From: Clostridia bacterium
GTDB lineage: Bacteria; Bacillota; Clostridia; UBA1381; UBA9506
Assembly (NCBI GenBank): GCA_017546245.1
Contig: JAFYXI010000021.1
Location: 1 to 64,000 of the forward strand
Length of the DNA stretch: 64,000 nucleotides
Direction of reading: 5' to 3'
Under the pieces are notes generated by a model, which worked only from the letters and a program-made list of their open reading frames with translations, had not been told where the DNA came from and did not search any database. The position numbers were made by a program, and so were the translations under genes. Below, piece by piece: positions 1-64,000 of this stretch (the stretch's first letter is position 1; each line of letters starts with the position of its first letter).

Positions 1-110
1 GCAACATCGCTGATAGCTGCTTCTTCAACCTTTTTTTCTTTAGGTCCGCATCCGCTTAAAACGGATAACGAAATTAAACAAGCCAATAAAACCGTTAAAA
101 GTTTTTTCAT
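1..110 (-). CDS. Extracellular sugar-binding lipoprotein of an ABC transporter (N-terminus only)
   Basis: Only the first 36 codons lie in the window; the gene runs off the left edge. The visible part is a lipoprotein signal peptide: start MKK, a hydrophobic core, then lipobox LSGC and a Lys/Glu-rich mature start. A perfect AGGAGG lies at 119-124, 8 bases before the ATG. It follows the two permease genes in the same direction, which is the usual place for the solute-binding lipoprotein of LplA/CUT1 oligosaccharide importers in Clostridia. The lipoprotein nature is seen directly; the substrate-binding role is inferred from neighbours. Confidence 0.8.
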   Translation of the reverse strand, partial: MKKLLTVLLACLISLSVLSGCGPKEKKVEEAAISDV

Positions 111-170
111 TTTAATAACCTCCTGAAATTTGTATTTTTAATTTTTAAAATTTAAACATATTAAAAAATC

Positions 171-1070
171 TTAACTTTTTACCGCACCTAAAGTAACACC
201 CTTAACAAAATACTTCTGCAAGAACGGATATACTATAATAATAGGGATAGTTGTAATAATAACCTGAGCCGAAACCAAAGATTCGGGCGTTGATTTTACT
301 GAAACATTTACATCTTCGCCACTTGCCTGCGCTGCCTGCAGCAATGCCTGCAGACGTTCGCTTTCTTTAACAACCTGCATTAACTTATACTGAAGTGTAA
401 ACAGACTTTCTTTTGTAATATAATACATAGTCGTTGTCCAGTTGTTCCAATGAGTTACTGCTACCCAAAGAGATACTGTTGCAACAACCGGCAGACAAAG
501 CGGGAAAATTATTCTGCACATAATGGTAAGCTCGTGAGCACCATCAATCGCCGCTGCATCATTTAAACTGCTTGGAACAGATGATTCTATGTACGAACGA
601 ATTACCATAACATTGTAATATGACATTAATTGCGGCAAAATATAAACCCAGAAATTATTAATAAGTCCGCTATGCACATACAGCAAGTAAGTAGGTATTG
701 TACCACCCGCAATAAATGAAGGAATTATAATAAACAGCATAAGCTTTCTTCGTCCGGGCAGATTCTGATGACTTAAAGCATAACCTGCGGCAAACTGAAC
801 TGCCACACCAAGCACTGTACCTATAACTACACGAAGCACAGAAATAAAGAACGCTCTGTAAATACTAGTGTCAGCAAGCAAAACCTGAAAGTTCTGCATT
901 GTAAATACTCGGGGATAAAACGTAATACCGCCGCGCATAGTATCGTTACCGTCATTCAAAGCCTTTGCCAGTGTATGAAAATACGGGAAGATACATACAA
1001 TAAAGACAGCAGCCATAAACAGATAATTTGCAAATAAGAATATTTTATAACTTGTACTTTTATGATTCAT
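171..1070 (-). CDS. Carbohydrate ABC transporter permease, LplC/YtcP type
   Basis: A 299-residue inner-membrane permease with about six transmembrane segments and the MalG-like C-terminal EAA loop (AAAIDGAHE, about residues 170-180) that docks on the cytoplasmic ATPase. This family imports oligosaccharides, often uronic-acid or rhamnose-containing ones, with an LplB partner and a lipoprotein. The start is supported by AGGAGG at 1078-1083. It lies 12 bases after the LplB-type gene and 60 bases before the lipoprotein gene. No ATPase gene is present nearby, which is usual for this class because a shared MsmX-like ATPase encoded elsewhere serves several importers. The substrate is inferred only. 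Confidence 0.93.
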   Translation of the reverse strand: MNHKSTSYKIFLFANYLFMAAVFIVCIFPYFHTLAKALNDGNDTMRGGITFYPRVFTMQNFQVLLADTSIYRAFFISVLRVVIGTVLGVAVQFAAGYALSHQNLPGRRKLMLFIIIPSFIAGGTIPTYLLYVHSGLINNFWVYILPQLMSYYNVMVIRSYIESSVPSSLNDAAAIDGAHELTIMCRIIFPLCLPVVATVSLWVAVTHWNNWTTTMYYITKESLFTLQYKLMQVVKESERLQALLQAAQASGEDVNVSVKSTPESLVSAQVIITTIPIIIVYPFLQKYFVKGVTLGAVKS

Positions 1071-1082
1071 ATTGTCCTCCTC

Positions 1083-2036
1083 TTACCACAACGCAACATC
1101 GTTCACTTTGCGTGAAAAAGCATTAACCGATCTTACCAGGATGAATGAAACTAAACCCTGGAACAGACCGAGTGCCGTTGCAACTGAATAGTTACCTGCC
1201 GAAATACCTTCTTTATAAACAACGGTAGAAACTGTTTCAAAATCAATATACGGATTCTGAAGTCCGTAAACCAAATCGAAATTATCGTGGAATATCTGAC
1301 CTATCTGAATTATAAAAATCATAATAGCAGTCGGCAGAACACTCGGGATTGTAATATGTATGCATTGCTTAAATCTGTTTGCTCCGTCAACATAAGCTGC
1401 TTCGTAAAGCTGAGGGTCAATACCTGTTATAGAAGCAAGATATATAATAGATGCCCAACCAATTGATTTCCATACAGTCAAAATCAATACATTAGGAACA
1501 AAAAATCCCTGACTTGCCAAAAATCTTATTCTTTCCGTTCCCTCACCGAATAATGCTACTCGTATGTCATTGATAGTTCCGTATGTTGAGAAAATAGCAT
1601 TTGCCATACCTATAACCGCAATCCATGACAAAAAGTGCGGCAGATAACTTACCGTCTGCAAAACACGTTTAAATTTATTAGCGTGAATTTCGTTTAATAA
1701 AAGCGCAAAAACCAGCGGAGCCGGCTGAACAATCAAAAGATTTAATGCACTCAACAGCAAGGTATGCGCCATAGATTTAGTAAACATAGGAAGTGTAAAT
1801 ATCTGCTTGAAATTTTCAAATCCCACCCAGGGACTAGCAAAGCCGTCAAACACGTCATAGTCCATAAACGCAACTATAATACCGGGCATAGGCAAATACG
1901 AAAAATACAGTGTGAGCAATAGCGCCGGTGCTAAAAGCAAATACAGAACATAATATTTTTTTATTGCTGTAACAAATCTGCTCGCGACCGATTTCTGTTG
2001 CACACCGGCCTTCGCTGCAATTGGTTTTGTTTTCAC
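1083..2036 (-). CDS. Carbohydrate ABC transporter permease, LplB type
   Basis: A 317-residue permease with a Lys-rich cytoplasmic N-terminus, a first membrane helix around residues 30-50 (YYVLYLLLAPALLLTLYF) and a MalF-like EAA loop (YEAAYVDGANRFK, about residue 212). It pairs with the following LplC-type permease. The start appears to be GTG at 2036, preceded by AAAGGAG; no better ATG exists nearby. Together with the downstream permease and lipoprotein it forms an importer for an unidentified oligosaccharide. Confidence 0.93.
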   Translation of the reverse strand: MKTKPIAAKAGVQQKSVASRFVTAIKKYYVLYLLLAPALLLTLYFSYLPMPGIIVAFMDYDVFDGFASPWVGFENFKQIFTLPMFTKSMAHTLLLSALNLLIVQPAPLVFALLLNEIHANKFKRVLQTVSYLPHFLSWIAVIGMANAIFSTYGTINDIRVALFGEGTERIRFLASQGFFVPNVLILTVWKSIGWASIIYLASITGIDPQLYEAAYVDGANRFKQCIHITIPSVLPTAIMIFIIQIGQIFHDNFDLVYGLQNPYIDFETVSTVVYKEGISAGNYSVATALGLFQGLVSFILVRSVNAFSRKVNDVALW

Positions 2037-2072
2037 TTTATATCTCTCCTTTTACGTTTAATTACACGTTCA

Positions 2073-3065
2073 TTATTTATAGAATTTTTCTTTTGCAGCT
2101 TTTAAAAATTTAATACTGTCTGCAAAATCCTGCTTATACTGCGTTTCGAGCGACTGCCACGGAGCTGTAATAAACCCTAAAAGCTGGTCGTCAGGAGTAT
2201 TCTCTTTAAAATATTCAACCACTTCATCGTGGTTACAGTCGCACTTGTTGCAAACAGAAGCACAAGGAATATATTTATATCCTTTTTCTAAAAGCGGAAC
2301 AGCAACGTTTCTTACGTTAACTAAGAACGGGTCTTGCTCTACAAACTCAATGCCCATGTTTTTATATTCACCCTCGTTATAGTAGGTAACGTATACCTGA
2401 CGGGTGCTTATCGGTGTCCAGTTCTCTCTTTTAAAGGCGTTGTAGTACCACGGAGAAAGCACCATATCGTCAGCATCAAAATGCTTGGCATATTCTTCGG
2501 GATGGTCAAAGAGCGGACACGACCAAACCCAAGGCATTGCACCGGTATCTTTAACGCAGTCTACAAGGTATCTTAAATCGTGCCAGTAAAGCTCACCCTG
2601 TCTGTATGTAGCCAGTTCATGAGTTTTAACGTGCTTTGCATCTTCTTCGTCCATTCCCAGATGGATGTACTCAGGATGCTCAAACAACTCATATGCCTCT
2701 TTAATCAAATCATTACATACCTGATAATACTTGGTCGTTGAAACCATTTTATGATATTCACCAAGCCATATATCGTGCGGTGTTGCAAAATTGAATTTTG
2801 GAATAAGTCTTATATTTTTTTCTCTTGCGCGTTTAATTTCGTCTCTTAGTCTTTTTCTTGACCATGCGCCTTTTAACGTAAGCTCGGGATGAGTTGCAAA
2901 GTCTATTCCGCCGCCAATATCTAAAACAATTGTATTTATTCCTGCTTTTTCAGATTCATCTAAAATATACGTCCACAGGTCCTCATCAAACGGCATTTCG
3001 CTAAAAGGTCTGTGCCACGTTCCCAAATGAACTAAAAATGCCCAGATTTTTTCATTTTTGCCCAT
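2073..3065 (-). CDS. Cytoplasmic GH20-like TIM-barrel glycosidase, unassigned
   Basis: About 330 residues without a signal peptide. The segment HLGMDEED (near residue 137) matches the HxGxDE signature of GH20 hexosaminidases and relatives, where the Asp-Glu pair orients substrate and donates the proton. The protein lacks the small N-terminal domain of classical GH20, so exact family and substrate are open. A Cys cluster (CASVCNKCDC, near residue 270) could bind metal. An upstream in-frame start at 3113 exists, but ATG 3065 has a GAAAGGA site at proper distance, so I choose 3065. It is first in a leftward operon with the transporter and lies opposite the frameshifted GH20-like gene across a shared control region. 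Confidence 0.68.
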   Translation of the reverse strand: MGKNEKIWAFLVHLGTWHRPFSEMPFDEDLWTYILDESEKAGINTIVLDIGGGIDFATHPELTLKGAWSRKRLRDEIKRAREKNIRLIPKFNFATPHDIWLGEYHKMVSTTKYYQVCNDLIKEAYELFEHPEYIHLGMDEEDAKHVKTHELATYRQGELYWHDLRYLVDCVKDTGAMPWVWSCPLFDHPEEYAKHFDADDMVLSPWYYNAFKRENWTPISTRQVYVTYYNEGEYKNMGIEFVEQDPFLVNVRNVAVPLLEKGYKYIPCASVCNKCDCNHDEVVEYFKENTPDDQLLGFITAPWQSLETQYKQDFADSIKFLKAAKEKFYK

Positions 3066-3154
3066 ATAAACAAATCCTTTCAAAAAAATATTTTTACATC
3101 GCCAAACCAGCATAAACTATCAAAATTATTGTAACGCACGCAAGATGTCAATTC

Positions 3155-3262
3155 CATGAGTTTATATGATATTTCTTGAGGTATTTTGATTTTGTAACAC
3201 GGTTTATTTTAGCATTTTAAAATTTGATTAAAAAAGCGCAAGAAATGTCATATAAACTCATG
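3155..3262. promoter_or_regulatory. Pair of 24-bp inverted operator-like sites between divergent operons
   Basis: Two 24-bp sites, 3155-3178 and 3239-3262, are inverted copies with one difference (CATGAG...TTCTTG reading inward from the left; the mirrored form on the right). Start-to-start distance is 84 bp, about eight helical turns. The right copy ends just before a weak -35 of the rightward promoter. A second pair with the same motif lies at 14188-14290. The pattern fits an AraC-type or similar activator; no such gene is in the window. Confidence 0.72.
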
Positions 3263-3265
3263 GTT

Positions 3266-3294
3266 TAATCAATATTTTTAAATTAAAATATAAT
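3266..3294 (+). promoter_or_regulatory. Probable activator-dependent promoter for the rightward glycosidase genes
   Basis: TATAAT at 3289-3294 is a perfect -10. The -35 position 17 bp upstream (TAATCA, 3266-3271) is poor, and the right operator copy ends 3 bp before it, as expected for an activator touching RNA polymerase. AAAGGTGG at 3315-3322 and ATG at 3331 follow. Confidence 0.55.
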
Positions 3295-3330
3295 TGAGAA
3301 ATTATATTCACTTAAAAGGTGGTTTGTTTT

Positions 3331-5447
3331 ATGCAGGAAAGACGATATCAATTTAAAGAAGACTTGTTAAAAATTCATAAAAAAGGTATAAGAAATTACC
3401 AGTTATCACCCGACAACGAGGAAGTTGAACTGAAAAACAGTATACAATTAGTAATGCCGCAGGATGCAGACATTGTTATCGAAACAGCACTTCGAGATTT
3501 TGAAGATTATTTGTTTAAATCTATGGATGTGTATGCCTGGGTTACTCCCACTCCTACGACATCCTCACAAAAAGTATTAATTGAACTTTTTCCCGATTCA
3601 CACTCGGATATAGACATAAAATTTGACATAACTGTAACAGACAATGAAATTACCGTAAAAGGCGAAAACAGCCGTAGCATAGCACAGGGATTTTATTATC
3701 TGGAAAGCCTTATGAACTTAAAATGCGCTCCATTCTTAAAAAAAGGCACAATTTCTAAAAAAACAATTTTAAATACCGTTACGGACATGCACCGTTCGGT
3801 ATGTATGAATATCCTGACGAAGCCTTTGCACATATGGCACATTTGGGTATGACTGCGGTTGCAGTTTGGCTTTCGGACCCTTATACAACTTTAAGAGGCG
3901 ACCGCATTGACCTTAATCTTTTGTGTAAACGTGCAAAAAAATACGGACTTGATATTGGTGTAACACTTGATGCACCTCACAATAAAGCACCTGGTGACCC
4001 GGGTGCGCAAGAATATTACGATAAAATGTATGGCGAACTTTTCTGTGTAGCACCCGATATAAGTTTGGTTTCAATAGCCGGAGAAACCGCAGTATATCCA
4101 AGCGCAGACGAACGTGTTGGACGAATGTCCGGTGCCAACAACTACAACGATAATATCCCTGTAAAAAAAGCACACCCTGCAAACTGGCCCTGCCGTGATT
4201 TTCCTGAATTTGTTGCTATGATTGAGCGTGCTATAAAAAAACATAATAAAAATGCACAACTGATCTTGTCTACATATAACTGGGGATACGCTCCCGAAGA
4301 AGACCGCTTTGCAGTAATTAAAAACTTACCAAAAGAAATAATTATTCAGCCAACGTGGGATATGTTTCATCAATACAAGCTGGGTAATTCCATAGAATCA
4401 ATATCAGATTATTCTTTAAGTTTCGTAGGTCCCGGCGAATATTTTGTAAGCGAAGCGGAGCTGGCAAAAAAGCTTGGTATCGAATTAAATGCAAACGCAC
4501 AATGTTCAGGTCGCACATGGGATTTCGGTGTTATTCCTTATGAGCCTATGCCCGGACAATGGATACGTCGCTACGAGGCTTTGCGCAAGGCACACGAGCA
4601 ATGGGATTTGAGCGGTGTTGCAGAAAACATTCACTATGGTTTTTATCCGTCAATGATAAGCGAATTAGAAAAATGGGCATTTTTATCACCTTATGAGCCT
4701 TTAAATAAAATATTAGAGCAAATTCTTATTCGTGATTACGGAAAAGCAAATGCAGCCGAAGTAAAAAAAGCATTGGATTTATTTGACGAAGCTATAACGC
4801 ACTATGTACCAACCAACGAAGACCAGTATGGTGCATTCAGAATAGGACCTACATATCCTTTCTGGCTGGAAGAATCTTCACAGAATCTTCCGGGAAAGGG
4901 CAAAAAACCGAATGACATTAAAGCAATGTTTGGAAATAACATATACCTGTCAAAATATACGGAAAATTGTACCGCCACAAGCGCGGTTGACAGATTATCA
5001 CTCGCCGGAGTTCGTATTTATGACGAAATAGATTCAAACAAAAAAATGAGCGATTTGCTGCTTGCAGGAATTAATATTTTAAAAGCTTGCGAAAATCCGA
5101 ATCTAAATTTAATAAAATTATGCGGACTTGCAGAATTTATTTACCGCTCTACACAAACAGTTATAAATTTAAAAGAATTTTTTATTCTTACTCAGCAGCT
5201 TAATATTGCAGGCTCTTCAGAAAAAGCAGCAAAAATTCTTGCCGGCATAGAAAATATACTTTTGAAAGAGAAAGAAAACGTCGAGGCAACTATTCCCATA
5301 GTACAAGCCGATTCAAGCTTAGGTTGGGAACCCAGTATGGAATATACTACAGACGAAAAAGGTCTTCGCTGGAAGCTTAAACAATTAGACTATACTATGG
5401 ATTTCTTGTTGCCCATTTACAAAAGAGCCACACAGGTAGAAATATAA
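3331..5447 (+). pseudogene. GH20-like/DUF4838-type glycoside hydrolase broken by a frameshift
   Basis: Two overlapping frames encode one protein. Frame one (from ATG 3331; AAAGGTGG precedes it) gives about 157 residues of an N-terminal mixed alpha/beta domain like those preceding GH20/GH67 barrels, ending in TVTDMHRS. Frame two, open from before ATG 3801 to 5447, continues with FGMYEYPDEAF and a TIM-barrel region (GLDIGVTLDAPHN, about 60 residues in; STYNWGYAPEED; PTWDMFHQY). The break is at about 3793-3800 and is explained by a net loss of one base (or gain of two). Restored length is about 705 residues. The rest of frame two is intact, so the lesion is recent or an assembly error. The upstream ORF start at 3319 is a GTG inside the ribosome site and is rejected. 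Substrate unknown. Confidence 0.75.
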
Positions 5448-5471
5448 TTTAACGAAAGGAAAGGTGCAAGC

Positions 5472-7805
5472 ATGGCACATTTACCAAACAATCCTGTCGC
5501 GGACAAACGTGCAGTTGTTAAAGGCAAGGACTATCGTTTTACAGTTCTTACAGACAGACTTATAAGAATTGAATATGCAAAAGATGGTAAATTTGAAGAC
5601 AGACCTACACAGGTTGTTATAAACAGACTCTTTCCCGTTCCTGAATATTCTGTAAAAGAAAATGTCAGCACACTAAAAATTGAAACAAATTGTATACAGC
5701 TTACATATTATGGCGGAAAATTTTCTGAAAACTCATTAAATATTCGTTTTCGCGGCAAAATGAATCAGCATTGTTTTCAGCCTGTATGGTACTTTGGTAC
5801 TGCCACAAATGCCCTTCCCGGAACGTTGCGCACTCTTGACTGTGCAAACGGCGAAAAACCACTTCCTAAAAGTATAATGAGCCGCAGCTCTGTTACTGTT
5901 TTTGATGATTCTAAATCACTTGCAATTGTCGATGGCAGTCTTGCGGAGCGAAACGCAGATAATATTGATATGTACATTTTTGCATATCCTAAAGATTACA
6001 AGGCATGTCTTGATGCATATTATACTTTGACCGGAAAAACACCCCTCCTGCCGCGCTTTGCGCTTGGAAACTGGTGGAGCAGATATTATAAATATACCGA
6101 TAAAGAATATCTGGCTCTTATGAAAAAATTTGAAAAAGAGGGCATTCCCCTTTCGGTTGCGGTTCTTGATATGGACTGGCACAAGGTGGACATTGAGCCA
6201 AAATACGGCACGGGATGGACAGGCTTCAGCTGGGAAACAGAGCTGTTTAAAAATCCTGCTGAGTTTTTACAAGCGCTTCACGATATGAATCTTAAGGTAA
6301 CCTTAAATGTGCATCCTCACGGCGGCATTGCTGCTCACGAGGACTGTTATGAAGAAGCCGCAAAAACAGTAGGAATAGACCCAAGCAGCAACGAAAACAT
6401 TGACTTTGATTGCACCGACAATAAGTTTATGAATGCCTACTTTGAAAAAGCCTTAAAGCCTTTGGAAAATGAAGGAGTTGATTTTTGGTTTGTTGACTGG
6501 CAGCAGGGAAACATAAGCAAAGTCAACGGTTTAGACCCGCTCTGGATGTTAAATCATCTTCACTATCACGATAACTGCCAAAATAACAAGCGCGGACTTT
6601 TACTCGGACGTTTTCCCGGTTTTGGCGGACATCGCTACCCTGTCGGCTTTTCGGGCGACAGCACCATAAGTTGGGAAAGTCTTGACTTTCAGCCTTATTT
6701 CACCGCATCTGCCTCTAATGTAGGATATGGTTGGTGGAGTCATGACCTGGGCGGTCATATGGGTGGCAGCCGTGATGATGAACTGATGAACAGATGGACA
6801 CAATTCGGTACTTTTTCACCCATCGCAAGATACCATTGCTGTCAGAACATATTTATATCACACGAGCCTTGGGATTTTAACGAAGAAACATGCCGAAGCA
6901 TGAAAAAATTTATGCGTTTGCGTTTTGAAATGATACCGTATCTCTACACCATGAATTACAGAGCATATGCTGAGAATTTGCCGCTTGTAACACCTGTTTA
7001 TTATGAATATCCTGCAACAAGCGAGGCATATGAAATTAAAAATGAATATTTCTTTGGCACAGAGCTTTTGGTATGTCCCATAACACACAAAAAAGACGAT
7101 GCAACACAAATGGGAAGCTGTACAATGTATCTTCCTGACGGTGTTTGGTTCGACTTTTTTAACAAGTATAAATACATCGGCGGCCGCAAGGTTAAAATGT
7201 ACAGAAAATATGACGAAATGCCGGTATTTGCAAAAGCAGGTGCAATAATTCCGACAAGCAAGGTTAGCGTAAACAGCACCGAAAATCCCAAAGAAATTAT
7301 ACTTAATATTTTTCCCGGAGCAAACAATATCTTTACGCTTTACGAAGATGACGGAAAAACAAGAGATTATGAAAACGGCAAATTCGTAAAAACCGATATA
7401 ACTTTTGATTGGGATAATAAGCAGATTAAAATTGCAAAACCGGTGGGCGATTTAACTTTAATCCCCAAAAACAGAAGATATAAAATTATTTTAAACTGCG
7501 TAAATAACGTAAGAGCATCATCAAATGTAAATATTTCAAAACGTTACGCTGACAACTCAATAATTATTGATGTTAAAGAGCCTGAAGATGCTGTTATAAA
7601 ATTCTCAAATACCCTTAAAATTCTTGAAAACGATTATGTGGCTAAGGTTTACGACATTTTGTATGAAGCTCATACGGGATATGATGAAAAAAATAAAATT
7701 TATAACATTGTAAAAGAAAAGAGCAAAACAGATGCAATAGCATATATTTATTCAATGAACATCGACGAGAATCTTAAAAATGCTGTTTTTGAAGCTTTGT
7801 TATAA
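5472..7805 (+). CDS. GH31 family alpha-glycosidase
   Basis: A 777-residue cytoplasmic enzyme (no signal peptide) that hydrolyses alpha-linked glucose, xylose or related residues from imported oligosaccharides. Features in order: N-terminal beta-sandwich (residues 1-180), (beta/alpha)8 barrel with VLDMDWHK (about 236), catalytic nucleophile Asp in WFVDWQQG (about 340), acid/base Asp in FSGDSTISWESL (about 393), HDLGGHMGG (about 420), then C-terminal beta domains. These match the GH31 pattern, although the Glu often following the nucleophile is Gln. It follows the frameshifted hydrolase by 24 bp with ribosome site GAAAGG, so they are one operon. The last 100 residues are longer than the minimal family. 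Confidence 0.92.
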   Translation: MAHLPNNPVADKRAVVKGKDYRFTVLTDRLIRIEYAKDGKFEDRPTQVVINRLFPVPEYSVKENVSTLKIETNCIQLTYYGGKFSENSLNIRFRGKMNQHCFQPVWYFGTATNALPGTLRTLDCANGEKPLPKSIMSRSSVTVFDDSKSLAIVDGSLAERNADNIDMYIFAYPKDYKACLDAYYTLTGKTPLLPRFALGNWWSRYYKYTDKEYLALMKKFEKEGIPLSVAVLDMDWHKVDIEPKYGTGWTGFSWETELFKNPAEFLQALHDMNLKVTLNVHPHGGIAAHEDCYEEAAKTVGIDPSSNENIDFDCTDNKFMNAYFEKALKPLENEGVDFWFVDWQQGNISKVNGLDPLWMLNHLHYHDNCQNNKRGLLLGRFPGFGGHRYPVGFSGDSTISWESLDFQPYFTASASNVGYGWWSHDLGGHMGGSRDDELMNRWTQFGTFSPIARYHCCQNIFISHEPWDFNEETCRSMKKFMRLRFEMIPYLYTMNYRAYAENLPLVTPVYYEYPATSEAYEIKNEYFFGTELLVCPITHKKDDATQMGSCTMYLPDGVWFDFFNKYKYIGGRKVKMYRKYDEMPVFAKAGAIIPTSKVSVNSTENPKEIILNIFPGANNIFTLYEDDGKTRDYENGKFVKTDITFDWDNKQIKIAKPVGDLTLIPKNRRYKIILNCVNNVRASSNVNISKRYADNSIIIDVKEPEDAVIKFSNTLKILENDYVAKVYDILYEAHTGYDEKNKIYNIVKEKSKTDAIAYIYSMNIDENLKNAVFEALL

Positions 7806-7824
7806 AAATACTTAATGCAAGTAA

Positions 7825-7870
7825 CTATAATAAAAATCCGATGTGGTTTCACATCGGATTTTTATTATAG
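7825..7870. terminator. Bidirectional terminator between convergent genes
   Basis: A perfect 21-bp stem (7825-7845 with 7850-7870) with loop GTTT, flanked by A and T tracts on both sides. It ends the rightward GH31 operon and contains the stop codon of the leftward transporter gene at 7865-7867. Confidence 0.92.
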
Positions 7871-8710
7871 TGCCATAAGCGCTGCTGACAAAAATGCCAC
7901 GCACGCAGCTGCAATTTCTTTTTTTGTTAATTTTTCTTTTCTGATTATATCAATTATTGTTGCAAAAATTATTACCCCGCCCGTTACAATCGGATATTGA
8001 ACAGATGCCGGCAAATGAATTAGTGCAATCAAAAGCATCAGATTGCCGATACTGTTTACAACCGAATACATTGCCGAATATGCAAATGCCTTTTTACTGA
8101 TTAAAAACGTTGTTTTGCGTCCCTTAAACAACAATAACACGCTGATAAAGATAGTTGCTATTTTGGTAAGTATCATAAAACTTGCGCTATCAACACAAAG
8201 GCCGGTGTTCATCTGGTGAAATTTTGATATAACTCCAACCATTCCGTTTAAAACAAACACGGCAATATAATATTTAATTGCACGTTTGGCCTGCTCACCT
8301 TTTTTGACAGACATTAAAACAGATATTACAATTAACACACAGCATATTAATCTTACTGCTTTAAACTCTTCGCCGCACATTATTCCGTATACAAAAGGCA
8401 AAAGCATGCCGCCTATCATAGAAAATACTGAATATACCGACAAATTTGCGTATTTAAAAGCCTTAATTGATGAATAGCTTGAAGTTACACATACTGCCCC
8501 GTAAACAAATGCCATTATTACAGAAAACATACTTATATCCATTTTAAATTTGTTTATAAAAAGCAATGCCAAAAGTCCTGTTACTGATGAATAAAATGAA
8601 AATTTAAGCGACGAATCCCAGCCTCTGTCACATTCTTTACTGTAACCGTTATTAAACATAAACTGCAAAGAAAACAAAAGTGCCGCTATTGTTATCATTA
8701 AATAATACAT
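7865..8710 (-). CDS. EamA/DMT-superfamily membrane transporter
   Basis: A 281-residue, very hydrophobic protein with about ten predicted transmembrane helices in two related halves and short Lys/Arg-rich cytoplasmic loops, as in EamA/drug-metabolite transporters. Substrate cannot be told; exporters of sugars, amino acids and metabolites all occur in this family. It is transcribed alone, convergent with GH31, with about 210 bp separating it from the upstream gene. Its position among glycan genes suggests, but does not show, a role with a sugar or catabolite. Confidence 0.82.
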   Translation of the reverse strand: MYYLMITIAALLFSLQFMFNNGYSKECDRGWDSSLKFSFYSSVTGLLALLFINKFKMDISMFSVIMAFVYGAVCVTSSYSSIKAFKYANLSVYSVFSMIGGMLLPFVYGIMCGEEFKAVRLICCVLIVISVLMSVKKGEQAKRAIKYYIAVFVLNGMVGVISKFHQMNTGLCVDSASFMILTKIATIFISVLLLFKGRKTTFLISKKAFAYSAMYSVVNSIGNLMLLIALIHLPASVQYPIVTGGVIIFATIIDIIRKEKLTKKEIAAACVAFLSAALMAL

Positions 8711-8867
8711 TTACTCATTCTCACTCCTCATACTAAAACTGCTATTGTGCAGTCTTTATCTTGACTTTTATTTAGTATAGCACAGAGAATATATCATCAC
8801 AATGGAATTTTTCCATACTTTTTAAGTAAAATAGTTAGATTTTTGCAAAAGCTTTTTATTATACAGC

Positions 8868-8900
8868 AAAGCGGAGCAAGAATATATTCTGCTCCGCTTT
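8868..8900. terminator. Hairpin downstream of the deacetylase-like gene
   Basis: An 11-bp stem, AAAGCGGAGCA with TGCTCCGCTTT, and an 11-base loop, lying 22 bp after the end of the leftward gene at 8923. The T tract is short, so termination is probable rather than certain. Confidence 0.6.
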
Positions 8901-8922
8901 AAATTAAAATCAATGCTGTAAA

Positions 8923-9852
8923 TTATTTTACAAATTCCTCTGCAAAAATAAATTCATAGCCGTTATTATGCATAATTTCGCCCATTTTATATATTTTATC
9001 GGCATAATCACTCTGATATGCTAAATAATCTTTATAAAAATACTGCTCGTGTGTACAAATACCAACATATTCGTTTTCTATGTACGGTTTAAAATTATCC
9101 TCTATTTCATCGTATTCCATTAAATTCAGCGTCATAGCCGGCAAATGAAACTTTTTAAAATTCATACCGGTTTTTTCGTCATAAATGCACTTTAACGTTC
9201 CTTTTACAGAATCAAATTCATCTTGCGTAAGATGATTGTATGCGCAAACAGAATTATTTATTGCTGTATTAGGGCCGCCTCTTGAGTAAACTCGGGTTTC
9301 GGGTTGTCTGTTGTTTAAAATGCGCATAGCATGCCCATATGGCAACGAATCGGCATTGCCGCTGTATTCAAATGCCTCGCCTATTGATACATCCATAACC
9401 CTTACGCCATTATCATAAAGTGCCTTTACTCCCTCTTCGCTTACTGAATTCCAATGAGGGCAAAAGCCGTATGTAAAGGACTTTTCTCCTGCAAAGCGAA
9501 ACACCTCTTGTTCTACAGCCTTAAACATATCACGCACATCATTATATGTTGCATTCACAAGAGGATAATCAGGAAATTCCTCTTTTGCATGAAATGCCAG
9601 TTTAAGCCATGAAGAAGCCTCTTCCCACTCTTTTTTGTAAGCATCTGTTACATCTTTTAAGCAAAAATCGTCATTGCCGTAAAATGCAGATGTTCTGTAA
9701 AAAAGATTAAGCTGAGTTTTTACACCGTGTTTTTCATAGGCATTTTTAAGAGTTTTTAAAAATGGATTATCAAAAAGTGAATTTGGTTTTTGTCTTGTTA
9801 TATCACGAAGAACCCATATAACATCATCTATAAGAAAATGCGCTTTTTTCAT
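8923..9852 (-). CDS. Polysaccharide-deacetylase-like protein
   Basis: A 309-residue protein without signal peptide. The start HFLIDDVIW resembles the metal-binding Asp-Asp entry strand of NodB-like deacetylase barrels, and HWNS, LAFHAKEEF and GICTHEQYF supply possible metal or catalytic His residues. Family membership is a judgement from this pattern; the classical HxxxH motif is not obvious, so it may be a divergent or differently acting member. It is last in the leftward operon with the DUF4838 protein and two esterase-like proteins, 18 bp downstream of the DUF4838 gene, and probably processes the same glycan. Confidence 0.5.
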   Translation of the reverse strand: MKKAHFLIDDVIWVLRDITRQKPNSLFDNPFLKTLKNAYEKHGVKTQLNLFYRTSAFYGNDDFCLKDVTDAYKKEWEEASSWLKLAFHAKEEFPDYPLVNATYNDVRDMFKAVEQEVFRFAGEKSFTYGFCPHWNSVSEEGVKALYDNGVRVMDVSIGEAFEYSGNADSLPYGHAMRILNNRQPETRVYSRGGPNTAINNSVCAYNHLTQDEFDSVKGTLKCIYDEKTGMNFKKFHLPAMTLNLMEYDEIEDNFKPYIENEYVGICTHEQYFYKDYLAYQSDYADKIYKMGEIMHNNGYEFIFAEEFVK

Positions 9853-9870
9853 ATATAATTCTCCTTATAA

Positions 9871-11913
9871 TTATTTATTATTTGCCTTTTTTCCGCCGCT
9901 TACACACCAATAATATAAATCCTTTAAGCCCGACCTTCTTAATACACTCTGCACTTCGAAATCAGGATAATAATTTAAAAAGCATATGCCGTAAGTATCC
10001 TCGCTCATTTTTCTTCCTAAAACCTCTATTTTTTTAATTAATTCGTCTAAGTTTTCGGTTTTATCCTGATACATACGGTTATGATAATCGGCAAACATAG
10101 CAAGAAGCTCCATCATATCTTTGCCGTAAAGTAAGCCTCTTATATCCTCGCAAAGCTTATCGATTAAGGCAGTCTGAGATTTTGCATTCCATTCATCCAT
10201 CGGATTTTCTGCCACTTTACCCAAAAACTGATGACCTGCCATACTGCCTATTTCATTTTCTCTTATTCTGCGAAGTATGCTTATAGCCTCATCTAAAAGT
10301 CTGACGGTTTCATAGCCCTTTTGCGGAATATTCTCATTTATAAAATGAGAATTGGAAGATAGCGGCTTATCTGGCTTTTTGCAGCCGTCTAAGTAAAGCC
10401 AGCGAATCAATGCACTCAGGCAGGTTTCGTTGCCCCATGTACGCCAGGATGAACAAAGCTCCATTGCCTTTTCTGCCTTTTCATACGCATACTTAGCATC
10501 TTTAGCGTGTTCTCTGAAAATATTTTGAAAATACTCTTCTATCAGCCGTTCGTAATCACATTCACCGTTTCGTGTAAGATTAGCAAGAAGATATTGGGTT
10601 GTCGTGCACACGCCCCATTCCACCATCGGAACGTGCATATACATAAATCTTTCTGCACCGTTTGCCAGATAGTACCTCATATCATGAGCAAGTGTTTTAG
10701 TAAAGAGAATCGGTATATCCTGAAAGCGCGAAACGTTATAATATTCATTAATCATAATCGAAATACCGGTTTTTGCCCATGCTTCAAACGACTTTTTATA
10801 CTCAAGATTCATATCGCAGCTTTCGTCGTCTATAAAATGCTGATAACAACGCTTAATAGGACAAAATTCAATATAATCCCCTGCTTTTAACAGATTTTCA
10901 GGTATAGGGTTTTCAGGCGGCATAATCGTATCTGTGCCGAAATAAGCAGGAATGCAAAGGTGTATTTTCCGTTTGATTTCTCCTCTTTCGGTTGCCTCGT
11001 CAATGCGACTGCGAATATATGATAAATAATGAAGCGCCATGTCGCTGCCGTTACCCAGCTTCTTACACTTTTCACACTGACAGCTTTTTCCTGCAGAATC
11101 AAAACCGCCAAGCTCTACCATTTCTTCGTTTGCCCACTCGTTTTTTAATCTGTCAATAAAAATATCCGAAACTATATCCAAAAACTCTGTATTGCTTACG
11201 CAAAACTGCACACTACGGGCATTAGCAAAGGTAATTTCACCATCACGCTGACCATACCAATCTTTGTGTGCATCTAAATAATATTTGCCGTCTTCGGTAA
11301 TGTTTTTCGGGTTTAAAATGTCAAAAAACACATGACCGCCTGCACTAAAACGCATACACAGCTTTTTCTGTAATGCGGCCGTATGAGGAAAACACGCATG
11401 AAGATTCATTCTGTTTCTTGCCATCCATACCACTAAAGCAATAGATTCTTTCTGCAAACCTTCTGAGTGAAAGCCTCGTCCTTTGCTCATAGAATAAGCA
11501 TAATGCTTATTCTCAGGAATAATAAGTTTTTCGTCAGGCGACGGTATGTATTCAAAACGAGGCGCATACCATCTAATACCCTGTGCCTCTAACAGCTCGT
11601 AAACGGCATATAATACGCCTGCTCTTCCGTAGCCATGCAGAATAAGATTATTTTCATCACTTTTAATATCAAATTCGCCGTCATCACCTGAATCCAACTC
11701 AATAATTATATTATAGCTACCCGCTTTGTCGCAAACCTTTGCCTCGTGCCCCAATATATTCAGATAACGCACAAGTTCTTCTGCCGCATATGAAACTGTG
11801 CATCTCTCTGCGGAAAATTTGTCATTTTCAAAATCAATTTTTTCTTCTTCATGCGCCCATTTTTCATAATAAAAAGTAGCCTTTTCGTACGGCAACAAAA
11901 TTGATATTTTCAT
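9871..11913 (-). CDS. DUF4838-family putative glycoside hydrolase
   Basis: A 680-residue cytoplasmic protein with the layout of DUF4838 proteins: an N-terminal alpha/beta domain (YAAEELVRYLNILG, about 43-56, to about residue 135) like that of alpha-glucuronidases and hexosaminidases, then a TIM-barrel region and a helical C-terminus. Near residue 283 a CQCEKC motif may bind a metal; a GGFDSAGKS strand precedes it. The activity of DUF4838 proteins is largely undefined, and their fold suggests glycan hydrolysis. It sits 28 bp after a glucuronoyl-esterase-like gene in a four-gene operon. A uronic-acid-containing oligosaccharide is the likely substrate, by inference from neighbours. Confidence 0.7.
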   Translation of the reverse strand: MKISILLPYEKATFYYEKWAHEEEKIDFENDKFSAERCTVSYAAEELVRYLNILGHEAKVCDKAGSYNIIIELDSGDDGEFDIKSDENNLILHGYGRAGVLYAVYELLEAQGIRWYAPRFEYIPSPDEKLIIPENKHYAYSMSKGRGFHSEGLQKESIALVVWMARNRMNLHACFPHTAALQKKLCMRFSAGGHVFFDILNPKNITEDGKYYLDAHKDWYGQRDGEITFANARSVQFCVSNTEFLDIVSDIFIDRLKNEWANEEMVELGGFDSAGKSCQCEKCKKLGNGSDMALHYLSYIRSRIDEATERGEIKRKIHLCIPAYFGTDTIMPPENPIPENLLKAGDYIEFCPIKRCYQHFIDDESCDMNLEYKKSFEAWAKTGISIMINEYYNVSRFQDIPILFTKTLAHDMRYYLANGAERFMYMHVPMVEWGVCTTTQYLLANLTRNGECDYERLIEEYFQNIFREHAKDAKYAYEKAEKAMELCSSWRTWGNETCLSALIRWLYLDGCKKPDKPLSSNSHFINENIPQKGYETVRLLDEAISILRRIRENEIGSMAGHQFLGKVAENPMDEWNAKSQTALIDKLCEDIRGLLYGKDMMELLAMFADYHNRMYQDKTENLDELIKKIEVLGRKMSEDTYGICFLNYYPDFEVQSVLRRSGLKDLYYWCVSGGKKANNK

Positions 11914-11941
11914 AAACTTTCACCTCTATAACAACCATAAC

Positions 11942-12985
11942 TTAAATTTCGTTTTTATGTCTATTTATAAAATCAATAAGCAACAGCCAGTCTTCGCGCG
12001 AAAAATAATGTGTACCTTTTCGCAAATGATAACCTATGCTACCCTCGTGATAAACATCTCCCACCTGCGGTAATCTGTTTTCACATACAAATCCTTTTTT
12101 GTTATGCTTTTCAAAAGCAGGACTTGCCGCAACGCAAGTCAGCATTTCTGATACCGGGTCTGCCCATATATCTGTTTCGGCACTGCCTATATGTACAAAT
12201 CTCGGCGCAATAGATGCTACCAAATAATGCTGGTCAAATGGCATATTTTCTTCATTGTCAATATATTGCTGATAATTTTCGCAGAACCAAAAAGATGCAA
12301 GTTTGCAAATATCTTTTACTGTTTCGCCATCTTTACCCCTTGTGATTGCCGAACCTGAGCAACCCGAATTGTTAGAATGAACAAAACAAAATCTCTCGTC
12401 TGTTGCAGCAGTCAGCAAGGCAGTTTTTCCCTGTCGGGAATGCCCGCATACAACAGAGCATTTTTTATCAAGCTTGTCAATTGTGCAAGCATAATCCATA
12501 ACACGATGAGCTGCCCACGCCCACATAGCAAGCTTTCCTGCATCGGTACTGTTTCTTTGACCGTTTTCATACAACACACCTGCCAGGCCATCTGTAAAAT
12601 CGCCGTTATCACTTGTTACATCTTTATAGCCAAAGGATAAAACAGCAAAGCCATTATCAACAAGCTCTTCGGTTGGCATATATCTGTCAGGCACATCAGC
12701 GCGAAAATTTATATGAATAAAAAACGGATACACTCCGTCTTTTGTCGGCATTGTTACATAAAACGGAAAAGTAAAAGACTTTCCGTTAAATTCTGAGGTT
12801 ATATCAACCTTGGTAAGAGTAGCCTTTCCTGCACAAAAGTTACGAATAACTGTAGTTTCTGTCCAAGTAACTTTTTCAGGCTTGGGCGGCATATAGCCAT
12901 ATTCTTCTTTAAATAAAATATCCAGCATTTCTTCTTTTGTGCCTAACGGCGGTAATTTTTTTGATGCTAGCAGTTGATTGAGCAT
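11942..12985 (-). CDS. CE15-like (glucuronoyl-esterase-like) alpha/beta hydrolase, copy 2
   Basis: A 347-residue alpha/beta hydrolase. The nucleophile elbow GHSRQGKTAL (Ser about residue 182) has the GxSRxGK form typical of CE15 glucuronoyl esterases and close relatives, and the C-terminal YHLRKGTHYFSREDW holds the catalytic His. There is no signal peptide, so unlike fungal CE15 enzymes it acts on imported oligosaccharides. Start ATG 12985 is preceded by AAGGAG. It lies 27 bp after a clear paralogue; the pair may differ in substrate. Cleavage of a methyl or carbohydrate ester of glucuronate or galacturonate is inferred from family. Confidence 0.75.
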   Translation of the reverse strand: MLNQLLASKKLPPLGTKEEMLDILFKEEYGYMPPKPEKVTWTETTVIRNFCAGKATLTKVDITSEFNGKSFTFPFYVTMPTKDGVYPFFIHINFRADVPDRYMPTEELVDNGFAVLSFGYKDVTSDNGDFTDGLAGVLYENGQRNSTDAGKLAMWAWAAHRVMDYACTIDKLDKKCSVVCGHSRQGKTALLTAATDERFCFVHSNNSGCSGSAITRGKDGETVKDICKLASFWFCENYQQYIDNEENMPFDQHYLVASIAPRFVHIGSAETDIWADPVSEMLTCVAASPAFEKHNKKGFVCENRLPQVGDVYHEGSIGYHLRKGTHYFSREDWLLLIDFINRHKNEI

Positions 12986-13012
12986 AATCTCTTCTCCTTA
13001 AAATCTATAAAT

Positions 13013-14125
13013 TTATTCATATTTTTTAAACTTACTGTCTAAAACTTTTATGTATGCACCCCAGTCCTCTCTGGACAAAAAATGCTTGTTTGCTCTTAAA
13101 TGATAGGAAACATTTCCTTCGTAAAAATGGTCACCGGGAACAGGTTCTCTGTCGGGACAAATTAATCCTTTTTCGTCCAACAAATCCCATGCTTTAGATG
13201 CGTGAAGCGTTGTAAAAAACTCTGATTTTGGGTCTGCTCCATCATCTAAAACAGCTGAGCCTACACACAGCAATCTGGGCGCAACCAAAGCAAGAAGAAA
13301 ACTCTGGTCATATGGTTTGTGGTCCTCTAAATCACCTGCAAAACTTTTAAAATTCTCGCAATACCAATCCCAGCTGCCGCCTCGCAGAAAGCTTGCTACT
13401 CTCTCACCTGTTCCGTGCTTAGATGAAGCCGCACCGCCGTATCCGGAATCATTAGACATTACTGCCGCAAAGCGTTCATCCTGCGCTCCGCACCACAATG
13501 CAGTTTTACCTAATCTTGAATGCCCCATAACAGCCACACGAGATGTATCTAAATCATCACGCTCTGCAATCATATAATCAAGCACACGGCTTGCAGCATA
13601 TGCCCACATGCCTATTTTGCCCCATTCATCGCCCTCACGTTCTATGGTTGTTCCGAAATAGGCTGCCAAACCATCTGAATAATCTCCTTTAAGATTATCA
13701 TTTACAACATCGGTATACACTAAAATTGCAAGTGCATAGCCTGCATCTGTTATTTCTTCTACCGGAATATATCGGTCAGGAGCCGTGCGAAATGCCAGAT
13801 GCAAAAATACCGGTGGTTTTTCTGCATTATTAGGAATATAAAACTCTACCGGAAATGAAAATACACCATGCTCTGTTTCGATAGATATTTTTACAAGGTC
13901 GTAGCTGACCTTACCTGCATATGTTCTTTCGTTAATTCTGTTTACAGGCTGACTTTCGCCCCACACACGAACGGGAATTTTAGGGGTTTTGCCATATGAA
14001 TATTTTTCTAAAAGCATCAGCATTTCTTCTCTGCGCTTTTGCCAGTTTTCTTTTGTAACCTCAGTTCCGTCACTCATTTTAAGAATATCAAGATAATTTT
14101 TTTCTGCAAGTATTTCTTTAAGCAT
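13013..14125 (-). CDS. CE15-like (glucuronoyl-esterase-like) alpha/beta hydrolase, copy 1
   Basis: A 370-residue alpha/beta hydrolase, paralogous along its length to the next gene. It has nucleophile elbow GHSRLGKTALW (Ser about residue 204), SNDSGYGG after it as in CE15 proteins, and YHLRANKHFLSREDW with the catalytic His near the end. No signal peptide. It is first in a leftward operon (two esterase-like proteins, DUF4838, deacetylase-like) that starts from the operator region 14188-14290, opposite the GH88 gene. Divergent pairing with an unsaturated-glucuronyl hydrolase supports a role in uronate glycan de-esterification; this is inference. Confidence 0.77.
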   Translation of the reverse strand: MLKEILAEKNYLDILKMSDGTEVTKENWQKRREEMLMLLEKYSYGKTPKIPVRVWGESQPVNRINERTYAGKVSYDLVKISIETEHGVFSFPVEFYIPNNAEKPPVFLHLAFRTAPDRYIPVEEITDAGYALAILVYTDVVNDNLKGDYSDGLAAYFGTTIEREGDEWGKIGMWAYAASRVLDYMIAERDDLDTSRVAVMGHSRLGKTALWCGAQDERFAAVMSNDSGYGGAASSKHGTGERVASFLRGGSWDWYCENFKSFAGDLEDHKPYDQSFLLALVAPRLLCVGSAVLDDGADPKSEFFTTLHASKAWDLLDEKGLICPDREPVPGDHFYEGNVSYHLRANKHFLSREDWGAYIKVLDSKFKKYE

Positions 14126-14187
14126 ATTATCAAACCAACCTTTTATAATTTTATACTGTAATTGTATATCTTTTTACATTTAAAATC

Positions 14188-14290
14188 TATGAGGATAAAT
14201 GATATTTTTTGCGTTATTTTGATATTGCAAAAATAATTAAACAAACAAAGTTAAATCAAATAAATACAAGAAATATCATATAAATTCATG
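14188..14290. promoter_or_regulatory. Second pair of inverted 24-bp operator-like sites
   Basis: Sites 14188-14211 and 14267-14290 are inverted versions of the motif at 3155-3262. The right copy differs by only a few bases from the sites there; the left copy is more degenerate. Start-to-start distance is 79 bp, about half a helical turn shorter than the other pair. It sits between the esterase-like operon (leftward) and the GH88 operon (rightward), which implies that one regulator controls both loci. Confidence 0.68.
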
Positions 14291-14349
14291 GATTAGATGA
14301 GTGTTTTTTGATAAAATCCAATTATATATAAGATAAAGGAGAACGAATT

Positions 14350-15528
14350 ATGAATTTACACGAAGCATACTCTTTGTGCTTAAAAAAATTTGAACAGCAC
14401 AAAAATAATTTTAAAGTATTAGGAAGCTATGAAGGTCCCGTTTTAAACGGTGAATACTATAAAGAAGGTATTTTTCGTGATTTTTATGACAAAGACCAAT
14501 GGATGGCATCTTTTATAACCGGTTTTGCGCCTTTATATTACCGAACCGAAAAGGATAATAACTATTTAATCTGGGCAAATCAGTTTGCTGACGGATATAA
14601 AGAAAAGGTATTTTCTCACCCGTTAGATACTATGCACGACTTAGGCTTTCTTTATCAGCCGTACAGCGTTGCGATGTATCAGCTGACGGGAGATGTTAAC
14701 CACAAAATATCGGCAATTAAAGCCGCAGACGAGTTGTTAAAGCGTTTTAATATCGAGGGAAGATATATTGACGCATGGCGGAGAATGGACGATGACGAAT
14801 CTACCGGAAGAGCTATCGTTGACTCTATGATGAATATTCCTCTGCTGTTTTGGGCTTGGAAAGAAACCGGCCACACCGCATATCGCGACATCGCTAAAGC
14901 TCACGCCGACACAGTTGCAAAATATTTTGTACGAGAAGATTACAGCGTTGCGCATTCTTTTCTTTTTGACACAAAAACAGGTGAGCTTTTAGAAGAATCA
15001 AACACCTGCGGATTCGGCAACGGCAGCCATTGGGGACGAGGTACAGCCTGGGCAGCTTACGGCTTTGCAATGACCGCTAAAAACCTCAACAATAAAAAGT
15101 ATTACGACCTTTCAAAGAAAATAGTTGAAAAGTATATTAGCGAGCTTGGCAAAGATGAATATATCCCTGTATGGGATTTCAGACTGCCTGCAGATAAACC
15201 TGCACACAAGTATTATAATACAGTTATTGATTGGGACGAAACCGACCCGAAAAACAAAGAATTTGCAGTAGATACCTCTGCAACAGCAATTATGGCTTGT
15301 GCAATATTTGAGCTTGATGATTATATTTTCTGTCCCGAATTAAGAGCATTTGCCGAAAAATCATTGCAGGCTCTTTGCGACGAAAAATACATATATTTTG
15401 ACACAAATATCCCGGGCATATTAAAAAGACAAAACGGCAGAATGAACACAGAGCCATACGGCGATTATTATTTTGCAGAAGCCTTGCAGCGTGCACTTAA
15501 TCCGCACATAAAAACCTGCTGGCATTAA
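14350..15528 (+). CDS. GH88 unsaturated glucuronyl hydrolase
   Basis: A 392-residue (alpha/alpha)6-barrel enzyme that removes the 4,5-unsaturated uronic acid left at the non-reducing end by polysaccharide lyases. The two key Asp residues are visible in MHDLGF (about residue 99) and VDSMMNIPLLFW (about 157), and SHWGRGTAW and DTSATA further match GH88. It is cytoplasmic, without signal peptide. ATG 14350 follows AAAGGAGAA. It begins a three-gene rightward operon. Its presence means that a lyase product is a substrate of this locus, although no polysaccharide lyase gene is in the window. Confidence 0.9.
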   Translation: MNLHEAYSLCLKKFEQHKNNFKVLGSYEGPVLNGEYYKEGIFRDFYDKDQWMASFITGFAPLYYRTEKDNNYLIWANQFADGYKEKVFSHPLDTMHDLGFLYQPYSVAMYQLTGDVNHKISAIKAADELLKRFNIEGRYIDAWRRMDDDESTGRAIVDSMMNIPLLFWAWKETGHTAYRDIAKAHADTVAKYFVREDYSVAHSFLFDTKTGELLEESNTCGFGNGSHWGRGTAWAAYGFAMTAKNLNNKKYYDLSKKIVEKYISELGKDEYIPVWDFRLPADKPAHKYYNTVIDWDETDPKNKEFAVDTSATAIMACAIFELDDYIFCPELRAFAEKSLQALCDEKYIYFDTNIPGILKRQNGRMNTEPYGDYYFAEALQRALNPHIKTCWH

Positions 15529-15542
15529 AAGGAGGAACAAAA

Positions 15543-16541
15543 ATGGAAAGAATTAATTTAAATCCGATTATAGAAAAGGTAGTTAAGGTCGTAGAAAGTC
15601 ATAAATTAGGCACAGGAAAATATTCACGTTGGATTTGGCAGAACGAAGAAGGAAACCGTGATTTAGGAGTTACTGCTTTTGGCTGTGCCGATGCTACCAA
15701 CATTTTATATACAATAAACCGATTCCCGAAAGACCCGGCTGAGCGTGCAGAATGGATTGCAGCTCTTCAGAGCATTCAGGATGAAAAAACAGGTATGTTT
15801 TATGAAGATACCCACATCCCCACCCACGTTACAGCTCACTGCACAGCTGCATTAGAGCTTTTTGATGCACTTCCGTTATATCCTTTTTACGATATAGAAA
15901 AATATAAAGACCCCAAAGCTATGTGTGAATTATTAGAAAGTCTTGACTGGGTTGACAAACGCGGTCCGGGGCATATTATGCCTGCAAATTACAGCAGTTT
16001 CAGAAATACACGCGCAGTAAGTCCTGAATGGGTGCGTACATATTTCGACTGGTTAAACAAAGCCTGCGACCCTGAAAAAGGTCTTTGGAGAGAGGGATAT
16101 TTTACATCTGATTTGCCGCTGCATCAGCACATGGCAGACAGTTTTCATTTTCTGTTTACATACGAGCATGCAAAGGAGCCATTTCCCTACCCCGACAAGC
16201 TTATCGACAGTTGTCTTGAAATGTATAATAACAATAAGATGTCACACGACTTCGGCAAGCGTTTCCACTTTACAGAGGTTGACTGGGTGTTCTGCTTAAA
16301 CCGCGCCTCAAGACAAACACCGCATCGTTTTTACGAGGTTAAAGATGCATTATTTAAGTTTGCAAAGGATTATACTGACTATCTTTTAGAGCTTGACTGG
16401 GATAAAGATGACGGCGCAAATGATATGCATATGCTCTTTGGCACACTTTGCTGTCTTGCAGAATTGCAGATTGCTCTGCACGGAAAATTGTACTCAGATG
16501 TACCGCTAAGACAGGTATTAGACCGCAGACCGTTTATTTAA
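15543..16541 (+). CDS. Uncharacterised protein, probably helical-barrel glycan enzyme
   Basis: A 332-residue soluble protein with no signal peptide that I cannot place confidently. It is rich in Trp, His and acidic residues and has repeated helix-like blocks (THVTAHCTAALELFDALPLY; LHQHMADSFHFLF; DGANDMHMLFGTLCCLAEL), which suggests an alpha/alpha toroid like glycoside hydrolases, lyases or prenyltransferase-fold proteins. The start has an AAGGAGG site and lies 15 bp after GH88; the oxidoreductase gene follows by 38 bp. Co-transcription suggests a role on the same uronate oligosaccharide. Confidence 0.6.
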   Translation: MERINLNPIIEKVVKVVESHKLGTGKYSRWIWQNEEGNRDLGVTAFGCADATNILYTINRFPKDPAERAEWIAALQSIQDEKTGMFYEDTHIPTHVTAHCTAALELFDALPLYPFYDIEKYKDPKAMCELLESLDWVDKRGPGHIMPANYSSFRNTRAVSPEWVRTYFDWLNKACDPEKGLWREGYFTSDLPLHQHMADSFHFLFTYEHAKEPFPYPDKLIDSCLEMYNNNKMSHDFGKRFHFTEVDWVFCLNRASRQTPHRFYEVKDALFKFAKDYTDYLLELDWDKDDGANDMHMLFGTLCCLAELQIALHGKLYSDVPLRQVLDRRPFI

Positions 16542-16579
16542 ACATAGAATCATAATGATTTTTTAAAGGAGATAATCAA

Positions 16580-17587
16580 ATGTACAGATATGCTATAATA
16601 GGCTTTGGTGGACTTGGCAAAAAGCACTTATCTAACCTTGTTAAGCTTGAAAGCAAACGAGGCGATATAAAGCTTTGTGCAATATGCGGAGCGGACATAA
16701 AATCGTTCAAGGAAAATGTAAAGCTTAACTTAGGTAGTGTTGATATTTCAAATATAGATTTTTCAGATTGCAATTTCTACGAAGACTACAAAGAGCTTAT
16801 TGATACCGAAAAGCCTGATTTTATATTGTCAACCGTTCCTACATATCTGCATAAAGAAATCTGCGTATATGCGTTAAATCACGGCGTTCATGTATTTTCA
16901 GAAAAGCCTATGGCTCTTAGTATTTCAGATTGTGCAGATATGATAAACGCATCGAAGACGAATAATAAAAAGCTTATGATTGGTCAATGTTTAAGATTTG
17001 ACCCTGCATATACAAAGCTTAAAGAATATATAGATAATCAGACCTTCGGAAAAGCATACAGGGCAGAATTTACAAGATATTCGCAAAAGCCTGCTTGGAC
17101 CTGGAAAAACTGGATATTAGACCCCAAATTAAGCGGTGGCTGCCCTATAGATATGCACATTCACGATGTTGATTTAATAAACTGGTTTTTCGGAAAACCA
17201 ACCTCCTTACGTTCTGCCGTAACAGAGAAAAAGGCAGAGCTTGAATCTGTGTTTACCCAGATGTTTTATGATGACCTTTTGGTTATTGCCAATGCAGACT
17301 GGTCGATGACACAAACATTTCCGTTCGAAGCAAGATGTCTTGTAAATTTTGAAACCGCAACCGTTATATTAGAAGACGGAAAAATTACAGTATATAAAGA
17401 TGACGAAAGTTTTTCGCCTGACCTAACCGAAAACGACTGTTTTACAGAAGAAATCGAAACACTTTTAAAGCTTATAATTGATGATGAACCAACATCTGTT
17501 ACCTACCCCGAATCTGTTATGTCATCGGTTGAAATTGCTTTAGCTGAAATAGAATCTGCCAAAGAAAAAAGAGAAATTAGTTTTTGA
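16580..17587 (+). CDS. Gfo/Idh/MocA-family oxidoreductase
   Basis: A 335-residue NAD(P)-dependent sugar or sugar-acid oxidoreductase. Residues 1-140 form a Rossmann fold: GFGGLGKKHL at the N-terminus (a variant of GxGxxG) and SEKPMALS around residue 115, the family EKP lysine. The C-terminal half is the alpha/beta substrate domain (GGCPIDMHIHDVDLINW, about 190, with the catalytic His-rich stretch). It ends the GH88 operon. It probably oxidises or epimerises a released sugar or uronic acid; the substrate is not visible. Confidence 0.88.
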   Translation: MYRYAIIGFGGLGKKHLSNLVKLESKRGDIKLCAICGADIKSFKENVKLNLGSVDISNIDFSDCNFYEDYKELIDTEKPDFILSTVPTYLHKEICVYALNHGVHVFSEKPMALSISDCADMINASKTNNKKLMIGQCLRFDPAYTKLKEYIDNQTFGKAYRAEFTRYSQKPAWTWKNWILDPKLSGGCPIDMHIHDVDLINWFFGKPTSLRSAVTEKKAELESVFTQMFYDDLLVIANADWSMTQTFPFEARCLVNFETATVILEDGKITVYKDDESFSPDLTENDCFTEEIETLLKLIIDDEPTSVTYPESVMSSVEIALAEIESAKEKREISF

Positions 17588-17612
17588 ATTAATAATTGAT
17601 ATTAAAACACAC

Positions 17613-17749
17613 TTTATGGTATAATAAACACAAATTTGTGTTTATTATATGCTCCGCAGGAATTTATCGCGCGTGCGAAATTTTCCTTGCGTAGCTCGGA
17701 AACGCACATACGCAATTATACCATAAATTCTTCAAATTTATGGTATAAT
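17613..17749. repeat. Palindrome-rich intergenic element with TTTATGGTATAAT ends
   Basis: TTTATGGTATAAT at 17613-17625 recurs inverted at 17715-17727 and again directly at 17737-17749; the last two form a 15-bp hairpin (17715-17729 with 17735-17749). A perfect 30-bp palindrome covers 17620-17649. A less AT-rich imperfect hairpin lies between (about 17652-17697). This resembles a small palindromic (MITE-like) insertion, and its TATAAT boxes could serve as promoters for the next gene. Confidence 0.5.
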
Positions 17750-17788
17750 ACCGATTATCACAAATAAGTAAAAAGCAGAGGTGTAAAC

Positions 17789-18601
17789 ATGGAATTAGGT
17801 ATATTAATAAATTTAGACGAACAAGTTGACAAAAAAATTGAGCAAGCAGCAGCGCTGGGCTTTTCTTACTGCCAGCTTAGTGCATGGAAAAAAGAACTAC
17901 ATACTGCCGAAATGGCAGATAAAATCTTATCAGCCTGCCAAAAATATAATGTAAAAATATCGACCTTTTGGTGCGGCTGGTCAGGTCCTCAGGTCTGGGA
18001 TTTTTATGAAGGACCATTCACATTAGGACTTGTTCCGTCTGAATATCGCTATATGAGAATGCAGGAGCTTATGCTTGGTTCTGACTTTGCAAAAATGCTT
18101 GGTGTTGAAAATCTTGCTACACATGTAGGATTTTTACCCGAAGTGCCAAACTCAGAACAATATCATGCCATTATTTGCGCAATTCGTCAGGTTGCAGAGC
18201 ATTGTAAAAAGAACGGTCAGTTCTTTATGTTTGAAACAGGACAGGAAACACCCGTCACTCTGCGCAGAGCCATTGAGGATGTAGCAGCTGACAATCTGGG
18301 CATTAACCTTGACCCTGCCAACCTTATTTTATACGGCAAGGCAAACCCCATTGATGCTTTAGATGTATTCGGCAAATTTGTTCGTGATGTGCACGCAAAA
18401 GACGGATGCTATCCTACTGACGGAAAAAATCTTGGTAAAGAAACACCACTCGGCGAAGGTAAAGTAAACTTTCCTGAATTTATCAAAAAACTGAAAGAAG
18501 TAGGCTATGACGGAACTCTTACAATTGAACGCGAGATTTCGGGCGAGCAGCAAATTGCCGATATTAAAAAAGCTAAAAAGCTGTTAGAAGAATTAATATA
18601 A
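17789..18601 (+). CDS. Sugar phosphate isomerase/epimerase-family TIM barrel
   Basis: A 270-residue protein of the xylose-isomerase-like TIM-barrel superfamily (IolE/hydroxypyruvate isomerase type). Metal-ligand strands typical of the family are present: ENLATHVGF (His), FMFETGQETP (Glu), GINLDPANLILYG (Asp), VRDVHAKDG (His and Asp) and LTIEREISG (final Glu). The reaction is keto-aldose isomerisation or C3 epimerisation of a sugar, with substrate unknown. AGAGGTG precedes ATG 17789. It forms a pair with the next gene, 32 bp away. Confidence 0.85.
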   Translation: MELGILINLDEQVDKKIEQAAALGFSYCQLSAWKKELHTAEMADKILSACQKYNVKISTFWCGWSGPQVWDFYEGPFTLGLVPSEYRYMRMQELMLGSDFAKMLGVENLATHVGFLPEVPNSEQYHAIICAIRQVAEHCKKNGQFFMFETGQETPVTLRRAIEDVAADNLGINLDPANLILYGKANPIDALDVFGKFVRDVHAKDGCYPTDGKNLGKETPLGEGKVNFPEFIKKLKEVGYDGTLTIEREISGEQQIADIKKAKKLLEELI

Positions 18602-18633
18602 AGTTTTAGTGTTTTATTTAAAGGAGAAAATTT

Positions 18634-19449
18634 ATGGCATTATCATTTTTTGCGGCATATGCCTTTGAACAGTACCGTCAGGGCAGATTTAAAACAGAAG
18701 AAGAAGCCTTTCTTTTTATGCGAAAAAGCGGAATAACCCAGGGCGATATTATAGACTTTGATTTCTGCGAATATCCGCTTTATTTACAGTACGAAATCAT
18801 GACATCAAGTGGTGTTTTTCCTTCTTGCTATATTTCTACACTTGATGTTTTAGGAATGGATGCAAAAACAAGAAAACGCAACATAGCAATTACAAAAGAG
18901 CGTATTGATTCTGCTGCAAAACTTGATATTGCTGAATTTATGATTGCACCGTTTGGTTTTACTGTATCAAGCAGCGAAGAATTTAAACAAGTTCAGAATA
19001 ATCTGATTGAATCACTTGCCGAGCTGGCAGAATACGGAAAAAAAGCCGACGTTAAGATTTCTATTGAAAATCACTCGTCATCGTGGCGACCCGATGCAAA
19101 AATGAAAGATGTGCTTTATATTTTAGATGCAGTATCCGATGTTTCGTATATATTTGATACAGGCAACTTTTTCTGCATAGGTGAGAATGCTAAAGAGGCA
19201 TATGAACTTTTAAAAGACAAAATTTACAAAGTTCATTTAAAGGATTGGAAATATGATCCGTTTGGTGATTTAGAAAGAGAAAATTTACCTCGGTTTAAAG
19301 AGTGCGAACTCGGCAAAGGCGAAGTTCCTCTTAACGAATTATTTAAAAGCTTAAAATTTGATAACTTTAACGGCGATATAGTAATTGAAACAAATCCCTC
19401 GTGGGAAGAATTTGACCATTCGGTTAAATTTGCAAAAGAATTTCTTTAA
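18634..19449 (+). CDS. Second sugar phosphate isomerase/epimerase-like TIM barrel
   Basis: A 271-residue xylose-isomerase-like protein. Expected metal ligands are visible: KISIENHSS (Glu, about residue 146), SYIFDTGNFF (Asp), YKVHLKDWKYD (His/Asp) and DIVIETNPSWE (Glu). It differs enough from its upstream neighbour to be a separate subfamily. AAAGGAGA precedes ATG 18634. It ends the glycan-utilisation region, and a palindromic repeat follows within 15 bp. Confidence 0.83.
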   Translation: MALSFFAAYAFEQYRQGRFKTEEEAFLFMRKSGITQGDIIDFDFCEYPLYLQYEIMTSSGVFPSCYISTLDVLGMDAKTRKRNIAITKERIDSAAKLDIAEFMIAPFGFTVSSSEEFKQVQNNLIESLAELAEYGKKADVKISIENHSSSWRPDAKMKDVLYILDAVSDVSYIFDTGNFFCIGENAKEAYELLKDKIYKVHLKDWKYDPFGDLERENLPRFKECELGKGEVPLNELFKSLKFDNFNGDIVIETNPSWEEFDHSVKFAKEFL

Positions 19450-19461
19450 ACAAAAAAATTC

Positions 19462-19589
19462 AGGAGCTGTCTTGATAATCATTTTTTATAAATATTTATG
19501 CACGAAATATTGTAGGTAACGCATTAATGCGTTACCTACAACCAAACATTGCATAATTATTCGCTATATATGATTATTGAGACAGCTCT
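19462..19589. repeat. Modular palindromic repeat (MITE-like), copy 1
   Basis: Outer ends are inverted (GAGCTGTC at 19464-19471 with GACAGCTC at 19581-19588), and the homology of the ends extends inward through ATAATCAT and TTATGCA. The centre is a perfect 30-bp palindrome (19511-19540) with GCATTAATGC at its heart. A second copy with the same ends lies at 31757-31909. It sits between convergent genes and could also terminate both. Confidence 0.85.
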
Positions 19590-19612
19590 GCTAGTTATAT
19601 ATATGCGTATTG

Positions 19613-20344
19613 TTATATTTCCTGCAAAACTCCAATCAGCACATATCTTGCATCATCATATGAGTATGAGCAGGTTGAAAGCATCACAAATTTATCATCA
19701 GGCGAAAACATATAGTCTGCTTTAAAGGTTGATTTTTTAATTAATTCAGAAACAAAAGTATCTTTATACTCATTTTCGAGCGGCAGTTTACAAATTGGCG
19801 ATGTGCCGTTTACAGTAGCTCCCGCAACAAGCCTTACTTTATATTGTCTGTCAGGTGTTAAAATATACATTTGCTTATGCTCATCAAAATACTGCTGGTT
19901 TGTATATTTTACAAGCGTACCGAACATAGTATTGTTTTTCATATTATGACCGTATATTATCGTGTTGTTGTCAGTAAAATCGCCTTTGTTTAAGCAATCT
20001 GCAAATAATGTGCCCGATGCACTATATGCACCGTCTATTCTTCTGCTTAAATAATAAGAATTATCTTCTGCCTGCACAACAGGATAATTTATAGGTGTTC
20101 CCTCACAATAAATCCACGCTATAATATCGTTATTCTCTTGCTTTAATTCTTTAAAATTAACGCTTATTGGTGCAGTTTGTTCGGGCAATCTTGCGGATAC
20201 AACTTTTTCTGCCACTTTTTCATTATAGTCTTGTTCTTTATTATAGCTGTAAAGCTTATACGAAGAAAAAGCCAATGTTATTACGGCAGCTGTAAAAAGA
20301 ACAGATTTTAAAAATATCAGCAAATGAGTTTTATAATTTTTCAA
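19613..20344 (-). CDS. srtB: Class B sortase
   Basis: A 243-residue membrane-anchored transpeptidase with one N-terminal transmembrane segment (about 9-28) and an extracellular sortase barrel. The catalytic His is in IIYGHNM (H133), Cys in MLSTCSY (C225) and Arg in DDARYVLIG (R233), so all three are present. It would join a sorting-signal protein to peptidoglycan or to a fibre subunit. It is the last gene of the TetR/SipW/TasA operon, 14 bp after the Ser-rich protein gene. The only sorting-like motif seen in the operon is PPLTGD in the product of 28429-29844. Confidence 0.93.
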   Translation of the reverse strand: MKNYKTHLLIFLKSVLFTAAVITLAFSSYKLYSYNKEQDYNEKVAEKVVSARLPEQTAPISVNFKELKQENNDIIAWIYCEGTPINYPVVQAEDNSYYLSRRIDGAYSASGTLFADCLNKGDFTDNNTIIYGHNMKNNTMFGTLVKYTNQQYFDEHKQMYILTPDRQYKVRLVAGATVNGTSPICKLPLENEYKDTFVSELIKKSTFKADYMFSPDDKFVMLSTCSYSYDDARYVLIGVLQEI

Positions 20345-20358
20345 AAAATTACCTCCGA

Positions 20359-21435
20359 CTACTCAGCACTTCCGCCATCAGAAGAACCAGCTGCGGACGA
20401 TGCACCTGAAGAAGACGACTCGCCTCCGACTGATGACGAACCGCTTTTTGATGACGGGCTTTTAGCCGACGAAGTTTCGCCGCCCGACGCAGAACTACTG
20501 CCCGATTCTGAACTATTACCCGATGCGGTTGAACTCTGAGAGGGTGATGAATTGCTATCACTCGCCGATTGCGAAGCCGCGCTTGTTGTTTCGGATTTTT
20601 TACTTGATTCGCTGCTTTTACTGCTATCAGATGACGATGCACTTTCATCAGAACCTGACGAATCTGATTCTTGCGATTTTGATGAAGAGCTTGCTGCCGA
20701 TGCATTTTCGCTGTTTTCTTTTGATGCTTCACCCGAATCGGCGGCTTCTGTTTTATCTTCTGATTCTTCCGGCTTATCAGAAGAATTTTCTGTTTTCTCA
20801 GATGAGTCATCGGTTTTGTCCGAAACTGCTCCGCCCGAAGCGCCAGATGGTTTTTCTGCATTTTTTTCTCCATCAACTGCCGTTTCAGAAGATTTATCCG
20901 TTTTATCATCCTCTTCTGATGTTTCTTCGGGCGGCGGAGTAAATGAATGAATAATATTTCCGCCGCAAAGCTCGTTAATGTTATAATTATCGGGCTTTCC
21001 CCATCGGGGAATAAAGCTTATCGCACAACCTGCAACTGCCTGAATTTTTAATGTTTTTTCACCTTTAAATGCTGTTGTGCAATATTCTTTAACATCTCCT
21101 TCAGGACTTTTTATTTCAATTATACAATATCCCTGCGAAGCAGTTCCGCACGGAGAAAGTGTAAACTCGTGCACTTCTCCCTCTGTTTGAAGACAGGTGT
21201 AAACCGATGAAATCCGGCCATAATTTTTTTCTTTAACATCAATATCCCATACAGCGGCATTCATTGTAAAGCTTTTTGACGTATTACTGCTGAAAAACGC
21301 AAAAGCTGTCGAAACCATCATTGTCATACAGGCCAATATTGCAATTACCGACAATATAATTCTTGATTTAAAAACGCTGTCAGATATTTTTTCGTTTTCT
21401 GAAACTTTTAAATACTTTTCGTATAGTTTTTTCAT
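20359..21435 (-). CDS. SipW-signal-type exported protein with long Ser-rich tail
   Basis: A 358-residue protein if started at ATG 21435, which has AAGGGGGTG in front; the longer frame to 21480 has no such site. It has a cytoplasmic Lys-rich N-terminus, a hydrophobic segment ending STAFAFFSSN in the style of SipW-dependent signals, a TasA-like domain of about 130 residues with Cys residues, then about 180 residues made almost only of Ser, Glu, Asp, Lys, Ala and Gly. The tail resembles a wall-spanning stalk, but no sorting motif follows it. The tail's biased codons create long false open frames on the other strand. Sortase B follows immediately. Confidence 0.78.
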   Translation of the reverse strand: MKKLYEKYLKVSENEKISDSVFKSRIILSVIAILACMTMMVSTAFAFFSSNTSKSFTMNAAVWDIDVKEKNYGRISSVYTCLQTEGEVHEFTLSPCGTASQGYCIIEIKSPEGDVKEYCTTAFKGEKTLKIQAVAGCAISFIPRWGKPDNYNINELCGGNIIHSFTPPPEETSEEDDKTDKSSETAVDGEKNAEKPSGASGGAVSDKTDDSSEKTENSSDKPEESEDKTEAADSGEASKENSENASAASSSSKSQESDSSGSDESASSSDSSKSSESSKKSETTSAASQSASDSNSSPSQSSTASGNSSESGSSSASGGETSSAKSPSSKSGSSSVGGESSSSGASSAAGSSDGGSAE

Positions 21436-21462
21436 CCGGTCACACCCCCTTATAGTTAATTC

Positions 21463-21533
21463 GGCAATCAAAAGGCACAAAACAGCTATGCTTTATGCCC
21501 TTTGATTGCCGCCCGACCCCCGAAAGAGCCGGG
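21463..21533 (-). other. Two stacked hairpins in the 115-bp intergenic leader before the Ser-rich protein gene
   Basis: On the minus strand, a GC-rich hairpin with TTTC loop (21512-21533) is followed by a 15-bp stem with one G-U pair (21463-21477 with 21496-21510). Neither is followed by a T tract, so ordinary termination is unlikely. This may be an mRNA-processing, stabilising or regulatory leader. I do not recognise a known riboswitch. Confidence 0.45.
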
Positions 21534-21550
21534 ACTTGGCAATATAAATA

Positions 21551-22978
21551 TTAGCCTTCTAAGTATAACTCGTCATTTACATAAATTTTAATTTTTTTCG
21601 GATCAGTACCGGATCCATTATCATCCAATTCATTACCCAAAGCTTTTTTTACTTTTTCAGCTACAGCTTCGTTTTTAACATAGAATGTAAATGTACTTAC
21701 ATTTGCATTGTTAGATTCGCTGTTACAGAACCAGCATTCGCCCTGATTTACATTATTGACAAAAGTAATATCATTACCATTTATATAAATAGTTCTTAAA
21801 TTAGCACAACCGCGAAAAGCTTTGTTTTCAATAGTTGTATTGCCTTCAAATGTAACAGTTTCAATCTTTGATGCGCCAAATGCAGTTTCGCCTACATATT
21901 CAACTGTTGCAGGAATTACAATTTCTGTAAGACCAGTTTTCTGGAAGGCATTATCTGCAATAGTTTTAACAGTTGATGAGAAAACTACTTCTTTAAGATT
22001 ATTAGTTGCTCGAAAGGCGCGTGAATCAATTGTTTCAAGACCTTCGTTTAAAGTAACCTTTTCAACCGCTGATGAATTGAATGCCTGACCAAGAGATTTA
22101 ACTGTTGATGCAAGCTTTACTTCTTTAATGTCAGAATTGGTAGAAAAAGCGTAGTTACCGATTGCTTCAATTCCTTCCGGAACAACATACTCGCCAGTTG
22201 TTGCTTCGTAATTTTCTAAGCTGTAAAGAGTAAGTGCGCCGCTTTCTGCATCATAATAAAGCTGTGTACCATCTTCTGATTCAATGATTACTTCATCATC
22301 GTCAATCGGAGGTACTAAACCCTTGTCGTAATCTGTACCGAAGCTATCCTCTTCTGCCTCTACCTGTGTAGCGGATACATTAACGTCAATTTTGATGTTT
22401 CCGTTCATGTAGTCATTGCCTGCTTGTTCATTCATATGTACAGCAAGCGCAAAATAATCGGTAGCTCCGTCAGCAAGTCTGCCGTTTTCTGCAACTCTCT
22501 TATCTGTGCATACTTCAACATCGCCAATCTGAACGCTTGCATAGCTTTCGATTTCAGCCCATGAATCTACGTTTTTAAGATCTTCAGCCTTTGCTCCGTC
22601 AAGAATTGCATACTTTAAAGAACCAACAAGGCCTTCGTCAACAACGTCAAGAAGTATATTGTACTTAAGTGCAAGCGAACCATTGTTTTTAACCGCAAGA
22701 TAAACAATTTCTGTTTTACCCGGCTCCCAGTTTGCTCCGTTGCCTGTTTCAGAAAAGATGTTGCCATCATTGCCGTCAGCAATCGAAACATAAGTACCAT
22801 TTTCAGCCTTGTCCATAAGAAGGTCAACGTCGAGGTTACCCGCTACAATACGGTTGTTTGCGCTGGATGCATTATCTGTAAACCACGCAAAAGTTGTTCC
22901 GAGAAGCATTGCAAAGCAAAGCACTAATGATATTGTGCTGCCAAGCAGTGCTCTCTTGGTTGTTTTGTTGTTTGTCAT
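21551..22978 (-). CDS. TasA-like surface protein with BspA-type leucine-rich repeats
   Basis: A 475-residue protein. Residues 1-45 are a SipW-cognate signal (ALLGSTISLVLCFAMLLG, then TTFAWFTD and AGNLDVDL). Residues about 45-225 are a TasA/camelysin-like beta domain (GNGANWEPGKTEIVYL; AVHMNEQAGNDYMNG). Residues about 260-420 are LRR_5 repeats of the BspA type, with units such as AIGNYAFSTNSDIKEVKL and TIDSRAFRATNNLKEVVF. It is probably exported by Sec, cut by the neighbouring SipW, and assembled into surface fibres that expose the LRR module for binding. It is one of four paralogues with near-identical N-termini. Confidence 0.85.
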   Translation of the reverse strand: MTNNKTTKRALLGSTISLVLCFAMLLGTTFAWFTDNASSANNRIVAGNLDVDLLMDKAENGTYVSIADGNDGNIFSETGNGANWEPGKTEIVYLAVKNNGSLALKYNILLDVVDEGLVGSLKYAILDGAKAEDLKNVDSWAEIESYASVQIGDVEVCTDKRVAENGRLADGATDYFALAVHMNEQAGNDYMNGNIKIDVNVSATQVEAEEDSFGTDYDKGLVPPIDDDEVIIESEDGTQLYYDAESGALTLYSLENYEATTGEYVVPEGIEAIGNYAFSTNSDIKEVKLASTVKSLGQAFNSSAVEKVTLNEGLETIDSRAFRATNNLKEVVFSSTVKTIADNAFQKTGLTEIVIPATVEYVGETAFGASKIETVTFEGNTTIENKAFRGCANLRTIYINGNDITFVNNVNQGECWFCNSESNNANVSTFTFYVKNEAVAEKVKKALGNELDDNGSGTDPKKIKIYVNDELYLEG

Positions 22979-22997
22979 TTTTTTATCTCCTTTTTAA

Positions 22998-24893
22998 TTA
23001 TTTTGCAGTTAAACGGAATGTTTTTGTTGTTTCATCCCAATATGTTTTATAACCTTCGTTTTTGCAAACGAGTTTTGCTTCGTCGCCTTCGGTATAAACA
23101 TAATCTGCATCAGGCTTAAGGTTAAAGCTTGCAAAGTTTGATCTGCCTTCATCTACAGTAAAGGTAATAGTACCAAAGTTGTTAGCAAGGTTAACTGTGT
23201 TGTGCACATTATGTACCGAGAAATGAATCACTCCCGTAATACCATTACCGCCAACGGTTGGTGTTAAACCGCTATCAATGTAAACATCATCTTTAAGCTC
23301 ACCGCCCGTGAGTGTTACAGCCGTATCCCAGCAATAGAAAGCATCGAAATTCGAATTTTCGGCAGAAGCATTACCCGAAATTTCACCGCCGGTCATATTA
23401 AATGTGTTATGGTCTGTAAGACGCATAGCACCCGAGTTGCTTGCAGTATTGCCAACCATTTTAAAATCGCCGCTCATATTGATAACCGAATAAGTACCGA
23501 GATACATTCCGCCTCCTATACCACTAGCTGTATTGTACGCAATTGAGCCGCCGTTGAAGTTATAGGTTGATGAACCATAGCCCCATATTGCGCCGCCGTC
23601 TGTTGAAGCTGTGTTGTGGCTGATTTCGCCGCCGTTCATTGTAAGATTGCAGTTACTTACCATACGGATAGCACCTGCTACACCGTTTGAGCTGTTATAG
23701 CTGATTTTTGTACCTTCGTTAATTGTAATATGTCCGCCGCCCCAGATTGCGCCTGCGTCTGAACGGTTGTAAACAATCTGTGCGCCGTTTAATGTAAGAG
23801 TTGCGCCTATTCTTGTACCGAGGTTAATTGCCAGCGCTCCATCGTTGTTCTGAAGAACTGTATCTTTGTTTAAAACAATATGCGAATTAGCCCCTGCATT
23901 AATTAAATTACCGGTAGCAGTTATACCGCTGTTTGTACTGGTTGACGGATTCGCACTGCGGCTTGCCCATACTGCTCCTCCATCAATTACTACATCTGTA
24001 AGAGTTAATGTGCTTCCGGCAGTTACATTAAATATTGTGCCCGTGTAACCATCTGCACGCTTAATTTCGTATCCTGCACCATTAATGGTTACATCATAAT
24101 CAACGGTATATGTATCCTCTGTGGATATATCGCCTGTAATAACAATGTTTTTATTCTGGTTTGCCAAAGCAGTTCTGAGTTCATCGGCACTCGAAACCGG
24201 ATAATAGTCAAGGGACGCTTCTTTGTCATAATCAGAGCCGAAAGAATCTTCTTCTGCATCTTTCTGAGTTGCAACTACCTTAACATCAATTGTAATACTT
24301 CCGTTCATATACTCGTTGCCGGCTTCTTCTTTCATATGTACAGCAAGCGCAAAGTAGTCTGTGTCTTCAACATTATTTACCTTGCCTTCAAGAACGCCGT
24401 TCGGTGCAGCTGTATGCTGACCTGCCTGAACAAGCTCACTCTGAACACCTTCTGTTCTTATAATATCTGTCCACTTTGTTGCAGCCGCTAAATCACTTGC
24501 TTTAGCTTTATCTAAAAGTGCATATTCAAGTGAACCGATAAGACCCGGGTTGCCGTCTGTAATATCAAGAATTATATTATATTTAAGAGCAAGACTTCCC
24601 TTGTTTCTAACCGCAAGATAAACAATTTCGGTTTTACCGGGTTCCCACTTAATTCCGTTACCGGTTTCAGAGAAAATGTCGCCTGTGCTGCCGGCAATTG
24701 ATTCATAGTTGTTTTGTTCTGTCTTATCCATAAGCAGATCCACATCAAGATTACCTGCTACGATACGGTTGTTTGCGCTGGATGCACTGTCTGTAAACCA
24801 CGCAAACGTTGTGCCGAGAAGCATTGCAAAGCAAAGTACTAATGATATGGTGCTGCCAAGCAAAGCTTTTTTAGTTATTTTGCTGTTTGTCAT
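22998..24893 (-). CDS. TasA-like surface protein with right-handed beta-helix module
   Basis: A 631-residue protein. It has an N-terminal SipW-cognate signal nearly identical to its neighbours, then a TasA-like domain to about residue 220 (KWEPGKTEIVYLAV; MKEEAGNEYMNG). A long parallel beta-helix follows (about 235-600) with repeated units of the kind LTMNGGEISHNTASTDGGA and FNGGSIAYNTASGIGGG, as in polymorphic outer-surface and adhesin proteins. The beta-helix has no visible catalytic polysaccharide-lyase signature, so adhesion is more likely than catalysis. It lies 19 bp before the LRR paralogue gene. Confidence 0.85.
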   Translation of the reverse strand: MTNSKITKKALLGSTISLVLCFAMLLGTTFAWFTDSASSANNRIVAGNLDVDLLMDKTEQNNYESIAGSTGDIFSETGNGIKWEPGKTEIVYLAVRNKGSLALKYNIILDITDGNPGLIGSLEYALLDKAKASDLAAATKWTDIIRTEGVQSELVQAGQHTAAPNGVLEGKVNNVEDTDYFALAVHMKEEAGNEYMNGSITIDVKVVATQKDAEEDSFGSDYDKEASLDYYPVSSADELRTALANQNKNIVITGDISTEDTYTVDYDVTINGAGYEIKRADGYTGTIFNVTAGSTLTLTDVVIDGGAVWASRSANPSTSTNSGITATGNLINAGANSHIVLNKDTVLQNNDGALAINLGTRIGATLTLNGAQIVYNRSDAGAIWGGGHITINEGTKISYNSSNGVAGAIRMVSNCNLTMNGGEISHNTASTDGGAIWGYGSSTYNFNGGSIAYNTASGIGGGMYLGTYSVINMSGDFKMVGNTASNSGAMRLTDHNTFNMTGGEISGNASAENSNFDAFYCWDTAVTLTGGELKDDVYIDSGLTPTVGGNGITGVIHFSVHNVHNTVNLANNFGTITFTVDEGRSNFASFNLKPDADYVYTEGDEAKLVCKNEGYKTYWDETTKTFRLTAK

Positions 24894-24942
24894 TGTTTTT
24901 TCTCCTGATAATATTTATTTTTATATTCAGCTTTTACTGTTT

Positions 24943-26238
24943 TTATTTAAAGGTATAGCTATATGTTTTAACAGTTATATAGTTTCCTGTTTCGCTGTCG
25001 CGCGAACCGTCTTCTGCCTCATAAAGACGAAGCTCAACCGTAAGTGTTGTATTCTCAGGAAGTGCATCATTAAGCTCTAATGCACCGCAAAGGAAGCCTA
25101 TGCCATCATTGCCGTAATCAGAGAGGTCTTTAAGGCTGACAGTAATCGAGTTGCCTAACATTTGACCGATTGCATCAATAAGACGAATTTCTTCATTTGC
25201 GGCAACCGGCAAGCCTTCATTCGGAATTGCAACCCATTTATCATTATTCATGCTGCACCATGCATCGTAATAACCTGCAAGGGCTATGCTGTTCTCGGGA
25301 ATATCCTTATCTACAGAAACAATAAAATCTGCATGCCATGTCTTGTATTCAGACAATTTTACTTCTTCTGCGGACAAAGTCGGTTCAAACTGATATGCAG
25401 CGGCAAGACTTATTTTTCCTAAATCTGCTCCTAATTTGCTATCAGTTGTATCAATCAGCAGGTTTTTACTTAAAACCTCTACACCTTCAGGATTTTTAAT
25501 GGTTGTTGCATCAGAAAGAATTCTTGTGCGCGCAACAGGTTTGCCTGTGTCGTATGCAGCATTCTTGTCATACTGGTTATTAAAGCTGTCGCTTTCGTGA
25601 GTATACTGCGTTGCATAAACATTGATACCAAACTCTATAGAAGGAACATCCGAACCATTATGGTTTGCTTCGTTGCCTACAGTTTCGTCCATATCAACCT
25701 TGATGATAACATACTCAACCTCATCGGTTTCAAGCAGGTCGCTGTCCTTTGCGCCAAGAACATCTGCTGCTTTAAAGGTTGACTTGTTGTCGTATGTCAT
25801 GTTTTCGTTGGTAAAAGCAGTTGTAACATCAGATGCATTTTCTGTCATTATTGATTCAACTGTGAGAATTTCAGAAAGTACTATGTCATCTTCTGTCTTT
25901 GTTTTACCGATAATTTCATCAACAATGTTCATATTAGCTGTATATTTTAAAGCTAACGAACCACTGTTTTTAATTCTTAACGCTACTACCTCTGTATGAC
26001 CAGGCTCCCAGAGACTCTTTTGGAACAGATCGTCTGCACCGTCAAGCTTTGTCCAGTTTGTGCCGTCAAGCGTGTAATCAACCTCAATGTCTAAATTTCC
26101 TGCTTTGATTACGTTGCTGCCTGATACAGCACTGTCTGTAAACCACGCAAATGTGGTTCCGAGAAGCATTGCAAAGCAAAGTACTAATGATATGGCGCTG
26201 CCAAGCAAAGCTCTCTTTGTTGATTTGCTGTTCGTCAT
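24943..26238 (-). CDS. TasA/camelysin-like SipW-dependent surface protein
   Basis: About 431 residues from ATG 26238, which has AGGAGG at 26249-26254; the frame extends to 26373, but that extension overlaps the upstream intergenic region and has no ribosome site. It has a SipW-cognate signal (residues 1-40), a camelysin/TasA-like domain with LWEPGHTEVVALRIKN and MDETVGNEANHNG, and a C-terminal region of about 190 residues ending in mixed beta strands, with no recognised repeat module. It is one of four paralogous fibre-like subunits in the operon. Confidence 0.82.
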   Translation of the reverse strand: MTNSKSTKRALLGSAISLVLCFAMLLGTTFAWFTDSAVSGSNVIKAGNLDIEVDYTLDGTNWTKLDGADDLFQKSLWEPGHTEVVALRIKNSGSLALKYTANMNIVDEIIGKTKTEDDIVLSEILTVESIMTENASDVTTAFTNENMTYDNKSTFKAADVLGAKDSDLLETDEVEYVIIKVDMDETVGNEANHNGSDVPSIEFGINVYATQYTHESDSFNNQYDKNAAYDTGKPVARTRILSDATTIKNPEGVEVLSKNLLIDTTDSKLGADLGKISLAAAYQFEPTLSAEEVKLSEYKTWHADFIVSVDKDIPENSIALAGYYDAWCSMNNDKWVAIPNEGLPVAANEEIRLIDAIGQMLGNSITVSLKDLSDYGNDGIGFLCGALELNDALPENTTLTVELRLYEAEDGSRDSETGNYITVKTYSYTFK

Positions 26239-26323
26239 TTTTGTTTTACCTCCTGTTTTTTTATTTTTGTCAGACGAATATATGTAAACAGCCTTTTGCT
26301 GTTGTTTATAACCAAATTGCATT

Positions 26324-27712
26324 TTATTTTGTATAGTTATAAACGGGAATGGTTTTCTGCTCTTTATCTGCATTAAACCACTTTACATCTGTAAATTTAT
26401 TTTCAGATTCTTTAAAACTGATTTCGTCATTGTCATTTTCAGGATTTACGCTGCCAAGCAATATTCCGACTGCGTCTTTATATTCTTCGGCATTTTTAAT
26501 GGTTATATATTTGATATTACAGTTTGTTATTGTAAGACGCCCCTCTGACATTGTTCCGACAATAACACCTATCGGACCCTGAGCTGTGATGGTAGAATTT
26601 TTAACAGTTATATTATCAATTAAGACATCACCGCCGGTAATTGAGCCAATCAAAAATGCACAGTCATTGCCCTTATCGGTATCTGTTCCAAGATTGAAAT
26701 TGTCAATTGTCAGATTTTTAACCTCTGCTCCATTTGTTGAAGCAAACAGGGCTAATTGCGTTTCTGAATTATCTGCTGTCCGGTTTTTAATAATATGCCC
26801 ACAGCCATCAAAAACTCCGTCAAAAGAATTATCTTTACCATCACCTATACCTGCAAAATCAGGATATTCTGAAAGGTCTATATTGTCTGTAAGCTTTACA
26901 TACACATCAGGATTATTTGCAACATTAGCTTCTTTAAACGTATCGTCTGAATTAACAGCCTGTGTAAATTCTTTAAATTCTTCAATTGTGCCGATAGTTA
27001 CAACGTTCATTTCAGAAGCAGACTTTTTAACAGCTTCATTTTCTGTGTATTCGGCTTTTTTATCATAGTTTTTGCCAAAGCTATCCTCTTCATAAGCAGA
27101 TTGTGTTGCTACAAGCGTAAGGTCTGCAACAATACTGTTTCCCTGAAAATTATTCGCAGCATTATCAGGCATATGTACCGAAACGGCAAAATAATCTTTG
27201 TCATCTTTTTGCTTAAGCTTGCCGTTAGATACAACAGAAATTAAGCCTTCTTTTAGTTTGCCGGTTTTGGCTTTTTGATTATTTTTAATTTCTGCCCAAT
27301 TTTCAGATGAAATATCATCGGCTTTTACATCTTCTAAAACTGCATAATCAAGAACACCTGCAAGCTTGCCCGAAATGTTAAGCTTTATGCTGTATTTAAG
27401 CGCAAGCTCACCTATGTTTTCAACCGCCAGATAAACAATCTCTGTTTTGTCGGGTTCCCAGTTTACATCATCACCGCCATTTGCTTCGGCAAAAATGTCT
27501 CCGTTTGTCTCTGAAATCGAAACATAACTTTCTTTGTCTGCTTTATACATTAAAAGGTCAACATCAAGGTTGCCTGCCAAAATACGGTTATCAGCGCTTG
27601 AAACGCTGTCGATAAGCCAGGCATATGTTGTTCCCAAAAGCATGGTAAAACTTAAAACAAGCGATACTATACCGGTGACAAGTGCAATTTTTGTTGATTT
27701 AAGTTCTGTCAT
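26324..27712 (-). CDS. TasA-like surface protein with GLUG-like repeats
   Basis: A 462-residue protein. It has a SipW-cognate signal (ALVTGIVSLVLSFTMLLG, then TTYAWLID), a TasA-like domain (NWEPDKTEIVYLAVENIG; VHMPDNAANNFQGN) to about residue 225, and a C-terminal part with GLUG/beta-helix character (SFDGVFDGCGHIIKN; NGAEVKNLTIDNFNLG; GRLTITNCNIKYITIKN). It directly follows SipW (13 bp), so it is probably the first substrate made. The N-terminus is the most diverged of the four paralogues. Confidence 0.83.
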   Translation of the reverse strand: MTELKSTKIALVTGIVSLVLSFTMLLGTTYAWLIDSVSSADNRILAGNLDVDLLMYKADKESYVSISETNGDIFAEANGGDDVNWEPDKTEIVYLAVENIGELALKYSIKLNISGKLAGVLDYAVLEDVKADDISSENWAEIKNNQKAKTGKLKEGLISVVSNGKLKQKDDKDYFAVSVHMPDNAANNFQGNSIVADLTLVATQSAYEEDSFGKNYDKKAEYTENEAVKKSASEMNVVTIGTIEEFKEFTQAVNSDDTFKEANVANNPDVYVKLTDNIDLSEYPDFAGIGDGKDNSFDGVFDGCGHIIKNRTADNSETQLALFASTNGAEVKNLTIDNFNLGTDTDKGNDCAFLIGSITGGDVLIDNITVKNSTITAQGPIGVIVGTMSEGRLTITNCNIKYITIKNAEEYKDAVGILLGSVNPENDNDEISFKESENKFTDVKWFNADKEQKTIPVYNYTK

Positions 27713-27725
27713 TTTTACCCCCTAA

Positions 27726-28412
27726 TCATTCGTCTACGGGTTGACCCTCCTGCTTTGAAAGCAATTCTTTAAGCTGATGTAATTCTTTCATCATTTCGGC
27801 AGCCTGTTTGCGTTCTTCTTCAATTTTTTCTCTTTCGGTATTAAGCTCTTCCATTTGTTCTTTTTTATATCTGCGGAAAAGCTTTATGCACATAAGTCCC
27901 TGATATAAAATTAAAAGCAAAAACGGAATAAAGATGCAAAGAAAATAACCAATAGGTTCTTTAAGGAACAGGAAAAATGCTCCCACATTAGGAAGTTTTG
28001 CCACATATTTACCCAATATAAATGAGTATTCTACCGGAACTTCATCATCAACACCGGTTGTTGTACCATATGTAATAAAGGCAGGTTCGCCGGTTGCTGT
28101 TGTTGTTTTCTGGCGGATTTTATGCGTAATGGTTTCGCCGTAATATTCGTCACTTTGTGAGATGAATGCAATTATATCGCCCTCTTTAAGAGTAGCCGGT
28201 GCAACATTTTTTGTAAAAACAATATCTCCTGCATCAAAATCTGTCGCACTCATCGAGTCTGTCCTTACGGTAAACGCTTTAAATCCGAATAAATTTCTGT
28301 TGTTCTGATCAAATGTATTTACCGAAATTATTGTAAATATCATCATAGCAACAGCTACTGCAAAAATAGTCCAGACCAAAGCATTTTTTACTATATTAAG
28401 TGTTTTTTTCAT
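27726..28412 (-). CDS. sipW: SipW-type (ER-type) signal peptidase I
   Basis: A 228-residue membrane protease that removes the signal peptides of TasA-like proteins. It has an N-terminal membrane helix (about 10-31), catalytic Ser in RTDSMSAT (S53), His in ETITHKI (H97) in place of the Lys of bacterial-type enzymes, and Asp in VDDEVP; this Ser-His arrangement defines the ER/SipW type. A second membrane helix lies near 150-175. The last 50 residues form a charged probable coiled coil, which is not part of the usual domain. It is flanked by its putative substrates. Confidence 0.93.
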   Translation of the reverse strand: MKKTLNIVKNALVWTIFAVAVAMMIFTIISVNTFDQNNRNLFGFKAFTVRTDSMSATDFDAGDIVFTKNVAPATLKEGDIIAFISQSDEYYGETITHKIRQKTTTATGEPAFITYGTTTGVDDEVPVEYSFILGKYVAKLPNVGAFFLFLKEPIGYFLCIFIPFLLLILYQGLMCIKLFRRYKKEQMEELNTEREKIEEERKQAAEMMKELHQLKELLSKQEGQPVDE

Positions 28413-28428
28413 TACTTTACCTCTCCTG

Positions 28429-29844
28429 TCAATTAAATTCTCTGTTCGTATTATTCTTTTTCTGCGTTGCTACTGCACACATATCAAAAGACATACTCAT
28501 ATTTTGTGTTTCGTTGCCGCTTTCCTGCGGATAATGAAACTCTGCCGTAAGTATTCGTGTTTCATTAAGCATCAGCTCTGCGCTGTCGCAGTTTTCTCGC
28601 ACAAGTCCTTCTGCTTTGCCGCTGTAGAGCATATTTCCGGTTTCTTTATCAAAGATTTTTACATTCAAAACCTTTGCAAGTCCGCCGCTTAATTTATCAA
28701 AATAAATTTTGTAATATACCGCATCAGAGCCTTCGTTTTCAATAAAGAAATCTTTTCTTACCGTCATTCCCGGCTCAAACAAAAATTCATCCTGCGTAAT
28801 AATCGGTTTGCTGTCGTTTAAATTTATCTCAACCGTTCCGGTTTTAAAAACGTTTTCGTCAACCATTACAATAGAATAAACCAACGCAAAGGTTGTAACG
28901 CACAAGCATATTGCAAGAATTACAATTATTACTATACAGATAGTCAGTTTTTTTATAAGCGCATTTTGTTCTGCTTTTGTTTTGCTTTTCTTTTTCTTAA
29001 AAAGTAAAATTAAAAAAATTACCAAAATCGAAATGCATATTAAAACAATCCACAAAACCGGAGCAGCCGCGTCTCCCGTAAGCGGAGGATTTATAAGCTG
29101 ACCTGTCGGTCTCTGAACTGCTGCAGCGTCGGTGGGAGCTGCTTGTCCTTCTTCCTGCCATTGCTGCGAAGCCTCCGGCTGCATACCAGGCATAGCTGTC
29201 TCACCGTCAGGAGATGCGACCGGTTTGTTTTCGTCCTCTTTAATTGGAGGTATCGTAGCATCGCTGCCACCCGGTGTTATTACCTGATGCTCACCCGAAA
29301 CAGACGGAATAACAGGTTTTATCGGTTTGGCATTATTGCCTGTGTGTCCCGGACGTCCTTCGTCAGCGGTATATGCCCACCACTTAAAATCTGCAACCAA
29401 TTGTTTATTCTGATACTCGTTACCCACACTTGTATCAAGATAGACCGAAATTTTATAAATTAAATCCACGGTTTTGTTTACTGCCGAAATTGAATGTTCT
29501 AAATCGGGCATATCTTTTAGCAATCCGTCATAAAGCGGATTATCTTCACCATTTAAAACAACCTTGCATTTTAATACTTCTGCAAGCTTTTCATGGCCTT
29601 TTCTCACATCGGCAGTAAAATATACGCTAATAGTACCGTTATACGAAACGCTGATGTTGTAAATATTTGTTTCACAGTCGCCCGGAAACATATTGGTTAC
29701 ACTAAAGGGAACACTTTCTTCTGCGTTATTTTTGTATATCGACAAAACATTTTCTTTTGCCAGCGCACTTATTGCAAATACCTGCAACGCTATCAGCAAA
29801 AATGCTGCTGTTCTGAGTATTCTGCAAGCAATGCGATTTTTCAT
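28429..29844 (-). CDS. Two-domain TasA-like membrane protein with internal sorting-like signal
   Basis: About 471 residues from ATG 29844 (a GTG at 29853 is in frame but less well placed). Order: signal peptide (AAFLLIALQVFAISALA), TasA-like domain one (about 30-165, with GNEYQNKQLVADFKWWAYT), Pro-rich linker, PPLTGD followed by a hydrophobic helix and KKKKSK (about 250-290) exactly like a wall-sorting signal, then a second hydrophobic helix (KLTICIVIIVILAICLCV) and TasA-like domain two to the C-terminus (FKTGTVEINLND; FEPGMTVRKDFF). It reads as a fusion of a sortase-type protein and a SipW-type protein. Topology would put both domains outside, joined by a membrane hairpin. It may initiate or anchor the fibre. 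Confidence 0.75.
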   Translation of the reverse strand: MKNRIACRILRTAAFLLIALQVFAISALAKENVLSIYKNNAEESVPFSVTNMFPGDCETNIYNISVSYNGTISVYFTADVRKGHEKLAEVLKCKVVLNGEDNPLYDGLLKDMPDLEHSISAVNKTVDLIYKISVYLDTSVGNEYQNKQLVADFKWWAYTADEGRPGHTGNNAKPIKPVIPSVSGEHQVITPGGSDATIPPIKEDENKPVASPDGETAMPGMQPEASQQWQEEGQAAPTDAAAVQRPTGQLINPPLTGDAAAPVLWIVLICISILVIFLILLFKKKKSKTKAEQNALIKKLTICIVIIVILAICLCVTTFALVYSIVMVDENVFKTGTVEINLNDSKPIITQDEFLFEPGMTVRKDFFIENEGSDAVYYKIYFDKLSGGLAKVLNVKIFDKETGNMLYSGKAEGLVRENCDSAELMLNETRILTAEFHYPQESGNETQNMSMSFDMCAVATQKKNNTNREFN

Positions 29845-29907
29845 ATCTATCACCGCATTTCATTTTAATTTTATAAAAAACAGCATAAAATCTGTCTGTT
29901 AACAGAT

Positions 29908-30474
29908 TTATTGTCCGTTTATATTTATAGTTTTTATAATTCTGTTATACAGATTATCAAGCAACAGCTGTGTTTTTTCACCATCATCCCATACTGCATA
30001 ATCAACAATTGCCGAAAGTGTTGAATATATAAAAATTTCTGCCTGATCGAACGTGCAATTAAAAATTTCCATAAGCTTTTTGGCATAATCGGCATATGAA
30101 TAATTAAAATCCTTCATAGTTTCACGCATTCGTTTGCCGAATACGGGACTAACGGTAATCTGAATTACGCATCTGAGTTCGGTTTTGTATTTATCAATTT
30201 CCTCCAAAAGAATATCAAAGTATTGTTTTGGAGATGCTGTATGCTTTAAGGTAAAAGCAAACAGCTTGTCAACCACCTTCGATAAGCCATATTTTCCGGC
30301 GCTTATCCAAATATCATCCTTGTTATCAAACCAATAATACAGGCTGCTTTGAGCCAGCTTTGCCTCTCTGCACAAATCGCCTATTGAGGCGTTTGCCAAT
30401 CCTTTTTTTAAAAGATACTCCCATGTTGTCGCAATAATTGTTTTTTTCTTGTCGGACATAGTAAAACTGTCCAT
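29908..30474 (-). CDS. TetR-family transcriptional regulator
   Basis: A 188-residue regulator with an N-terminal helix-turn-helix (about residues 24-52: ASIGDLCREAKLAQSSLYYW) and a helical ligand/dimer domain after it. It is the first gene of the leftward surface-protein operon, 63 bp before the next gene. A 16-bp palindrome at 30516-30531, 42 bp before its start codon, is a likely binding site, so it probably represses or tunes its own operon. The start has AAAGGAATG ahead. The region 5' to it, up to the hairpin at 30550, shows no convincing promoter in this orientation. Confidence 0.9.
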   Translation of the reverse strand: MDSFTMSDKKKTIIATTWEYLLKKGLANASIGDLCREAKLAQSSLYYWFDNKDDIWISAGKYGLSKVVDKLFAFTLKHTASPKQYFDILLEEIDKYKTELRCVIQITVSPVFGKRMRETMKDFNYSYADYAKKLMEIFNCTFDQAEIFIYSTLSAIVDYAVWDDGEKTQLLLDNLYNRIIKTININGQ

Positions 30475-30515
30475 TTAAATTCATTCCTTTCATTTATTTT
30501 TTTGCCGGGGTAATG

Positions 30516-30531
30516 TGTAATGTTCATTACA
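30516..30531. promoter_or_regulatory. Candidate TetR operator
   Basis: A perfect 7-bp inverted repeat around TT: TGTAATGTTCATTACA. It is 42 bp upstream of the TetR start and outside the putative invertible segment, so it would stay in place and lie inside any leader transcribed leftward through the left site. Binding is inferred. Confidence 0.55.
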
Positions 30532-30549
30532 GAACATAGCAAAAAAATA

Positions 30550-30583
30550 TGCCTGCGACATAATCGAAATTATGTCGCAGGCA
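30550..30583. repeat. Left site of the putative invertible segment (hairpin)
   Basis: A 15-bp perfect stem with CGAA loop. Its inner 18 bp, ACATAATCGAAATTATGT (30558-30575), recur in inverted orientation at 30807-30824. The outer GC-rich arms (TGCCTGCG) are unique to this side. Reading leftward, the stem is followed by TATTTTTTT, so in this orientation it also looks like a terminator insulating TetR. Confidence 0.75.
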
Positions 30584-30629
30584 AAGAGACTTTTTATTTA
30601 AAAAGTTAAATTAAATTTCTTAAAACTGC

Positions 30630-30705
30630 AAAAAAAGGCATAATTATAAGACCGGCTATGTAGATTTTGCTAAACCGGTCTTGTAATTATGTTTATTTTT
30701 TTTGC
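30630..30705. terminator. Bidirectional terminator inside the invertible segment
   Basis: Sixteen-base arms 30640-30655 and 30675-30690 pair with one G-U, with ACCGG/CCGGT at the stem top. TTTATTTTTTTT follows on the plus strand and CCTTTTTTT on the minus strand. It separates the promoter from the far end of the segment in either orientation. Confidence 0.82.
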
Positions 30706-30740
30706 AATTTGCTTTTTTTAAAAAAATATATGTAAAATTA

Positions 30741-30769
30741 TTGACAAAACTTAGCTAACGTGTTATACT
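30741..30769 (+). promoter_or_regulatory. Consensus sigma-A promoter inside the invertible segment
   Basis: TTGACA at 30741-30746, 17-bp spacer, TATACT at 30764-30769, with AT-rich sequence upstream. Expected start is about 30776. Downstream within 60 bases is a hairpin with T tract, so in this orientation it yields only a short RNA. Confidence 0.85.
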
Positions 30770-30775
30770 TATCCA

Positions 30776-30834
30776 GCAATTAAAACTAGTGCAGTATATG
30801 TTTCCCACATAATTTCGATTATGTGGTTTTTTAT
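30776..30834 (+). ncRNA. Possible short RNA from the switch promoter
   Basis: The span from the predicted start of the consensus promoter to the T tract after the hairpin at 30805-30826 is about 55-60 nt. It may be a mere abortive product of the OFF state, or a small RNA marking that orientation. No open frame is in it. Confidence 0.4.
30804..30834 (+). terminator. Right site of the putative invertible segment, also a terminator
   Basis: Stem CCACATAAT/ATTATGTGG with loop TTCG (30805-30826), followed by TTTTTTATT. The inner 18 bp at 30807-30824 are the inverted copy of 30558-30575. The T tract lies outside the repeat and overlaps the stop codon of the recombinase gene. Confidence 0.78.
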
Positions 30835-31670
30835 TGCCTTAAAAGCCCTAATTGCTGTATTTGACGTCGGTGCACATCACCTGTTTCCATAGTATAAATA
30901 CGCGTGGTGTTAATGTTTGAATGCCCCAAAATATCAGCAAGACGTGCAATATCTTTTTGAATGGAATAATATGTTCGTGCAAAAAGATGTCTTAAATTGT
31001 GCGGAAACACCTTTTCTTTAGCTACCCCTGCACTTTTGCATAAAGATTTCATCATTTTCCATATTGTGCTTCTGTCGAGCGGCTTTCCTGATTTTGTAAT
31101 GAAGACCGAACCGCTTGTTATTTTTTGCTCTTTAGCATATTCGGTCAACATTTTGCAAAGCTCTTTAGGCAAAATTACAATCCGCATTTTTCCTTTACAG
31201 CTTATAGTCGCCTTTCTTGCACGCACAGCCTCAATAGTTATAAAAGAAAGCTCAGACACTCTTATTCCGCAGGCACATATTGTCTGCATAAGATAGTAAA
31301 GTCTTTCGTTCTTTTTATTTTTTGCAGCGTTTAGCAGTCTTTCATATTCTGATTTAGTAAGTTCTTTGCTTCTTTCTGCAAAAATTTGCTTTTGAATTTT
31401 TAAAGTTTTTACTTTGCAATCGTACCATTCATTAAAAGTAAAAAAGCTGTTAAGAGAAGATATAACCGAATTTGCACTTGCAGGAGCATAATTTTCTATA
31501 AGATGCTGTTTGTATTTAAGCACAACGCTTTTGTTAATTTCTGCATTACTGCACCATTTCGTAAATGCCCTTATATCACGTATATATTTTTCTAACGTCG
31601 ATAAAGATTTTTCTTCGTCTATTAAATATTCTTTAAAATTTTCTATCATTTTGTTACTGATTTTTTTCAT
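30831..31670 (-). CDS. Tyrosine recombinase (XerC/D-like), probable dedicated invertase
   Basis: A 279-residue site-specific recombinase. It has an N-terminal SAM-like core-binding domain (about 5-95) and a C-terminal catalytic domain with the full set of active residues: R137 in CGIRVSEL, a Lys near 159-161, H224 and R227 in PHNLRHLF, H250 in LGHSNINTT, and nucleophile Y259. It is the size of small invertases and XerC/D-like enzymes, not large phage integrases. AAGGAG precedes ATG 31670. No phage, conjugation or att-tRNA features accompany it. Its stop codon is 6 bp from the right 18-bp site, so it probably flips the adjacent promoter segment; this is inference from context. Confidence 0.92.
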   Translation of the reverse strand: MKKISNKMIENFKEYLIDEEKSLSTLEKYIRDIRAFTKWCSNAEINKSVVLKYKQHLIENYAPASANSVISSLNSFFTFNEWYDCKVKTLKIQKQIFAERSKELTKSEYERLLNAAKNKKNERLYYLMQTICACGIRVSELSFITIEAVRARKATISCKGKMRIVILPKELCKMLTEYAKEQKITSGSVFITKSGKPLDRSTIWKMMKSLCKSAGVAKEKVFPHNLRHLFARTYYSIQKDIARLADILGHSNINTTRIYTMETGDVHRRQIQQLGLLRQ

Positions 31671-31756
31671 GTTTTGTCAACTCCTTTATTCTATTTTACC
31701 ACGTTTTTAAGAATATATAAGGATTGTCAATGCTTTAACATATTTAAAAAATAAGC

Positions 31757-31909
31757 GAGGAGCTGTCTTGATAATCATTTTTTATAAATATTTATGCACG
31801 AAATGTTGCAGGGAACGCATTAATGCGTTCCGCGGAATGGATAAATCCATTCCCTACAACCAAACCTTGCATAATTATTCGCTATATATGATTATTTAGA
31901 CTGCCCCTC
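31757..31909. repeat. Modular palindromic repeat (MITE-like), copy 2
   Basis: It has the same left end and body as the element at 19462-19589 (GAGCTGTCTTGATAATCATT onward) and the same right inner part. Its end repeats are GAGGAGCTGTC and GACTGCCCCTC. It carries palindrome GGAACGCATTAATGCGTTCC (31812-31831) plus an extra hairpin, GGAATGGATAAATCCATTCC (31834-31853), absent from copy 1. The length difference is due mainly to that added module. Confidence 0.85.
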
Positions 31910-31990
31910 ATTTTATCATCAGTACACATTAATAAAACGTGTTTAGACTTTGTTCTGAACACGTTGTTTTATTTATCTTGCCATATCATT

Positions 31991-32395
31991 TTACGATACG
32001 ATGTTATCTTTTAAATTTTTTTGTTCTTTTATAACCTTTTCTTTAATTCTAAGACATCTGTAAACCTCAATTACGGTTGTTCTGCTTTCTGAACGCAGTT
32101 TTGACAAATCTAAATATCCTTCGCAGTTAATTGCCTGATTAATATCATTCGAACACAAGCCTGCAAAGCTTTCTGTGTCGGACGAATCGTTTAAAAAATA
32201 ATTTATACCCACATTAAAGTAATCTGCTATTTTGCCAATCATTTCGATGCTGGGTATTCTTATACCTGTTTCGTAATTAGACCAGCAGCTTCGTGATATA
32301 AACAATTTTTGTGCTAATTTATCCTGAGTTAAGCCTGCATTAATGCGCAGCTTTTTAAGTTTGATATGAAGATTGGTTTTTTTAATGTTGTTCAT
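31991..32395 (-). CDS. XRE-family DNA-binding regulator
   Basis: A 134-residue protein. Residues about 10-65 form a Cro/CI-type helix-turn-helix (LRINAGLTQDKLAQKLFISR; NYETGIRIPSIEMIGKIADYF). The C-terminal half is a short helical tail rich in Lys and Glu, without a recognised domain. It is transcribed alone. It may control the neighbouring secreted-protein or surface operons, but nothing in the sequence ties it to a target. Confidence 0.87.
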   Translation of the reverse strand: MNNIKKTNLHIKLKKLRINAGLTQDKLAQKLFISRSCWSNYETGIRIPSIEMIGKIADYFNVGINYFLNDSSDTESFAGLCSNDINQAINCEGYLDLSKLRSESRTTVIEVYRCLRIKEKVIKEQKNLKDNIVS

Positions 32396-32527
32396 TGCTG
32401 TATATTTCCTTTTGTCGTTATATAAATTATTTTATATAAGCATATCAACTGCGTTCAAATATTTCAATAGTTTGCTACGATACGCGACATTTTTTTACAA
32501 TTTGTGACATTTGTTATATCAAAAAAA

Positions 32528-32610
32528 TAAAAGCATTAAATGCTTTTTAAAAATTTTTTATTTTTGATTTATACCGCAGCAAGACCGCCGGCTGCAAGCC
32601 GGCGGTCTTG
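32528..32610. terminator. Tandem hairpins after the small secreted protein gene
   Basis: A very strong 14-bp stem with 3-base loop (32580-32610, AAGACCGCCGGC core), then a shorter AAAAGCATTAAATGCTTTTT hairpin (32528-32547) with T-rich flank. Together they probably end leftward transcription from 32645 and block rightward read-through. Confidence 0.72.
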
Positions 32611-32644
32611 ACTTGGTTAAGTCAAAGTGAGAAGATGCCCCAAA

Positions 32645-33079
32645 TCAGGTAAGGTCTATAACGTTGCTGGTTTTATAGAAGGTTTCTACAGTGCTCCAGC
32701 TGCTTGTATACGCTCTGTGGGTAAGATACAGTCTGTAATAATAGCCTGTTGAAACAGTATGTTCTTCATCTACAACTGCCCAGTCTGCACCCATATCACT
32801 CCATGTTCTTATTGTTTCCCATTTACTGCCGTTATGATACTGTAATTCGACAACAACACCTGCATTATAACCATTGCGAACATCCGTACCACCATAACAA
32901 ATGAGAGTGTTATTTGAACCCAACTCCAAATTGTTCGACATTAAAGTTATGGCTATGTTATACGGTGCAGCAACATTGTTTTCAGGTTGTGCTGCAAAGG
33001 CGTGCATGCCTGTTGCTGTTAGGCACAGCATTGCCGCTGCAAGCAGGGCAATAAGTTTTTTAAGACTTGGTTTTTTCAT
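32645..33079 (-). CDS. Small secreted protein of unknown function
   Basis: A 144-residue protein with a clear Sec signal peptide (KKLIALLAAAMLCLTATG, cut near AFAA-QP, about residue 30). The mature part, about 115 residues, is beta-rich with many aromatic residues and looks like a single Ig-like or lectin-like beta sandwich (VVVELQYHNGSKWETIRTW; YYYRLYLTHRAY). No family was recognised. It has its own ribosome site (AAAGGAGG) and lies about 70 bp after the ECF sigma/anti-sigma genes, so it may be part of their output. Confidence 0.75.
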   Translation of the reverse strand: MKKPSLKKLIALLAAAMLCLTATGMHAFAAQPENNVAAPYNIAITLMSNNLELGSNNTLICYGGTDVRNGYNAGVVVELQYHNGSKWETIRTWSDMGADWAVVDEEHTVSTGYYYRLYLTHRAYTSSWSTVETFYKTSNVIDLT

Positions 33080-33149
33080 AAAAAAATCCTCCTTTAATTT
33101 TGTTTTACACTATATAAAACCTTATTAAAGGAGGAAAGGGGACAAAATT

Positions 33150-33845
33150 TTATTTATTTTTTAAAACCTTTACATTTTCTGCAATTTTTACAAGTTCTTC
33201 TTTAGTAATATTTCCAGTAATGTGATAGAAAAATGCGTCATCGCTCCAACTAATAGCATTATCAATAGGATTTGTAATATAAACTGCATCACAAGTTCCA
33301 ACAATAATTTTCTCAGCATTTGCCGTTTCGGTATCAACATTTAAATTATCATCTACATCACCAATAATAAGATTAAAATACTTATCGTTTTCTAAAAACT
33401 TTAAACGAATTCTTCCCTTTGACGATAATCCATTTTCAACTTCAAACCCAACAGGAACATAGTTTAATATTACATTATCATCCGAATATACTATTCCACC
33501 GCTTTCGTTGGTATTATAATCGGTATTTGGCTGCGAAAATTCCTGCACAAAATTTAAAAATCTTGTTTTCCATGCCGAAACATCTGCTACTCTTAAAAAT
33601 ATCATGCCGGCAGTTAAAACCAGAACTACGCAGGCTGCAATGCGCATTGTTCTTAATCTGCGCCTGCGTTGCAGCTTTTCGCGCTCAGCATTAAAAATTT
33701 GCTGCATTTTTAAGTTATGCTTTTCAGATAATTCAACGCAGTCTTCGCCCGGCAGCTTTTCGGCGCCTATTTCTTCTGCCGCAAGCTTTGCCGCCTCGTC
33801 AATAATTTTTTCAAGGGTATCGTTTAAATATTCTTCATTTTTCAT
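33150..33845 (-). CDS. Membrane anti-sigma-factor-like protein (DUF4367 type)
   Basis: A 231-residue single-pass protein. It has an acidic cytoplasmic N-terminal region (1-75), a basic stop (RRRRLRTMR), one membrane helix (IAACVVLVLTAGMIFLRV, about 85-102), and an extracellular domain (about 130-230) of the DUF4367 type found in clostridial anti-sigma partners. Its start overlaps the sigma gene stop by 4 bp (33842-33845), which indicates translational coupling. It probably holds the sigma factor inactive until an envelope signal arrives. Confidence 0.82.
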   Translation of the reverse strand: MKNEEYLNDTLEKIIDEAAKLAAEEIGAEKLPGEDCVELSEKHNLKMQQIFNAEREKLQRRRRLRTMRIAACVVLVLTAGMIFLRVADVSAWKTRFLNFVQEFSQPNTDYNTNESGGIVYSDDNVILNYVPVGFEVENGLSSKGRIRLKFLENDKYFNLIIGDVDDNLNVDTETANAEKIIVGTCDAVYITNPIDNAISWSDDAFFYHITGNITKEELVKIAENVKVLKNK

Positions 33846-34387
33846 ACTGTCTTTTCCCCCTCTTCAAGAGCATTAACAATCTTCGCTTTGGCTCGGGTCA
33901 GTCTTTTTTTCACATTTTCGGGTGTAATATTTAAAAATTCTGCTATTTGCTCTCTGCTCATATCATAAACACGCCTTAAAAGCAACACATCGCCGTATTT
34001 TGGATCAAGCTGTTTTATAATTTCTTTTGTATTATGTAAAGTTTCTTTATTTATTACAAGATTTTCAACATCAGAATCGCCGCCAATTGCCATATATTCT
34101 TCTGTCAATTCTTCATTCTTTTCACTTTTCTTTGACTTTTTTAACATAGTTTTTGCAACATTCATAGCCGTAATATATAAAAATGTACGTGTGCGCGCAA
34201 ATTCGTTTTCGTCTATTTTATAAAGATTTTTAATAACTCTTATAAAGGTTTCCTGCAATACTTCTTCTGCCATTTCTTTATTGTGCAAATAGTCATATAC
34301 TTTTAAATATACGGCTTTATGATGTTCGGCATACACACGTTCAATCTTTTTCAAATCTTCCGGGGTTTCGATTAACATTATAAACAT
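33842..34387 (-). CDS. ECF-type RNA polymerase sigma factor
   Basis: About 181 residues from ATG 34387, chosen because AAAGGTAGGG lies just upstream; the frame opens further at 34408. It has the sigma-2 region (YDYLHNKEMAEEVLQETFIR, about 35-55) and sigma-4 helix-turn-helix (SREQIAEFLNITPENVKKRL, about 145-165), with no region 3, as in ECF sigmas. It is followed with overlap by a membrane anti-sigma-like gene. The nearby secreted protein is a possible regulon member. Confidence 0.92.
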   Translation of the reverse strand: MFIMLIETPEDLKKIERVYAEHHKAVYLKVYDYLHNKEMAEEVLQETFIRVIKNLYKIDENEFARTRTFLYITAMNVAKTMLKKSKKSEKNEELTEEYMAIGGDSDVENLVINKETLHNTKEIIKQLDPKYGDVLLLRRVYDMSREQIAEFLNITPENVKKRLTRAKAKIVNALEEGEKTV

Positions 34388-34445
34388 ACAAACCCTACCT
34401 TTCGTCAAAAACTTTAATTGTCATTATTTTAACCTTTCGCCCCTC

Positions 34446-34463
34446 ATTCGACAAAATTCGACA
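34446..34463. promoter_or_regulatory. Tandem ATTCGACA repeats upstream of the ECF sigma gene
   Basis: ATTCGACA occurs at 34446-34453 and 34456-34463, spaced exactly 10 bp so that both face the same side of the helix, 59 bp upstream of the chosen sigma start. It could be an operator or part of an autoregulated ECF promoter. Confidence 0.4.
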
Positions 34464-34581
34464 TTTACGGGGCAAAAAAAATATACCTTTGCTTTTTTAT
34501 GGACTTTTGGGATAACGGTGTGCGCCGTCAGACCTTAACAGTCTTATAAAATAAACTGCCAACATTTTAATTATAACAAAA

Positions 34582-34615
34582 AATCTGCTCTAAATCAAGT
34601 TATTAAGAGCAGATT
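34582..34615 (-). terminator. Terminator of the polysaccharide operon/VanZ gene
   Basis: Stem AATCTGCTCT/AGAGCAGATT with a 14-base loop. On the minus strand it is followed by TTTTTTG. It lies 27 bp after the end of the VanZ-like gene. Confidence 0.85.
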
Positions 34616-34641
34616 GTTTATTTAGTCGCTAAATTAAATTT

Positions 34642-35106
34642 TTATGTTTTATATTTTTTGCGAAGCAACAATGCAAATATAAATACCAAAAACAGTCCTG
34701 CTGTTGCACCGCCAAAGTCAATTAAAATGTCTTCGACCTGACTGCCCCTGTCGTTAAACGTCTGTATATACTCATCCGCAACAGCTACAGCCAGCGCAAA
34801 CAGTAAAGGCGCAAAAATATCTGTTTTGTTAAAGCATTTTTTAATACTGTCAAAAAGCAATGCTAAAAAAATGCCTAAAATACCAAACTCTATGCAATGT
34901 GCCGTTTTACGTATTTTATGATTTAACTCTTTAGGGGGAATTTTATCTTTCGGGTCAATAATAGGTTTAATTTGTTCGGTAATTTTTGTGCTTGTATCAT
35001 TTGATTTTTTTTGACTTTTTAAAGAATTACTAAAAATATATGCCACCATTAAAACAACACACAAAGCAAAAATTATTATTCGGCTATATTTTTTCAGTTC
35101 GTTCAA
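34642..35106 (-). CDS. VanZ-like membrane protein
   Basis: A 154-residue protein with four hydrophobic segments. KTAHCIEFGILGIFLALLF (about 70-90) and DEYIQTFNDRGSQVEDILID (about 112-132) are the conserved VanZ signatures. The role of this family outside vancomycin/teicoplanin resistance clusters is unclear; it may affect cell-wall or polysaccharide handling. It is the last gene of the long leftward polysaccharide operon, 14 bp after the nucleotidyltransferase-like gene. Confidence 0.87.
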   Translation of the reverse strand: MNELKKYSRIIIFALCVVLMVAYIFSNSLKSQKKSNDTSTKITEQIKPIIDPKDKIPPKELNHKIRKTAHCIEFGILGIFLALLFDSIKKCFNKTDIFAPLLFALAVAVADEYIQTFNDRGSQVEDILIDFGGATAGLFLVFIFALLLRKKYKT

Positions 35107-35120
35107 CTCCTTATAAAATA

Positions 35121-36272
35121 TTACAAGCCCAGTCTGTTCAACAGCCCTTGTGCCGCAATTTGTGCTTCTTGCGACATATCGCTGTTGGCTTTTATTTCTT
35201 TTAAAGACCTTTTAAATCTGCTGCCCAAAACCACCTTAAACCAACGGTATACCTCAACAAACGGCAAAAGCCATTTATGCCTTTGCAATACAGGAAACTG
35301 AACTTTAATGACATCGTACGGCTGAAAAATCCGCCACAGCATATATCTTCCTTTTCCGCCTTTTTTCTGCTGATGTATCGCTACGATATTGGTCAGACTT
35401 CCGTATACACCGCCCGATAAAATAAAATCGCTTAACATATCAGAAAATGGATTTGACTCTTTCTCTGACAGCCATATTTCGCTTAATTTTTCTGCCTCTT
35501 TTGCAAATTTAAGCAAATCGCCATTTTTTAAAAGCTCTTCACGTTTTTTCGGTTCAAACTTAATTTTGTGATTTAATATCCACAAGTCTATAAACGAGCG
35601 CACTCCGCAACCGCCGTTTTCAAAGTGCTTTGCCATATGTGCAACATGATAAAAATAAAACATTTCGTCAAATAACTCATATTCATATCCATCACTTTTT
35701 GATTTAGCATAGCTCCATATGTCGTCAAGCACCTGATTTGAATTGCCTGCCCTTTCTTTTTCGATTGTATGATAATGCAATTCAACATTTATGCCGCTTG
35801 CTGAAAACATTGATACATCGTGAGAACCCCGTACATAAAATTTATATCCGTTTTCTTCTAATTTATGTCTTGCTTTTTCTAAATCTTCGCTTTTTACCAA
35901 AACATCAACATCACAGCAGGTCCTCTGCCACGGCTCAGGATAATAATTTCGCATTACCGAGCCTTTAAGATGTATGTAGGGTATTTGGCTTTCTTCAAAT
36001 ATTTCAGAAATTTTCTTTTGCTCATAGCTTTGCCTTTGCTGCTGAACAACAGATGCAAACAAAACACCCCTGCAGCTTTCTGCCAGCTCTTTATCAGATA
36101 TTAAATTGTATTTAAGTAAAGTATCTAAAACCAGTGGTGCTAAAGAGTGCTGACCTGCTAATTCAAGCACTCCGTTTAAGACCTCGTCGCTTAATTGCTC
36201 ATCAAGGTCGATGCTATCGCCACTAATTGCAGTACGCACCAATGCTAATAATACATTTTCAACCTGTTTCAT
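35121..36272 (-). CDS. Nucleotidyltransferase-fold protein (NTP_transf_5 type)
   Basis: A 383-residue soluble protein. The active-site region LKGSVMRNYYPEPWQRTCCD (about 98-118, with DVDVLVKSEDLEKA after it) matches the uncharacterised nucleotidyltransferases found in polysaccharide clusters, with the Asp pair that would bind metal. The C-terminal 150 residues are helical. The substrate is unknown; these proteins often accompany sugar-nucleotide or capsule genes. It lies 46 bp after UDP-glucose dehydrogenase. Confidence 0.8.
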   Translation of the reverse strand: MKQVENVLLALVRTAISGDSIDLDEQLSDEVLNGVLELAGQHSLAPLVLDTLLKYNLISDKELAESCRGVLFASVVQQQRQSYEQKKISEIFEESQIPYIHLKGSVMRNYYPEPWQRTCCDVDVLVKSEDLEKARHKLEENGYKFYVRGSHDVSMFSASGINVELHYHTIEKERAGNSNQVLDDIWSYAKSKSDGYEYELFDEMFYFYHVAHMAKHFENGGCGVRSFIDLWILNHKIKFEPKKREELLKNGDLLKFAKEAEKLSEIWLSEKESNPFSDMLSDFILSGGVYGSLTNIVAIHQQKKGGKGRYMLWRIFQPYDVIKVQFPVLQRHKWLLPFVEVYRWFKVVLGSRFKRSLKEIKANSDMSQEAQIAAQGLLNRLGL

Positions 36273-36318
36273 TTTTACTCCTTTTTTTAATCTGAAAATA
36301 GAGCTGACAATTATATTA

Positions 36319-37503
36319 TCAATCTCTAAAATATAAATCTCTTGTATAAACCTTATCTAAAACATCTTTAATTTCATCGTTATATCTGTTCGCCAAAATA
36401 ATGTCCGCTTTTTCTTTAAACTCGTTTATATCCCTAATTACACGGCTGTTAAAAAACGTATCATCACGCATAGTTGGCTCGTATATAACAACCTCTATGC
36501 CCTTTGCCTTTATGCGTTTCATAACTCCCTGAATAGATGACTGTCGGAAATTATCTGACCCTGCCTTCATCGTTAAGCGATACACACCGACAATTTTCGG
36601 ATTTTTAGCTATAATGCAATCCGCAATAAAATCCTTTCTTGTGCCGTTTGCCGCAACGATTGCAGAAATTATATTCTGCGGAACATCGTTATAATTTGCA
36701 AGCAGCTGCTTGGTATCCTTTGGCAGACAATAACCGCCGTAACCAAAAGACGGATTATTATAATGCGTTCCTATTCTGGGGTCTAAGCCGACACCCTCGA
36801 TAATTGATTTTGTGTCTAACCCGCGTACAGACGCGTACGTGTCAAGCTCGTTAAAGAACGAAACACGAAGTGCCAGATAGGTATTTGCAAACAGTTTTAC
36901 CGCCTCTGCCTCGGTAGGATTCATAAAACGAACATCAATATTCTCTTTTAATGCTCCCTGTTTTAAAAGCTCTGAAAAGGTTTGCGCCGCCTTTTCTAAG
37001 CGTTTGTTACCCACAGGCACACCAACTATAATACGAGAGGGATAAAGGTTATCATAAAGTGCACGACCCTCTCTTAAAAACTCGGGACTGAACAAAATAT
37101 TATCACAGCAGAATTTTTCTCTTGCCTGCTCGGTAAATCCAACGGGCACCGTTGATTTTATAACGATAACCGCATCGGGATTAACCTCTATTACCTGCTC
37201 GATAACACTCTCAACCGAAGAGGTGTCAAAATAGTTTTTCTTTTCATCATAATTAGTAGGTGTTGCAATTATGACAAAGTCTGCATCTTTATATGCCTCA
37301 TTTGTGTCTGATGTGGCAACTAAATCAAGATTTTCTTTAGCTAAGTATTTTTCTATTTCGCTATCTGCGATAGGTGATTTTTTATTATTTATTAAATCAA
37401 TCTTTTTTTCTACAATATCTACCGCACGAACACAGTTGTGCTGAGCCAGCAAAACTGCCATCGAAAGACCCACGTATCCTGTTCCTGCTACTGCTATTTT
37501 CAT
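36319..37503 (-). CDS. ugd: UDP-glucose 6-dehydrogenase
   Basis: A 394-residue enzyme that oxidises UDP-glucose to UDP-glucuronate with two NAD. It has an N-terminal Rossmann fold ([11 protein letters not shown] at residues 6-16), [10 protein letters not shown] (about 140), and catalytic Cys in [15 protein letters not shown] (about 255-270), followed by the UDP-binding C-domain. This layout fits Ugd better than the longer UDP-ManNAc dehydrogenases. The next gene upstream is UDP-glucuronate 4-epimerase, so together they make UDP-galacturonate for the surface polysaccharide. Confidence 0.92.
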
Positions 37504-37613
37504 ATTAAATTCTCCTTTATTTTTAGTACTTTATTTATCGGCACCTTGCGATAACATAAAGCAATGAAAATAACAATTCCAGTCCCTATGGTGGCTCCTA
37601 TGGCAACTGAGAA
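37500..37613 (-). pseudogene. Possible remnant of a membrane protein C-terminus
   Basis: The 125-bp gap between the epimerase and dehydrogenase genes holds an open frame of about 38 codons with no start codon. It reads like a final membrane helix and basic tail (VAIGATIGTGIVIFIALCYR, then KVPINKVLK), and its stop overlaps the dehydrogenase ATG as ATGA. The pattern suggests that a deletion left the end of a membrane gene (acyltransferase- or flippase-like). Confidence 0.4.
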
Positions 37614-37629
37614 TCATTTTATTTATATA

Positions 37630-38706
37630 TTATTTTTCCGTTAAATAGAATTCTTTATACCATTTTGCAAATCTTCTTAAGCCTTCTCTTAATGAGGTTG
37701 ACGGTTTAAAGCCAAAATCGCGTTCTAAGGCTGATGTATCTGCATAAGTTACGGGCACATCACCCGCCTGCATGGGCACTAACTTTTTATGCGCTTCAAA
37801 GTCATAGTCTTCAGGAAGAACTCCTGCTGAAATTAACTCCTGCTGAAGTATATCCACAAAATCCAAAAGGTTTTCGGGACTGCTGTTACCGATGTTATAC
37901 ACTCTGTACGGCGGAACGGGAAGACCGTCCTCACCCGTAGCCTTTTCAGGTGCACATTGCATAATGCGGCGCACACCCTCAACTATATCATCAACGTATG
38001 TAAAATCTCGCTTGCAGTTACCAAAATTAAATATTTCAATAGTATCACCTTTTAAAAGCTTGTTTGTAAAGCCAAAGTAAGCCATATCGGGTCTGCCGGC
38101 AGGTCCGTATACCGTAAAGAAACGAAGTCCGGTAGACGGAATGTTATAAAGCTTAGAATAGCTGTGTGCCATAAGCTCGTTTGACTTTTTGGTTGCCGCA
38201 TAAAGCGATACCGGATTATCTACCTTATCATCTGTTGAATAAGGAATCTTTTTATTAGAGCCGTAAACAGATGAGCTTGATGCATATACCAAGTGCTCGA
38301 CCGGATTGTTTCTGCACGCCTCTAAAATGTTGTAAAAGCCGACTAAATTTGATTCAATATACACACCGGGATTGGTTATTGAATATCTTACACCTGCCTG
38401 AGCTGCCAGATTTACAACAACAGCAGGCTTGTAGTCTGCAAAGATTTTATCAATTAGCTCTTTGTCTGCAATGTTGCCCTTTATGAATGTCCATTTGCAG
38501 TCACTTTTTTCTGCTAACTTTTCAATTTCGTTTAGACGATATTCTTTAATAGATACATCATAATAGTCATTCATATTATCAATACCGATAATATGTGCGC
38601 CTTTTAACGATTTTAAAAGCTCGTTAACTAAATTTGCACCTACAAAGCCGGCAGCACCGGTTACAAAAATTGTTTTATTATCTAAAAAAACGTTTTGATT
38701 TAACAT
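37630..38706 (-). CDS. UDP-glucuronate 4-epimerase (CapI type)
   Basis: A 358-residue short-chain dehydrogenase/epimerase. NAD-binding TGAAGFVGANLV (about 16-27), active-site Ser in YASSSSVYG and the YxxxK motif YAATKKSNELMAHSYS (about 168-183) are all present. Closest by pattern are CapI/GAE-type enzymes that convert UDP-glucuronate to UDP-galacturonate (RFFTVYGPAGRPDMA). It overlaps the nucleotidyltransferase gene by 7 bp. It supplies UDP-GalA with the adjacent Ugd. Confidence 0.9.
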   Translation of the reverse strand: MLNQNVFLDNKTIFVTGAAGFVGANLVNELLKSLKGAHIIGIDNMNDYYDVSIKEYRLNEIEKLAEKSDCKWTFIKGNIADKELIDKIFADYKPAVVVNLAAQAGVRYSITNPGVYIESNLVGFYNILEACRNNPVEHLVYASSSSVYGSNKKIPYSTDDKVDNPVSLYAATKKSNELMAHSYSKLYNIPSTGLRFFTVYGPAGRPDMAYFGFTNKLLKGDTIEIFNFGNCKRDFTYVDDIVEGVRRIMQCAPEKATGEDGLPVPPYRVYNIGNSSPENLLDFVDILQQELISAGVLPEDYDFEAHKKLVPMQAGDVPVTYADTSALERDFGFKPSTSLREGLRRFAKWYKEFYLTEK

Positions 38707-39437
38707 TTAATCCCCTCGTATTCTTTCTGGATTTTTTCATAGCTTTCAAGATTACCTATATCATATCGCTTACCGGGCATTTCCATTGCATAAACCTTGG
38801 TCTGCTCACACAGCCAAGCGATATAGCTGCCGGGAGCATCTACACCGCAGCCTGCCTCGATTCCTTTTGCAATTAAGCGGGCATCCTCTTTTGTGTAGTA
38901 ATAAAATGGAGGACAGCACCAGTTGGATTTTGGCTCAGCCGGCTTTTCTTCCATTGCGGTAATTAAGTCATTTTCGTCAATAGTTGCTACACCGCTTTTT
39001 GTAAGACGCTTTGCGTCTGCCTCGTAATAACGCATAATGCAGGAGGCATTCTTTTCTTTTGCGTATTTCATAAACTTAGTCAGGCTAAAGTCTAAAAGAT
39101 TATCGCCTGCCAAAACTAGCATATCGTCATCTATTGACAGTTCATCAATTGCAAACTGAATATCGCGTACCGCACCAAGACGGGTTTCGTTACTGCTTGT
39201 GCCGTCATCGACAACAGTAATGGGATAACTAGACTCGTCTGCCCATTTTTTAAAATGGTCAACAAATTTGTGGTTTGATATTACAATATATTCATCCACC
39301 AAGCCTAAGGAATCAATATCCTCAATCAGATGGTCTAGGATTGATTTTCCGTTAACCGTAAGCAACGGTTTTGGAAAATTTTCTGTTAATGGATATAATC
39401 TTGTGGCATAGCCTGCCGCTAAAAACAAACACTTCAT
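38700..39437 (-). CDS. Sugar-1-phosphate nucleotidyltransferase
   Basis: About 245 residues starting MKCLFLAAGYATRLYPLT, the nucleotide-binding signature of RmlA/GlmU-like pyrophosphorylases, with ENFPKPLL next and VLAGDNLLDF (metal Asp, about 112). The longer frame to 39464 is rejected because ATG 39437 overlaps the kinase stop as ATGA, showing coupling. Paired with the sugar kinase directly upstream it would turn sugar-1-phosphate into a UDP- or dTDP-sugar. UDP-GalA is a candidate product, by inference. Confidence 0.85.
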   Translation of the reverse strand: MKCLFLAAGYATRLYPLTENFPKPLLTVNGKSILDHLIEDIDSLGLVDEYIVISNHKFVDHFKKWADESSYPITVVDDGTSSNETRLGAVRDIQFAIDELSIDDDMLVLAGDNLLDFSLTKFMKYAKEKNASCIMRYYEADAKRLTKSGVATIDENDLITAMEEKPAEPKSNWCCPPFYYYTKEDARLIAKGIEAGCGVDAPGSYIAWLCEQTKVYAMEMPGKRYDIGNLESYEKIQKEYEGIKC

Positions 39438-40606
39438 AAGCTCACTCCGTTCGCACTTGCACATATGTGTGCCGAGTATTTTCCTTCAAGATTCGGGAAT
39501 TGTTTTAAATATTCTTCTCCGATTTTAGTTATAATTGATTCTTCAAATTTCGGGTCAATTAATGCCATACAGCAGCCCTTAAAGCCTGCTCCCGAGAATC
39601 TGCCGCCGTAAATTCCGTCGGTTTTAGTCATAAGCTCGTACAGGGTTTTAAGCTCAGGAGAGCCGGTTTCCCATTTGGTAATAGACGATTCTCCGCTTTC
39701 AAACGACAGCCTTCCGTAGGTATCAATATCGCCGTTTCTCCAAGCCTCTGCGGCTTTTTCTACGCGTTCATACTCTGAATACCAATGCTCTGCACGCTTG
39801 CGCCAGTTATCGGGCAGCTTGTCCTTATGCTTTAAAAATACATCATACGGAACATCTCTTAAAAATGTTTCGCTGAATTTTCCGTATTGCATACCCTCGT
39901 AAGCCATCAATGCATAAGCCGCGCTTTTACACTCATCAACTCGCATATTAAATGCCGAGCCGGCTAATGTGCGCTCTACACCCGAGAAGAAAATTGCGAT
40001 TTTATATGGTTTCATACCCGGATGTGTAGGAATAAGCTCGTATGTATCGTCTTTAGTATCTAAATACAAAAGATGGTCTTTTTTAGAATATACCTCACAG
40101 CTCTGGTCAAGCTTTCCGCAGGCAACACCAACGTAGTTATTTTCTGCGTCCTGCGCCGTAAGTATCATTTCCTGCTCGGTTAAATGAATGTCGTTAACTC
40201 TGCAAAGAGCCGATAAAAAGGCAATAATTACTGCTGCTGAAGAAGATAATCCACCGATTGGGAGTGTTCCTTCGACAACGCCGCAAAGACCTACTTTTAA
40301 TGTACGTCTTTTAGAAAGCGCCCAGGTTGCACCGCGCAAATAATCTGCCCAGTCACCCGTTGGTTTTGCATCAATCTGATGGATGTGCCATTGCGCACGT
40401 TTGTCAAACTGAATAGACGAAAGCTCGATAACTCCGTTCTGCTTTGGACGATAGGCTATCTGAACACCCTTGTCAATTGCTAAGCCCGTTATTTTGCCAA
40501 AGTTGTGGTCTGAATGTGCACCAACAGGACATATTCTGTATGGACAAAATGCCAATCCCTCAGGGTCTTTTTTATATATCTCGACAAACTTCTCTGTGCT
40601 GTTCAT
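39434..40606 (-). CDS. GHMP kinase resembling plant galacturonokinase
   Basis: A 390-residue galactokinase-family enzyme. Instead of the galactokinase GRxNLIGEHxDY signature it has PYRICPVGAHSDHN (about 20-33). The ATP-binding GHMP loop is PIGGLSSSAA (about 115), and the C-terminal motif is GGRFSGAGFKGCC (about 340). From memory, plant galacturonokinase has PYRICPLGAHIDHQ and GARFSGAGFRGCC at these places, a much closer match than galactokinase. It would make galacturonate-1-phosphate (or another sugar-1-phosphate) for the coupled nucleotidyltransferase. AAAGGAGG precedes ATG 40606. Confidence 0.8.
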   Translation of the reverse strand: MNSTEKFVEIYKKDPEGLAFCPYRICPVGAHSDHNFGKITGLAIDKGVQIAYRPKQNGVIELSSIQFDKRAQWHIHQIDAKPTGDWADYLRGATWALSKRRTLKVGLCGVVEGTLPIGGLSSSAAVIIAFLSALCRVNDIHLTEQEMILTAQDAENNYVGVACGKLDQSCEVYSKKDHLLYLDTKDDTYELIPTHPGMKPYKIAIFFSGVERTLAGSAFNMRVDECKSAAYALMAYEGMQYGKFSETFLRDVPYDVFLKHKDKLPDNWRKRAEHWYSEYERVEKAAEAWRNGDIDTYGRLSFESGESSITKWETGSPELKTLYELMTKTDGIYGGRFSGAGFKGCCMALIDPKFEESIITKIGEEYLKQFPNLEGKYSAHICASANGVSL

Positions 40607-40607
40607 T

Positions 40608-41633
40608 TTATGCCTCCTTTATGCTTTTGTTTAAATTCTGATTTTTAAATTTTATTTTAAGCTTAGATTGCAGAACAGATATTAATAAAGCTGATATTGC
40701 TGTTATGATAAATCCTTTTATACCATATGCATGTTGTTTTCCATTCAAAAGATATAACACAAAAAAGATCCACATATGCCAAAAATATATATCTGTACTG
40801 ATTTTCCTTAATTTTGATGGTATATCTGTTTTTATATTTATGTTTAAATTTTTTAATAAAACAAAGCAACATATTCGACTTATTACTGCAAAAATCCATA
40901 ATTTTGTAATAACTCCCATAATAAAGGATACTAATGCTATAACCCCCGGTATCCATTGCTTTTCTTTATGAGAATTTCTTGATATGAGCATACCCATACT
41001 TAAGTAAAAAAATCCGGAAAGCACTCGACCTTCGCCAACAACCAGCGTTGTTATTTTTTGTATATTCATTACAGCAGCACTACTGCTTATAGAAATATCT
41101 TCAAACATTTGGGATATTAAAATAACTACAATAGATACAACAAACCACACAACATCTTTAACCCTATTTCGAAACAGCAATATTGCCAATAAACCATAAA
41201 TGGTAGATAACAGATACCACAACTGATAAGAGTAAAATTGCTCTCCTATAAAAACAAATTTTCTTATATATGTGAATACTGCACCAAACAAGCTTGCATC
41301 TTGCCAATAAAAATTCAGCACTGCAATTGGCAAATATATAATTGTCCATATAATATACAATCGCACAGTTTTAATAATATATTTTAAAATTGCATTGCTT
41401 TGCTCTTTTGTATTCTGCTGGGTTTTACATTTTTCCTCAAGCAAGAAACCACTAATGAGGAAAAACAGAGGAACAGCTAAACGAACAATCGCTTCACATA
41501 AATCTGCCTTTAAGCCACTTATACCTTCAAACGGACGTGTATGTATTGCGACAACAAATATTGCCATAAAAATTTTTGCAATATCAAACTGCGGATATGA
41601 TTTAATCTTGATTCTGTTATCATACACTGGCAT
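40608..41633 (-). CDS. Membrane acyltransferase (acyltransferase-3 family)
   Basis: A 341-residue protein with about ten membrane helices. It starts with FDIAKIFMAIFVVAIHTRPF (about 16-36), where the conserved His of acyltransferase-3 (OafA/WecH-like) proteins lies, and has RLAVPLFFLISGFLL (about 71-85). It transfers acetyl or succinyl groups to surface polysaccharide at the membrane. Start ATG 41633 has AAAGGAG. It sits between the soluble acetyltransferase and the sugar kinase genes. Confidence 0.88.
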   Translation of the reverse strand: MPVYDNRIKIKSYPQFDIAKIFMAIFVVAIHTRPFEGISGLKADLCEAIVRLAVPLFFLISGFLLEEKCKTQQNTKEQSNAILKYIIKTVRLYIIWTIIYLPIAVLNFYWQDASLFGAVFTYIRKFVFIGEQFYSYQLWYLLSTIYGLLAILLFRNRVKDVVWFVVSIVVILISQMFEDISISSSAAVMNIQKITTLVVGEGRVLSGFFYLSMGMLISRNSHKEKQWIPGVIALVSFIMGVITKLWIFAVISRICCFVLLKNLNINIKTDIPSKLRKISTDIYFWHMWIFFVLYLLNGKQHAYGIKGFIITAISALLISVLQSKLKIKFKNQNLNKSIKEA

Positions 41634-41650
41634 AATACACTCCTTTTATT

Positions 41651-42244
41651 TTATTTATCTTCTTGCTTAGCCTTTTTATTCCATTCTTTTCTGCCGTTGT
41701 CGCTTACTTTTTTAGCAGGAACACCCGCAACAGCTATATTTTCTTCTAAAACATCCTTATTTACTACTGCATTTGCGCCTATTGCAACGTTATCCGCAAT
41801 AGTTACACCGCCTAAAATTACTGCGCCTACACCCACAACAACCCCGTTACCCAAACGCGGTGCGCTGTTAGTGGTTCCGCCTGCAACAAAAGAGGTATTC
41901 ATATGAATGGCACAATTTTCGCCTATAACAACCCCTGAATTCATTAAAATAGGTCCTAAATGCATAATTCTTAAGCCTTTTGCGCAACAATTAGGCGGAA
42001 TATGAAGCGCGTGTTTGTTTTGCAGCTTAAACAACCTTATTTTATAAAATGCTCCCAAAATGCGCTTATTAGTGTTTATGCAATATTCGGTTTTTCTAAG
42101 CAAATATTGATGTTTTCTTACTATTGCTATTTCGGTAATGGCAAGCATATTTACTAACTTGTTATTGCCGTATTTAGGTAATTCATAGTCGAGCCATTCT
42201 TTAAGTTGTTTTTTAGTTTTAATTCTTTTTTCAGGTTCGAGCAT
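41651..42244 (-). CDS. Left-handed beta-helix acetyltransferase, serine-O-acetyltransferase-like
   Basis: About 197 residues from ATG 42244, which has AAAGGAGG; the longer frame to 42316 overlaps the upstream gene and lacks a site. Residues about 95-185 are hexapeptide repeats (GNGVVVGVGAVILGGVTIAD, then NVAIGANAVVNKDV), and HLGPILMNSGVVIGENCAIH resembles CysE-type proteins in capsule clusters. It probably O-acetylates a sugar. It ends with a Lys-rich tail. Confidence 0.85.
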   Translation of the reverse strand: MLEPEKRIKTKKQLKEWLDYELPKYGNNKLVNMLAITEIAIVRKHQYLLRKTEYCINTNKRILGAFYKIRLFKLQNKHALHIPPNCCAKGLRIMHLGPILMNSGVVIGENCAIHMNTSFVAGGTTNSAPRLGNGVVVGVGAVILGGVTIADNVAIGANAVVNKDVLEENIAVAGVPAKKVSDNGRKEWNKKAKQEDK

Positions 42245-42257
42245 AAAAAACCTCCTT

Positions 42258-43151
42258 TTACTTTTTGGGTAATTCAATCCAGTCACCCAAGGTTTTGTTC
42301 CACTCCTCAGGCTCAATCGGCATCATGCCGCTGCAGGGGAAAAAGGTTATCTCTGAAAAATAGATTTTTCCGCAAATGGAATATAGGTCAATTCTTATAA
42401 ACGGGTTATCTACCTCTTTAGCCAATTTTTCCGCTATTTTAACCATTTCGTCAAACTTTTCGGGCAAAACCATTTTGCCGTCAATGGGTCTGAAATCTTT
42501 TCTGTGAAACGGCATTTCGTTACCTTCTAAATCATAAAACGATATCGCCGCTGTCGCATGGTCTTGCAAGCCTTGCGATACATAAAGCAGCTTAGGTTTG
42601 CCCCCAAAGCAGAAAAACTTATAGTCGGTAAGACCCTCTGCGGCATTTTCGTCTTCCATATATTTTTCGGCAATTATTCTGGGTTTAACATTTTTATATG
42701 GCCATTCGCGGCTCGACCAGTAATAATTGCGCTTAAAACAACGCTCGATTTTTTCTTTCGCCTTTTCAACATCGAACTCAGCCTTATTTGTGCAAACTGC
42801 AAGACCGCCCGAATCGTGTGTGCATTTTAAAACAAATTGGTCAGGAAGAGCATTAAAATCAATATCCTCAAATTTGTCCCAAATACCCAGTGTAGGAATT
42901 ATGTATTCTTCGCCCAGCTTTTCGGCTACATAATTTTTAACCTCATACTTATCAACCATATCAGAATATATTGGTTTTCGGTCATTAATTTTAAGCCATT
43001 GCAGTTTTTCGTTAAACGTCTCGGGATTTTTAAGATTTAATTTTTCACCTGTTCTTATTGGAAACCGCAATTTAAGATAAAGAGAATCGGGCATCCAGTT
43101 GCAAAATCCTTTGCTCATAAACGATAAAACAATTTTTTGCATTAGCGTCAT
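42258..43151 (-). CDS. TupA-like ATP-grasp protein
   Basis: A 297-residue protein of the TupA-like ATP-grasp family common in Gram-positive capsule clusters. Signs are LPDQFVLKCTHDSGG (ATP-grasp Lys and glycine loop, about 107-121), RIIAEKYMEDENA (about 158), YKFFCFGGKPKLLYV (about 176) and PFIRIDLYSICGKIYFSEIT (metal-binding region, about 250). It is thought to ligate an amino acid or similar group to a polysaccharide or teichuronic acid by amide formation with a carboxylate, which would suit a uronic-acid polymer. It is 17 bp after the flippase gene. Confidence 0.85.
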   Translation of the reverse strand: MTLMQKIVLSFMSKGFCNWMPDSLYLKLRFPIRTGEKLNLKNPETFNEKLQWLKINDRKPIYSDMVDKYEVKNYVAEKLGEEYIIPTLGIWDKFEDIDFNALPDQFVLKCTHDSGGLAVCTNKAEFDVEKAKEKIERCFKRNYYWSSREWPYKNVKPRIIAEKYMEDENAAEGLTDYKFFCFGGKPKLLYVSQGLQDHATAAISFYDLEGNEMPFHRKDFRPIDGKMVLPEKFDEMVKIAEKLAKEVDNPFIRIDLYSICGKIYFSEITFFPCSGMMPIEPEEWNKTLGDWIELPKK

Positions 43152-43168
43152 AATTTTTTCTCCTATCT

Positions 43169-44695
43169 TTACTGCTTTTTAAGCAGCTTATTTTTCATTT
43201 GTGCACCAAGTGCTTTAGCATCGCTAAATTTAAGCATAAGAGTAAGGCACAGCACCAAAACCAAGGCTATAACTGCCGTTAGGGCTGCACAGGCAAAAAA
43301 GCCTAACCAGCTTGTTATATCAGGCAGTATCCACTGCATAACAAACCATGTGCCAAGTACACCCAACCAGCTGATTAAAATACTTCGCATACTGCCCCAT
43401 GCTTTATCTTTTAGCAATACCTTGTTTCCGTAAACTATAATATCCGTAACTCTGTACACGTAAGAAACTATACCTGCAATAACAATGGCATAAATATCGT
43501 ATTTAAAAATCAATGCCAATGTTACCGCAAAATTTATTGCCGCTTCTATAAGTGCACGGTATTTTGTTTGATGAAAATGCCCCTGAGCATTGATAAGCAT
43601 TCCGCAGGGCACACGTGTGCAGTTTAACACCTCGGCAATAGTCATAAGAAGTGCCAAAACAGGCAATATGTATTCAATATCGGTAACGCCGTCGGTATAA
43701 AGTCCAACAAACGGCAAAATTAACGCCGCAACACAGCCATAAAGGATACCTATTACCATATAAAACAAAACCTCAAACGAACGGAAGGTTTTTTTAGCCT
43801 CGTCAAACTTGCCGCAGGCAAAAAGCTGCCCAAAGCTTGCCACACTGCCGTTTGAAAATGCACCGGTAATTAAGGTGTACATATTTTTATAAACCAGTCT
43901 ATATACGGCATAAACACTGGCTAGCTTTAATCCGTTTTGCGATGTAACCGAAATTATGATTGCTCCTGAATTGTTAACAACAAGCCCTGCAATCTGGTGA
44001 ATTAAAAGTGCACTGCGCTGTTTTAGTGCAGATAAATCCATCTTGCCTCGGAACGATATATGCGGATATTTCTTCTTAACATAAAGTGCCAGAAATGGTA
44101 TTCTTGCAACCAAGGCTAAGCTTCCTGCGGCATAAACCCATACGATATTTGTGTGCATAAAGATACAAATAAACTTAGCAGCCGCCTGCATTATAAGACC
44201 GATAATTTTTGCTATGCTTACAATATACAGCTTTTGGTCGGCGGTTAAAATTACGTTATATTTTGCGTGAAAGGCGTGCTCTATAATACTGCCCGACGAA
44301 ATTGCCAGAACTATTAATGCAATGGTAACCCTGTCGGTGCTTCCCTTTGCCAGAGCTGCATAAAGCACTGCCGACACAACAATAACGAGCGAAAACCAGC
44401 CGGTTATCTGAAAATAGTATTTTCTGGTTGCTGCACAAATTCCGTTAATGCTTTCTAAGTCGTTTGTTGCCAAAGGCTTATATAGCGCCTGAATAGATGC
44501 TAAACCCAAGCCTGCCTCGAGTAAGGATGCATAGTTTATAATCTGGCTTACGGTTGTTGATATTCCGTTTATCTCACTGCCATAATACGAAAGAATGTAT
44601 CTCGGCACAATAAGACCTATTACAAAAACAACGACCTGCATTGCCATTTGCGACACCATATTATAAAAAATAGATTTTTTGCGCATTACACTCAT
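43169..44695 (-). CDS. wzx: Polysaccharide flippase (Wzx/MATE-like)
   Basis: A 508-residue protein with about 14 hydrophobic helices. It begins with FYNMVSQMAMQVVVFVIGLI and PRYILSYYGSEINGI, the typical entry of oligosaccharide flippases. It moves undecaprenyl-linked repeat units across the membrane for polymerisation by the Wzy-like protein two genes upstream. It is followed by the ATP-grasp and acetyltransferase genes. Only 2 bp separate it from the glycosyltransferase gene before it. Confidence 0.92.
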   Translation of the reverse strand: MSVMRKKSIFYNMVSQMAMQVVVFVIGLIVPRYILSYYGSEINGISTTVSQIINYASLLEAGLGLASIQALYKPLATNDLESINGICAATRKYYFQITGWFSLVIVVSAVLYAALAKGSTDRVTIALIVLAISSGSIIEHAFHAKYNVILTADQKLYIVSIAKIIGLIMQAAAKFICIFMHTNIVWVYAAGSLALVARIPFLALYVKKKYPHISFRGKMDLSALKQRSALLIHQIAGLVVNNSGAIIISVTSQNGLKLASVYAVYRLVYKNMYTLITGAFSNGSVASFGQLFACGKFDEAKKTFRSFEVLFYMVIGILYGCVAALILPFVGLYTDGVTDIEYILPVLALLMTIAEVLNCTRVPCGMLINAQGHFHQTKYRALIEAAINFAVTLALIFKYDIYAIVIAGIVSYVYRVTDIIVYGNKVLLKDKAWGSMRSILISWLGVLGTWFVMQWILPDITSWLGFFACAALTAVIALVLVLCLTLMLKFSDAKALGAQMKNKLLKKQ

Positions 44696-44697
44696 GA

Positions 44698-45900
44698 TTA
44701 ATTTTTCCCTTCAAATATTTCATAGTGCTTATTAAGCCAATAAGCCTGCTGTTCGGCAAATGACTCAAGACCGTCTGATAATGATTTACGTTTTTCTTCG
44801 TCTGTAAGCAATTGGCTAAGTCCGTCTGCAATCGCCTGCGGTGTCATATCAACAATAATCCCGTCTTTTCCGTTTGAAATCTGGTCAGGAGCAGAATTAT
44901 AGTTTGTAACCAAAATTGGTTTTTTAAGTATTTTGGCTTCGTCTAAAACAACCGATTTTCCCTCGTAACGCGAGGTTTGTGCAACAACTGTTGCCGCTTT
45001 TATGTAAGGATAGGGATTACTTCTTAGACCCATAAAAATTACTACATCTTCTACATCAAGCTGCTTTACCATATCGCGCAATTCATTTTCTAAAGGCCCT
45101 GCACCCATTATGTACCATTTAAACTTAACATCTGCCTTTTTCATGATAGCTGCCGCCTCGATTGCAAAATCATAACCTTTTTGTTCTGTCATACGACCAA
45201 TGGATAGCACTGTAGGAATATCGGTATCCATTCCGTCTAACGGGTCTCTGTCACTTAAAGAATAAATAAGCTCGGGTGAATTAAGGTTATAAAGCAAGCG
45301 TATATTATCAAGATTCGGATATGCCGCCTGCAACGAATCTACGCACTTTTCAGAAATTGTAATAAATGAATCTAATTTTTTATAGTATTTTTCAGATTCA
45401 GCTTTAAGCGGATTATTAATTTTTGAATAATCTATATGCATCCAGCCAAGCTTTTTGTCGGCATTAACACAATCTACGACATAATAAAGAGGTGTATCCT
45501 GAATAAATGCCACCGCTATATCAAATTTTTCTTCTTCAATCGGAAAATCATTCTTGATTACATTCCAATTGAGCATAGATGTATATGCGGATGTTGCTTC
45601 CTTTTTAAGCTTTATTTTGATGCTTGCGCAAAGTCTTTTTATAAGAAGCGCAATTTTTTTATTATTAATTGAAGCTTTAACAAAGGTACCTAGCCCCGAC
45701 ATTAACCATGTTTTCGTTTTTAGTGCAGGTCGCAATGTTACTTGCTCGGGCAGATACTCTAAATTCATTCCCCTATTTTCAAACAACTGCAAGGTAACAT
45801 CATACTTTTCATAGTCAATCATATTTAAAAGATTTACCAAAGCTTTTTCGGCACCGCCGCCGGTTAAAGAATACATAACAAAAAGTATCTTTTTTTTCAT
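44698..45900 (-). CDS. GT4-family glycosyltransferase
   Basis: A 400-residue GT-B enzyme. It starts with a Gly-rich acceptor loop (SLTGGGAEKALVNLLN, about 11-26) and has the donor-binding part with LSIGRMTEQKGYDFAIEAA (about 230) and RYEGKSVVLDEAKIL (about 310, the EX7E motif). It adds one sugar to the lipid-linked repeat unit. Its start overlaps the polymerase gene stop by 4 bp. Donor and linkage are unknown. Confidence 0.9.
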   Translation of the reverse strand: MKKKILFVMYSLTGGGAEKALVNLLNMIDYEKYDVTLQLFENRGMNLEYLPEQVTLRPALKTKTWLMSGLGTFVKASINNKKIALLIKRLCASIKIKLKKEATSAYTSMLNWNVIKNDFPIEEEKFDIAVAFIQDTPLYYVVDCVNADKKLGWMHIDYSKINNPLKAESEKYYKKLDSFITISEKCVDSLQAAYPNLDNIRLLYNLNSPELIYSLSDRDPLDGMDTDIPTVLSIGRMTEQKGYDFAIEAAAIMKKADVKFKWYIMGAGPLENELRDMVKQLDVEDVVIFMGLRSNPYPYIKAATVVAQTSRYEGKSVVLDEAKILKKPILVTNYNSAPDQISNGKDGIIVDMTPQAIADGLSQLLTDEEKRKSLSDGLESFAEQQAYWLNKHYEIFEGKN

Positions 45901-47333
45901 TTTATTGCCCCCTCTTTTTTAGTAAGAACAAATTTTTTCAGTAAATAGCTTATAACGATTATATATACAGTATATCGCATTTTAACAGACATAAGTGCCA
46001 TTTCTGCTCTTGCCAAAAAAGCTGCATAGCCTAATAAATATAAAACAGTTGATGCCAAAAAATAGTTCTTTTGCGACAGATACTTAGCCGTTAGCCGTTC
46101 GCATAACACCCAAACAGTACCAAAAACAAAACCGCCCAAAAAGCTGAATGCGCCAAAGTTATAAATCATTTCGCCGATAATTGAAAAACCCCAACCTGAT
46201 TCTGAGCCGTTAAATTCGGTTACCCACGTACTGAGCGCAGGAATATCGGGTGCAGAAATAAAAAGCTCGATAATCTGAACAGGCAAAAAGCCTTTTAAAA
46301 AGTAATAAATCATAGTGTGGCCTTCTTGAATTGAGCCTATATCAAGAGCCGACATGGTCGAAAGAGAGGTTCTTGCGCTTCCGCCCATTTCCATAAAAAT
46401 ATTAACCATTGATTTAATTACCGAGCTGCCGTAAATTCTTTTAAGCACTTCTATATCTATTCGGTTTAAAGAGTAGTTTCGAAGTTCGGTAAAGCCAGAA
46501 AAGATATATAACACTAAAAATCCGAGCAAAAGATGCCAGAACTTTATTTGCACTTTTTTCTTCTGAGTTAAAAAGCTTACTGCAACAAATCCGACCAAAA
46601 TAGGAATGGTGTTGGAGCGCGAACCGATAAACACAGCCATAACGGCTATTGCTGCCATTATTATAACTGCCATTTTCTTTTTCCAGCCACTGCGAGTCAT
46701 TAAATACGTAAAACCGTATACGTGATATATATATGTTAAAATAGTATTTGCTCCTTCGCGGCTTTCGTAGTAATAATCGCCATATGACATTTGCGCTCTT
46801 TTTGAAAGCTCGCCTAAATATACAACAAAAATGCTAAGGCAAATAACTATAAATAATATATCTGCAAGTTTTATTTGCTCTGAGTGCTTAGCTTCAGGTG
46901 TTTCGAGCTTTATGCTTTCTAAGCCCTTTGACGAGCCCTTAAAAAGCAGATAGCCGCACACAGCAAATATTATAATCGCACCCTGTTGTGCCAGCATTTC
47001 GGCAATTAAATCATCTGTATAGTGTACATATATATTAATATTAGAGCTATGCGGCAAATGCAAAAGTTCAACTAACGTCTGACCTGCATTCGAGAAAAAA
47101 CAATATGCTAAAAAGAATATAAACGGAACTATTTTAAAATTATTAACCCTTAAAACAACAATAATCGAAACGATATAAACAAGAACAAGCATAGTGCCGT
47201 TTACCGTAACCTTGCCTATTAATGTATAGCTGTCTACAATCAGCCACACAGCACCGATAAGAACAAGCGCAACAATTCCCATTGTTCTTGCAAGTCCGTT
47301 GTATGATTTATTATCGTTCACAGTTTTCGCCAC
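45897..47333 (-). CDS. wzy: Wzy-like oligosaccharide repeat-unit polymerase
   Basis: A 478-residue membrane protein with about 12 helices and a large periplasm-facing loop (about 275-345), as in EpsG/Wzy polymerases. GSRSNTIPILVGFVAV (about 240) is typical of O-antigen polymerase-type sequences. It joins repeat units after flipping. The start is uncertain: GTG 47333 gives MAKTVND but has a poor ribosome site, and ATG at residue 18 is an alternative. It overlaps the next gene by 4 bp. Confidence 0.85.
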   Translation of the reverse strand: MAKTVNDNKSYNGLARTMGIVALVLIGAVWLIVDSYTLIGKVTVNGTMLVLVYIVSIIVVLRVNNFKIVPFIFFLAYCFFSNAGQTLVELLHLPHSSNINIYVHYTDDLIAEMLAQQGAIIIFAVCGYLLFKGSSKGLESIKLETPEAKHSEQIKLADILFIVICLSIFVVYLGELSKRAQMSYGDYYYESREGANTILTYIYHVYGFTYLMTRSGWKKKMAVIIMAAIAVMAVFIGSRSNTIPILVGFVAVSFLTQKKKVQIKFWHLLLGFLVLYIFSGFTELRNYSLNRIDIEVLKRIYGSSVIKSMVNIFMEMGGSARTSLSTMSALDIGSIQEGHTMIYYFLKGFLPVQIIELFISAPDIPALSTWVTEFNGSESGWGFSIIGEMIYNFGAFSFLGGFVFGTVWVLCERLTAKYLSQKNYFLASTVLYLLGYAAFLARAEMALMSVKMRYTVYIIVISYLLKKFVLTKKEGAIK

Positions 47334-47357
47334 CTTGTTTAAAATTATCGTTTGATT

Positions 47358-48440
47358 TTAAAAAATTACTTTTTCTATGTACGAAAGCCATTGCTGTGCA
47401 ATACTTTCGCGGCTAAGTGTTTCTTTAATTTTTGCCGCATTGTGCCCTAATGTTTTTGCCAGTTCGGCATTTGATGCGACCTCGCACATTGCGTCTTTTA
47501 ATGCTTTTTCATCTTTACACGGTACTAAAATACCGTTTACTCTGTCATTAATTAATGCTTTTGCTCCACCACCAACGCAGTCGGTTGATACACACGGCAA
47601 GCCAATTGCCATAGCCTCGGCTAAAACGTTTGGCATTCCTTCGTAGTCAGAGGATAAAACAAACATTTCAGCTTTTGACATTTCGTTATGCAGCGTTTTA
47701 GTTGTGCCGGGCAAAATTACCTTGTCGGTTAAATTAAGCTCTTTTATAAGATTCTCTAAATTAGTTTGTTCTTCGCCCTTGCCGTAAATTACGAGCTTGT
47801 AATCAGGATTTTCTTTTATAAATCCGCCAAATGCCTTTATTAAAAGAGCGTGATTTTTCTGTTTGGTCATTCTTCCTGCTGTAACAATAATTTTTTCGGT
47901 TTCGTCACTTTTTGGTGGGATATTATCTACAAGCGGATTAAATATTACCGCAGACCTTTCCTGAATTTTTTTGTCAAAAAACTCTTTTGCGGCATCTGTC
48001 TGAAAAACAAATCCCTCGCAAAGAGGATATAAAAGGCTGCGCATTTTTGCTGTTATGCCTGTAATTGCCCCCGGATAGATTCTTTCTGAAACAATAATCG
48101 GAATGCGAACACCCAATAAAGATGCTATCGCCAAAACATTATTAAGCGTCATAAATGAAATCAAAATATTTGGTTTTAGTTTTTTTACAAATTTACGCAA
48201 TTTGATGCAACGTACAAAAAGCCGCAAAACCGGAGTTTTGCAACTTGTTTTCGTAGCCACAATCTTAACATCAGGATGCAACGGATAGCCGCATTCTGTA
48301 CTTTCTTGCGTTATAATTGTTACATCTGTTCCCCTTTGGGCAAACTCGGATGCCAAAACACAAATTACGCGTTCAGCTCCGCCCGAAAGAGAAATTTTAT
48401 TAACCGAAAAACAAACCTTGTTAATTTTTTTATTTTCCAT
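47358..48440 (-). CDS. GT4-family glycosyltransferase
   Basis: About 360 residues from ATG 48440 (AAGGAAG ahead; the longer frame begins with TTG at 48449). A GT-B enzyme with SLSGGAERVICVLASEFAQRG near the N-terminus, VTAGRMTKQKNHALLIKAF (about 190) and SSDYEGMPNVLAEAMAIG (about 272), the donor-binding EX7E region. It is clearly paralogous to the next gene upstream, with which it overlaps by 11 bp, which suggests a tandem duplication that diverged in acceptor. Confidence 0.9.
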   Translation of the reverse strand: MENKKINKVCFSVNKISLSGGAERVICVLASEFAQRGTDVTIITQESTECGYPLHPDVKIVATKTSCKTPVLRLFVRCIKLRKFVKKLKPNILISFMTLNNVLAIASLLGVRIPIIVSERIYPGAITGITAKMRSLLYPLCEGFVFQTDAAKEFFDKKIQERSAVIFNPLVDNIPPKSDETEKIIVTAGRMTKQKNHALLIKAFGGFIKENPDYKLVIYGKGEEQTNLENLIKELNLTDKVILPGTTKTLHNEMSKAEMFVLSSDYEGMPNVLAEAMAIGLPCVSTDCVGGGAKALINDRVNGILVPCKDEKALKDAMCEVASNAELAKTLGHNAAKIKETLSRESIAQQWLSYIEKVIF

Positions 48441-49494
48441 ATTTAACAACTTCCTTAAAATATTCGTACCACATTGTGCAAATGCGGCTTAGGCTGTAAT
48501 CTTCTCTGATTTTAAATGCCTTATCCCCCATCGCCTTTGCAACTTTGGGATTATCAAGCATATATTCGATGCTTTTAACCAAGGCGTCTTTATCATTAAC
48601 ACCTATTAAAATGCCGTTTTCGTTATTCTTTATAAGTGCTTTAGGACCTCCACAGGGACAGTCCGTCGAAATGCACGGAAGACCTAATGCCATTGCCTCC
48701 ATAAGTGCGTTTGGCATTCCTTCAAAATCTGACGGAAGGATAAAAATGCTGTCTTTATATATTTCGTTTAATACATCCCCGGTTGCTCCCGGCAGATTTA
48801 CTGTATCTGTCACACCAAGACTGTCAGTCAGGCTTTTTAAAGCATCTTTTTCAGCCCCTTCGCCCCATATTACCAACTTATAATCGGGATATTTTTCACA
48901 AACTTCGGCAAATGCCTCAATTAACAGTTTTTGATTTTTCTGGCTGTTTAATCTGCCTACCGAAACGATGGTTTTGTTTCTTTCTCCATCAAAAGGCTTT
49001 TCGGGCATTTTTTCGGTATTAAACAACGGATTTGGAATAACCCTTGATCTTTTTGCCAGCTTCGGTCCGTAAAATTTCTGAGCATCGTCAGTCTGAAAAA
49101 CAAATGCAGATGCTGTTTTCATAAAGAGCCTTGAAACAATTTTAACTATTTTTTTACCTGCAAAATGTGCAGGGTCGTTTCTTTCGGATATTATATGTTT
49201 AACACCTGTTCCGATACACGCAGGAACTGTGTAAATAGAGAGCGGAACGCCCATACTTAAAACAATATCGGGCTTCTGCTCTTTAATTTTTGCCTTGAGC
49301 TGACTTATAATATTGCCCTTATTTAATACCGAAAAGTTCATTTTTTGCATATCATAGGTTTTTTGCTGTGTATTTGACAATGCAACAATATGCACCGCAG
49401 AGTCTGTATTAGTGTTTATCCATTCTGCCAAATTCATTGCAACCTTCTGAGCACCGCCCATAGACGGATTGCTGATAACAACCATAATATGCAT
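48430..49494 (-). CDS. GT4-family glycosyltransferase
   Basis: A 354-residue GT-B glycosyltransferase: PSMGGAQKVAMNLAEWI (about 9-25), VSVGRLNSQKNQKLLIEAF (about 194) and PSDFEGMPNALMEAMALGLP (about 272). It is similar along its length to the product of the downstream gene. It acts in the cytoplasm on the undecaprenyl-linked intermediate. Confidence 0.9.
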   Translation of the reverse strand: MHIMVVISNPSMGGAQKVAMNLAEWINTNTDSAVHIVALSNTQQKTYDMQKMNFSVLNKGNIISQLKAKIKEQKPDIVLSMGVPLSIYTVPACIGTGVKHIISERNDPAHFAGKKIVKIVSRLFMKTASAFVFQTDDAQKFYGPKLAKRSRVIPNPLFNTEKMPEKPFDGERNKTIVSVGRLNSQKNQKLLIEAFAEVCEKYPDYKLVIWGEGAEKDALKSLTDSLGVTDTVNLPGATGDVLNEIYKDSIFILPSDFEGMPNALMEAMALGLPCISTDCPCGGPKALIKNNENGILIGVNDKDALVKSIEYMLDNPKVAKAMGDKAFKIREDYSLSRICTMWYEYFKEVVKYGK

Positions 49495-49509
49495 ACTAAT
49501 CCTCCTCAG

Positions 49510-50685
49510 TTATACTTGGGCATAGTCTTTAAAAAAGTCAGTTCTTCTTTTTATTAAAGTATCTCTTTCATACTTTTTGGCTTCGTTGTAATTTTCTTCT
49601 GCCAGCTTTTTCATTCTTTCTTTATCCTTAATCATATCGCACAAAAGCTTTGCAATTTCTTCAGGCTCTTTTTTAGAGTTAGAAAAAACGCACGAAGGAT
49701 TAATAAGCTCGGGTATGCCTGCTGTTTTTGCCCCCAAGCAAGGCAGAGCACGGCTCATTGCCTCGATTACCGAGCGTGGCAAACCCTCCTGTCTGCTGGG
49801 CTGGATATAAAAATCAATGTTTGTCAGCCACTCAAAAACCTTATCGTGAGAGAGCTGACCCACTATATTTACATATTCTTCGACACCGCACTCGCGAGCT
49901 ACGGTTTTTAAACGCTCGCCGCTTCCTCCGCCAATACACTGATATTCAAAACAGGTAATACCCTGCTCTTTTAATTTTCCCAAGGCCTCGATAACATATT
50001 GCTGACCCTTGTATAAAACATCAAGTGCCGCCGCTGTACCTATAACGTATTTGGTATTGTCGCCATAGCTGTCTATTTTAGCAAATCTTTTTTGCAAAGC
50101 ATCACTCTCACAAGGCTGAAGCTCTACGTTCGAGCAAGGAATCGTTTTGCCTTTTGTGGGATACCTGCTCTGCAGAAATTCGTTTGTAACATAAAGCACG
50201 TGTGAAGCAGATTTAATTCTTTTTTTCATCATATATGTAGCAAACGGAGCCGCCAGCTTACCCTTTAAGCTGTAGTTCCAATATGCATCCCACGGGCATC
50301 CAACAACCTCGATTAAATACTTTTTATTTAACTTTCTGCAACAATCAACCGCGTGGTTTCCTATTGTACTGGGAAGACGGATAAACACTAAATCTGCAGT
50401 TTTAATTCGCTCTTCCAATATTTTTTTGACCTTGTAAGTATTTTTTATCATTCCGCTTACAGAGGCCAAATTAGGGCATTCGGTTACACTTATATCAGGA
50501 TTTGTAAGCTGTGACATTTTTCCTTTAATATCATCGCCTTTAACATTTTTAACTCTTATAAGCAATTCTAATTTGTCACAAACCTTAAAATATCTTTCAA
50601 ACATACGGTCGTTTAATACGATATCATAATAAAGTCCGTTCTCGTCTTTTTTCAAGGGTCCGTCATAACAAAATAATGCCTTCAT
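49510..50685 (-). CDS. GT4-family glycosyltransferase
   Basis: A 391-residue GT-B glycosyltransferase with an atypical N-terminus (FCYDGPLKKDENGLYYD, as in some WcfI/LPS family members). The C-terminal half is standard: GTAAALDVLYKGQQYVIEAL (about 215) and QPSRQEGLPRSVIEAMSRAL (about 296). It is 18 bp after the previous gene. Substrate unknown. Confidence 0.88.
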   Translation of the reverse strand: MKALFCYDGPLKKDENGLYYDIVLNDRMFERYFKVCDKLELLIRVKNVKGDDIKGKMSQLTNPDISVTECPNLASVSGMIKNTYKVKKILEERIKTADLVFIRLPSTIGNHAVDCCRKLNKKYLIEVVGCPWDAYWNYSLKGKLAAPFATYMMKKRIKSASHVLYVTNEFLQSRYPTKGKTIPCSNVELQPCESDALQKRFAKIDSYGDNTKYVIGTAAALDVLYKGQQYVIEALGKLKEQGITCFEYQCIGGGSGERLKTVARECGVEEYVNIVGQLSHDKVFEWLTNIDFYIQPSRQEGLPRSVIEAMSRALPCLGAKTAGIPELINPSCVFSNSKKEPEEIAKLLCDMIKDKERMKKLAEENYNEAKKYERDTLIKRRTDFFKDYAQV

Positions 50686-50703
50686 TTTTCCTCCTTGAGA
50701 ATG

Positions 50704-51843
50704 TTATTTGTTTAAAATATCTTCATAAATGTTTTTTACACATTTTGCAGTAACACTTATATCAAGCATTGCTTCTGTCAGCTTTTTACCTTTTTGTGCC
50801 ATTTGTCTTGCATCGTCAATGTTGTCGGTCATATAGCAAATAGCCTCGCAAAGCTTTTGCGGATTTTTAACCTCGGTTAAATACCCTGTTTCTAAGTGAC
50901 GCACGATATCAGGAAATCCGCCAATGTTCGTTGCAATGGTCGGAACACCAAGAGCCAGACTTTCTGCCGCACCGCCTAAGTTTTCGCTGTGTGACGGATG
51001 CACAGCAATATCTATCTCGGGATATATTTTTTTAACATCATTGCGGTAGCCCGTAAAAATTACCTTGTCGCCAAGCTTGTTTTTCGCATATTTAATTACC
51101 TCTTGTTCATACTGCTCCGAGCCATCCCACGCATTGCCTACAATCATCGGGCGGATTTTGGGATTATTTTCCAATGCCAGACTTACAGCATCTATAAAAT
51201 CCTCGTGACCTTTTAAGCCTCGGGTCTGCCCCATATGCTTTTTGGGCTTGTAAAAATAACTTACCATTGCAACTAAGGTTTCGTCATCTTTTATGCCGTA
51301 CTGTCTGCGAAGAGAGCCGTCAGGCTCTTCGGCACGTATGGTTTCGGCATTTCCGTAATACGCAAGATAAACCCTTTTTTCATCTATACCTTTTTCTTTA
51401 TAAATATTACAAGTTTTAATGCAGGCACCTGCCCAATAGTCATCACGGGTAGATACACGTCTTTCTGCAAAATTAAAAACGGGACTTTCTAAATGAAGCG
51501 GCCCCGGAACCTGAAACAGCCTCGGTATATGTACACCTCTTAATGCCAAACGTCCCATAATTACATTTGTTACAAAGTGAAGATGTATTAAATCGGGAGC
51601 TGTTTCTTTTACTTGTTTTTTTATTTCTTTTATTCTTTTAAAGAACATCCACGGCTTAGACAGGGGCAAAGACCAATCACCGCGCACGACCTTCATACCG
51701 GATGCTTTATATTTTTGTGCATAGCCGTCATTTTCATCAGGAAGCACAGTAATAACCTCTACACCGTTTTTACATAACCAGTCAGCCTGATTATATGCCC
51801 AAGCCGCACCGCGATTTGTTTTAACTACTTGTAAAATACGCAT
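50704..51843 (-). CDS. GT4-family glycosyltransferase, EpsF/PglA-like position
   Basis: A 379-residue GT-B enzyme: QPADWL-like N-terminal acceptor region (RGAAWAYNQADWLCKNGVEV, about 12-31), VAMVSYFYKPKKHMGQTRG (about 190) and HPSHSENLGGAAESLALGVP (about 288). As the first glycosyltransferase after the initiating sugar transferase it may add the second sugar, as PglA does; that is inference from order. It lies 19 bp after the acetyltransferase gene. Confidence 0.88.
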   Translation of the reverse strand: MRILQVVKTNRGAAWAYNQADWLCKNGVEVITVLPDENDGYAQKYKASGMKVVRGDWSLPLSKPWMFFKRIKEIKKQVKETAPDLIHLHFVTNVIMGRLALRGVHIPRLFQVPGPLHLESPVFNFAERRVSTRDDYWAGACIKTCNIYKEKGIDEKRVYLAYYGNAETIRAEEPDGSLRRQYGIKDDETLVAMVSYFYKPKKHMGQTRGLKGHEDFIDAVSLALENNPKIRPMIVGNAWDGSEQYEQEVIKYAKNKLGDKVIFTGYRNDVKKIYPEIDIAVHPSHSENLGGAAESLALGVPTIATNIGGFPDIVRHLETGYLTEVKNPQKLCEAICYMTDNIDDARQMAQKGKKLTEAMLDISVTAKCVKNIYEDILNK

Positions 51844-51862
51844 AAAATCCCCTTTTTCGCCA

Positions 51863-52477
51863 TCAAAGCTTTTTTATAAATTTTGCAGGAACACCTACAT
51901 ACACACCGCTGACGTTAATATCGCTTACCACAACCGCTCCTGCACCAATCATACAATCTGAGCAAATATTTATATTATTAATTACGGTTGCACCCGCACC
52001 AATCCATGTATGGCTGTCGACATTAACCGTTCCGCACAAATGCGACCCCACCGACACGTGACAAAAATCTGCCACCTTACAGTCGTGGTCAACCGAGCTT
52101 GAGGTGTTAATAATAACACCGTCACCGATAAAGGTGTCAGGATTAATAACTGCACTTGCCATAACTACAGTTCCGCACCCGATTTGAACGTTTTGAGCAA
52201 CAACTGCGTTCGGATGAATTAAAGTTGCAATTTCAGCCCCGTTTGCAATCAGGTCTGAAAGTATTTTTTCACGCACACGGCTGTTGCCGATCGCTACAAA
52301 AAACTCGGCTTCGTTTATGTATTTTTTAAAATCAGATACCCCGGCAAGCACTAAAGGATTATTTTCATCGGCATCATCCAAAAAACCGATGCTTAAATAG
52401 CCGCATTTTGCCGCTATATCAAAAACAACCTTTCCGTGACCGCCTGCACCGATAATTAAAAGACGTTTTTTATCCAT
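51863..52477 (-). CDS. PglD/NeuD-like sugar O/N-acetyltransferase
   Basis: A 204-residue protein with an N-terminal Rossmann-like sugar-nucleotide domain (LIIGAGGHGKVVFDIAAKCG, about 6-25) and a C-terminal left-handed beta-helix (HPNAVVAQNVQIGCGTVVM; SSVDHDCKVADFCHVSVGSH with catalytic His; GAGATVINNINI). This is the PglD/PerB/NeuD form. With the neighbouring PglE-like aminotransferase it would N-acetylate a 4-amino sugar nucleotide. The start shares one base with the stop of the sugar transferase gene. Confidence 0.9.
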   Translation of the reverse strand: MDKKRLLIIGAGGHGKVVFDIAAKCGYLSIGFLDDADENNPLVLAGVSDFKKYINEAEFFVAIGNSRVREKILSDLIANGAEIATLIHPNAVVAQNVQIGCGTVVMASAVINPDTFIGDGVIINTSSSVDHDCKVADFCHVSVGSHLCGTVNVDSHTWIGAGATVINNINICSDCMIGAGAVVVSDINVSGVYVGVPAKFIKKL

Positions 52478-53121
52478 TAAGCATTTACTTCCTCTTCTGT
52501 TACTGACGGTGTACCTTTAAACTCTTCCATTGTTACTGATGCGGCAGAGCTTATACCTTCTTCTTTTACAAAAGCCTTCCACACGGTTAAGAGTATAATC
52601 TTTACATCGCCTAAAAAAGTAATGTTATCTATATACTTTATATCCAAATCAAATTTTTCTTCCCAGCTTATGGCATTTCGACCGCTTATCTGCGCCAATC
52701 CCGAAAGACCCGGTCGAACCTCGTGCCTACGTCTTTGGGTTTCGTTATATAAGGGCAAATAGTTTACTAAAAGAGGTCTTGGCCCAACTACACTCATATC
52801 GCCCTTTAAGATATTAAACACCTCGGGCAATTCGTCAAGACTGGTTTTTCTGAGCAGCTTACCAAACTTAGTAAGTCTCACCTCATCGGGCAAAAGCTCG
52901 CCTTTTTCATCGCGTTTGTCTGTCATGGTTCTGAATTTATAAAGTTTAAATATTTTTTCATTTTTGCCGGGTCTTTCTTGCATAAACAGAATCGGTGAAC
53001 CCAGCTTTATGCGAACTAAAATCGCTACGATGATATAAAGCCACGAAAAAACGGTAATTGCAGCAAGTGCACAAGCAACGTCAATCAATCGTTTTATATA
53101 ACGTCGATACACTAAAAGCAC
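52477..53121 (-). CDS. Initiating sugar-phosphate transferase (PglC-like)
   Basis: A 214-residue monotopic phosphoglycosyl transferase. It has an N-terminal re-entrant hydrophobic segment (RLIDVACALAAITVFSWLYI, about 11-30), GSPILFMQERPG (about 41), FKLYKFRTMTD, the catalytic Asp-Glu in KTSLDELPEVFNILKGDMS (about 93) and VGPRPLL, then RPGLSGLAQISGRN (about 136). It transfers a sugar phosphate to undecaprenyl phosphate to begin repeat-unit assembly. The PglD- and PglE-like neighbours suggest an acetamido-trideoxy sugar such as diNAcBac. Confidence 0.93.
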   Translation of the reverse strand: MLLVYRRYIKRLIDVACALAAITVFSWLYIIVAILVRIKLGSPILFMQERPGKNEKIFKLYKFRTMTDKRDEKGELLPDEVRLTKFGKLLRKTSLDELPEVFNILKGDMSVVGPRPLLVNYLPLYNETQRRRHEVRPGLSGLAQISGRNAISWEEKFDLDIKYIDNITFLGDVKIILLTVWKAFVKEEGISSAASVTMEEFKGTPSVTEEEVNA

Positions 53122-54344
53122 CCCTTTATGATTTCAATAATTATATCTTGTTCTTCGGGTGTCATGTTAATATCCGACGGCAAGCACAGACCACGATTAA
53201 ATATGTCTGCACCCACATCTGTTACCTTACCTGTATCTATGTATGCGTTTGTCTGGCATCTGCCATCACCTGCTACTGTTACAAACGGATTCATTCTGTA
53301 AATCGGCTGCATATGCATAGGCTTCCATATTGGGCGACCCTCTGCATTATATTTTGCAAGCTCTTCTAAAATCTCTGTCGGAGAAGTTTTGCCCTCTTCT
53401 TTTAAATAAAGAGCATCATTTTCGCCGCGCACCTGCTTTGCCATCGCCTCTTCGTTAATCAAAAGACAAGAAAGCCAGAAGTTCGGCTCCATAACGTCCT
53501 CTATGTACGGATTCATAGATACCGGTAAATCTTTAAATCCCTCTTTATATCTTAAATAAATTGCTTTTTTACGTGCGATATGCTCATCTAAATATTTGTA
53601 CTGTCCGCGAACAACACCTGCAATTACGTTGCTCATGCGGTAGTTATAGCCTACCTCCTCGTGCTGATACCACGGGGCGTTTTCTCGGCTTTGTGTTGAC
53701 CATTTGCGTGCTCTGTCGGCAGCCTCTTTGTCATCAGTCATCAGCATTCCGCCCGATGAACCTGTAATAATTTTATTGCCGTTAAACGAAATTACAGTAT
53801 ATTTTCCGTAAGTTCCCGTCTGTTTTCCTTTATAGGTTGCACCTAACGATTCGGCAGCATCTTCAATTAAAACTGCGCCGTGTTCATCACAGATAGCTTT
53901 AATTTCATCAAGCTTTGCAGGAACACCGTAAAGATTGGCAACAACTACAACCTTGACATCGGGGTAAAGCTCAAATGCCTTTTTAAGAGCTTTAGGGTCC
54001 ATATTCCATGTTTCTGCTTCACTGTCGATAAATACAGGAATTCCGCCTTCGTACACAACAGGATTTACTGTTGCACTAAAGGTCATATCGGTACAAAAAA
54101 CCTTGCTTCCCTGCTTTACACCCGCAAGCTTCATTGCAAGATGCAAAGCTGCAGTGCCTGCCGAAAGACCTACAGCATATTTACAGCCTACATATTCGCA
54201 GGTGAGCCTTTCAACCTCGTTAATGTTTTCACCTACAGTAGACATCCAGTTAGTTTCATACGCCTCGGTTACATAACGGATTTCTTCTCCATGCATAGTA
54301 GGTGTTGCTAACCATACTTTCTTTTCAAACGGTTTAATGTTCAT
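53112..54344 (-). CDS. DegT/DnrJ/EryC1-family sugar aminotransferase (PglE-like)
   Basis: About 410 residues from ATG 54344 (GAAGGATG upstream; frames open further to 54383). A PLP enzyme: SAGTAALHLAMKLAG (about 62-76), DAAESLGATYKG (about 160), PLP Lys in SFNGNKIITGSSGG (about 187) and VGYNYRMSNV. It aminates a 4-keto sugar nucleotide, feeding the acetyltransferase two genes on. No UDP-GlcNAc 4,6-dehydratase (PglF) is in the window, so the keto substrate must come from elsewhere. It is first in the operon and overlaps the next gene by 10 bp. Confidence 0.92.
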   Translation of the reverse strand: MNIKPFEKKVWLATPTMHGEEIRYVTEAYETNWMSTVGENINEVERLTCEYVGCKYAVGLSAGTAALHLAMKLAGVKQGSKVFCTDMTFSATVNPVVYEGGIPVFIDSEAETWNMDPKALKKAFELYPDVKVVVVANLYGVPAKLDEIKAICDEHGAVLIEDAAESLGATYKGKQTGTYGKYTVISFNGNKIITGSSGGMLMTDDKEAADRARKWSTQSRENAPWYQHEEVGYNYRMSNVIAGVVRGQYKYLDEHIARKKAIYLRYKEGFKDLPVSMNPYIEDVMEPNFWLSCLLINEEAMAKQVRGENDALYLKEEGKTSPTEILEELAKYNAEGRPIWKPMHMQPIYRMNPFVTVAGDGRCQTNAYIDTGKVTDVGADIFNRGLCLPSDINMTPEEQDIIIEIIKGCF

Positions 54345-54379
54345 ACGCATTTCATCCTTCACTGTTTTTACTTTAATTA

Positions 54380-54571
54380 TCATGCATAGTCTAAAGCTAA
54401 AGGTTTACTTTCTTCGTCAAAAGCAAGTCCTATCTGATGTAACATTTCAAGTCTGCTTTTATTAAAATTCCCTTTTAAATACATTTTTCTTCGTTCTGTC
54501 AGATAAATAACAGCAGCTTTTTTGCAGTCTTCAAACCTCTTTACTGCAACATTATGAGTGCATGAATTATG
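54380..54571 (-). pseudogene. Remnant of a helicase-associated-domain protein
   Basis: A short open frame without a start codon ends at TGA 54380-54382. Its roughly 57 readable residues include FEDCKKAAVIYLTERRKMYL and FNKSRLEMLHQIGLAFD, which has the look of the last helicase-associated (HA) repeat found in long bacterial helicases. The upstream frame is closed by a stop at 54572-54574. It lies within the leader of the polysaccharide operon, just before the aminotransferase gene, so a rearrangement placed a helicase tail here. Family assignment is by pattern only. Confidence 0.5.
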
Positions 54572-54659
54572 TTAATATAACAAAATGCTCGTTTTTTCGC
54601 CTTTAAGCAAAAAAGAACCATATTAATTATACGATAATAAAAAGTACCTATATAAAATT

Positions 54660-54688
54660 ATTATAGCATTCGAAATATTAAAAGTCAA
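54660..54688 (-). promoter_or_regulatory. Consensus promoter of the surface-polysaccharide operon
   Basis: Minus strand: TTGACT (54683-54688), 17-bp spacer, TATAAT (54660-54665). The expected start near 54653 leaves a leader of about 300 nt before the aminotransferase ATG, long enough for regulation. Confidence 0.85.
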
Positions 54689-54716
54689 TGGGGTTTAAAG
54701 TATGTAACGCCAAATA

Positions 54717-54759
54717 AGACCAACGCACATTGATTTTTAAATCAAAAATGCATTGGTCT
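54717..54759. terminator. Imperfect hairpin upstream of the polysaccharide promoter
   Basis: AGACCAA (54717-54723) pairs with TTGGTCT (54753-54759), with an inner AT-rich palindrome around TTTTTAAA. It may end leftward transcription arriving from 55133, but it lacks a clear T tract. Confidence 0.4.
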
Positions 54760-54943
54760 GAAAATGATACCTGTTTTTATGTAATTTAATTACGGTATTA
54801 CATTACAGCATATCAGCCAAACTTATTGTTTGCTCAAACGGCATAGAAATTCATTTATGAATTTTTCGTATAGCGTCGTTTTCAAAATAGTTATGTATAT
54901 GTTTTATTCTCTTTTGTTTTAAGTTGTTTTTAAACTGAAATTT

Positions 54944-55085
54944 ATTGCGCAGCTATATGTCTTCCTCTATGGTCAATCGTATAATTTTCTGCACTCTTTT
55001 GGTCACGCGCGAAATTATGTCCTGTGGGTCTGGGTCTTTCCTGCCCGGGCTGTCCCCATCGGCAACAGGTTCAAGCTTGCGCAAT
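54944..55085. repeat. 142-bp GC-richer island bounded by inverted repeats
   Basis: ATTGCGCAGCT (54944-54954) and AGCTTGCGCAAT (55074-55085) are near-perfect inverted ends. The interior is visibly richer in G and C than its surroundings and contains a 43-codon minus-strand frame (TTG 55084 to TAG 54953; includes PVADGDSPGRKDPDPQDIIS). It could be a small insertion or an IS remnant; the frame is not recognised. Confidence 0.4.
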
Positions 55086-55132
55086 TATATTTTTGTCCTG
55101 CTTAGTATCGTAATCACTTTAAACTCTGATTT

Positions 55133-56008
55133 TTAAAAAGGGAACAGCAATTTTATATTTTCCTCCGTTAACGGCTTACCATATTCTGATATTTGAAAAG
55201 CCTCTGCAAATAAGGTGGTTTTACCTGCTGCACCATAACGTTCAATTAATTTATCTCTGTACTTTATTGCAGACGTGGCTTCTCTGTATTCGCTGTTATT
55301 GCTGGCTATAAAGATTTTTAAATCTTCTTCCTTTAAAAAAGTTCCGTCGCGTGGCACTTTAGGGCTGCGCAACCACTCGAGGCGTTCTTTCGGGTCAGTG
55401 GGAACTTGGTCTAACACCCCATTTGTAAACGGCAGCCATTCATAAACCTGAGATACATGGCAGTCAAACATTTCATATTTTTTATCAATAACATCATCCG
55501 TCGGAATAACAATATCTGCCTGAAATACAGGATTTTTAAAGCCATCATAAAAATACATAATCACCGGTGTTTCTTTAAGTGCGCAAACCTCAGGACAGAA
55601 ATTCGGTACTATTAATAGATATGATGCATCCTGAACTAAAAGTGCAACGTTACGATGGTCTGCATGATAATCGTTGTTACGATGTGTAAATATAATATCC
55701 GGATTATATTCGCGGATATATCTGACCATTTTTTTGCGCGTTTCTAAATCTGCAATTACCTCGCAGTCAGGAATATTCATACTGTCATATTCAATACCCG
55801 TCAATTCAGAAACTGCTTTAAATTCACCTTTTCTTCTTTCTCTTATTTTCTCCGGTGACATTTCGTGATGCCCTCCGCAGCCTTCACACACAGACAAAAA
55901 TCTTACATTATGACCGGCTTGTATATATTTAAGTGCAATTCCTCCGCTTCTAAAATCGTTATCATCAGGATGTGCACCTATCATTAAAACCTTTAATTTT
56001 CTTTCCAT
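55133..56008 (-). CDS. PIG-L/LmbE-family deacetylase
   Basis: A 291-residue cytoplasmic zinc-dependent de-N-acetylase. The metal site is visible: GAHPDDND (residues about 11-18) and HADHRNV (about 117). It removes acetyl from an amino sugar such as GlcNAc in a glycoside or from a related substrate. It is followed leftward by the non-coding stretch. It lies 90 bp from a Gfo/Idh/MocA gene and probably works on amino-sugar-containing oligosaccharides. Confidence 0.9.
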   Translation of the reverse strand: MERKLKVLMIGAHPDDNDFRSGGIALKYIQAGHNVRFLSVCEGCGGHHEMSPEKIRERRKGEFKAVSELTGIEYDSMNIPDCEVIADLETRKKMVRYIREYNPDIIFTHRNNDYHADHRNVALLVQDASYLLIVPNFCPEVCALKETPVIMYFYDGFKNPVFQADIVIPTDDVIDKKYEMFDCHVSQVYEWLPFTNGVLDQVPTDPKERLEWLRSPKVPRDGTFLKEEDLKIFIASNNSEYREATSAIKYRDKLIERYGAAGKTTLFAEAFQISEYGKPLTEENIKLLFPF

Positions 56009-56098
56009 AAATTAAGTATAACACACTTATTCAGATATGTGTTATTTCTCCTTTCCGCTTCGATTTTTATTTGCAAGCCTTTTTATTTTATATCTGCT

Positions 56099-57115
56099 TT
56101 AACTAAGCTTTATATGCTTGCCGTTTTCGTTGCTTTCGTAGATTGCTTCTACAATTTGCTGATTAAATATGCCTTGCTCGGCTGTTACAGGCACTGCAGA
56201 ATTTTCTAAAATCGCTTTTGAAAAGCCATCTATTTCTTTGGTATACATATTGCCGCTAACATACTCTAATGCAGACGCACTAACAACATCATTTTCATTT
56301 TTTGTAATGGTAACAATCCCCTCTTCAACCTGACTTATGCTGCCAACCGCCGATATACTTCCTTTTGTTCCGAAAATCTCAAATTTACAGCCTACGAAAT
56401 CAGGTATATTAAAGTTTGCTTCAACAGTAAATAAAGCTCCGTTATTCATACGCATAACAGCACTTGCGGCATCCTCTGTGTCAGGATACTGAAAAACCTG
56501 ATTGCCGCCCATTGCAGTTATTTCTGTTGCACAAAGCGATGTCATATACTGCAAAAGGTCTATGCAGTGAATGCCCATATCCATCATAGCACCACCGCCT
56601 GAAAATGCCTTTGTCTGTCTCCACTTTATAGGAGATACCGGCGACCAGCAGTTAAACTTAGCATACGCAGAAATAATTTCGCCAATCGAACCTTTTTCAA
56701 TTTCCTCTTTTATTCTGCGATGCGCATCATGAAAACGCATCATAAATCCAACACCAAGCTTAACACCTTTCTTAGAACAATAATCAGCTATTTCCTTTGC
56801 TTCTTTTACTGTTATTCCCATTGGTTTTTCAAGCAATATATGCTTTCCTGCATCTGCTGCAGCAAACACCTGCTCTTTATGGCAAAATACCGGTGTAGCT
56901 ATATAAATTGCATCAATATCCTGTCGTGCCAAAAGCTCGTATTCGTCTGTATAGCTATGCTCGATATTATATTTTTCTTTCACTTTAGCTGTGCTCTCGG
57001 GATTTTTATCCATAACAGCAACACACTCTGCGTTTTCGCAAAGCAACATTCCCGGAATGGTTCTTCTGTCAGCAATACCGCCACAGCCTATTACACCCCA
57101 TTTGATTTTTTTCAT
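56099..57115 (-). CDS. Gfo/Idh/MocA-family oxidoreductase
   Basis: A 338-residue NAD(P)-dependent sugar oxidoreductase: Rossmann GVIGCGGIADRRTIPGM (about 7-23), LLEKPMGITVKEAKEIADYC (about 93-112), GGAMMDMGIHCIDLLQYM (about 173-190, catalytic His). It is similar in type to the gene at 16580 but not a recent copy. Substrate unknown; the neighbouring GH105 and deacetylase suggest a uronic-acid or amino-sugar derivative. Confidence 0.9.
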   Translation of the reverse strand: MKKIKWGVIGCGGIADRRTIPGMLLCENAECVAVMDKNPESTAKVKEKYNIEHSYTDEYELLARQDIDAIYIATPVFCHKEQVFAAADAGKHILLEKPMGITVKEAKEIADYCSKKGVKLGVGFMMRFHDAHRRIKEEIEKGSIGEIISAYAKFNCWSPVSPIKWRQTKAFSGGGAMMDMGIHCIDLLQYMTSLCATEITAMGGNQVFQYPDTEDAASAVMRMNNGALFTVEANFNIPDFVGCKFEIFGTKGSISAVGSISQVEEGIVTITKNENDVVSASALEYVSGNMYTKEIDGFSKAILENSAVPVTAEQGIFNQQIVEAIYESNENGKHIKLS

Positions 57116-57240
57116 TTTAATTATCCTTTCGATGTTTATTTAAGAACTCCTGTATTTTCAAAAAAATTTCCGTCTTTTATTGCATAATTTTTTCCTATGA
57201 TTTTCAAATATAGTATCCGTAACTGTCATAACCGTTTTCT

Positions 57241-57272
57241 AAAAAGAGGCTGTAAATTCACAGCCTCTTTTA
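57241..57272 (-). terminator. Terminator after the GH105 gene
   Basis: Stem AAAAGAGGCTGT/ACAGCCTCTTTT with a short AAATTC loop, followed on the minus strand by TTTTTAG. It separates the GH105/S-layer operon from the downstream oxidoreductase gene. Confidence 0.9.
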
Positions 57273-57284
57273 CATTTTAAATGA

Positions 57285-58367
57285 TTACGCAATTTTTGCA
57301 ATTTCCGCACACATGAGTAAAAATGCACCCATTCCATGCAAATCGTTAACACTTGTCGGTCTTTCGATATATCCCTGATAATCTAAAACACCAGTTCCGA
57401 TGCATACGCCGCTTATAAATAAATCGTCGTTTTTAACTTCGACAAACTTGCGGATAATATTTTCAAAACCGGCTTTAACATTTTCGAGCCACTCTGGCTT
57501 GCCTACGCCCAGCCTTACAGATTTTGCAAGAGCATATGTAAACAAGCAGGAGCAAGATGCTTCTAACCAGTTGCCATCTTTGTCGCCTTTGTTTACAACC
57601 TGATACCACAGTTTTTCATTTTTGTCCTGATACTTTATCAGAGCCTCTAAAACTTCTCTTTCGATTTCAGCCAGTTTTTTATAGTCATCGCTGGTTTTAT
57701 CCATCTGTTCCATAATATCAAGAATTGCCACAACATACCATCCGAGCGCTCTGCCCCAAAATTCAGGAGCAAGACCGGTTTCGCTATTTGCCCAAGGCAT
57801 TTCTTTTGATGAATCCCAAGCATGATATAAAAGCTTTGTTTCTTTATCCTGCATATGCTCATGCATTAAAAATGCCTGATTTGCTGCCTCTTTTATATAA
57901 GAAGGGTCGTTAAAATTTTTAGCATAAATTGCCTGCAAAGGTCCTGCCATATAAAGCCCGTCGAGCCACATTTGTTGTGCTTTCCACAGCATATGCCAAA
58001 ATCCGCCGTATTCATTTCTTCTCCAGTTGCGGATATTTAACAGCATCATATGCAAGGTTTCGGAATATTTTTCATCTCCCGTGCGTTCATACAGCGGGAA
58101 TAATAAAATTCCCGCCATATAGTCATCAAGTGCACCAAGGTTATAGTGGTCAATACGCTTAGGAGCAACAACAATGCTGTCAACCCAAGTTTTCATATAT
58201 TCATAGTATTTTTCATCACCGCATACTGAATACACATTCATCATTCCGGAAAGAAACACACCGGCGTGATAGTGAAAACCACCCTTTGGCGGAAGGTCTT
58301 CTGCCTTAAATTTACGCATCATTGTATCGCACGCTAATTTTCCGTATTTTAATGCTTCGTTTTGCAT
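57285..58367 (-). CDS. GH105 unsaturated rhamnogalacturonyl/uronyl hydrolase
   Basis: A 360-residue (alpha/alpha)6-barrel cytoplasmic enzyme of the YteR/YesR type. Signs are GALDDYMAGILLFPLYERTG (about 65-85, catalytic Asp), FWGRALGWYVVAILDIMEQM (about 215), and the C-terminal CIGTGVLDYQGYIERP and NDLHGMGAFLL that close the active site. It removes unsaturated galacturonate or glucuronate from lyase products. AAGGAG precedes ATG 58367. It lies only 11 bp after the giant SLH protein gene, an unusual pairing of a cytoplasmic hydrolase with a surface protein. Confidence 0.9.
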   Translation of the reverse strand: MQNEALKYGKLACDTMMRKFKAEDLPPKGGFHYHAGVFLSGMMNVYSVCGDEKYYEYMKTWVDSIVVAPKRIDHYNLGALDDYMAGILLFPLYERTGDEKYSETLHMMLLNIRNWRRNEYGGFWHMLWKAQQMWLDGLYMAGPLQAIYAKNFNDPSYIKEAANQAFLMHEHMQDKETKLLYHAWDSSKEMPWANSETGLAPEFWGRALGWYVVAILDIMEQMDKTSDDYKKLAEIEREVLEALIKYQDKNEKLWYQVVNKGDKDGNWLEASCSCLFTYALAKSVRLGVGKPEWLENVKAGFENIIRKFVEVKNDDLFISGVCIGTGVLDYQGYIERPTSVNDLHGMGAFLLMCAEIAKIA

Positions 58368-58378
58368 ATTTAAACTCC

Positions 58379-61300
58379 TTATTCTGTCAGCTCATTGTTA
58401 GTTTCATCTTCAATATTCTCGTTTACAGTTTGTTCTTCTGTAGTATTATCAGAATTTTCTATATCGAAAATTCTGATAAATTCATAAAGCATTTTTGCAG
58501 CCTCGGCTCTTGTTGCATTCTTTAACGGAAGAAGCTTGCCATCACTACCGTTTATAACCCCGGCAGCACTTAAGAATGCAATTGCTTCTTTTGCATATTC
58601 AACGGTATCATCAAAATCTGCAAATTCCGTAATTTGCTCGGTCTTTGTATCGATACCGTATTTTTTTGCAAGGTTGCATAAAATTACGGCTATATCCTGA
58701 CGTGTGATGTTAACCCCTGCCCCAAAGGTTTTCTCACTCATTCCGTTAATTATACCGTTTTCAAAAGCCGCTGATATTTCTTTAAAGAACCAGTCATTTT
58801 CTGTTACATCGCTGAAAACATTTACATTATTTGTTGCCTCTAACTTTGCAAGACGAACAATCATAGCTGCAAATTCTTCTCTTTTAACATTTGCATTCGG
58901 TGCAAAAGCATTTTCTGAAACACCTTTAATAATACCTTTTTCGCCAAGAGCATAAACTGCTTCTTTTGCCCATTCGTGTGAACCCAAGTCATTAAATTTT
59001 TCAGCAGGTACAGAAGGTGTTTGTGTAATTGTCGGCACCGTCTGAATGGCATTGGATTTTATAACATTACCGCCGGTGCTGCCACCGCCACCGCCTCCTC
59101 CGCCATTGCTTGAAGAAGCTTTGGTGACCGTAAATGTATATTCTTTTGTTTCGTACACACTGCCATATGTAAATGTTGCCATAAGTGTAGCTGTTGCACT
59201 GCTTGGTCTTGAGCTGACTAAAGAACCGTCTGAATTTATTACGGAAAGGCTATTTGAAATCCATATAATTTCTACACCATCAACTGACGACGGAAGATCA
59301 ACATCTTCTGATATTGTTTCCGGAATCTCTACACCTGCCATAGCTTTTCTTACTTTCTGTAAGTCTGTCAGAGTTTCGGTATGAATAACCTTTACTGCAT
59401 AAGTTTTAGTTTCGGTTACGTTACCGCAAGTTATTGTTGCAGTTAATTTAACCTCTGTATCTTTATCTACCGGATAAACTCTGCCCTCTGAATCAATTAC
59501 CTTATCATTACTGCTTTCCCATTTAACTTCAGCATTTCCATAGCCTTTTAACAGTTTGATATCCGATGAAGTTGATGCAGGAACACTTATCCTTTTTATA
59601 GTTTCAGCTACTAAATCTTCATCAGTTGCTCCAACTTTCATTACCTTAAATGACAGTTGTTTAATATCATTTGCCGCAAATATGCCTGCTTGCTGCGAAA
59701 GTTCAGCTGTCATTGTTACATTCTTATTCGACATATTATATGCCGGTCTTGTAACTGTACCATCAGCAGCTATAACGCTTTCATCAGATGAACTCCATAT
59801 TATATTTGTATTTCCCAAAGCAGTCGGAAGTTCTATCTTATCTCTTTCAACAACTGTGTTGATTGACTCAAGCTGTGTATAAGCATCTGCCATAAGGTCG
59901 TTTAAAAAGTATAGTTTTATATTATCAAGATACATTATAAAGCTATCTTCTGTGTCGTTTCTGAAATCGAAACGCAACACACCCTGACCTACACCATTGG
60001 TCTCTGACGGATCCTGATACCACGGTGCTCTGCACACATGGACACCATTTACATAAATATCGTAGTATCTGTCCTCGGCTTTAGTAGCTGTTGTATCAGT
60101 AGCTATCGTAAGCTTGAACCATTCATCCAAAGGAATGGCATTATCTAAAACATCAACATTTCTTACTTTCATAGACTTATCGCCGTATAAGTCTATGACG
60201 CAAAATTCTTTGCTCATTCCGGTAAGCAGACGGAATCTTGTATAAGTAAAGTTTCTTGGCAGTTTAATATCTGTCTCAGCAACAAGGAATCCACCCTTCG
60301 CCTGACTTAGGGCAAGACCATTGTAAACCTTAGTATCATTTGAACTGTATTCCGGGTTATTTTCATACTTTAAAATCTTGTTTTCGGGGTTTTCCGGATC
60401 TTCTGCACATCTGAATAATGTAGAGTTATTCGGCGGATACTGTTTGTATCTTAATGTAGCTCCTACCGGGAACATATAATCCCCAAACGGCCACTTAAAT
60501 GTATCCAGACCATCCTCTAATGCCGGCGTAGGTACATTAAAGAATGATACATTTGCAGTTATCTTACCATCAAAACCGGCCTTTAAATTATCTGCATTAA
60601 TACTTCCTGTAATTGTAAACGGACCGGTTCCTGTACCAATCGAAGTTGTATCCCATGTTACAGTTTCAAATCCCTTCATGCCATTTTCATATACACAGCC
60701 AATTTTTTCAGGCAGGTCAGAAACATTTTTAACTATTATATCAAAGCTTGTTTTTCCATCGGGATAATCCGCAGCCGCTATTGCTGATTCTTCTACTGTA
60801 AGTCTTAAAGAAACAAGCACTCCATCATTTCCGACGATTTCAGGATAACCTATAACATATCCTGAATATGTAGTTTCTCCAGCAACATCCGTTCTGGCAA
60901 TACTGTCTCCCCAATTTACTTCCATATACTTGATTTTGCCGCTTTCCATAAGTACCGGAACTGTGGTTGGGAATGAATATGCCTCGTTAAGTGAAAGCGT
61001 TTCTTCAATCGGCTCTACACTAACCGGCTTGTCTTCGCTTACTGTAAGTGTATAAATTACCTCATTATCATAGCCGTTTACGGTTCCTGTGTATGTAAAT
61101 ACACCGGCTTTTGAAGTATCTGCAACACCATTCCATGTAACACTCATTTCCTTTTCATTGCTGCCGCTTTCATCTGCTTCTGACATAACAGCAATAATAC
61201 TTGACGGAAGTGTATAGTCATTTCCAACATAGATCTTTTCAACATTTGAACAAGATTCAGGCTTTATAGACTCAATGGTACGTGCATCAACATCAACAGT

Positions 61301-63775
61301 AACCTCTATTGTTTCGCTGAAGCCATCAATTTTACCAACAACCGTCTGTTTACCGCTTTGAGTCGGGTCTATAGTATATTTAACCGCAAACTGCTGCATT
61401 GTGCCATCATTCATTTTAAGTGAAATAAGCTGCTCTCGCTCAGCATTTATTCCGCTTACAACAGAATCATACAGGGTTTCAGGCAGTTCGCCAATTACAT
61501 ATTTGTATTCTGTTACCTTTAAATCATCAAAATATATTTGTGTTTTTACGGTTTCACCGTTTGCATCAACACCGTTTGTACCTACAATTTCTATTACCTT
61601 AAATGACGGGTCGGTAACAGCGGTCTGATTAAACGGAGTATCAAGTCTTATATCGTGTCCGTTTGCAAAGACGCTGTATGTACCGGCATTTTTATCTACT
61701 AAAATGGAAAAATCAATCCACTTGTTTGTCCAGTCATCAAATTGCTTACCTTTTAACTGCAAAGCTTCGGGATTTGCACCGGTAGTTGCATTATTTTTTA
61801 TTCCGTTTCTTACATTCAGCTTGCCGTTGCTTGAGTCCATATTTATTCTCATTCCGCATACTTCAAGACGGCCAAGCGACGGGTCATTATACGCAATAAG
61901 TGATACACCGCTTTTAGGTTCGGTAGAAAGCTGTTTAACTCTACCGGATATTATATAATCATATTTTGAGCTTTCCGGCGATATTAATTTGAATGAACCC
62001 CATGATTTAGAGTCAGAAACCTGAGCAACCTTGTTACCTTCTATACCTTCTTCATAAACAATATCATTGCCCTCTGTAAGCGAAAGTCCGCCCAAACCGC
62101 CGGCTACTTCATAGTCCGGTCTGTCTCCGCCGACAGTATAGCTTTCCATATCATCAAAAATAAGAACATTCTGTTCGCCTACATTTACAGTACAAATTAA
62201 AGCATCGCCGCTAGACAAAGAACCGGTAAAACTCTGTCTTCCTATATAGGTTGTATCAACCTGCGTTTCGCCGTCCCATATAATGTCGTAGCCGTTGTAT
62301 GCAGCAGGCAAAGCATAATCTTCCCCCTGACCTGCTATTACATTCATATAGCACAAAGCTTCGACAGTTAATGTATAAGTTACTGTACCGCTATAATCTG
62401 CAACCGTGCCGGTAAATGTATAAACACCTTTATTTTCTGTACTTGCTGCACCATTCCAGACAATTGCAACCTCCTGCGTGCTGCCATCACTCATATTGGC
62501 TGTTACAGTTGCAGGTAAAGTAAACTCATCACCAACTGATACATTTTTTGACAAATTATCAATAGATTCTATAACAACCGGTGCGTCTTCTATATTAACA
62601 GATATAGGAATATTAAAATTGAAACCTTCTGCTGTTCCGTTTACTGTTATTGCACCTGCTGCGGCAGTATCATCTGCATTTAATGTATAATAAACAGTAA
62701 TATTTTTTGATGAACCGTCACTCATAACAAGATTAAAACTTGTAGTCATATTACCGGTTGTTCCTGTTTCAACAGTTGTGCTTATGTTGTCAGGAACATT
62801 GCCTTGCGGATATACCGGTTTTGCATATTTAAGTTCATCAATATATGCTATGCTGTTAGTATCACTTGCTGTAACACGCTTTGCCATAGCAATATTATCT
62901 ACACCATAATTAGTAAGATGCGAAGGCGACGTTGTATCTCCGCCCCACGCAACATCTTGAGCTATTATATTCCCGTCAATCTTTAACATATAGGTTTCGC
63001 TGTTACCAATAAGCTCAACAAGAATATATTCATCCATCTTGTATATTCCTGCCGTTTCGGTTTCGGACCAGCTTACATATTCAGAAATATCTTCATTTAC
63101 AAATGTTGAGCCTGCTGCTTCATATCGTAGCTCTGTTTTGGTTATATTACCTTGTGCATCAGCATTTGTTCTTAATGTATACATAGGTGTGTTGTGCGAC
63201 TGTAACTGAAAGAATACATATCTGCGGCTGCTGTTTGCAGACGTATTAAGGTCAAGGCTTGCAGCCTTTACTTTAACAGAAATATTAAAATTTTCCCCTA
63301 CTGCCTTATCTGTCGGAAAATATCTTGTAGATGACCATCCGGCCTTTCCCGGTCCTATTGCCAGAACTGTGCTGTCGCCCTCTTTTACAAGGCGTGTATG
63401 CGTACTTTCATCTTCAGCATTATATGCAGCCTTAAAAAATTTACCGCCGTTTATATTTTTATCAACAGCTGCAACGTATTCAGACTCTTGATATGACTCA
63501 TAATCATCACTTATAAGGTCTGTCCACTCACCAACATTTACCCTGTAAGTAACTGATGCTCCGCTTGCATCAGTACCCTCGAATAACTGATAGCCGACTG
63601 CTGATGTATCAACAGTATAATTTTCGTTCCATGTAATATCTGCAGGAAGAGTATACTCTTCTCCCATTCCGACATTAACTGTAACAGTTTCTGTTGCTGC
63701 AACGGCATTAATCCCCAGGGACGAAAGCATAAACAGCGCACACATTAACACGCTTAGAATTCTTTTTATTCTCAT
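58379..63775 (-). CDS. Giant SLH-anchored multidomain surface protein
   Basis: A 1798-residue secreted protein. Signal peptide 1-27 (ILSVLMCALFMLSSLG, cut after AVAA). Then come alternating concanavalin/LamG-like beta-sandwich regions (about 85-310, 540-760, 1110-1290) and bacterial Ig-like units of the Big_4 kind (for example DGSTQEVAIVWNGAASTENK near 430), followed by atrophied-Ig units (LGNTNIIWSSSDESVI near 1330). A poly-Gly linker (about 1550) leads to three SLH repeats (about 1592-1772; EFAAMIVRLA; NDWFFKEISAAFENG; TRAEAAKMLYEFIRI), which bind pyruvylated wall polymer. It probably binds or displays glycans; no catalytic domain was recognised. GGGAGGATG precedes the ATG. Confidence 0.9.
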   Translation of the reverse strand: MRIKRILSVLMCALFMLSSLGINAVAATETVTVNVGMGEEYTLPADITWNENYTVDTSAVGYQLFEGTDASGASVTYRVNVGEWTDLISDDYESYQESEYVAAVDKNINGGKFFKAAYNAEDESTHTRLVKEGDSTVLAIGPGKAGWSSTRYFPTDKAVGENFNISVKVKAASLDLNTSANSSRRYVFFQLQSHNTPMYTLRTNADAQGNITKTELRYEAAGSTFVNEDISEYVSWSETETAGIYKMDEYILVELIGNSETYMLKIDGNIIAQDVAWGGDTTSPSHLTNYGVDNIAMAKRVTASDTNSIAYIDELKYAKPVYPQGNVPDNISTTVETGTTGNMTTSFNLVMSDGSSKNITVYYTLNADDTAAAGAITVNGTAEGFNFNIPISVNIEDAPVVIESIDNLSKNVSVGDEFTLPATVTANMSDGSTQEVAIVWNGAASTENKGVYTFTGTVADYSGTVTYTLTVEALCYMNVIAGQGEDYALPAAYNGYDIIWDGETQVDTTYIGRQSFTGSLSSGDALICTVNVGEQNVLIFDDMESYTVGGDRPDYEVAGGLGGLSLTEGNDIVYEEGIEGNKVAQVSDSKSWGSFKLISPESSKYDYIISGRVKQLSTEPKSGVSLIAYNDPSLGRLEVCGMRINMDSSNGKLNVRNGIKNNATTGANPEALQLKGKQFDDWTNKWIDFSILVDKNAGTYSVFANGHDIRLDTPFNQTAVTDPSFKVIEIVGTNGVDANGETVKTQIYFDDLKVTEYKYVIGELPETLYDSVVSGINAEREQLISLKMNDGTMQQFAVKYTIDPTQSGKQTVVGKIDGFSETIEVTVDVDARTIESIKPESCSNVEKIYVGNDYTLPSSIIAVMSEADESGSNEKEMSVTWNGVADTSKAGVFTYTGTVNGYDNEVIYTLTVSEDKPVSVEPIEETLSLNEAYSFPTTVPVLMESGKIKYMEVNWGDSIARTDVAGETTYSGYVIGYPEIVGNDGVLVSLRLTVEESAIAAADYPDGKTSFDIIVKNVSDLPEKIGCVYENGMKGFETVTWDTTSIGTGTGPFTITGSINADNLKAGFDGKITANVSFFNVPTPALEDGLDTFKWPFGDYMFPVGATLRYKQYPPNNSTLFRCAEDPENPENKILKYENNPEYSSNDTKVYNGLALSQAKGGFLVAETDIKLPRNFTYTRFRLLTGMSKEFCVIDLYGDKSMKVRNVDVLDNAIPLDEWFKLTIATDTTATKAEDRYYDIYVNGVHVCRAPWYQDPSETNGVGQGVLRFDFRNDTEDSFIMYLDNIKLYFLNDLMADAYTQLESINTVVERDKIELPTALGNTNIIWSSSDESVIAADGTVTRPAYNMSNKNVTMTAELSQQAGIFAANDIKQLSFKVMKVGATDEDLVAETIKRISVPASTSSDIKLLKGYGNAEVKWESSNDKVIDSEGRVYPVDKDTEVKLTATITCGNVTETKTYAVKVIHTETLTDLQKVRKAMAGVEIPETISEDVDLPSSVDGVEIIWISNSLSVINSDGSLVSSRPSSATATLMATFTYGSVYETKEYTFTVTKASSSNGGGGGGGGSTGGNVIKSNAIQTVPTITQTPSVPAEKFNDLGSHEWAKEAVYALGEKGIIKGVSENAFAPNANVKREEFAAMIVRLAKLEATNNVNVFSDVTENDWFFKEISAAFENGIINGMSEKTFGAGVNITRQDIAVILCNLAKKYGIDTKTEQITEFADFDDTVEYAKEAIAFLSAAGVINGSDGKLLPLKNATRAEAAKMLYEFIRIFDIENSDNTTEEQTVNENIEDETNNELTE

Positions 63776-63795
63776 ATAAATACATCCTCCCTGTT

Positions 63796-64000
63796 TTATC
63801 TGTAAATAACAACGTCTCTGATACGGTTATATCTTTGACGAATAAAAATTCTGTCATCAGGCTTTATATCATAAAAGCTGCCTGTTTCGAATTGTTTACT
63901 GCCCATATGCGCTATTATAATCCTTGTACTTTCTGTCATAAAATAATCCGCCTCTGTTCCATACGGATAATCCGGCAAATTAACGGTTACTGTAAAACCG
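63796..64000 (-). CDS. C-terminus of an unidentified protein (partial)
   Basis: The frame is open to the right window edge and ends at 63796, giving the last 67 residues (beginning GFTVTVNLPDYPYGTEADYF). It is 20 bp upstream of the SLH protein gene and in the same direction, so probably co-transcribed. The tail is basic (RQRYNRIRDVVIYR) and beta-rich, and is not enough to name a family. The TTG at 63978 should not be taken as its start, since the frame continues. Confidence 0.6.
   Translation of the reverse strand, partial: GFTVTVNLPDYPYGTEADYFMTESTRIIIAHMGSKQFETGSFYDIKPDDRIFIRQRYNRIRDVVIYR

Follow-up and report, generated by a model that had tools for sequence, protein, structure and literature searches.

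In the fim switch of E. coli and in the invertible promoters of Bacteroides, a promoter is placed inside a short segment bounded by inverted repeats, and surface structures are the targets; in fim, a tyrosine recombinase adjoins the switch. We know of no case among these switches in which a terminator is made from the recombination sites. In the cwpV switch of C. difficile, an intrinsic terminator at the segment boundary is formed in one orientation and lost in the other (PMC2784873). Among switches described in Clostridia, inverton group 139, associated with invertase group 35 in the gut community hCom2, comprises 33 invertons, 32 of which are from Clostridia; according to this 2025 study, these adjoin tyrosine-type recombinases and are found in both orientations in sequencing reads, and examples from C. 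sp. D5 and I. butyriciproducens span 255-257 bp (PMC11892184).

The locus analyzed here is of a kind that is already known, since tyrosine-recombinase invertons have been described and cwpV provides the precedent for the terminator logic: inverted repeats surround a promoter, an intact recombinase gene is adjacent, and both orientations occur among relatives. With the fim and Bacteroides switches it shares the layout, whereas the repeats and the recombinase subfamily differ. As in cwpV, inversion unmakes a terminator ahead of the gene, a result obtained in silico for our locus and for a subset of its relatives; however, the cwpV promoter is not part of the invertible segment and recV is unlinked (PMC2784873), while our locus has its promoter within the segment and its recombinase gene next to it. 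Inverton group 139 agrees in size, bacterial class and recombinase type, and on this comparison it probably corresponds to the cassette family described below; the accessible part of its description contains no dif-like arms, locus-specific spacers, terminators or tetR-SipW target (PMC11892184). Two features of our locus are new, namely dif-like sites whose spacers are specific to each locus and a lock that combines promoter and terminator; further variant parts are a probable TetR operator located beyond the switch and a hairpin conserved within the segment. A literature search combining TasA or SipW with phase variation or DNA inversion gave no paper on an inversion-controlled TasA/SipW operon.

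The invertible segment and the genes around it

Positions refer to the window, i.e., the whole stretch of 64,000 nucleotides that was analyzed. The features of the locus are the following.

30558-30824: invertible segment of 267 bp, sites included; inverted pair, found in opposite orientations in relatives, now OFF
30558-30575 (+): distal recombination site, same core as the proximal site, inverted orientation
30807-30824 (-): proximal recombination site, 16-bp core CATAA-TCGAAA-TTATG
30741-30769 (+): invertible sigma-70-type promoter, TTGACA-17-TATACT, 11/12 matches, TG before the -10
30639-30691: conserved hairpin inside the segment, AGACCRRTG, loop of 14-17 nt, CAYYGGTCT, flanked by A and T runs
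30540-30583 (-): predicted intrinsic terminator around the distal site, facing the operon, only in the OFF orientation
30805-30832 (+): predicted intrinsic terminator at the proximal site, facing the recombinase gene, 9-bp stem (30805-30826) and T6
30831-31670 (-): Xer-type tyrosine recombinase, 279 aa, presumed invertase; PF00589 Phage_integrase, E 3e-31; SAM-like N-terminal domain
30516-30531: putative TetR-type operator TGTAATGTTCATTACA, palindrome TGTAATG-AA-CATTACA between switch and tetR
29908-30474 (-): TetR-family regulator, first operon gene; PF00440
28429-29853 (-): camelysin/TasA-like protein (M73 family match); PF12389
27726-28412 (-): SipW-type signal peptidase; TIGR02228 above cut-off, NF046067 E 3e-17
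26324-27712 (-): SipW-dependent TasA-like surface protein; PF12389
24943-26373 (-): SipW-dependent TasA-like surface protein; TIGR04088 above cut-off, PF12389
22998-24893 (-): SipW-dependent surface protein; TIGR04088 above cut-off
21551-22978 (-): SipW-dependent surface protein with BspA-type leucine-rich repeats; PF13306 E 4e-44, TIGR04088
20359-21480 (-): Ser-rich protein with a SipW-type N-terminus, from its sequence; no family match in profile searches
19613-20344 (-): class B sortase; TIGR03064 E 8e-55, above cut-off

An initial annotation of the window had described identical inverted sites, a consensus promoter between them that points away from a TetR-SipW-TasA-sortase operon lacking an obvious promoter of its own, and a tyrosine recombinase with its catalytic residues whose gene ends beside the right site. 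All these elements were found again as described; the annotation had not included the probable TetR operator, the hairpin inside the segment or the predicted role of the sites as terminators. ACATAATCGAAATTATGT occupies 30558-30575 and recurs as an exact reverse complement at 30807-30824, and the whole 2.03-Mb genome contains no further exact copy. A relaxed genome scan, which tolerated a single mismatch in the 7-bp arms and left the 4-nt core free, added two single imperfect sites on other contigs; with a sole pair and these two sites, a genome-wide master recombinase acting on scattered sites was ruled out here. Both 18-mers are near-palindromes (ACATAAT-core-ATTATGT) with 7-bp arms around an asymmetric 4-nt core, and lie within a longer hairpin, so that either strand can fold on itself at each site. 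The core, CATAA-N6-TTATG in general form, resembles the centre of dif.

The promoter, whose TTGACA starts at 30741 and whose TATACT ends at 30769, was the top-scoring of 15 promoter-like sites in the region. As it lies on the plus strand and is aimed away from the operon, the assembled state of the window is OFF. Between the switch and tetR (30474-30558), the minus strand showed no sigma-70-like promoter with at least 9/12 matches.

The stop codon of the recombinase gene lies 6 bp from the right site, and residues R137, K161, H224, R227, H250 and Y259 are kept in all 118 aligned family members. The closest solved structures are archaeal XerA-like proteins (4a8e, 5hxy) and E. coli XerD (1a0p). 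The best-scoring models were likewise those of XerA and XerD, yet the protein remained far under their cut-offs (139.9 against 329.6 for TIGR02225, 116.2 against 335.15 for TIGR02224), and all Xer cut-offs were missed. The sites also depart from the XerC/XerD-dif system, which has one dif per replicon, whereas two inverted copies lie beside the gene in the window. We infer that this recombinase is the enzyme that performs the inversion. Downstream DNA was obtained for 110 relatives of the recombinase; once duplicates had been removed, the sequence following the recombinase stop was examined at 121 loci, of which 115 offered enough of it. Further upstream of the recombinase gene, at 33150-34408, the sequence suggests an ECF-type sigma factor and its likely partner membrane protein. 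In addition, the palindrome GGAACGCATTAATGCGTTCC, of which the genome contains 26 or more exact copies, brackets the module formed by recombinase and operon with one copy and one variant carrying 2 mismatches, at 31812-31831 and 19516-19535.

The operon genes from tetR to the sortase share a strand and are separated by no more than about 70 bp. A SipW-type signal peptidase and its cognate substrates are both present (TIGR02228 and TIGR04088 above cut-off), and the SipW, cognate-SipW and camelysin matches suggest that the operon product may be a TasA-like surface fibre. With up to one mismatch, the motif TGTAAYGNNCRTTACA was found in 12 of 20 loci headed by tetR and in none of 82 other loci; because it is confined to tetR-headed loci, the palindrome is most likely the TetR protein's own operator. 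TetR binding at this site would provide a second, reversible control over the output of the switch.

Proposed mechanism and the predicted terminators at the sites

The locus is very likely to be a self-contained DNA-inversion switch, in which the recombinase flips the promoter segment for or against the surface operon. The recombinase would pair the two dif-like sites and flip the intervening 267-bp segment. In the ON state, the promoter would be directed towards tetR, while the flip would swap the inner arm of the distal hairpin and the terminator would be lost; RNA polymerase would then read tetR, the first TasA-like gene, sipW, the TasA-like set and sortase B, and the operon would still be repressible by TetR at its operator. 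In the OFF state, the outward promoter would give a short transcript halted by the proximal terminator ahead of the recombinase gene; on the operon strand, transcription leaking from the recombinase gene would meet the internal hairpin and then the 15-bp distal terminator.

The terminator calls and fold energies on which these steps are based are structure predictions. The distal stem-loop (30583-30550, minus strand) has a 15-bp stem and a UUCG loop and is followed by TATTTTTTT. Its predicted energy was -24.8 kcal/mol as assembled and -12.2 kcal/mol after in-silico inversion, which swapped the inner arm TGCCTGCG for the inner flank of the other end; 7 core pairs plus one remained, and the T run no longer followed the stem directly. 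In this model the OFF state would be locked twice, because inversion also dismantles the operon-side terminator. In three relatives assembled as ON (L019, L020 and L017), the arm able to pair with the outer flank of the distal site sits at the far end of the segment, the position to be expected from a flip, and restoring the OFF arrangement in silico changed the energies from -6.8, -5.7 and -12.2 to -23.0, -25.1 and -18.7 kcal/mol, respectively. An inversion-dependent distal terminator was predicted in some loci, among them about 7 of the 11 tetR loci that carry the operator. Over all loci, the OFF arrangement had only a modest advantage in stability (p = 0.012 in OFF loci, p = 0.81 in ON loci), so toggling of the distal terminator was rejected as a rule for all loci and holds for a subset which, given this modest family-wide effect and the share of tetR loci, was chosen post hoc. 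Within 30500-30549, the T7 run of the predicted ON leader could base-pair with a later stretch, GCAAAAAAA, a modelled pairing that might conceal the U run from the polymerase.

On the other side of the segment, the outer flank of the proximal site is T-rich (at least 5 T in 8) in 42 of the 59 OFF loci and in 18 of the 25 ON loci. Most segments of relatives contain a near-consensus promoter, whose -10 element ends at a median of 39 bp from the site faced by the promoter. The wide conservation of the proximal terminator flank implies that the OFF transcript is controlled. Since the promoter faces the 3' end of the recombinase gene in the OFF state, the outward RNA, or antisense transcription into the recombinase gene, might itself be regulatory and for example limit recombinase expression, a refinement compatible with the switch; we consider it unlikely, because the conserved terminator ends the transcript before the recombinase gene, which speaks for insulation rather than antisense control.

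Relatives of the cassette and the orientation of their segments

Of 95 genomes of the order, 37 encode close relatives of the recombinase, as do 61 of 391 genomes of the class, with up to six copies per genome; 21 loci are in named assemblies. An inverted CATAA-N6-TTATG pair with the same N6 at both ends directly follows the recombinase stop in 104 of 115 loci, while it occurred in none of 115 shuffled sequences, 117 upstream regions and 10 distant Xer relatives. Chance repeats were ruled out by this comparison. Lactonifactor longoviformis, Monoglobus pectinilyticus and Subdoligranulum variabile are among the named isolates or strains that carry the pair. The N6 spacer is the same within 105 of 105 pairs and takes 57 different forms across loci, none of them palindromic. 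Tyrosine recombinases require identical spacers at both sites, and an identical, non-palindromic N6 is the signature that would be expected of the crossover region of such an enzyme. As a separate observation, 20 of the 105 loci contain three or four sites within 600 bp after the recombinase stop (among them L017, L018, L028, L030, L034, L099, L108, L115, L153, L160, L165 and L167); the extra sites are mostly 32-45 bp from the first site, on the recombinase or the operon side, and with a third site a flip could shuttle a short linker to and fro.

The initial annotation had also proposed that the promoter is invertible and had pointed to related genomes as the place to look for the inverted arrangement, which was indeed found there. 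Assemblies give a single state per locus: the promoter is directed towards the downstream gene (ON) in 25 loci and away from it (OFF) in 59, the window included, whereas 20 loci gave no clear promoter call, some of them having two opposed promoters. Segments were then aligned with the promoter masked as wildcard, and pairs with an alignment score of at least 80 were considered similar. Under these conditions, segments of opposite state aligned in inverted orientation in 24 of 25 similar pairs, and segments of the same state aligned directly in 37 of 38, which supports the proposed switch, since the whole segment is inverted. Clear examples of opposite states are L106 (OFF) with L157 (ON) and L020 (ON) with L024 (OFF). 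Related tetR genes lie behind both states (ON in L017, L019 and L020; OFF in the window, L018 and L026), and the 11 loci in the tree neighbourhood of the window are divided into 6 OFF and 5 ON. On a tree of 84 recombinases, 20 state changes were counted, at least 11 of them forced by well-supported branches; shuffled state labels gave a mean of 21.7 changes. As the observed number is about that of random labels, orientation changes on a shorter time scale than the divergence of the loci.

These data bear on the idea of a fossil switch, i.e., a real cassette that flipped formerly and is now locked OFF in the source strain. This would agree with the one orientation present in the assembly and with the loss of one of the two sites in a few relatives; however, the 18-mers are identical, the promoter is near consensus, the recombinase frame is open with all catalytic residues present, and orientation is labile across the family, so that we regard a fossil as improbable. 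That the 18-mers serve simply as intrinsic terminators that face outwards and insulate a short promoter unit or small RNA, as the terminator calls at both sites and the transcript of roughly 50-60 nt from the promoter to the right terminator might suggest, is hardly credible, because terminators need no identical non-palindromic spacer, yet every pair has one, the T run is absent at many distal sites of relatives, and entire segments are inverted between loci. The invertible promoter is real, linked to the recombinase and very probably active, and it presumably flips in the source strain.

An apparently portable cassette and the hairpin inside the segment

The genes behind the other switches encode S-layer homology, LRR, GLUG, fibronectin-III, dockerin and cohesin proteins, type IV pilins, SPFH proteins and some restriction or helicase-like proteins; SipW systems lie behind the switch in three further cases among the relatives. 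Because the gene behind the switch varies so widely, recombinase and switch appear to act as a portable module. In a relative of the same genus (L016, genome G003), it is a PD-(D/E)XK nuclease-like gene, rather than tetR-SipW, that follows the cassette; this suggests exchange of the cassette between loci. The viral contigs searched contained neither a relative of the recombinase nor a copy of the junction.

A broader reading, which we put forward tentatively and judge to have slightly less than an even chance, is that of a class-wide, portable phase-variation cassette of Clostridia. It would consist of one recombinase family and dif-like sites whose 6-bp spacer serves as a private code separating cassettes of the same genome; a flip would both turn the promoter and assemble or dissolve a terminator built from the site, and the internal hairpin would be a new regulatory element of recombination or transcription. 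Divergence of spacers within genomes was unsupported as a statistical signal: 7 of 53 within-genome cassette pairs have the same spacer, as compared to 2.8% between genomes, and the pairs with a shared spacer are near-identical copies in G025 and G396, with one more such pair in G055. Where a genome has several cassettes, their spacers often differ, so that the proposed role of the spacer, to keep each recombinase off the sites of the others, can be tested directly; the sites might also serve as orthogonal flip switches. Cassettes of this kind could give many little-studied Clostridia, a good number of them from the ruminant gut, random on/off switching of surface adhesins, fibres, pilins and some restriction-like genes. 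The order of recombinase stop, CATAA-N6-TTATG, promoter and inverted CATAA-N6-TTATG also gives a sequence rule by which switches can be found without reads.

The fold of the internal hairpin of the window has a z score of about -7. In relatives, the hairpin scored above every shuffle in 54 of 84 segments, its loop length is nearly fixed, and compensatory changes were observed at pairs 4, 6, 7 and 9. No Rfam family was found for the hairpins, only sub-threshold chance matches, and a genome scan with the strict hairpin pattern gave no match, the window's own copy carrying a mismatch and therefore falling outside the pattern. The hairpin is a candidate two-way terminator that would shield the operon from recombinase read-through, which fits the A and T flanks; it is also a candidate protein-binding or recombination accessory site, which fits the conserved letters and the fixed loop. 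A different organization of the segment was observed at four loci (L111, L122, L142 and L155), where segments of about 360-410 bp contain two strong opposed promoters between the sites and are possibly two-way switches.

Follow-up and report, generated by a model that had tools for sequence, protein, structure and literature searches.

Invertible promoters are usually seen as mere direction switches, in which the repeats at the segment ends matter to the recombinase only. The locus described here raises the question of whether such repeats can also control transcription in a manner that depends on the orientation of the segment between them. The window, i.e. the whole 64,000-nucleotide stretch of gut Clostridia bacterium DNA that was analysed (contig JAFYXI010000021.1), carries two copies of ACATAATCGAAATTATGT, a perfect 18-bp inverted repeat, with 231 bp between them. 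This 231-bp segment is located between the gene for an Xer-like tyrosine recombinase and a TetR-family gene that heads an operon for surface proteins with SipW-type and sortase functions (Table 1). We consider it likely that the locus works as a phase switch by promoter inversion, and that each 18-bp core doubles as the apex of an OFF-only intrinsic terminator.

Table 1. Features of the putative switch and its surroundings, numbered by position in the window
Feature	Position	Strand	Basis or remark
Class B sortase, towards the end of the gene run	19613..20344	-	TIGR03064 8e-55
Four more SipW-cognate surface proteins, one with BspA-type LRRs	21551..27712	-	PF12389, PF13306, TIGR04088
SipW-type signal peptidase	27726..28412	-	NF046067 3e-17, TIGR02228 2e-16
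SipW-dependent (BsaA/camelysin-like) surface protein	28429..29853	-	PF12389; TIGR04090 weak
TetR-family regulator, heading the operon under the putative switch	29908..30474	-	PF00440 E=4e-7
Operator-like palindrome TGTAATGTTCATTACA, lying between the left site and the start of TetR	30516..30531	.	TGTAAYGNNCRTTACA-like in TetR-target relatives
T tract of putative left terminator	30541..30549	-	TATTTTTTT on - strand (terminator scan)
Putative left OFF-state terminator hairpin, 15-bp stem	30550..30583	-	T tract 30547-30541 on - strand; OFF-specific in relatives
Left core, target-side (distal)	30558..30575	+	ACATAAT-CGAA-ATTATGT; perfect inverted repeat with right core
Putative invertible segment, 231 bp	30576..30806	.	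Cores as boundaries; relatives with either orientation
Internal bidirectional terminator-like hairpin, behind promoter	30636..30694	.	-28.4 (+) and -21.9 (-) kcal/mol; flanked by T-rich sequence on either side
Sigma-70-type promoter, TTGACA-17-TGnTATACT	30741..30769	+	11/12 matches, extended -10
Putative right OFF-state terminator	30805..30832	+	9-bp stem 30805-30826 plus T6 30827-30832; faces OFF promoter, would shield recombinase gene
Right core, recombinase-side (proximal)	30807..30824	-	Inverted repeat with left core; 7-bp arms kept in relatives
Xer-like tyrosine recombinase, presumed invertase	30831..31670	-	PF00589 E=3e-31

The product of the adjacent recombinase gene contains the catalytic motifs GIRVSEL, PHNLRH, GHSNI and IYT, has XerA/XerD as its relatives in the PDB, and is presumed to be the cognate recombinase of the switch; site and recombinase were found together in about 60 loci. 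No relative of the recombinase was found in viral contigs, and thus there is no evidence of a phage origin. The genome assembly contains only two exact copies of the 18-bp core, the left and the right one. Sharing of the site with other switches of the same genome was considered and rejected, as the remaining matches all had 3 mismatches (6 places, versus 3 for a control pattern), and the remaining recombinases of this genome, about 30% identical, also count against it. Searches of Rfam returned only matches far below the gathering scores. A double palindrome (GGAACGCATTAATGCGTTCCGCGGAATGG...) at 31805-31860, with approximately 31 copies in the genome, is a REP-like or MITE-like dispersed element.

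On the other side of the segment, the operon (19613-29853) comprises the TetR regulator, the SipW-type peptidase, several SipW-dependent surface proteins and the class B sortase. Such a gene content suggests that this commensal could switch a biofilm matrix or surface fibres on and off. The TetR protein probably acts on its own operon through TGTAATGTTCATTACA, a putative operator, as this palindrome is conserved in relatives in which a TetR-family gene is the target, and its pattern has one exact match only in the genome. The only strong promoter of the segment faces right as assembled, away from the operon, and we infer that the assembled state is OFF. Relatives keep the same promoter inside the segment, with the -10 box usually ending 36-40 bp before the core that it faces in the ON state.

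Both 18-bp sites lie inside longer hairpins with T tracts outward of them, as the earlier note on this DNA had read from the letters and as sequence and folding agree. The left hairpin has a perfect stem of TGCCTGCG plus ACATAAT with a 4-nt loop (-24.8 kcal/mol, z -7.8, 0 of 200 shuffles as good) and is followed on the minus strand by TATTTTTTTG, while the stem of the right hairpin consists of CC plus ACATAAT (-13.6 kcal/mol, z -4.2, 1 of 200 shuffles as good). The T tracts are on the strand that transcription leaving the segment would use, and the hairpins with their T tracts look intrinsic. The description of the OFF state as closed by strong terminators on both sides holds for the left hairpin; the right one, with 3 G-C pairs, is moderate. 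A terminator scan of 3.2 kb detected three terminator-like sites, including both site hairpins, versus 2.0 expected in shuffled sequences, and thus is not significant alone. The significance of the site hairpins rests on the folding z-scores (-7.8 and -4.2) and on the comparative test described below.

When the segment was inverted in silico, the left stem, at -24.8 kcal/mol as assembled, weakened to -10.1 kcal/mol, and the right stem, at -13.6 kcal/mol as assembled, to -7.2 kcal/mol. The recombinant kept the 7-bp core stem and a loosely paired A-U extension, which, apart from the extension, is the product predicted earlier for a crossover in the common core that swaps the hairpin arms. The predicted weakening of the left hairpin in the ON state was likewise borne out in the fold, and a corresponding loss of termination would be expected to follow. 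The ON leader, however, retains a weak stem of -10.1 kcal/mol close to the T tract, which counts against the terminator-loss reading.

We propose that the neighbouring tyrosine recombinase would recombine the two 18-bp cores and thereby flip the 231-bp segment. In the OFF state, the promoter would fire at the recombinase gene, and the right hairpin with its T6 would halt the transcript before it becomes antisense to that gene; at the same time the left hairpin, whose two arms belong to the segment and to the target side respectively, would block stray or read-through transcription into the TetR and surface-protein operon. As each site receives the opposite end of the segment on flipping, the pairing needed for either long stem is no longer possible in the ON state, and the promoter would face the TetR operon across a 7-bp A-U-rich stem that should terminate no longer, so that expression would rise with the loss of the hairpin. 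Comparison with 42 related switches indicates that the flip would also make or break the stop signals at the segment ends, so that a surface-coat operon and its regulator would be doubly shut when OFF and open when ON.

The 301-bp region used as a DNA query in the family gave, besides the window itself, short matches only. As this region diverges too fast, relatives were sought with the recombinase protein as a query, which yielded 21 loci in GTDB genomes; 37 genomes of the order gave additional matches. The comparative set consisted of 43 non-redundant usable switches of this recombinase family. Orientation was called by the promoter alone, and both states were then written in silico for each locus; among these 43 loci of related species, 11 were assembled ON and 32 OFF.

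The 7-bp arms ACATAAT/ATTATGT were present as inverted pairs in about 60 relatives, usually about 20 bp or less from the recombinase stop codon, with a 4-bp spacer that varies across loci (CGAA, TTGC, GGAA, CAAT and others) yet is identical inside each locus. Constant arms with a locus-matched spacer are the pattern that the crossover region of a tyrosine recombinase should show. The core alone is common to both sites, and relatives in the ON and OFF states swap the inner flanks with the outer flanks fixed, which supports a crossover inside the 18-bp core. An exchange outside the arms, which would have preserved the full stems and which the earlier note had named as the case against its proposal, is therefore not what the relatives display.

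Several further features of the sites were observed in this collection. Ten loci carry three or more cores, with the additional copies in tandem 33-45 bp apart, an arrangement that could give rise to more than two states or to a loss of DNA through direct-repeat recombination. In four genomes with paralogous switches, the arms were the same and the 4-bp spacers mostly different, and the different spacers would prevent paralogous segments from recombining together. Six loci have a contig end 0-12 nt beyond a core, which fits mixed orientations in the sample, and near-identical paralogues could break contigs likewise.

For comparison of the two states, the energy of the stem alone at the target-side site was scored, an earlier terminator score over windows of up to 110 nt having been discarded because unrelated upstream hairpins contributed energy. 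Loci were classed by the presence (18 loci) or absence (25 loci) of a T tract within 28 nt of the target-side core, a class that was defined after looking at some of the loci; the OFF bias holds under five definitions of the T tract. Where a T tract was present (18 loci), the median stem energy was -18.9 kcal/mol in OFF and -9.8 kcal/mol in ON (Wilcoxon p=7e-4), and the OFF stem was stronger in 15 and weaker in 1. With segment ends swapped in from other loci as a control, OFF had a mean z of -2.6 and ON one of -0.1. Where the T tract was lacking (25 loci), OFF and ON stems showed no difference (p=0.73), and the two classes differed from each other (p=6e-5). At the recombinase-side site, where 34 of the 43 relatives have a T tract, the OFF stem was stronger in 21 of the T-tract loci and the ON stem in 5 (p=4e-4).

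These results bear on whether the long stems could have arisen without any function, by hairpin-templated (template-switch) repair that perfects palindromes in the predominant orientation. OFF is indeed the commoner assembled state (32/43), as such an origin would have it. It predicts, however, the same bias in loci without a T tract, where there is none, and long stems as assembled in ON loci. Five T-tract loci were assembled ON, and in all of them the full stem is absent as assembled and is gained by the in-silico flip to OFF, for example from -5.6 to -21.8 kcal/mol in locus L021 and from -10.0 to -25.9 kcal/mol in L022. We thus regard a purely mutational origin as hardly credible.

The arms outside the core were then compared between loci for compensatory change. 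A set of 13 loci with extended arms, picked out in part by eye, had the nine pairs beyond the core formed in 88% of cells in the OFF state, and cells changed on both sides numbered 38 versus 12.5 in shuffles (0/500); in the ON state of the same 13 loci, pairing was 47.9% versus 47.5% in shuffles. When all 18 T-tract loci were taken unselected, pairing was 74.1% versus 58.0% in shuffles (0/2000) in OFF and 53.1% versus 50.9% in ON. In the clade of ten loci to which the window belongs, OFF pairing was 80% versus 61% (0/500). The arms thus vary in sequence and pair solely in the OFF state, and solely before a T tract, which we take as evidence of selection for an OFF-only terminator and which supports the view that the extended stems are OFF-specific in evolution.

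Long palindromes might instead serve recombination itself, by offering extra contacts to the recombinase or by extruding as cruciforms, and so bias the switch to one orientation. Bases adjacent to the core do pair more than expected in loci without a T tract (59% versus 49% in shuffles), alike in both orientations, and recombinase recognition therefore probably reaches 2-3 bp beyond the 7-bp arm. The long arms, however, are not conserved in sequence among loci with the same core, accompany the T tract on the transcript side, and have no OFF bias where the T tract is missing. A role in recombination as the explanation of the long stems is accordingly considered very unlikely.

The OFF-stem effect is concentrated in the window's own clade, where the OFF stem was stronger in 10 of 10 loci (p=0.001). 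The 8 T-tract loci outside this clade were mixed, with 4 clear, 1 reversed and 3 near zero (p=0.055), and thus the effect is not universal in the recombinase family. The loci share a phylogeny, for which a tree was made, and are not independent in these comparisons.

A further reading is that of an ordinary invertible promoter, in which direction sets the state, the internal hairpin insulates, and the extended stems are incidental or redundant with a negligible effect on expression. The internal hairpin, which is absent from the earlier note, is strong and bidirectional, and a hairpin of this AGACC..GGTCT type lies behind the promoter in nearly all of the 43 relatives; in addition, 25 of the 43 have no T tract at the target-side site. 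As the operon is already insulated by the internal hairpin, the left terminator may be redundant. Against this reading, the arms have diverged in sequence and yet remain complementary in the OFF arrangement alone, and at T-tract sites alone, which implies that selection acts on the hairpin itself, and we consider it unlikely that direction alone accounts for the switch. With site hairpins acting as OFF-only terminators, the internal hairpin shares the insulating role with them. The stem of the internal hairpin is conserved in sequence beyond the need of a plain terminator, and it may be a binding site or play a part in recombination.

Of the 43 loci, 14 have a TetR-family gene as the target, and the T tract was present in 12 of these 14 versus 6 of the 29 others (Fisher p=1e-4, with kinship ignored). 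The most likely reason for this excess is that leaky expression has greater consequences when the gene is regulatory than when it is structural; with a regulator such as TetR as the target, even a small leak would matter. We lean, by a little, towards the view that gut Clostridia share a conserved class of switches whose cores are built to act, at either end, as intrinsic terminators in the OFF state only, and that regulators as targets favour this class. A single crossover in such a class would turn the promoter, remove the stop before the target and remove the stop before the recombinase gene.

If the repeats are also selected as state-dependent terminators, control of leak in the OFF state would be written into the recombination sites themselves. 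OFF and ON would then be readable in sequence by a second signal besides the promoter and independent of it, and the design would offer a compact self-insulating switch part. The idea can be tested over dozens of natural switches with diverged arms.

Among known systems, the Rho-dependent terminator that acts phase-variably on fimE in E. coli fim (Joyce and Dorman 2002; Hinde et al. 2005, both as cited in PMC2784873) resembles the present case in that, as described there, inversion of a promoter also alters termination at the segment end. It differs in that the fim terminator is Rho-dependent and acts on the transcript of the recombinase gene fimE, whereas the hairpins here look intrinsic, derive from the recombination sites and stand before the target operon. 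The flg (PMC7446863) and cmr (PMC8844915) elements of C. difficile are likewise clostridial invertible elements, and flg also acts by termination; however, flg uses Rho in the OFF mRNA and cmr modulates a promoter, and their sites and recombinase differ from those described here. The Vpma terminators of Mycoplasma were considered as a precedent and set aside, being ordinary gene-end terminators.

A study of invertons in gut Clostridia (PMC11892184) describes inverton group 139, linked with tyrosine recombinase group 35, for which inversion was measured and terminators were raised as future work. These invertons resemble the present switch in being short, occurring in Clostridia and being tightly linked to a neighbouring tyrosine recombinase, and possibly belong to the same family. 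Site-borne terminators are not described in the main text of that study or of a genome-wide study of inversions (PMC5903667). In the open literature, most subscription papers being outside the search, no inverted promoter with intrinsic terminators from both recombination sites was found.

The closest precedent is the cwpV switch (Cdi1) of Clostridioides difficile, inverted by the tyrosine recombinase RecV, for which an intrinsic terminator at the junction of repeat and segment was proposed to exist in the OFF state only (Emerson et al. 2009, PMC2784873). The suggestion that such switch logic had not been described was therefore half right. Both systems involve inversion by a tyrosine recombinase upstream of a surface-protein gene in a member of the Clostridia, with an OFF-only junction terminator, proposed for cwpV and predicted in the present case. 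In cwpV, the state is set by termination alone and the promoter lies beyond the inverted segment (PMC2784873), whereas here the promoter is inside the segment and flips with it; moreover, the recombination core here is the hairpin apex, and OFF-only hairpins occur at both ends. What is new is thus that an inverted promoter is combined with putative terminators that would form and be lost at either end of the segment, a combination conserved within a single clade, and the termination principle itself has its precedent in cwpV. If the proposal holds, that principle would extend from one C. difficile locus to a widespread family of switches in commensals.
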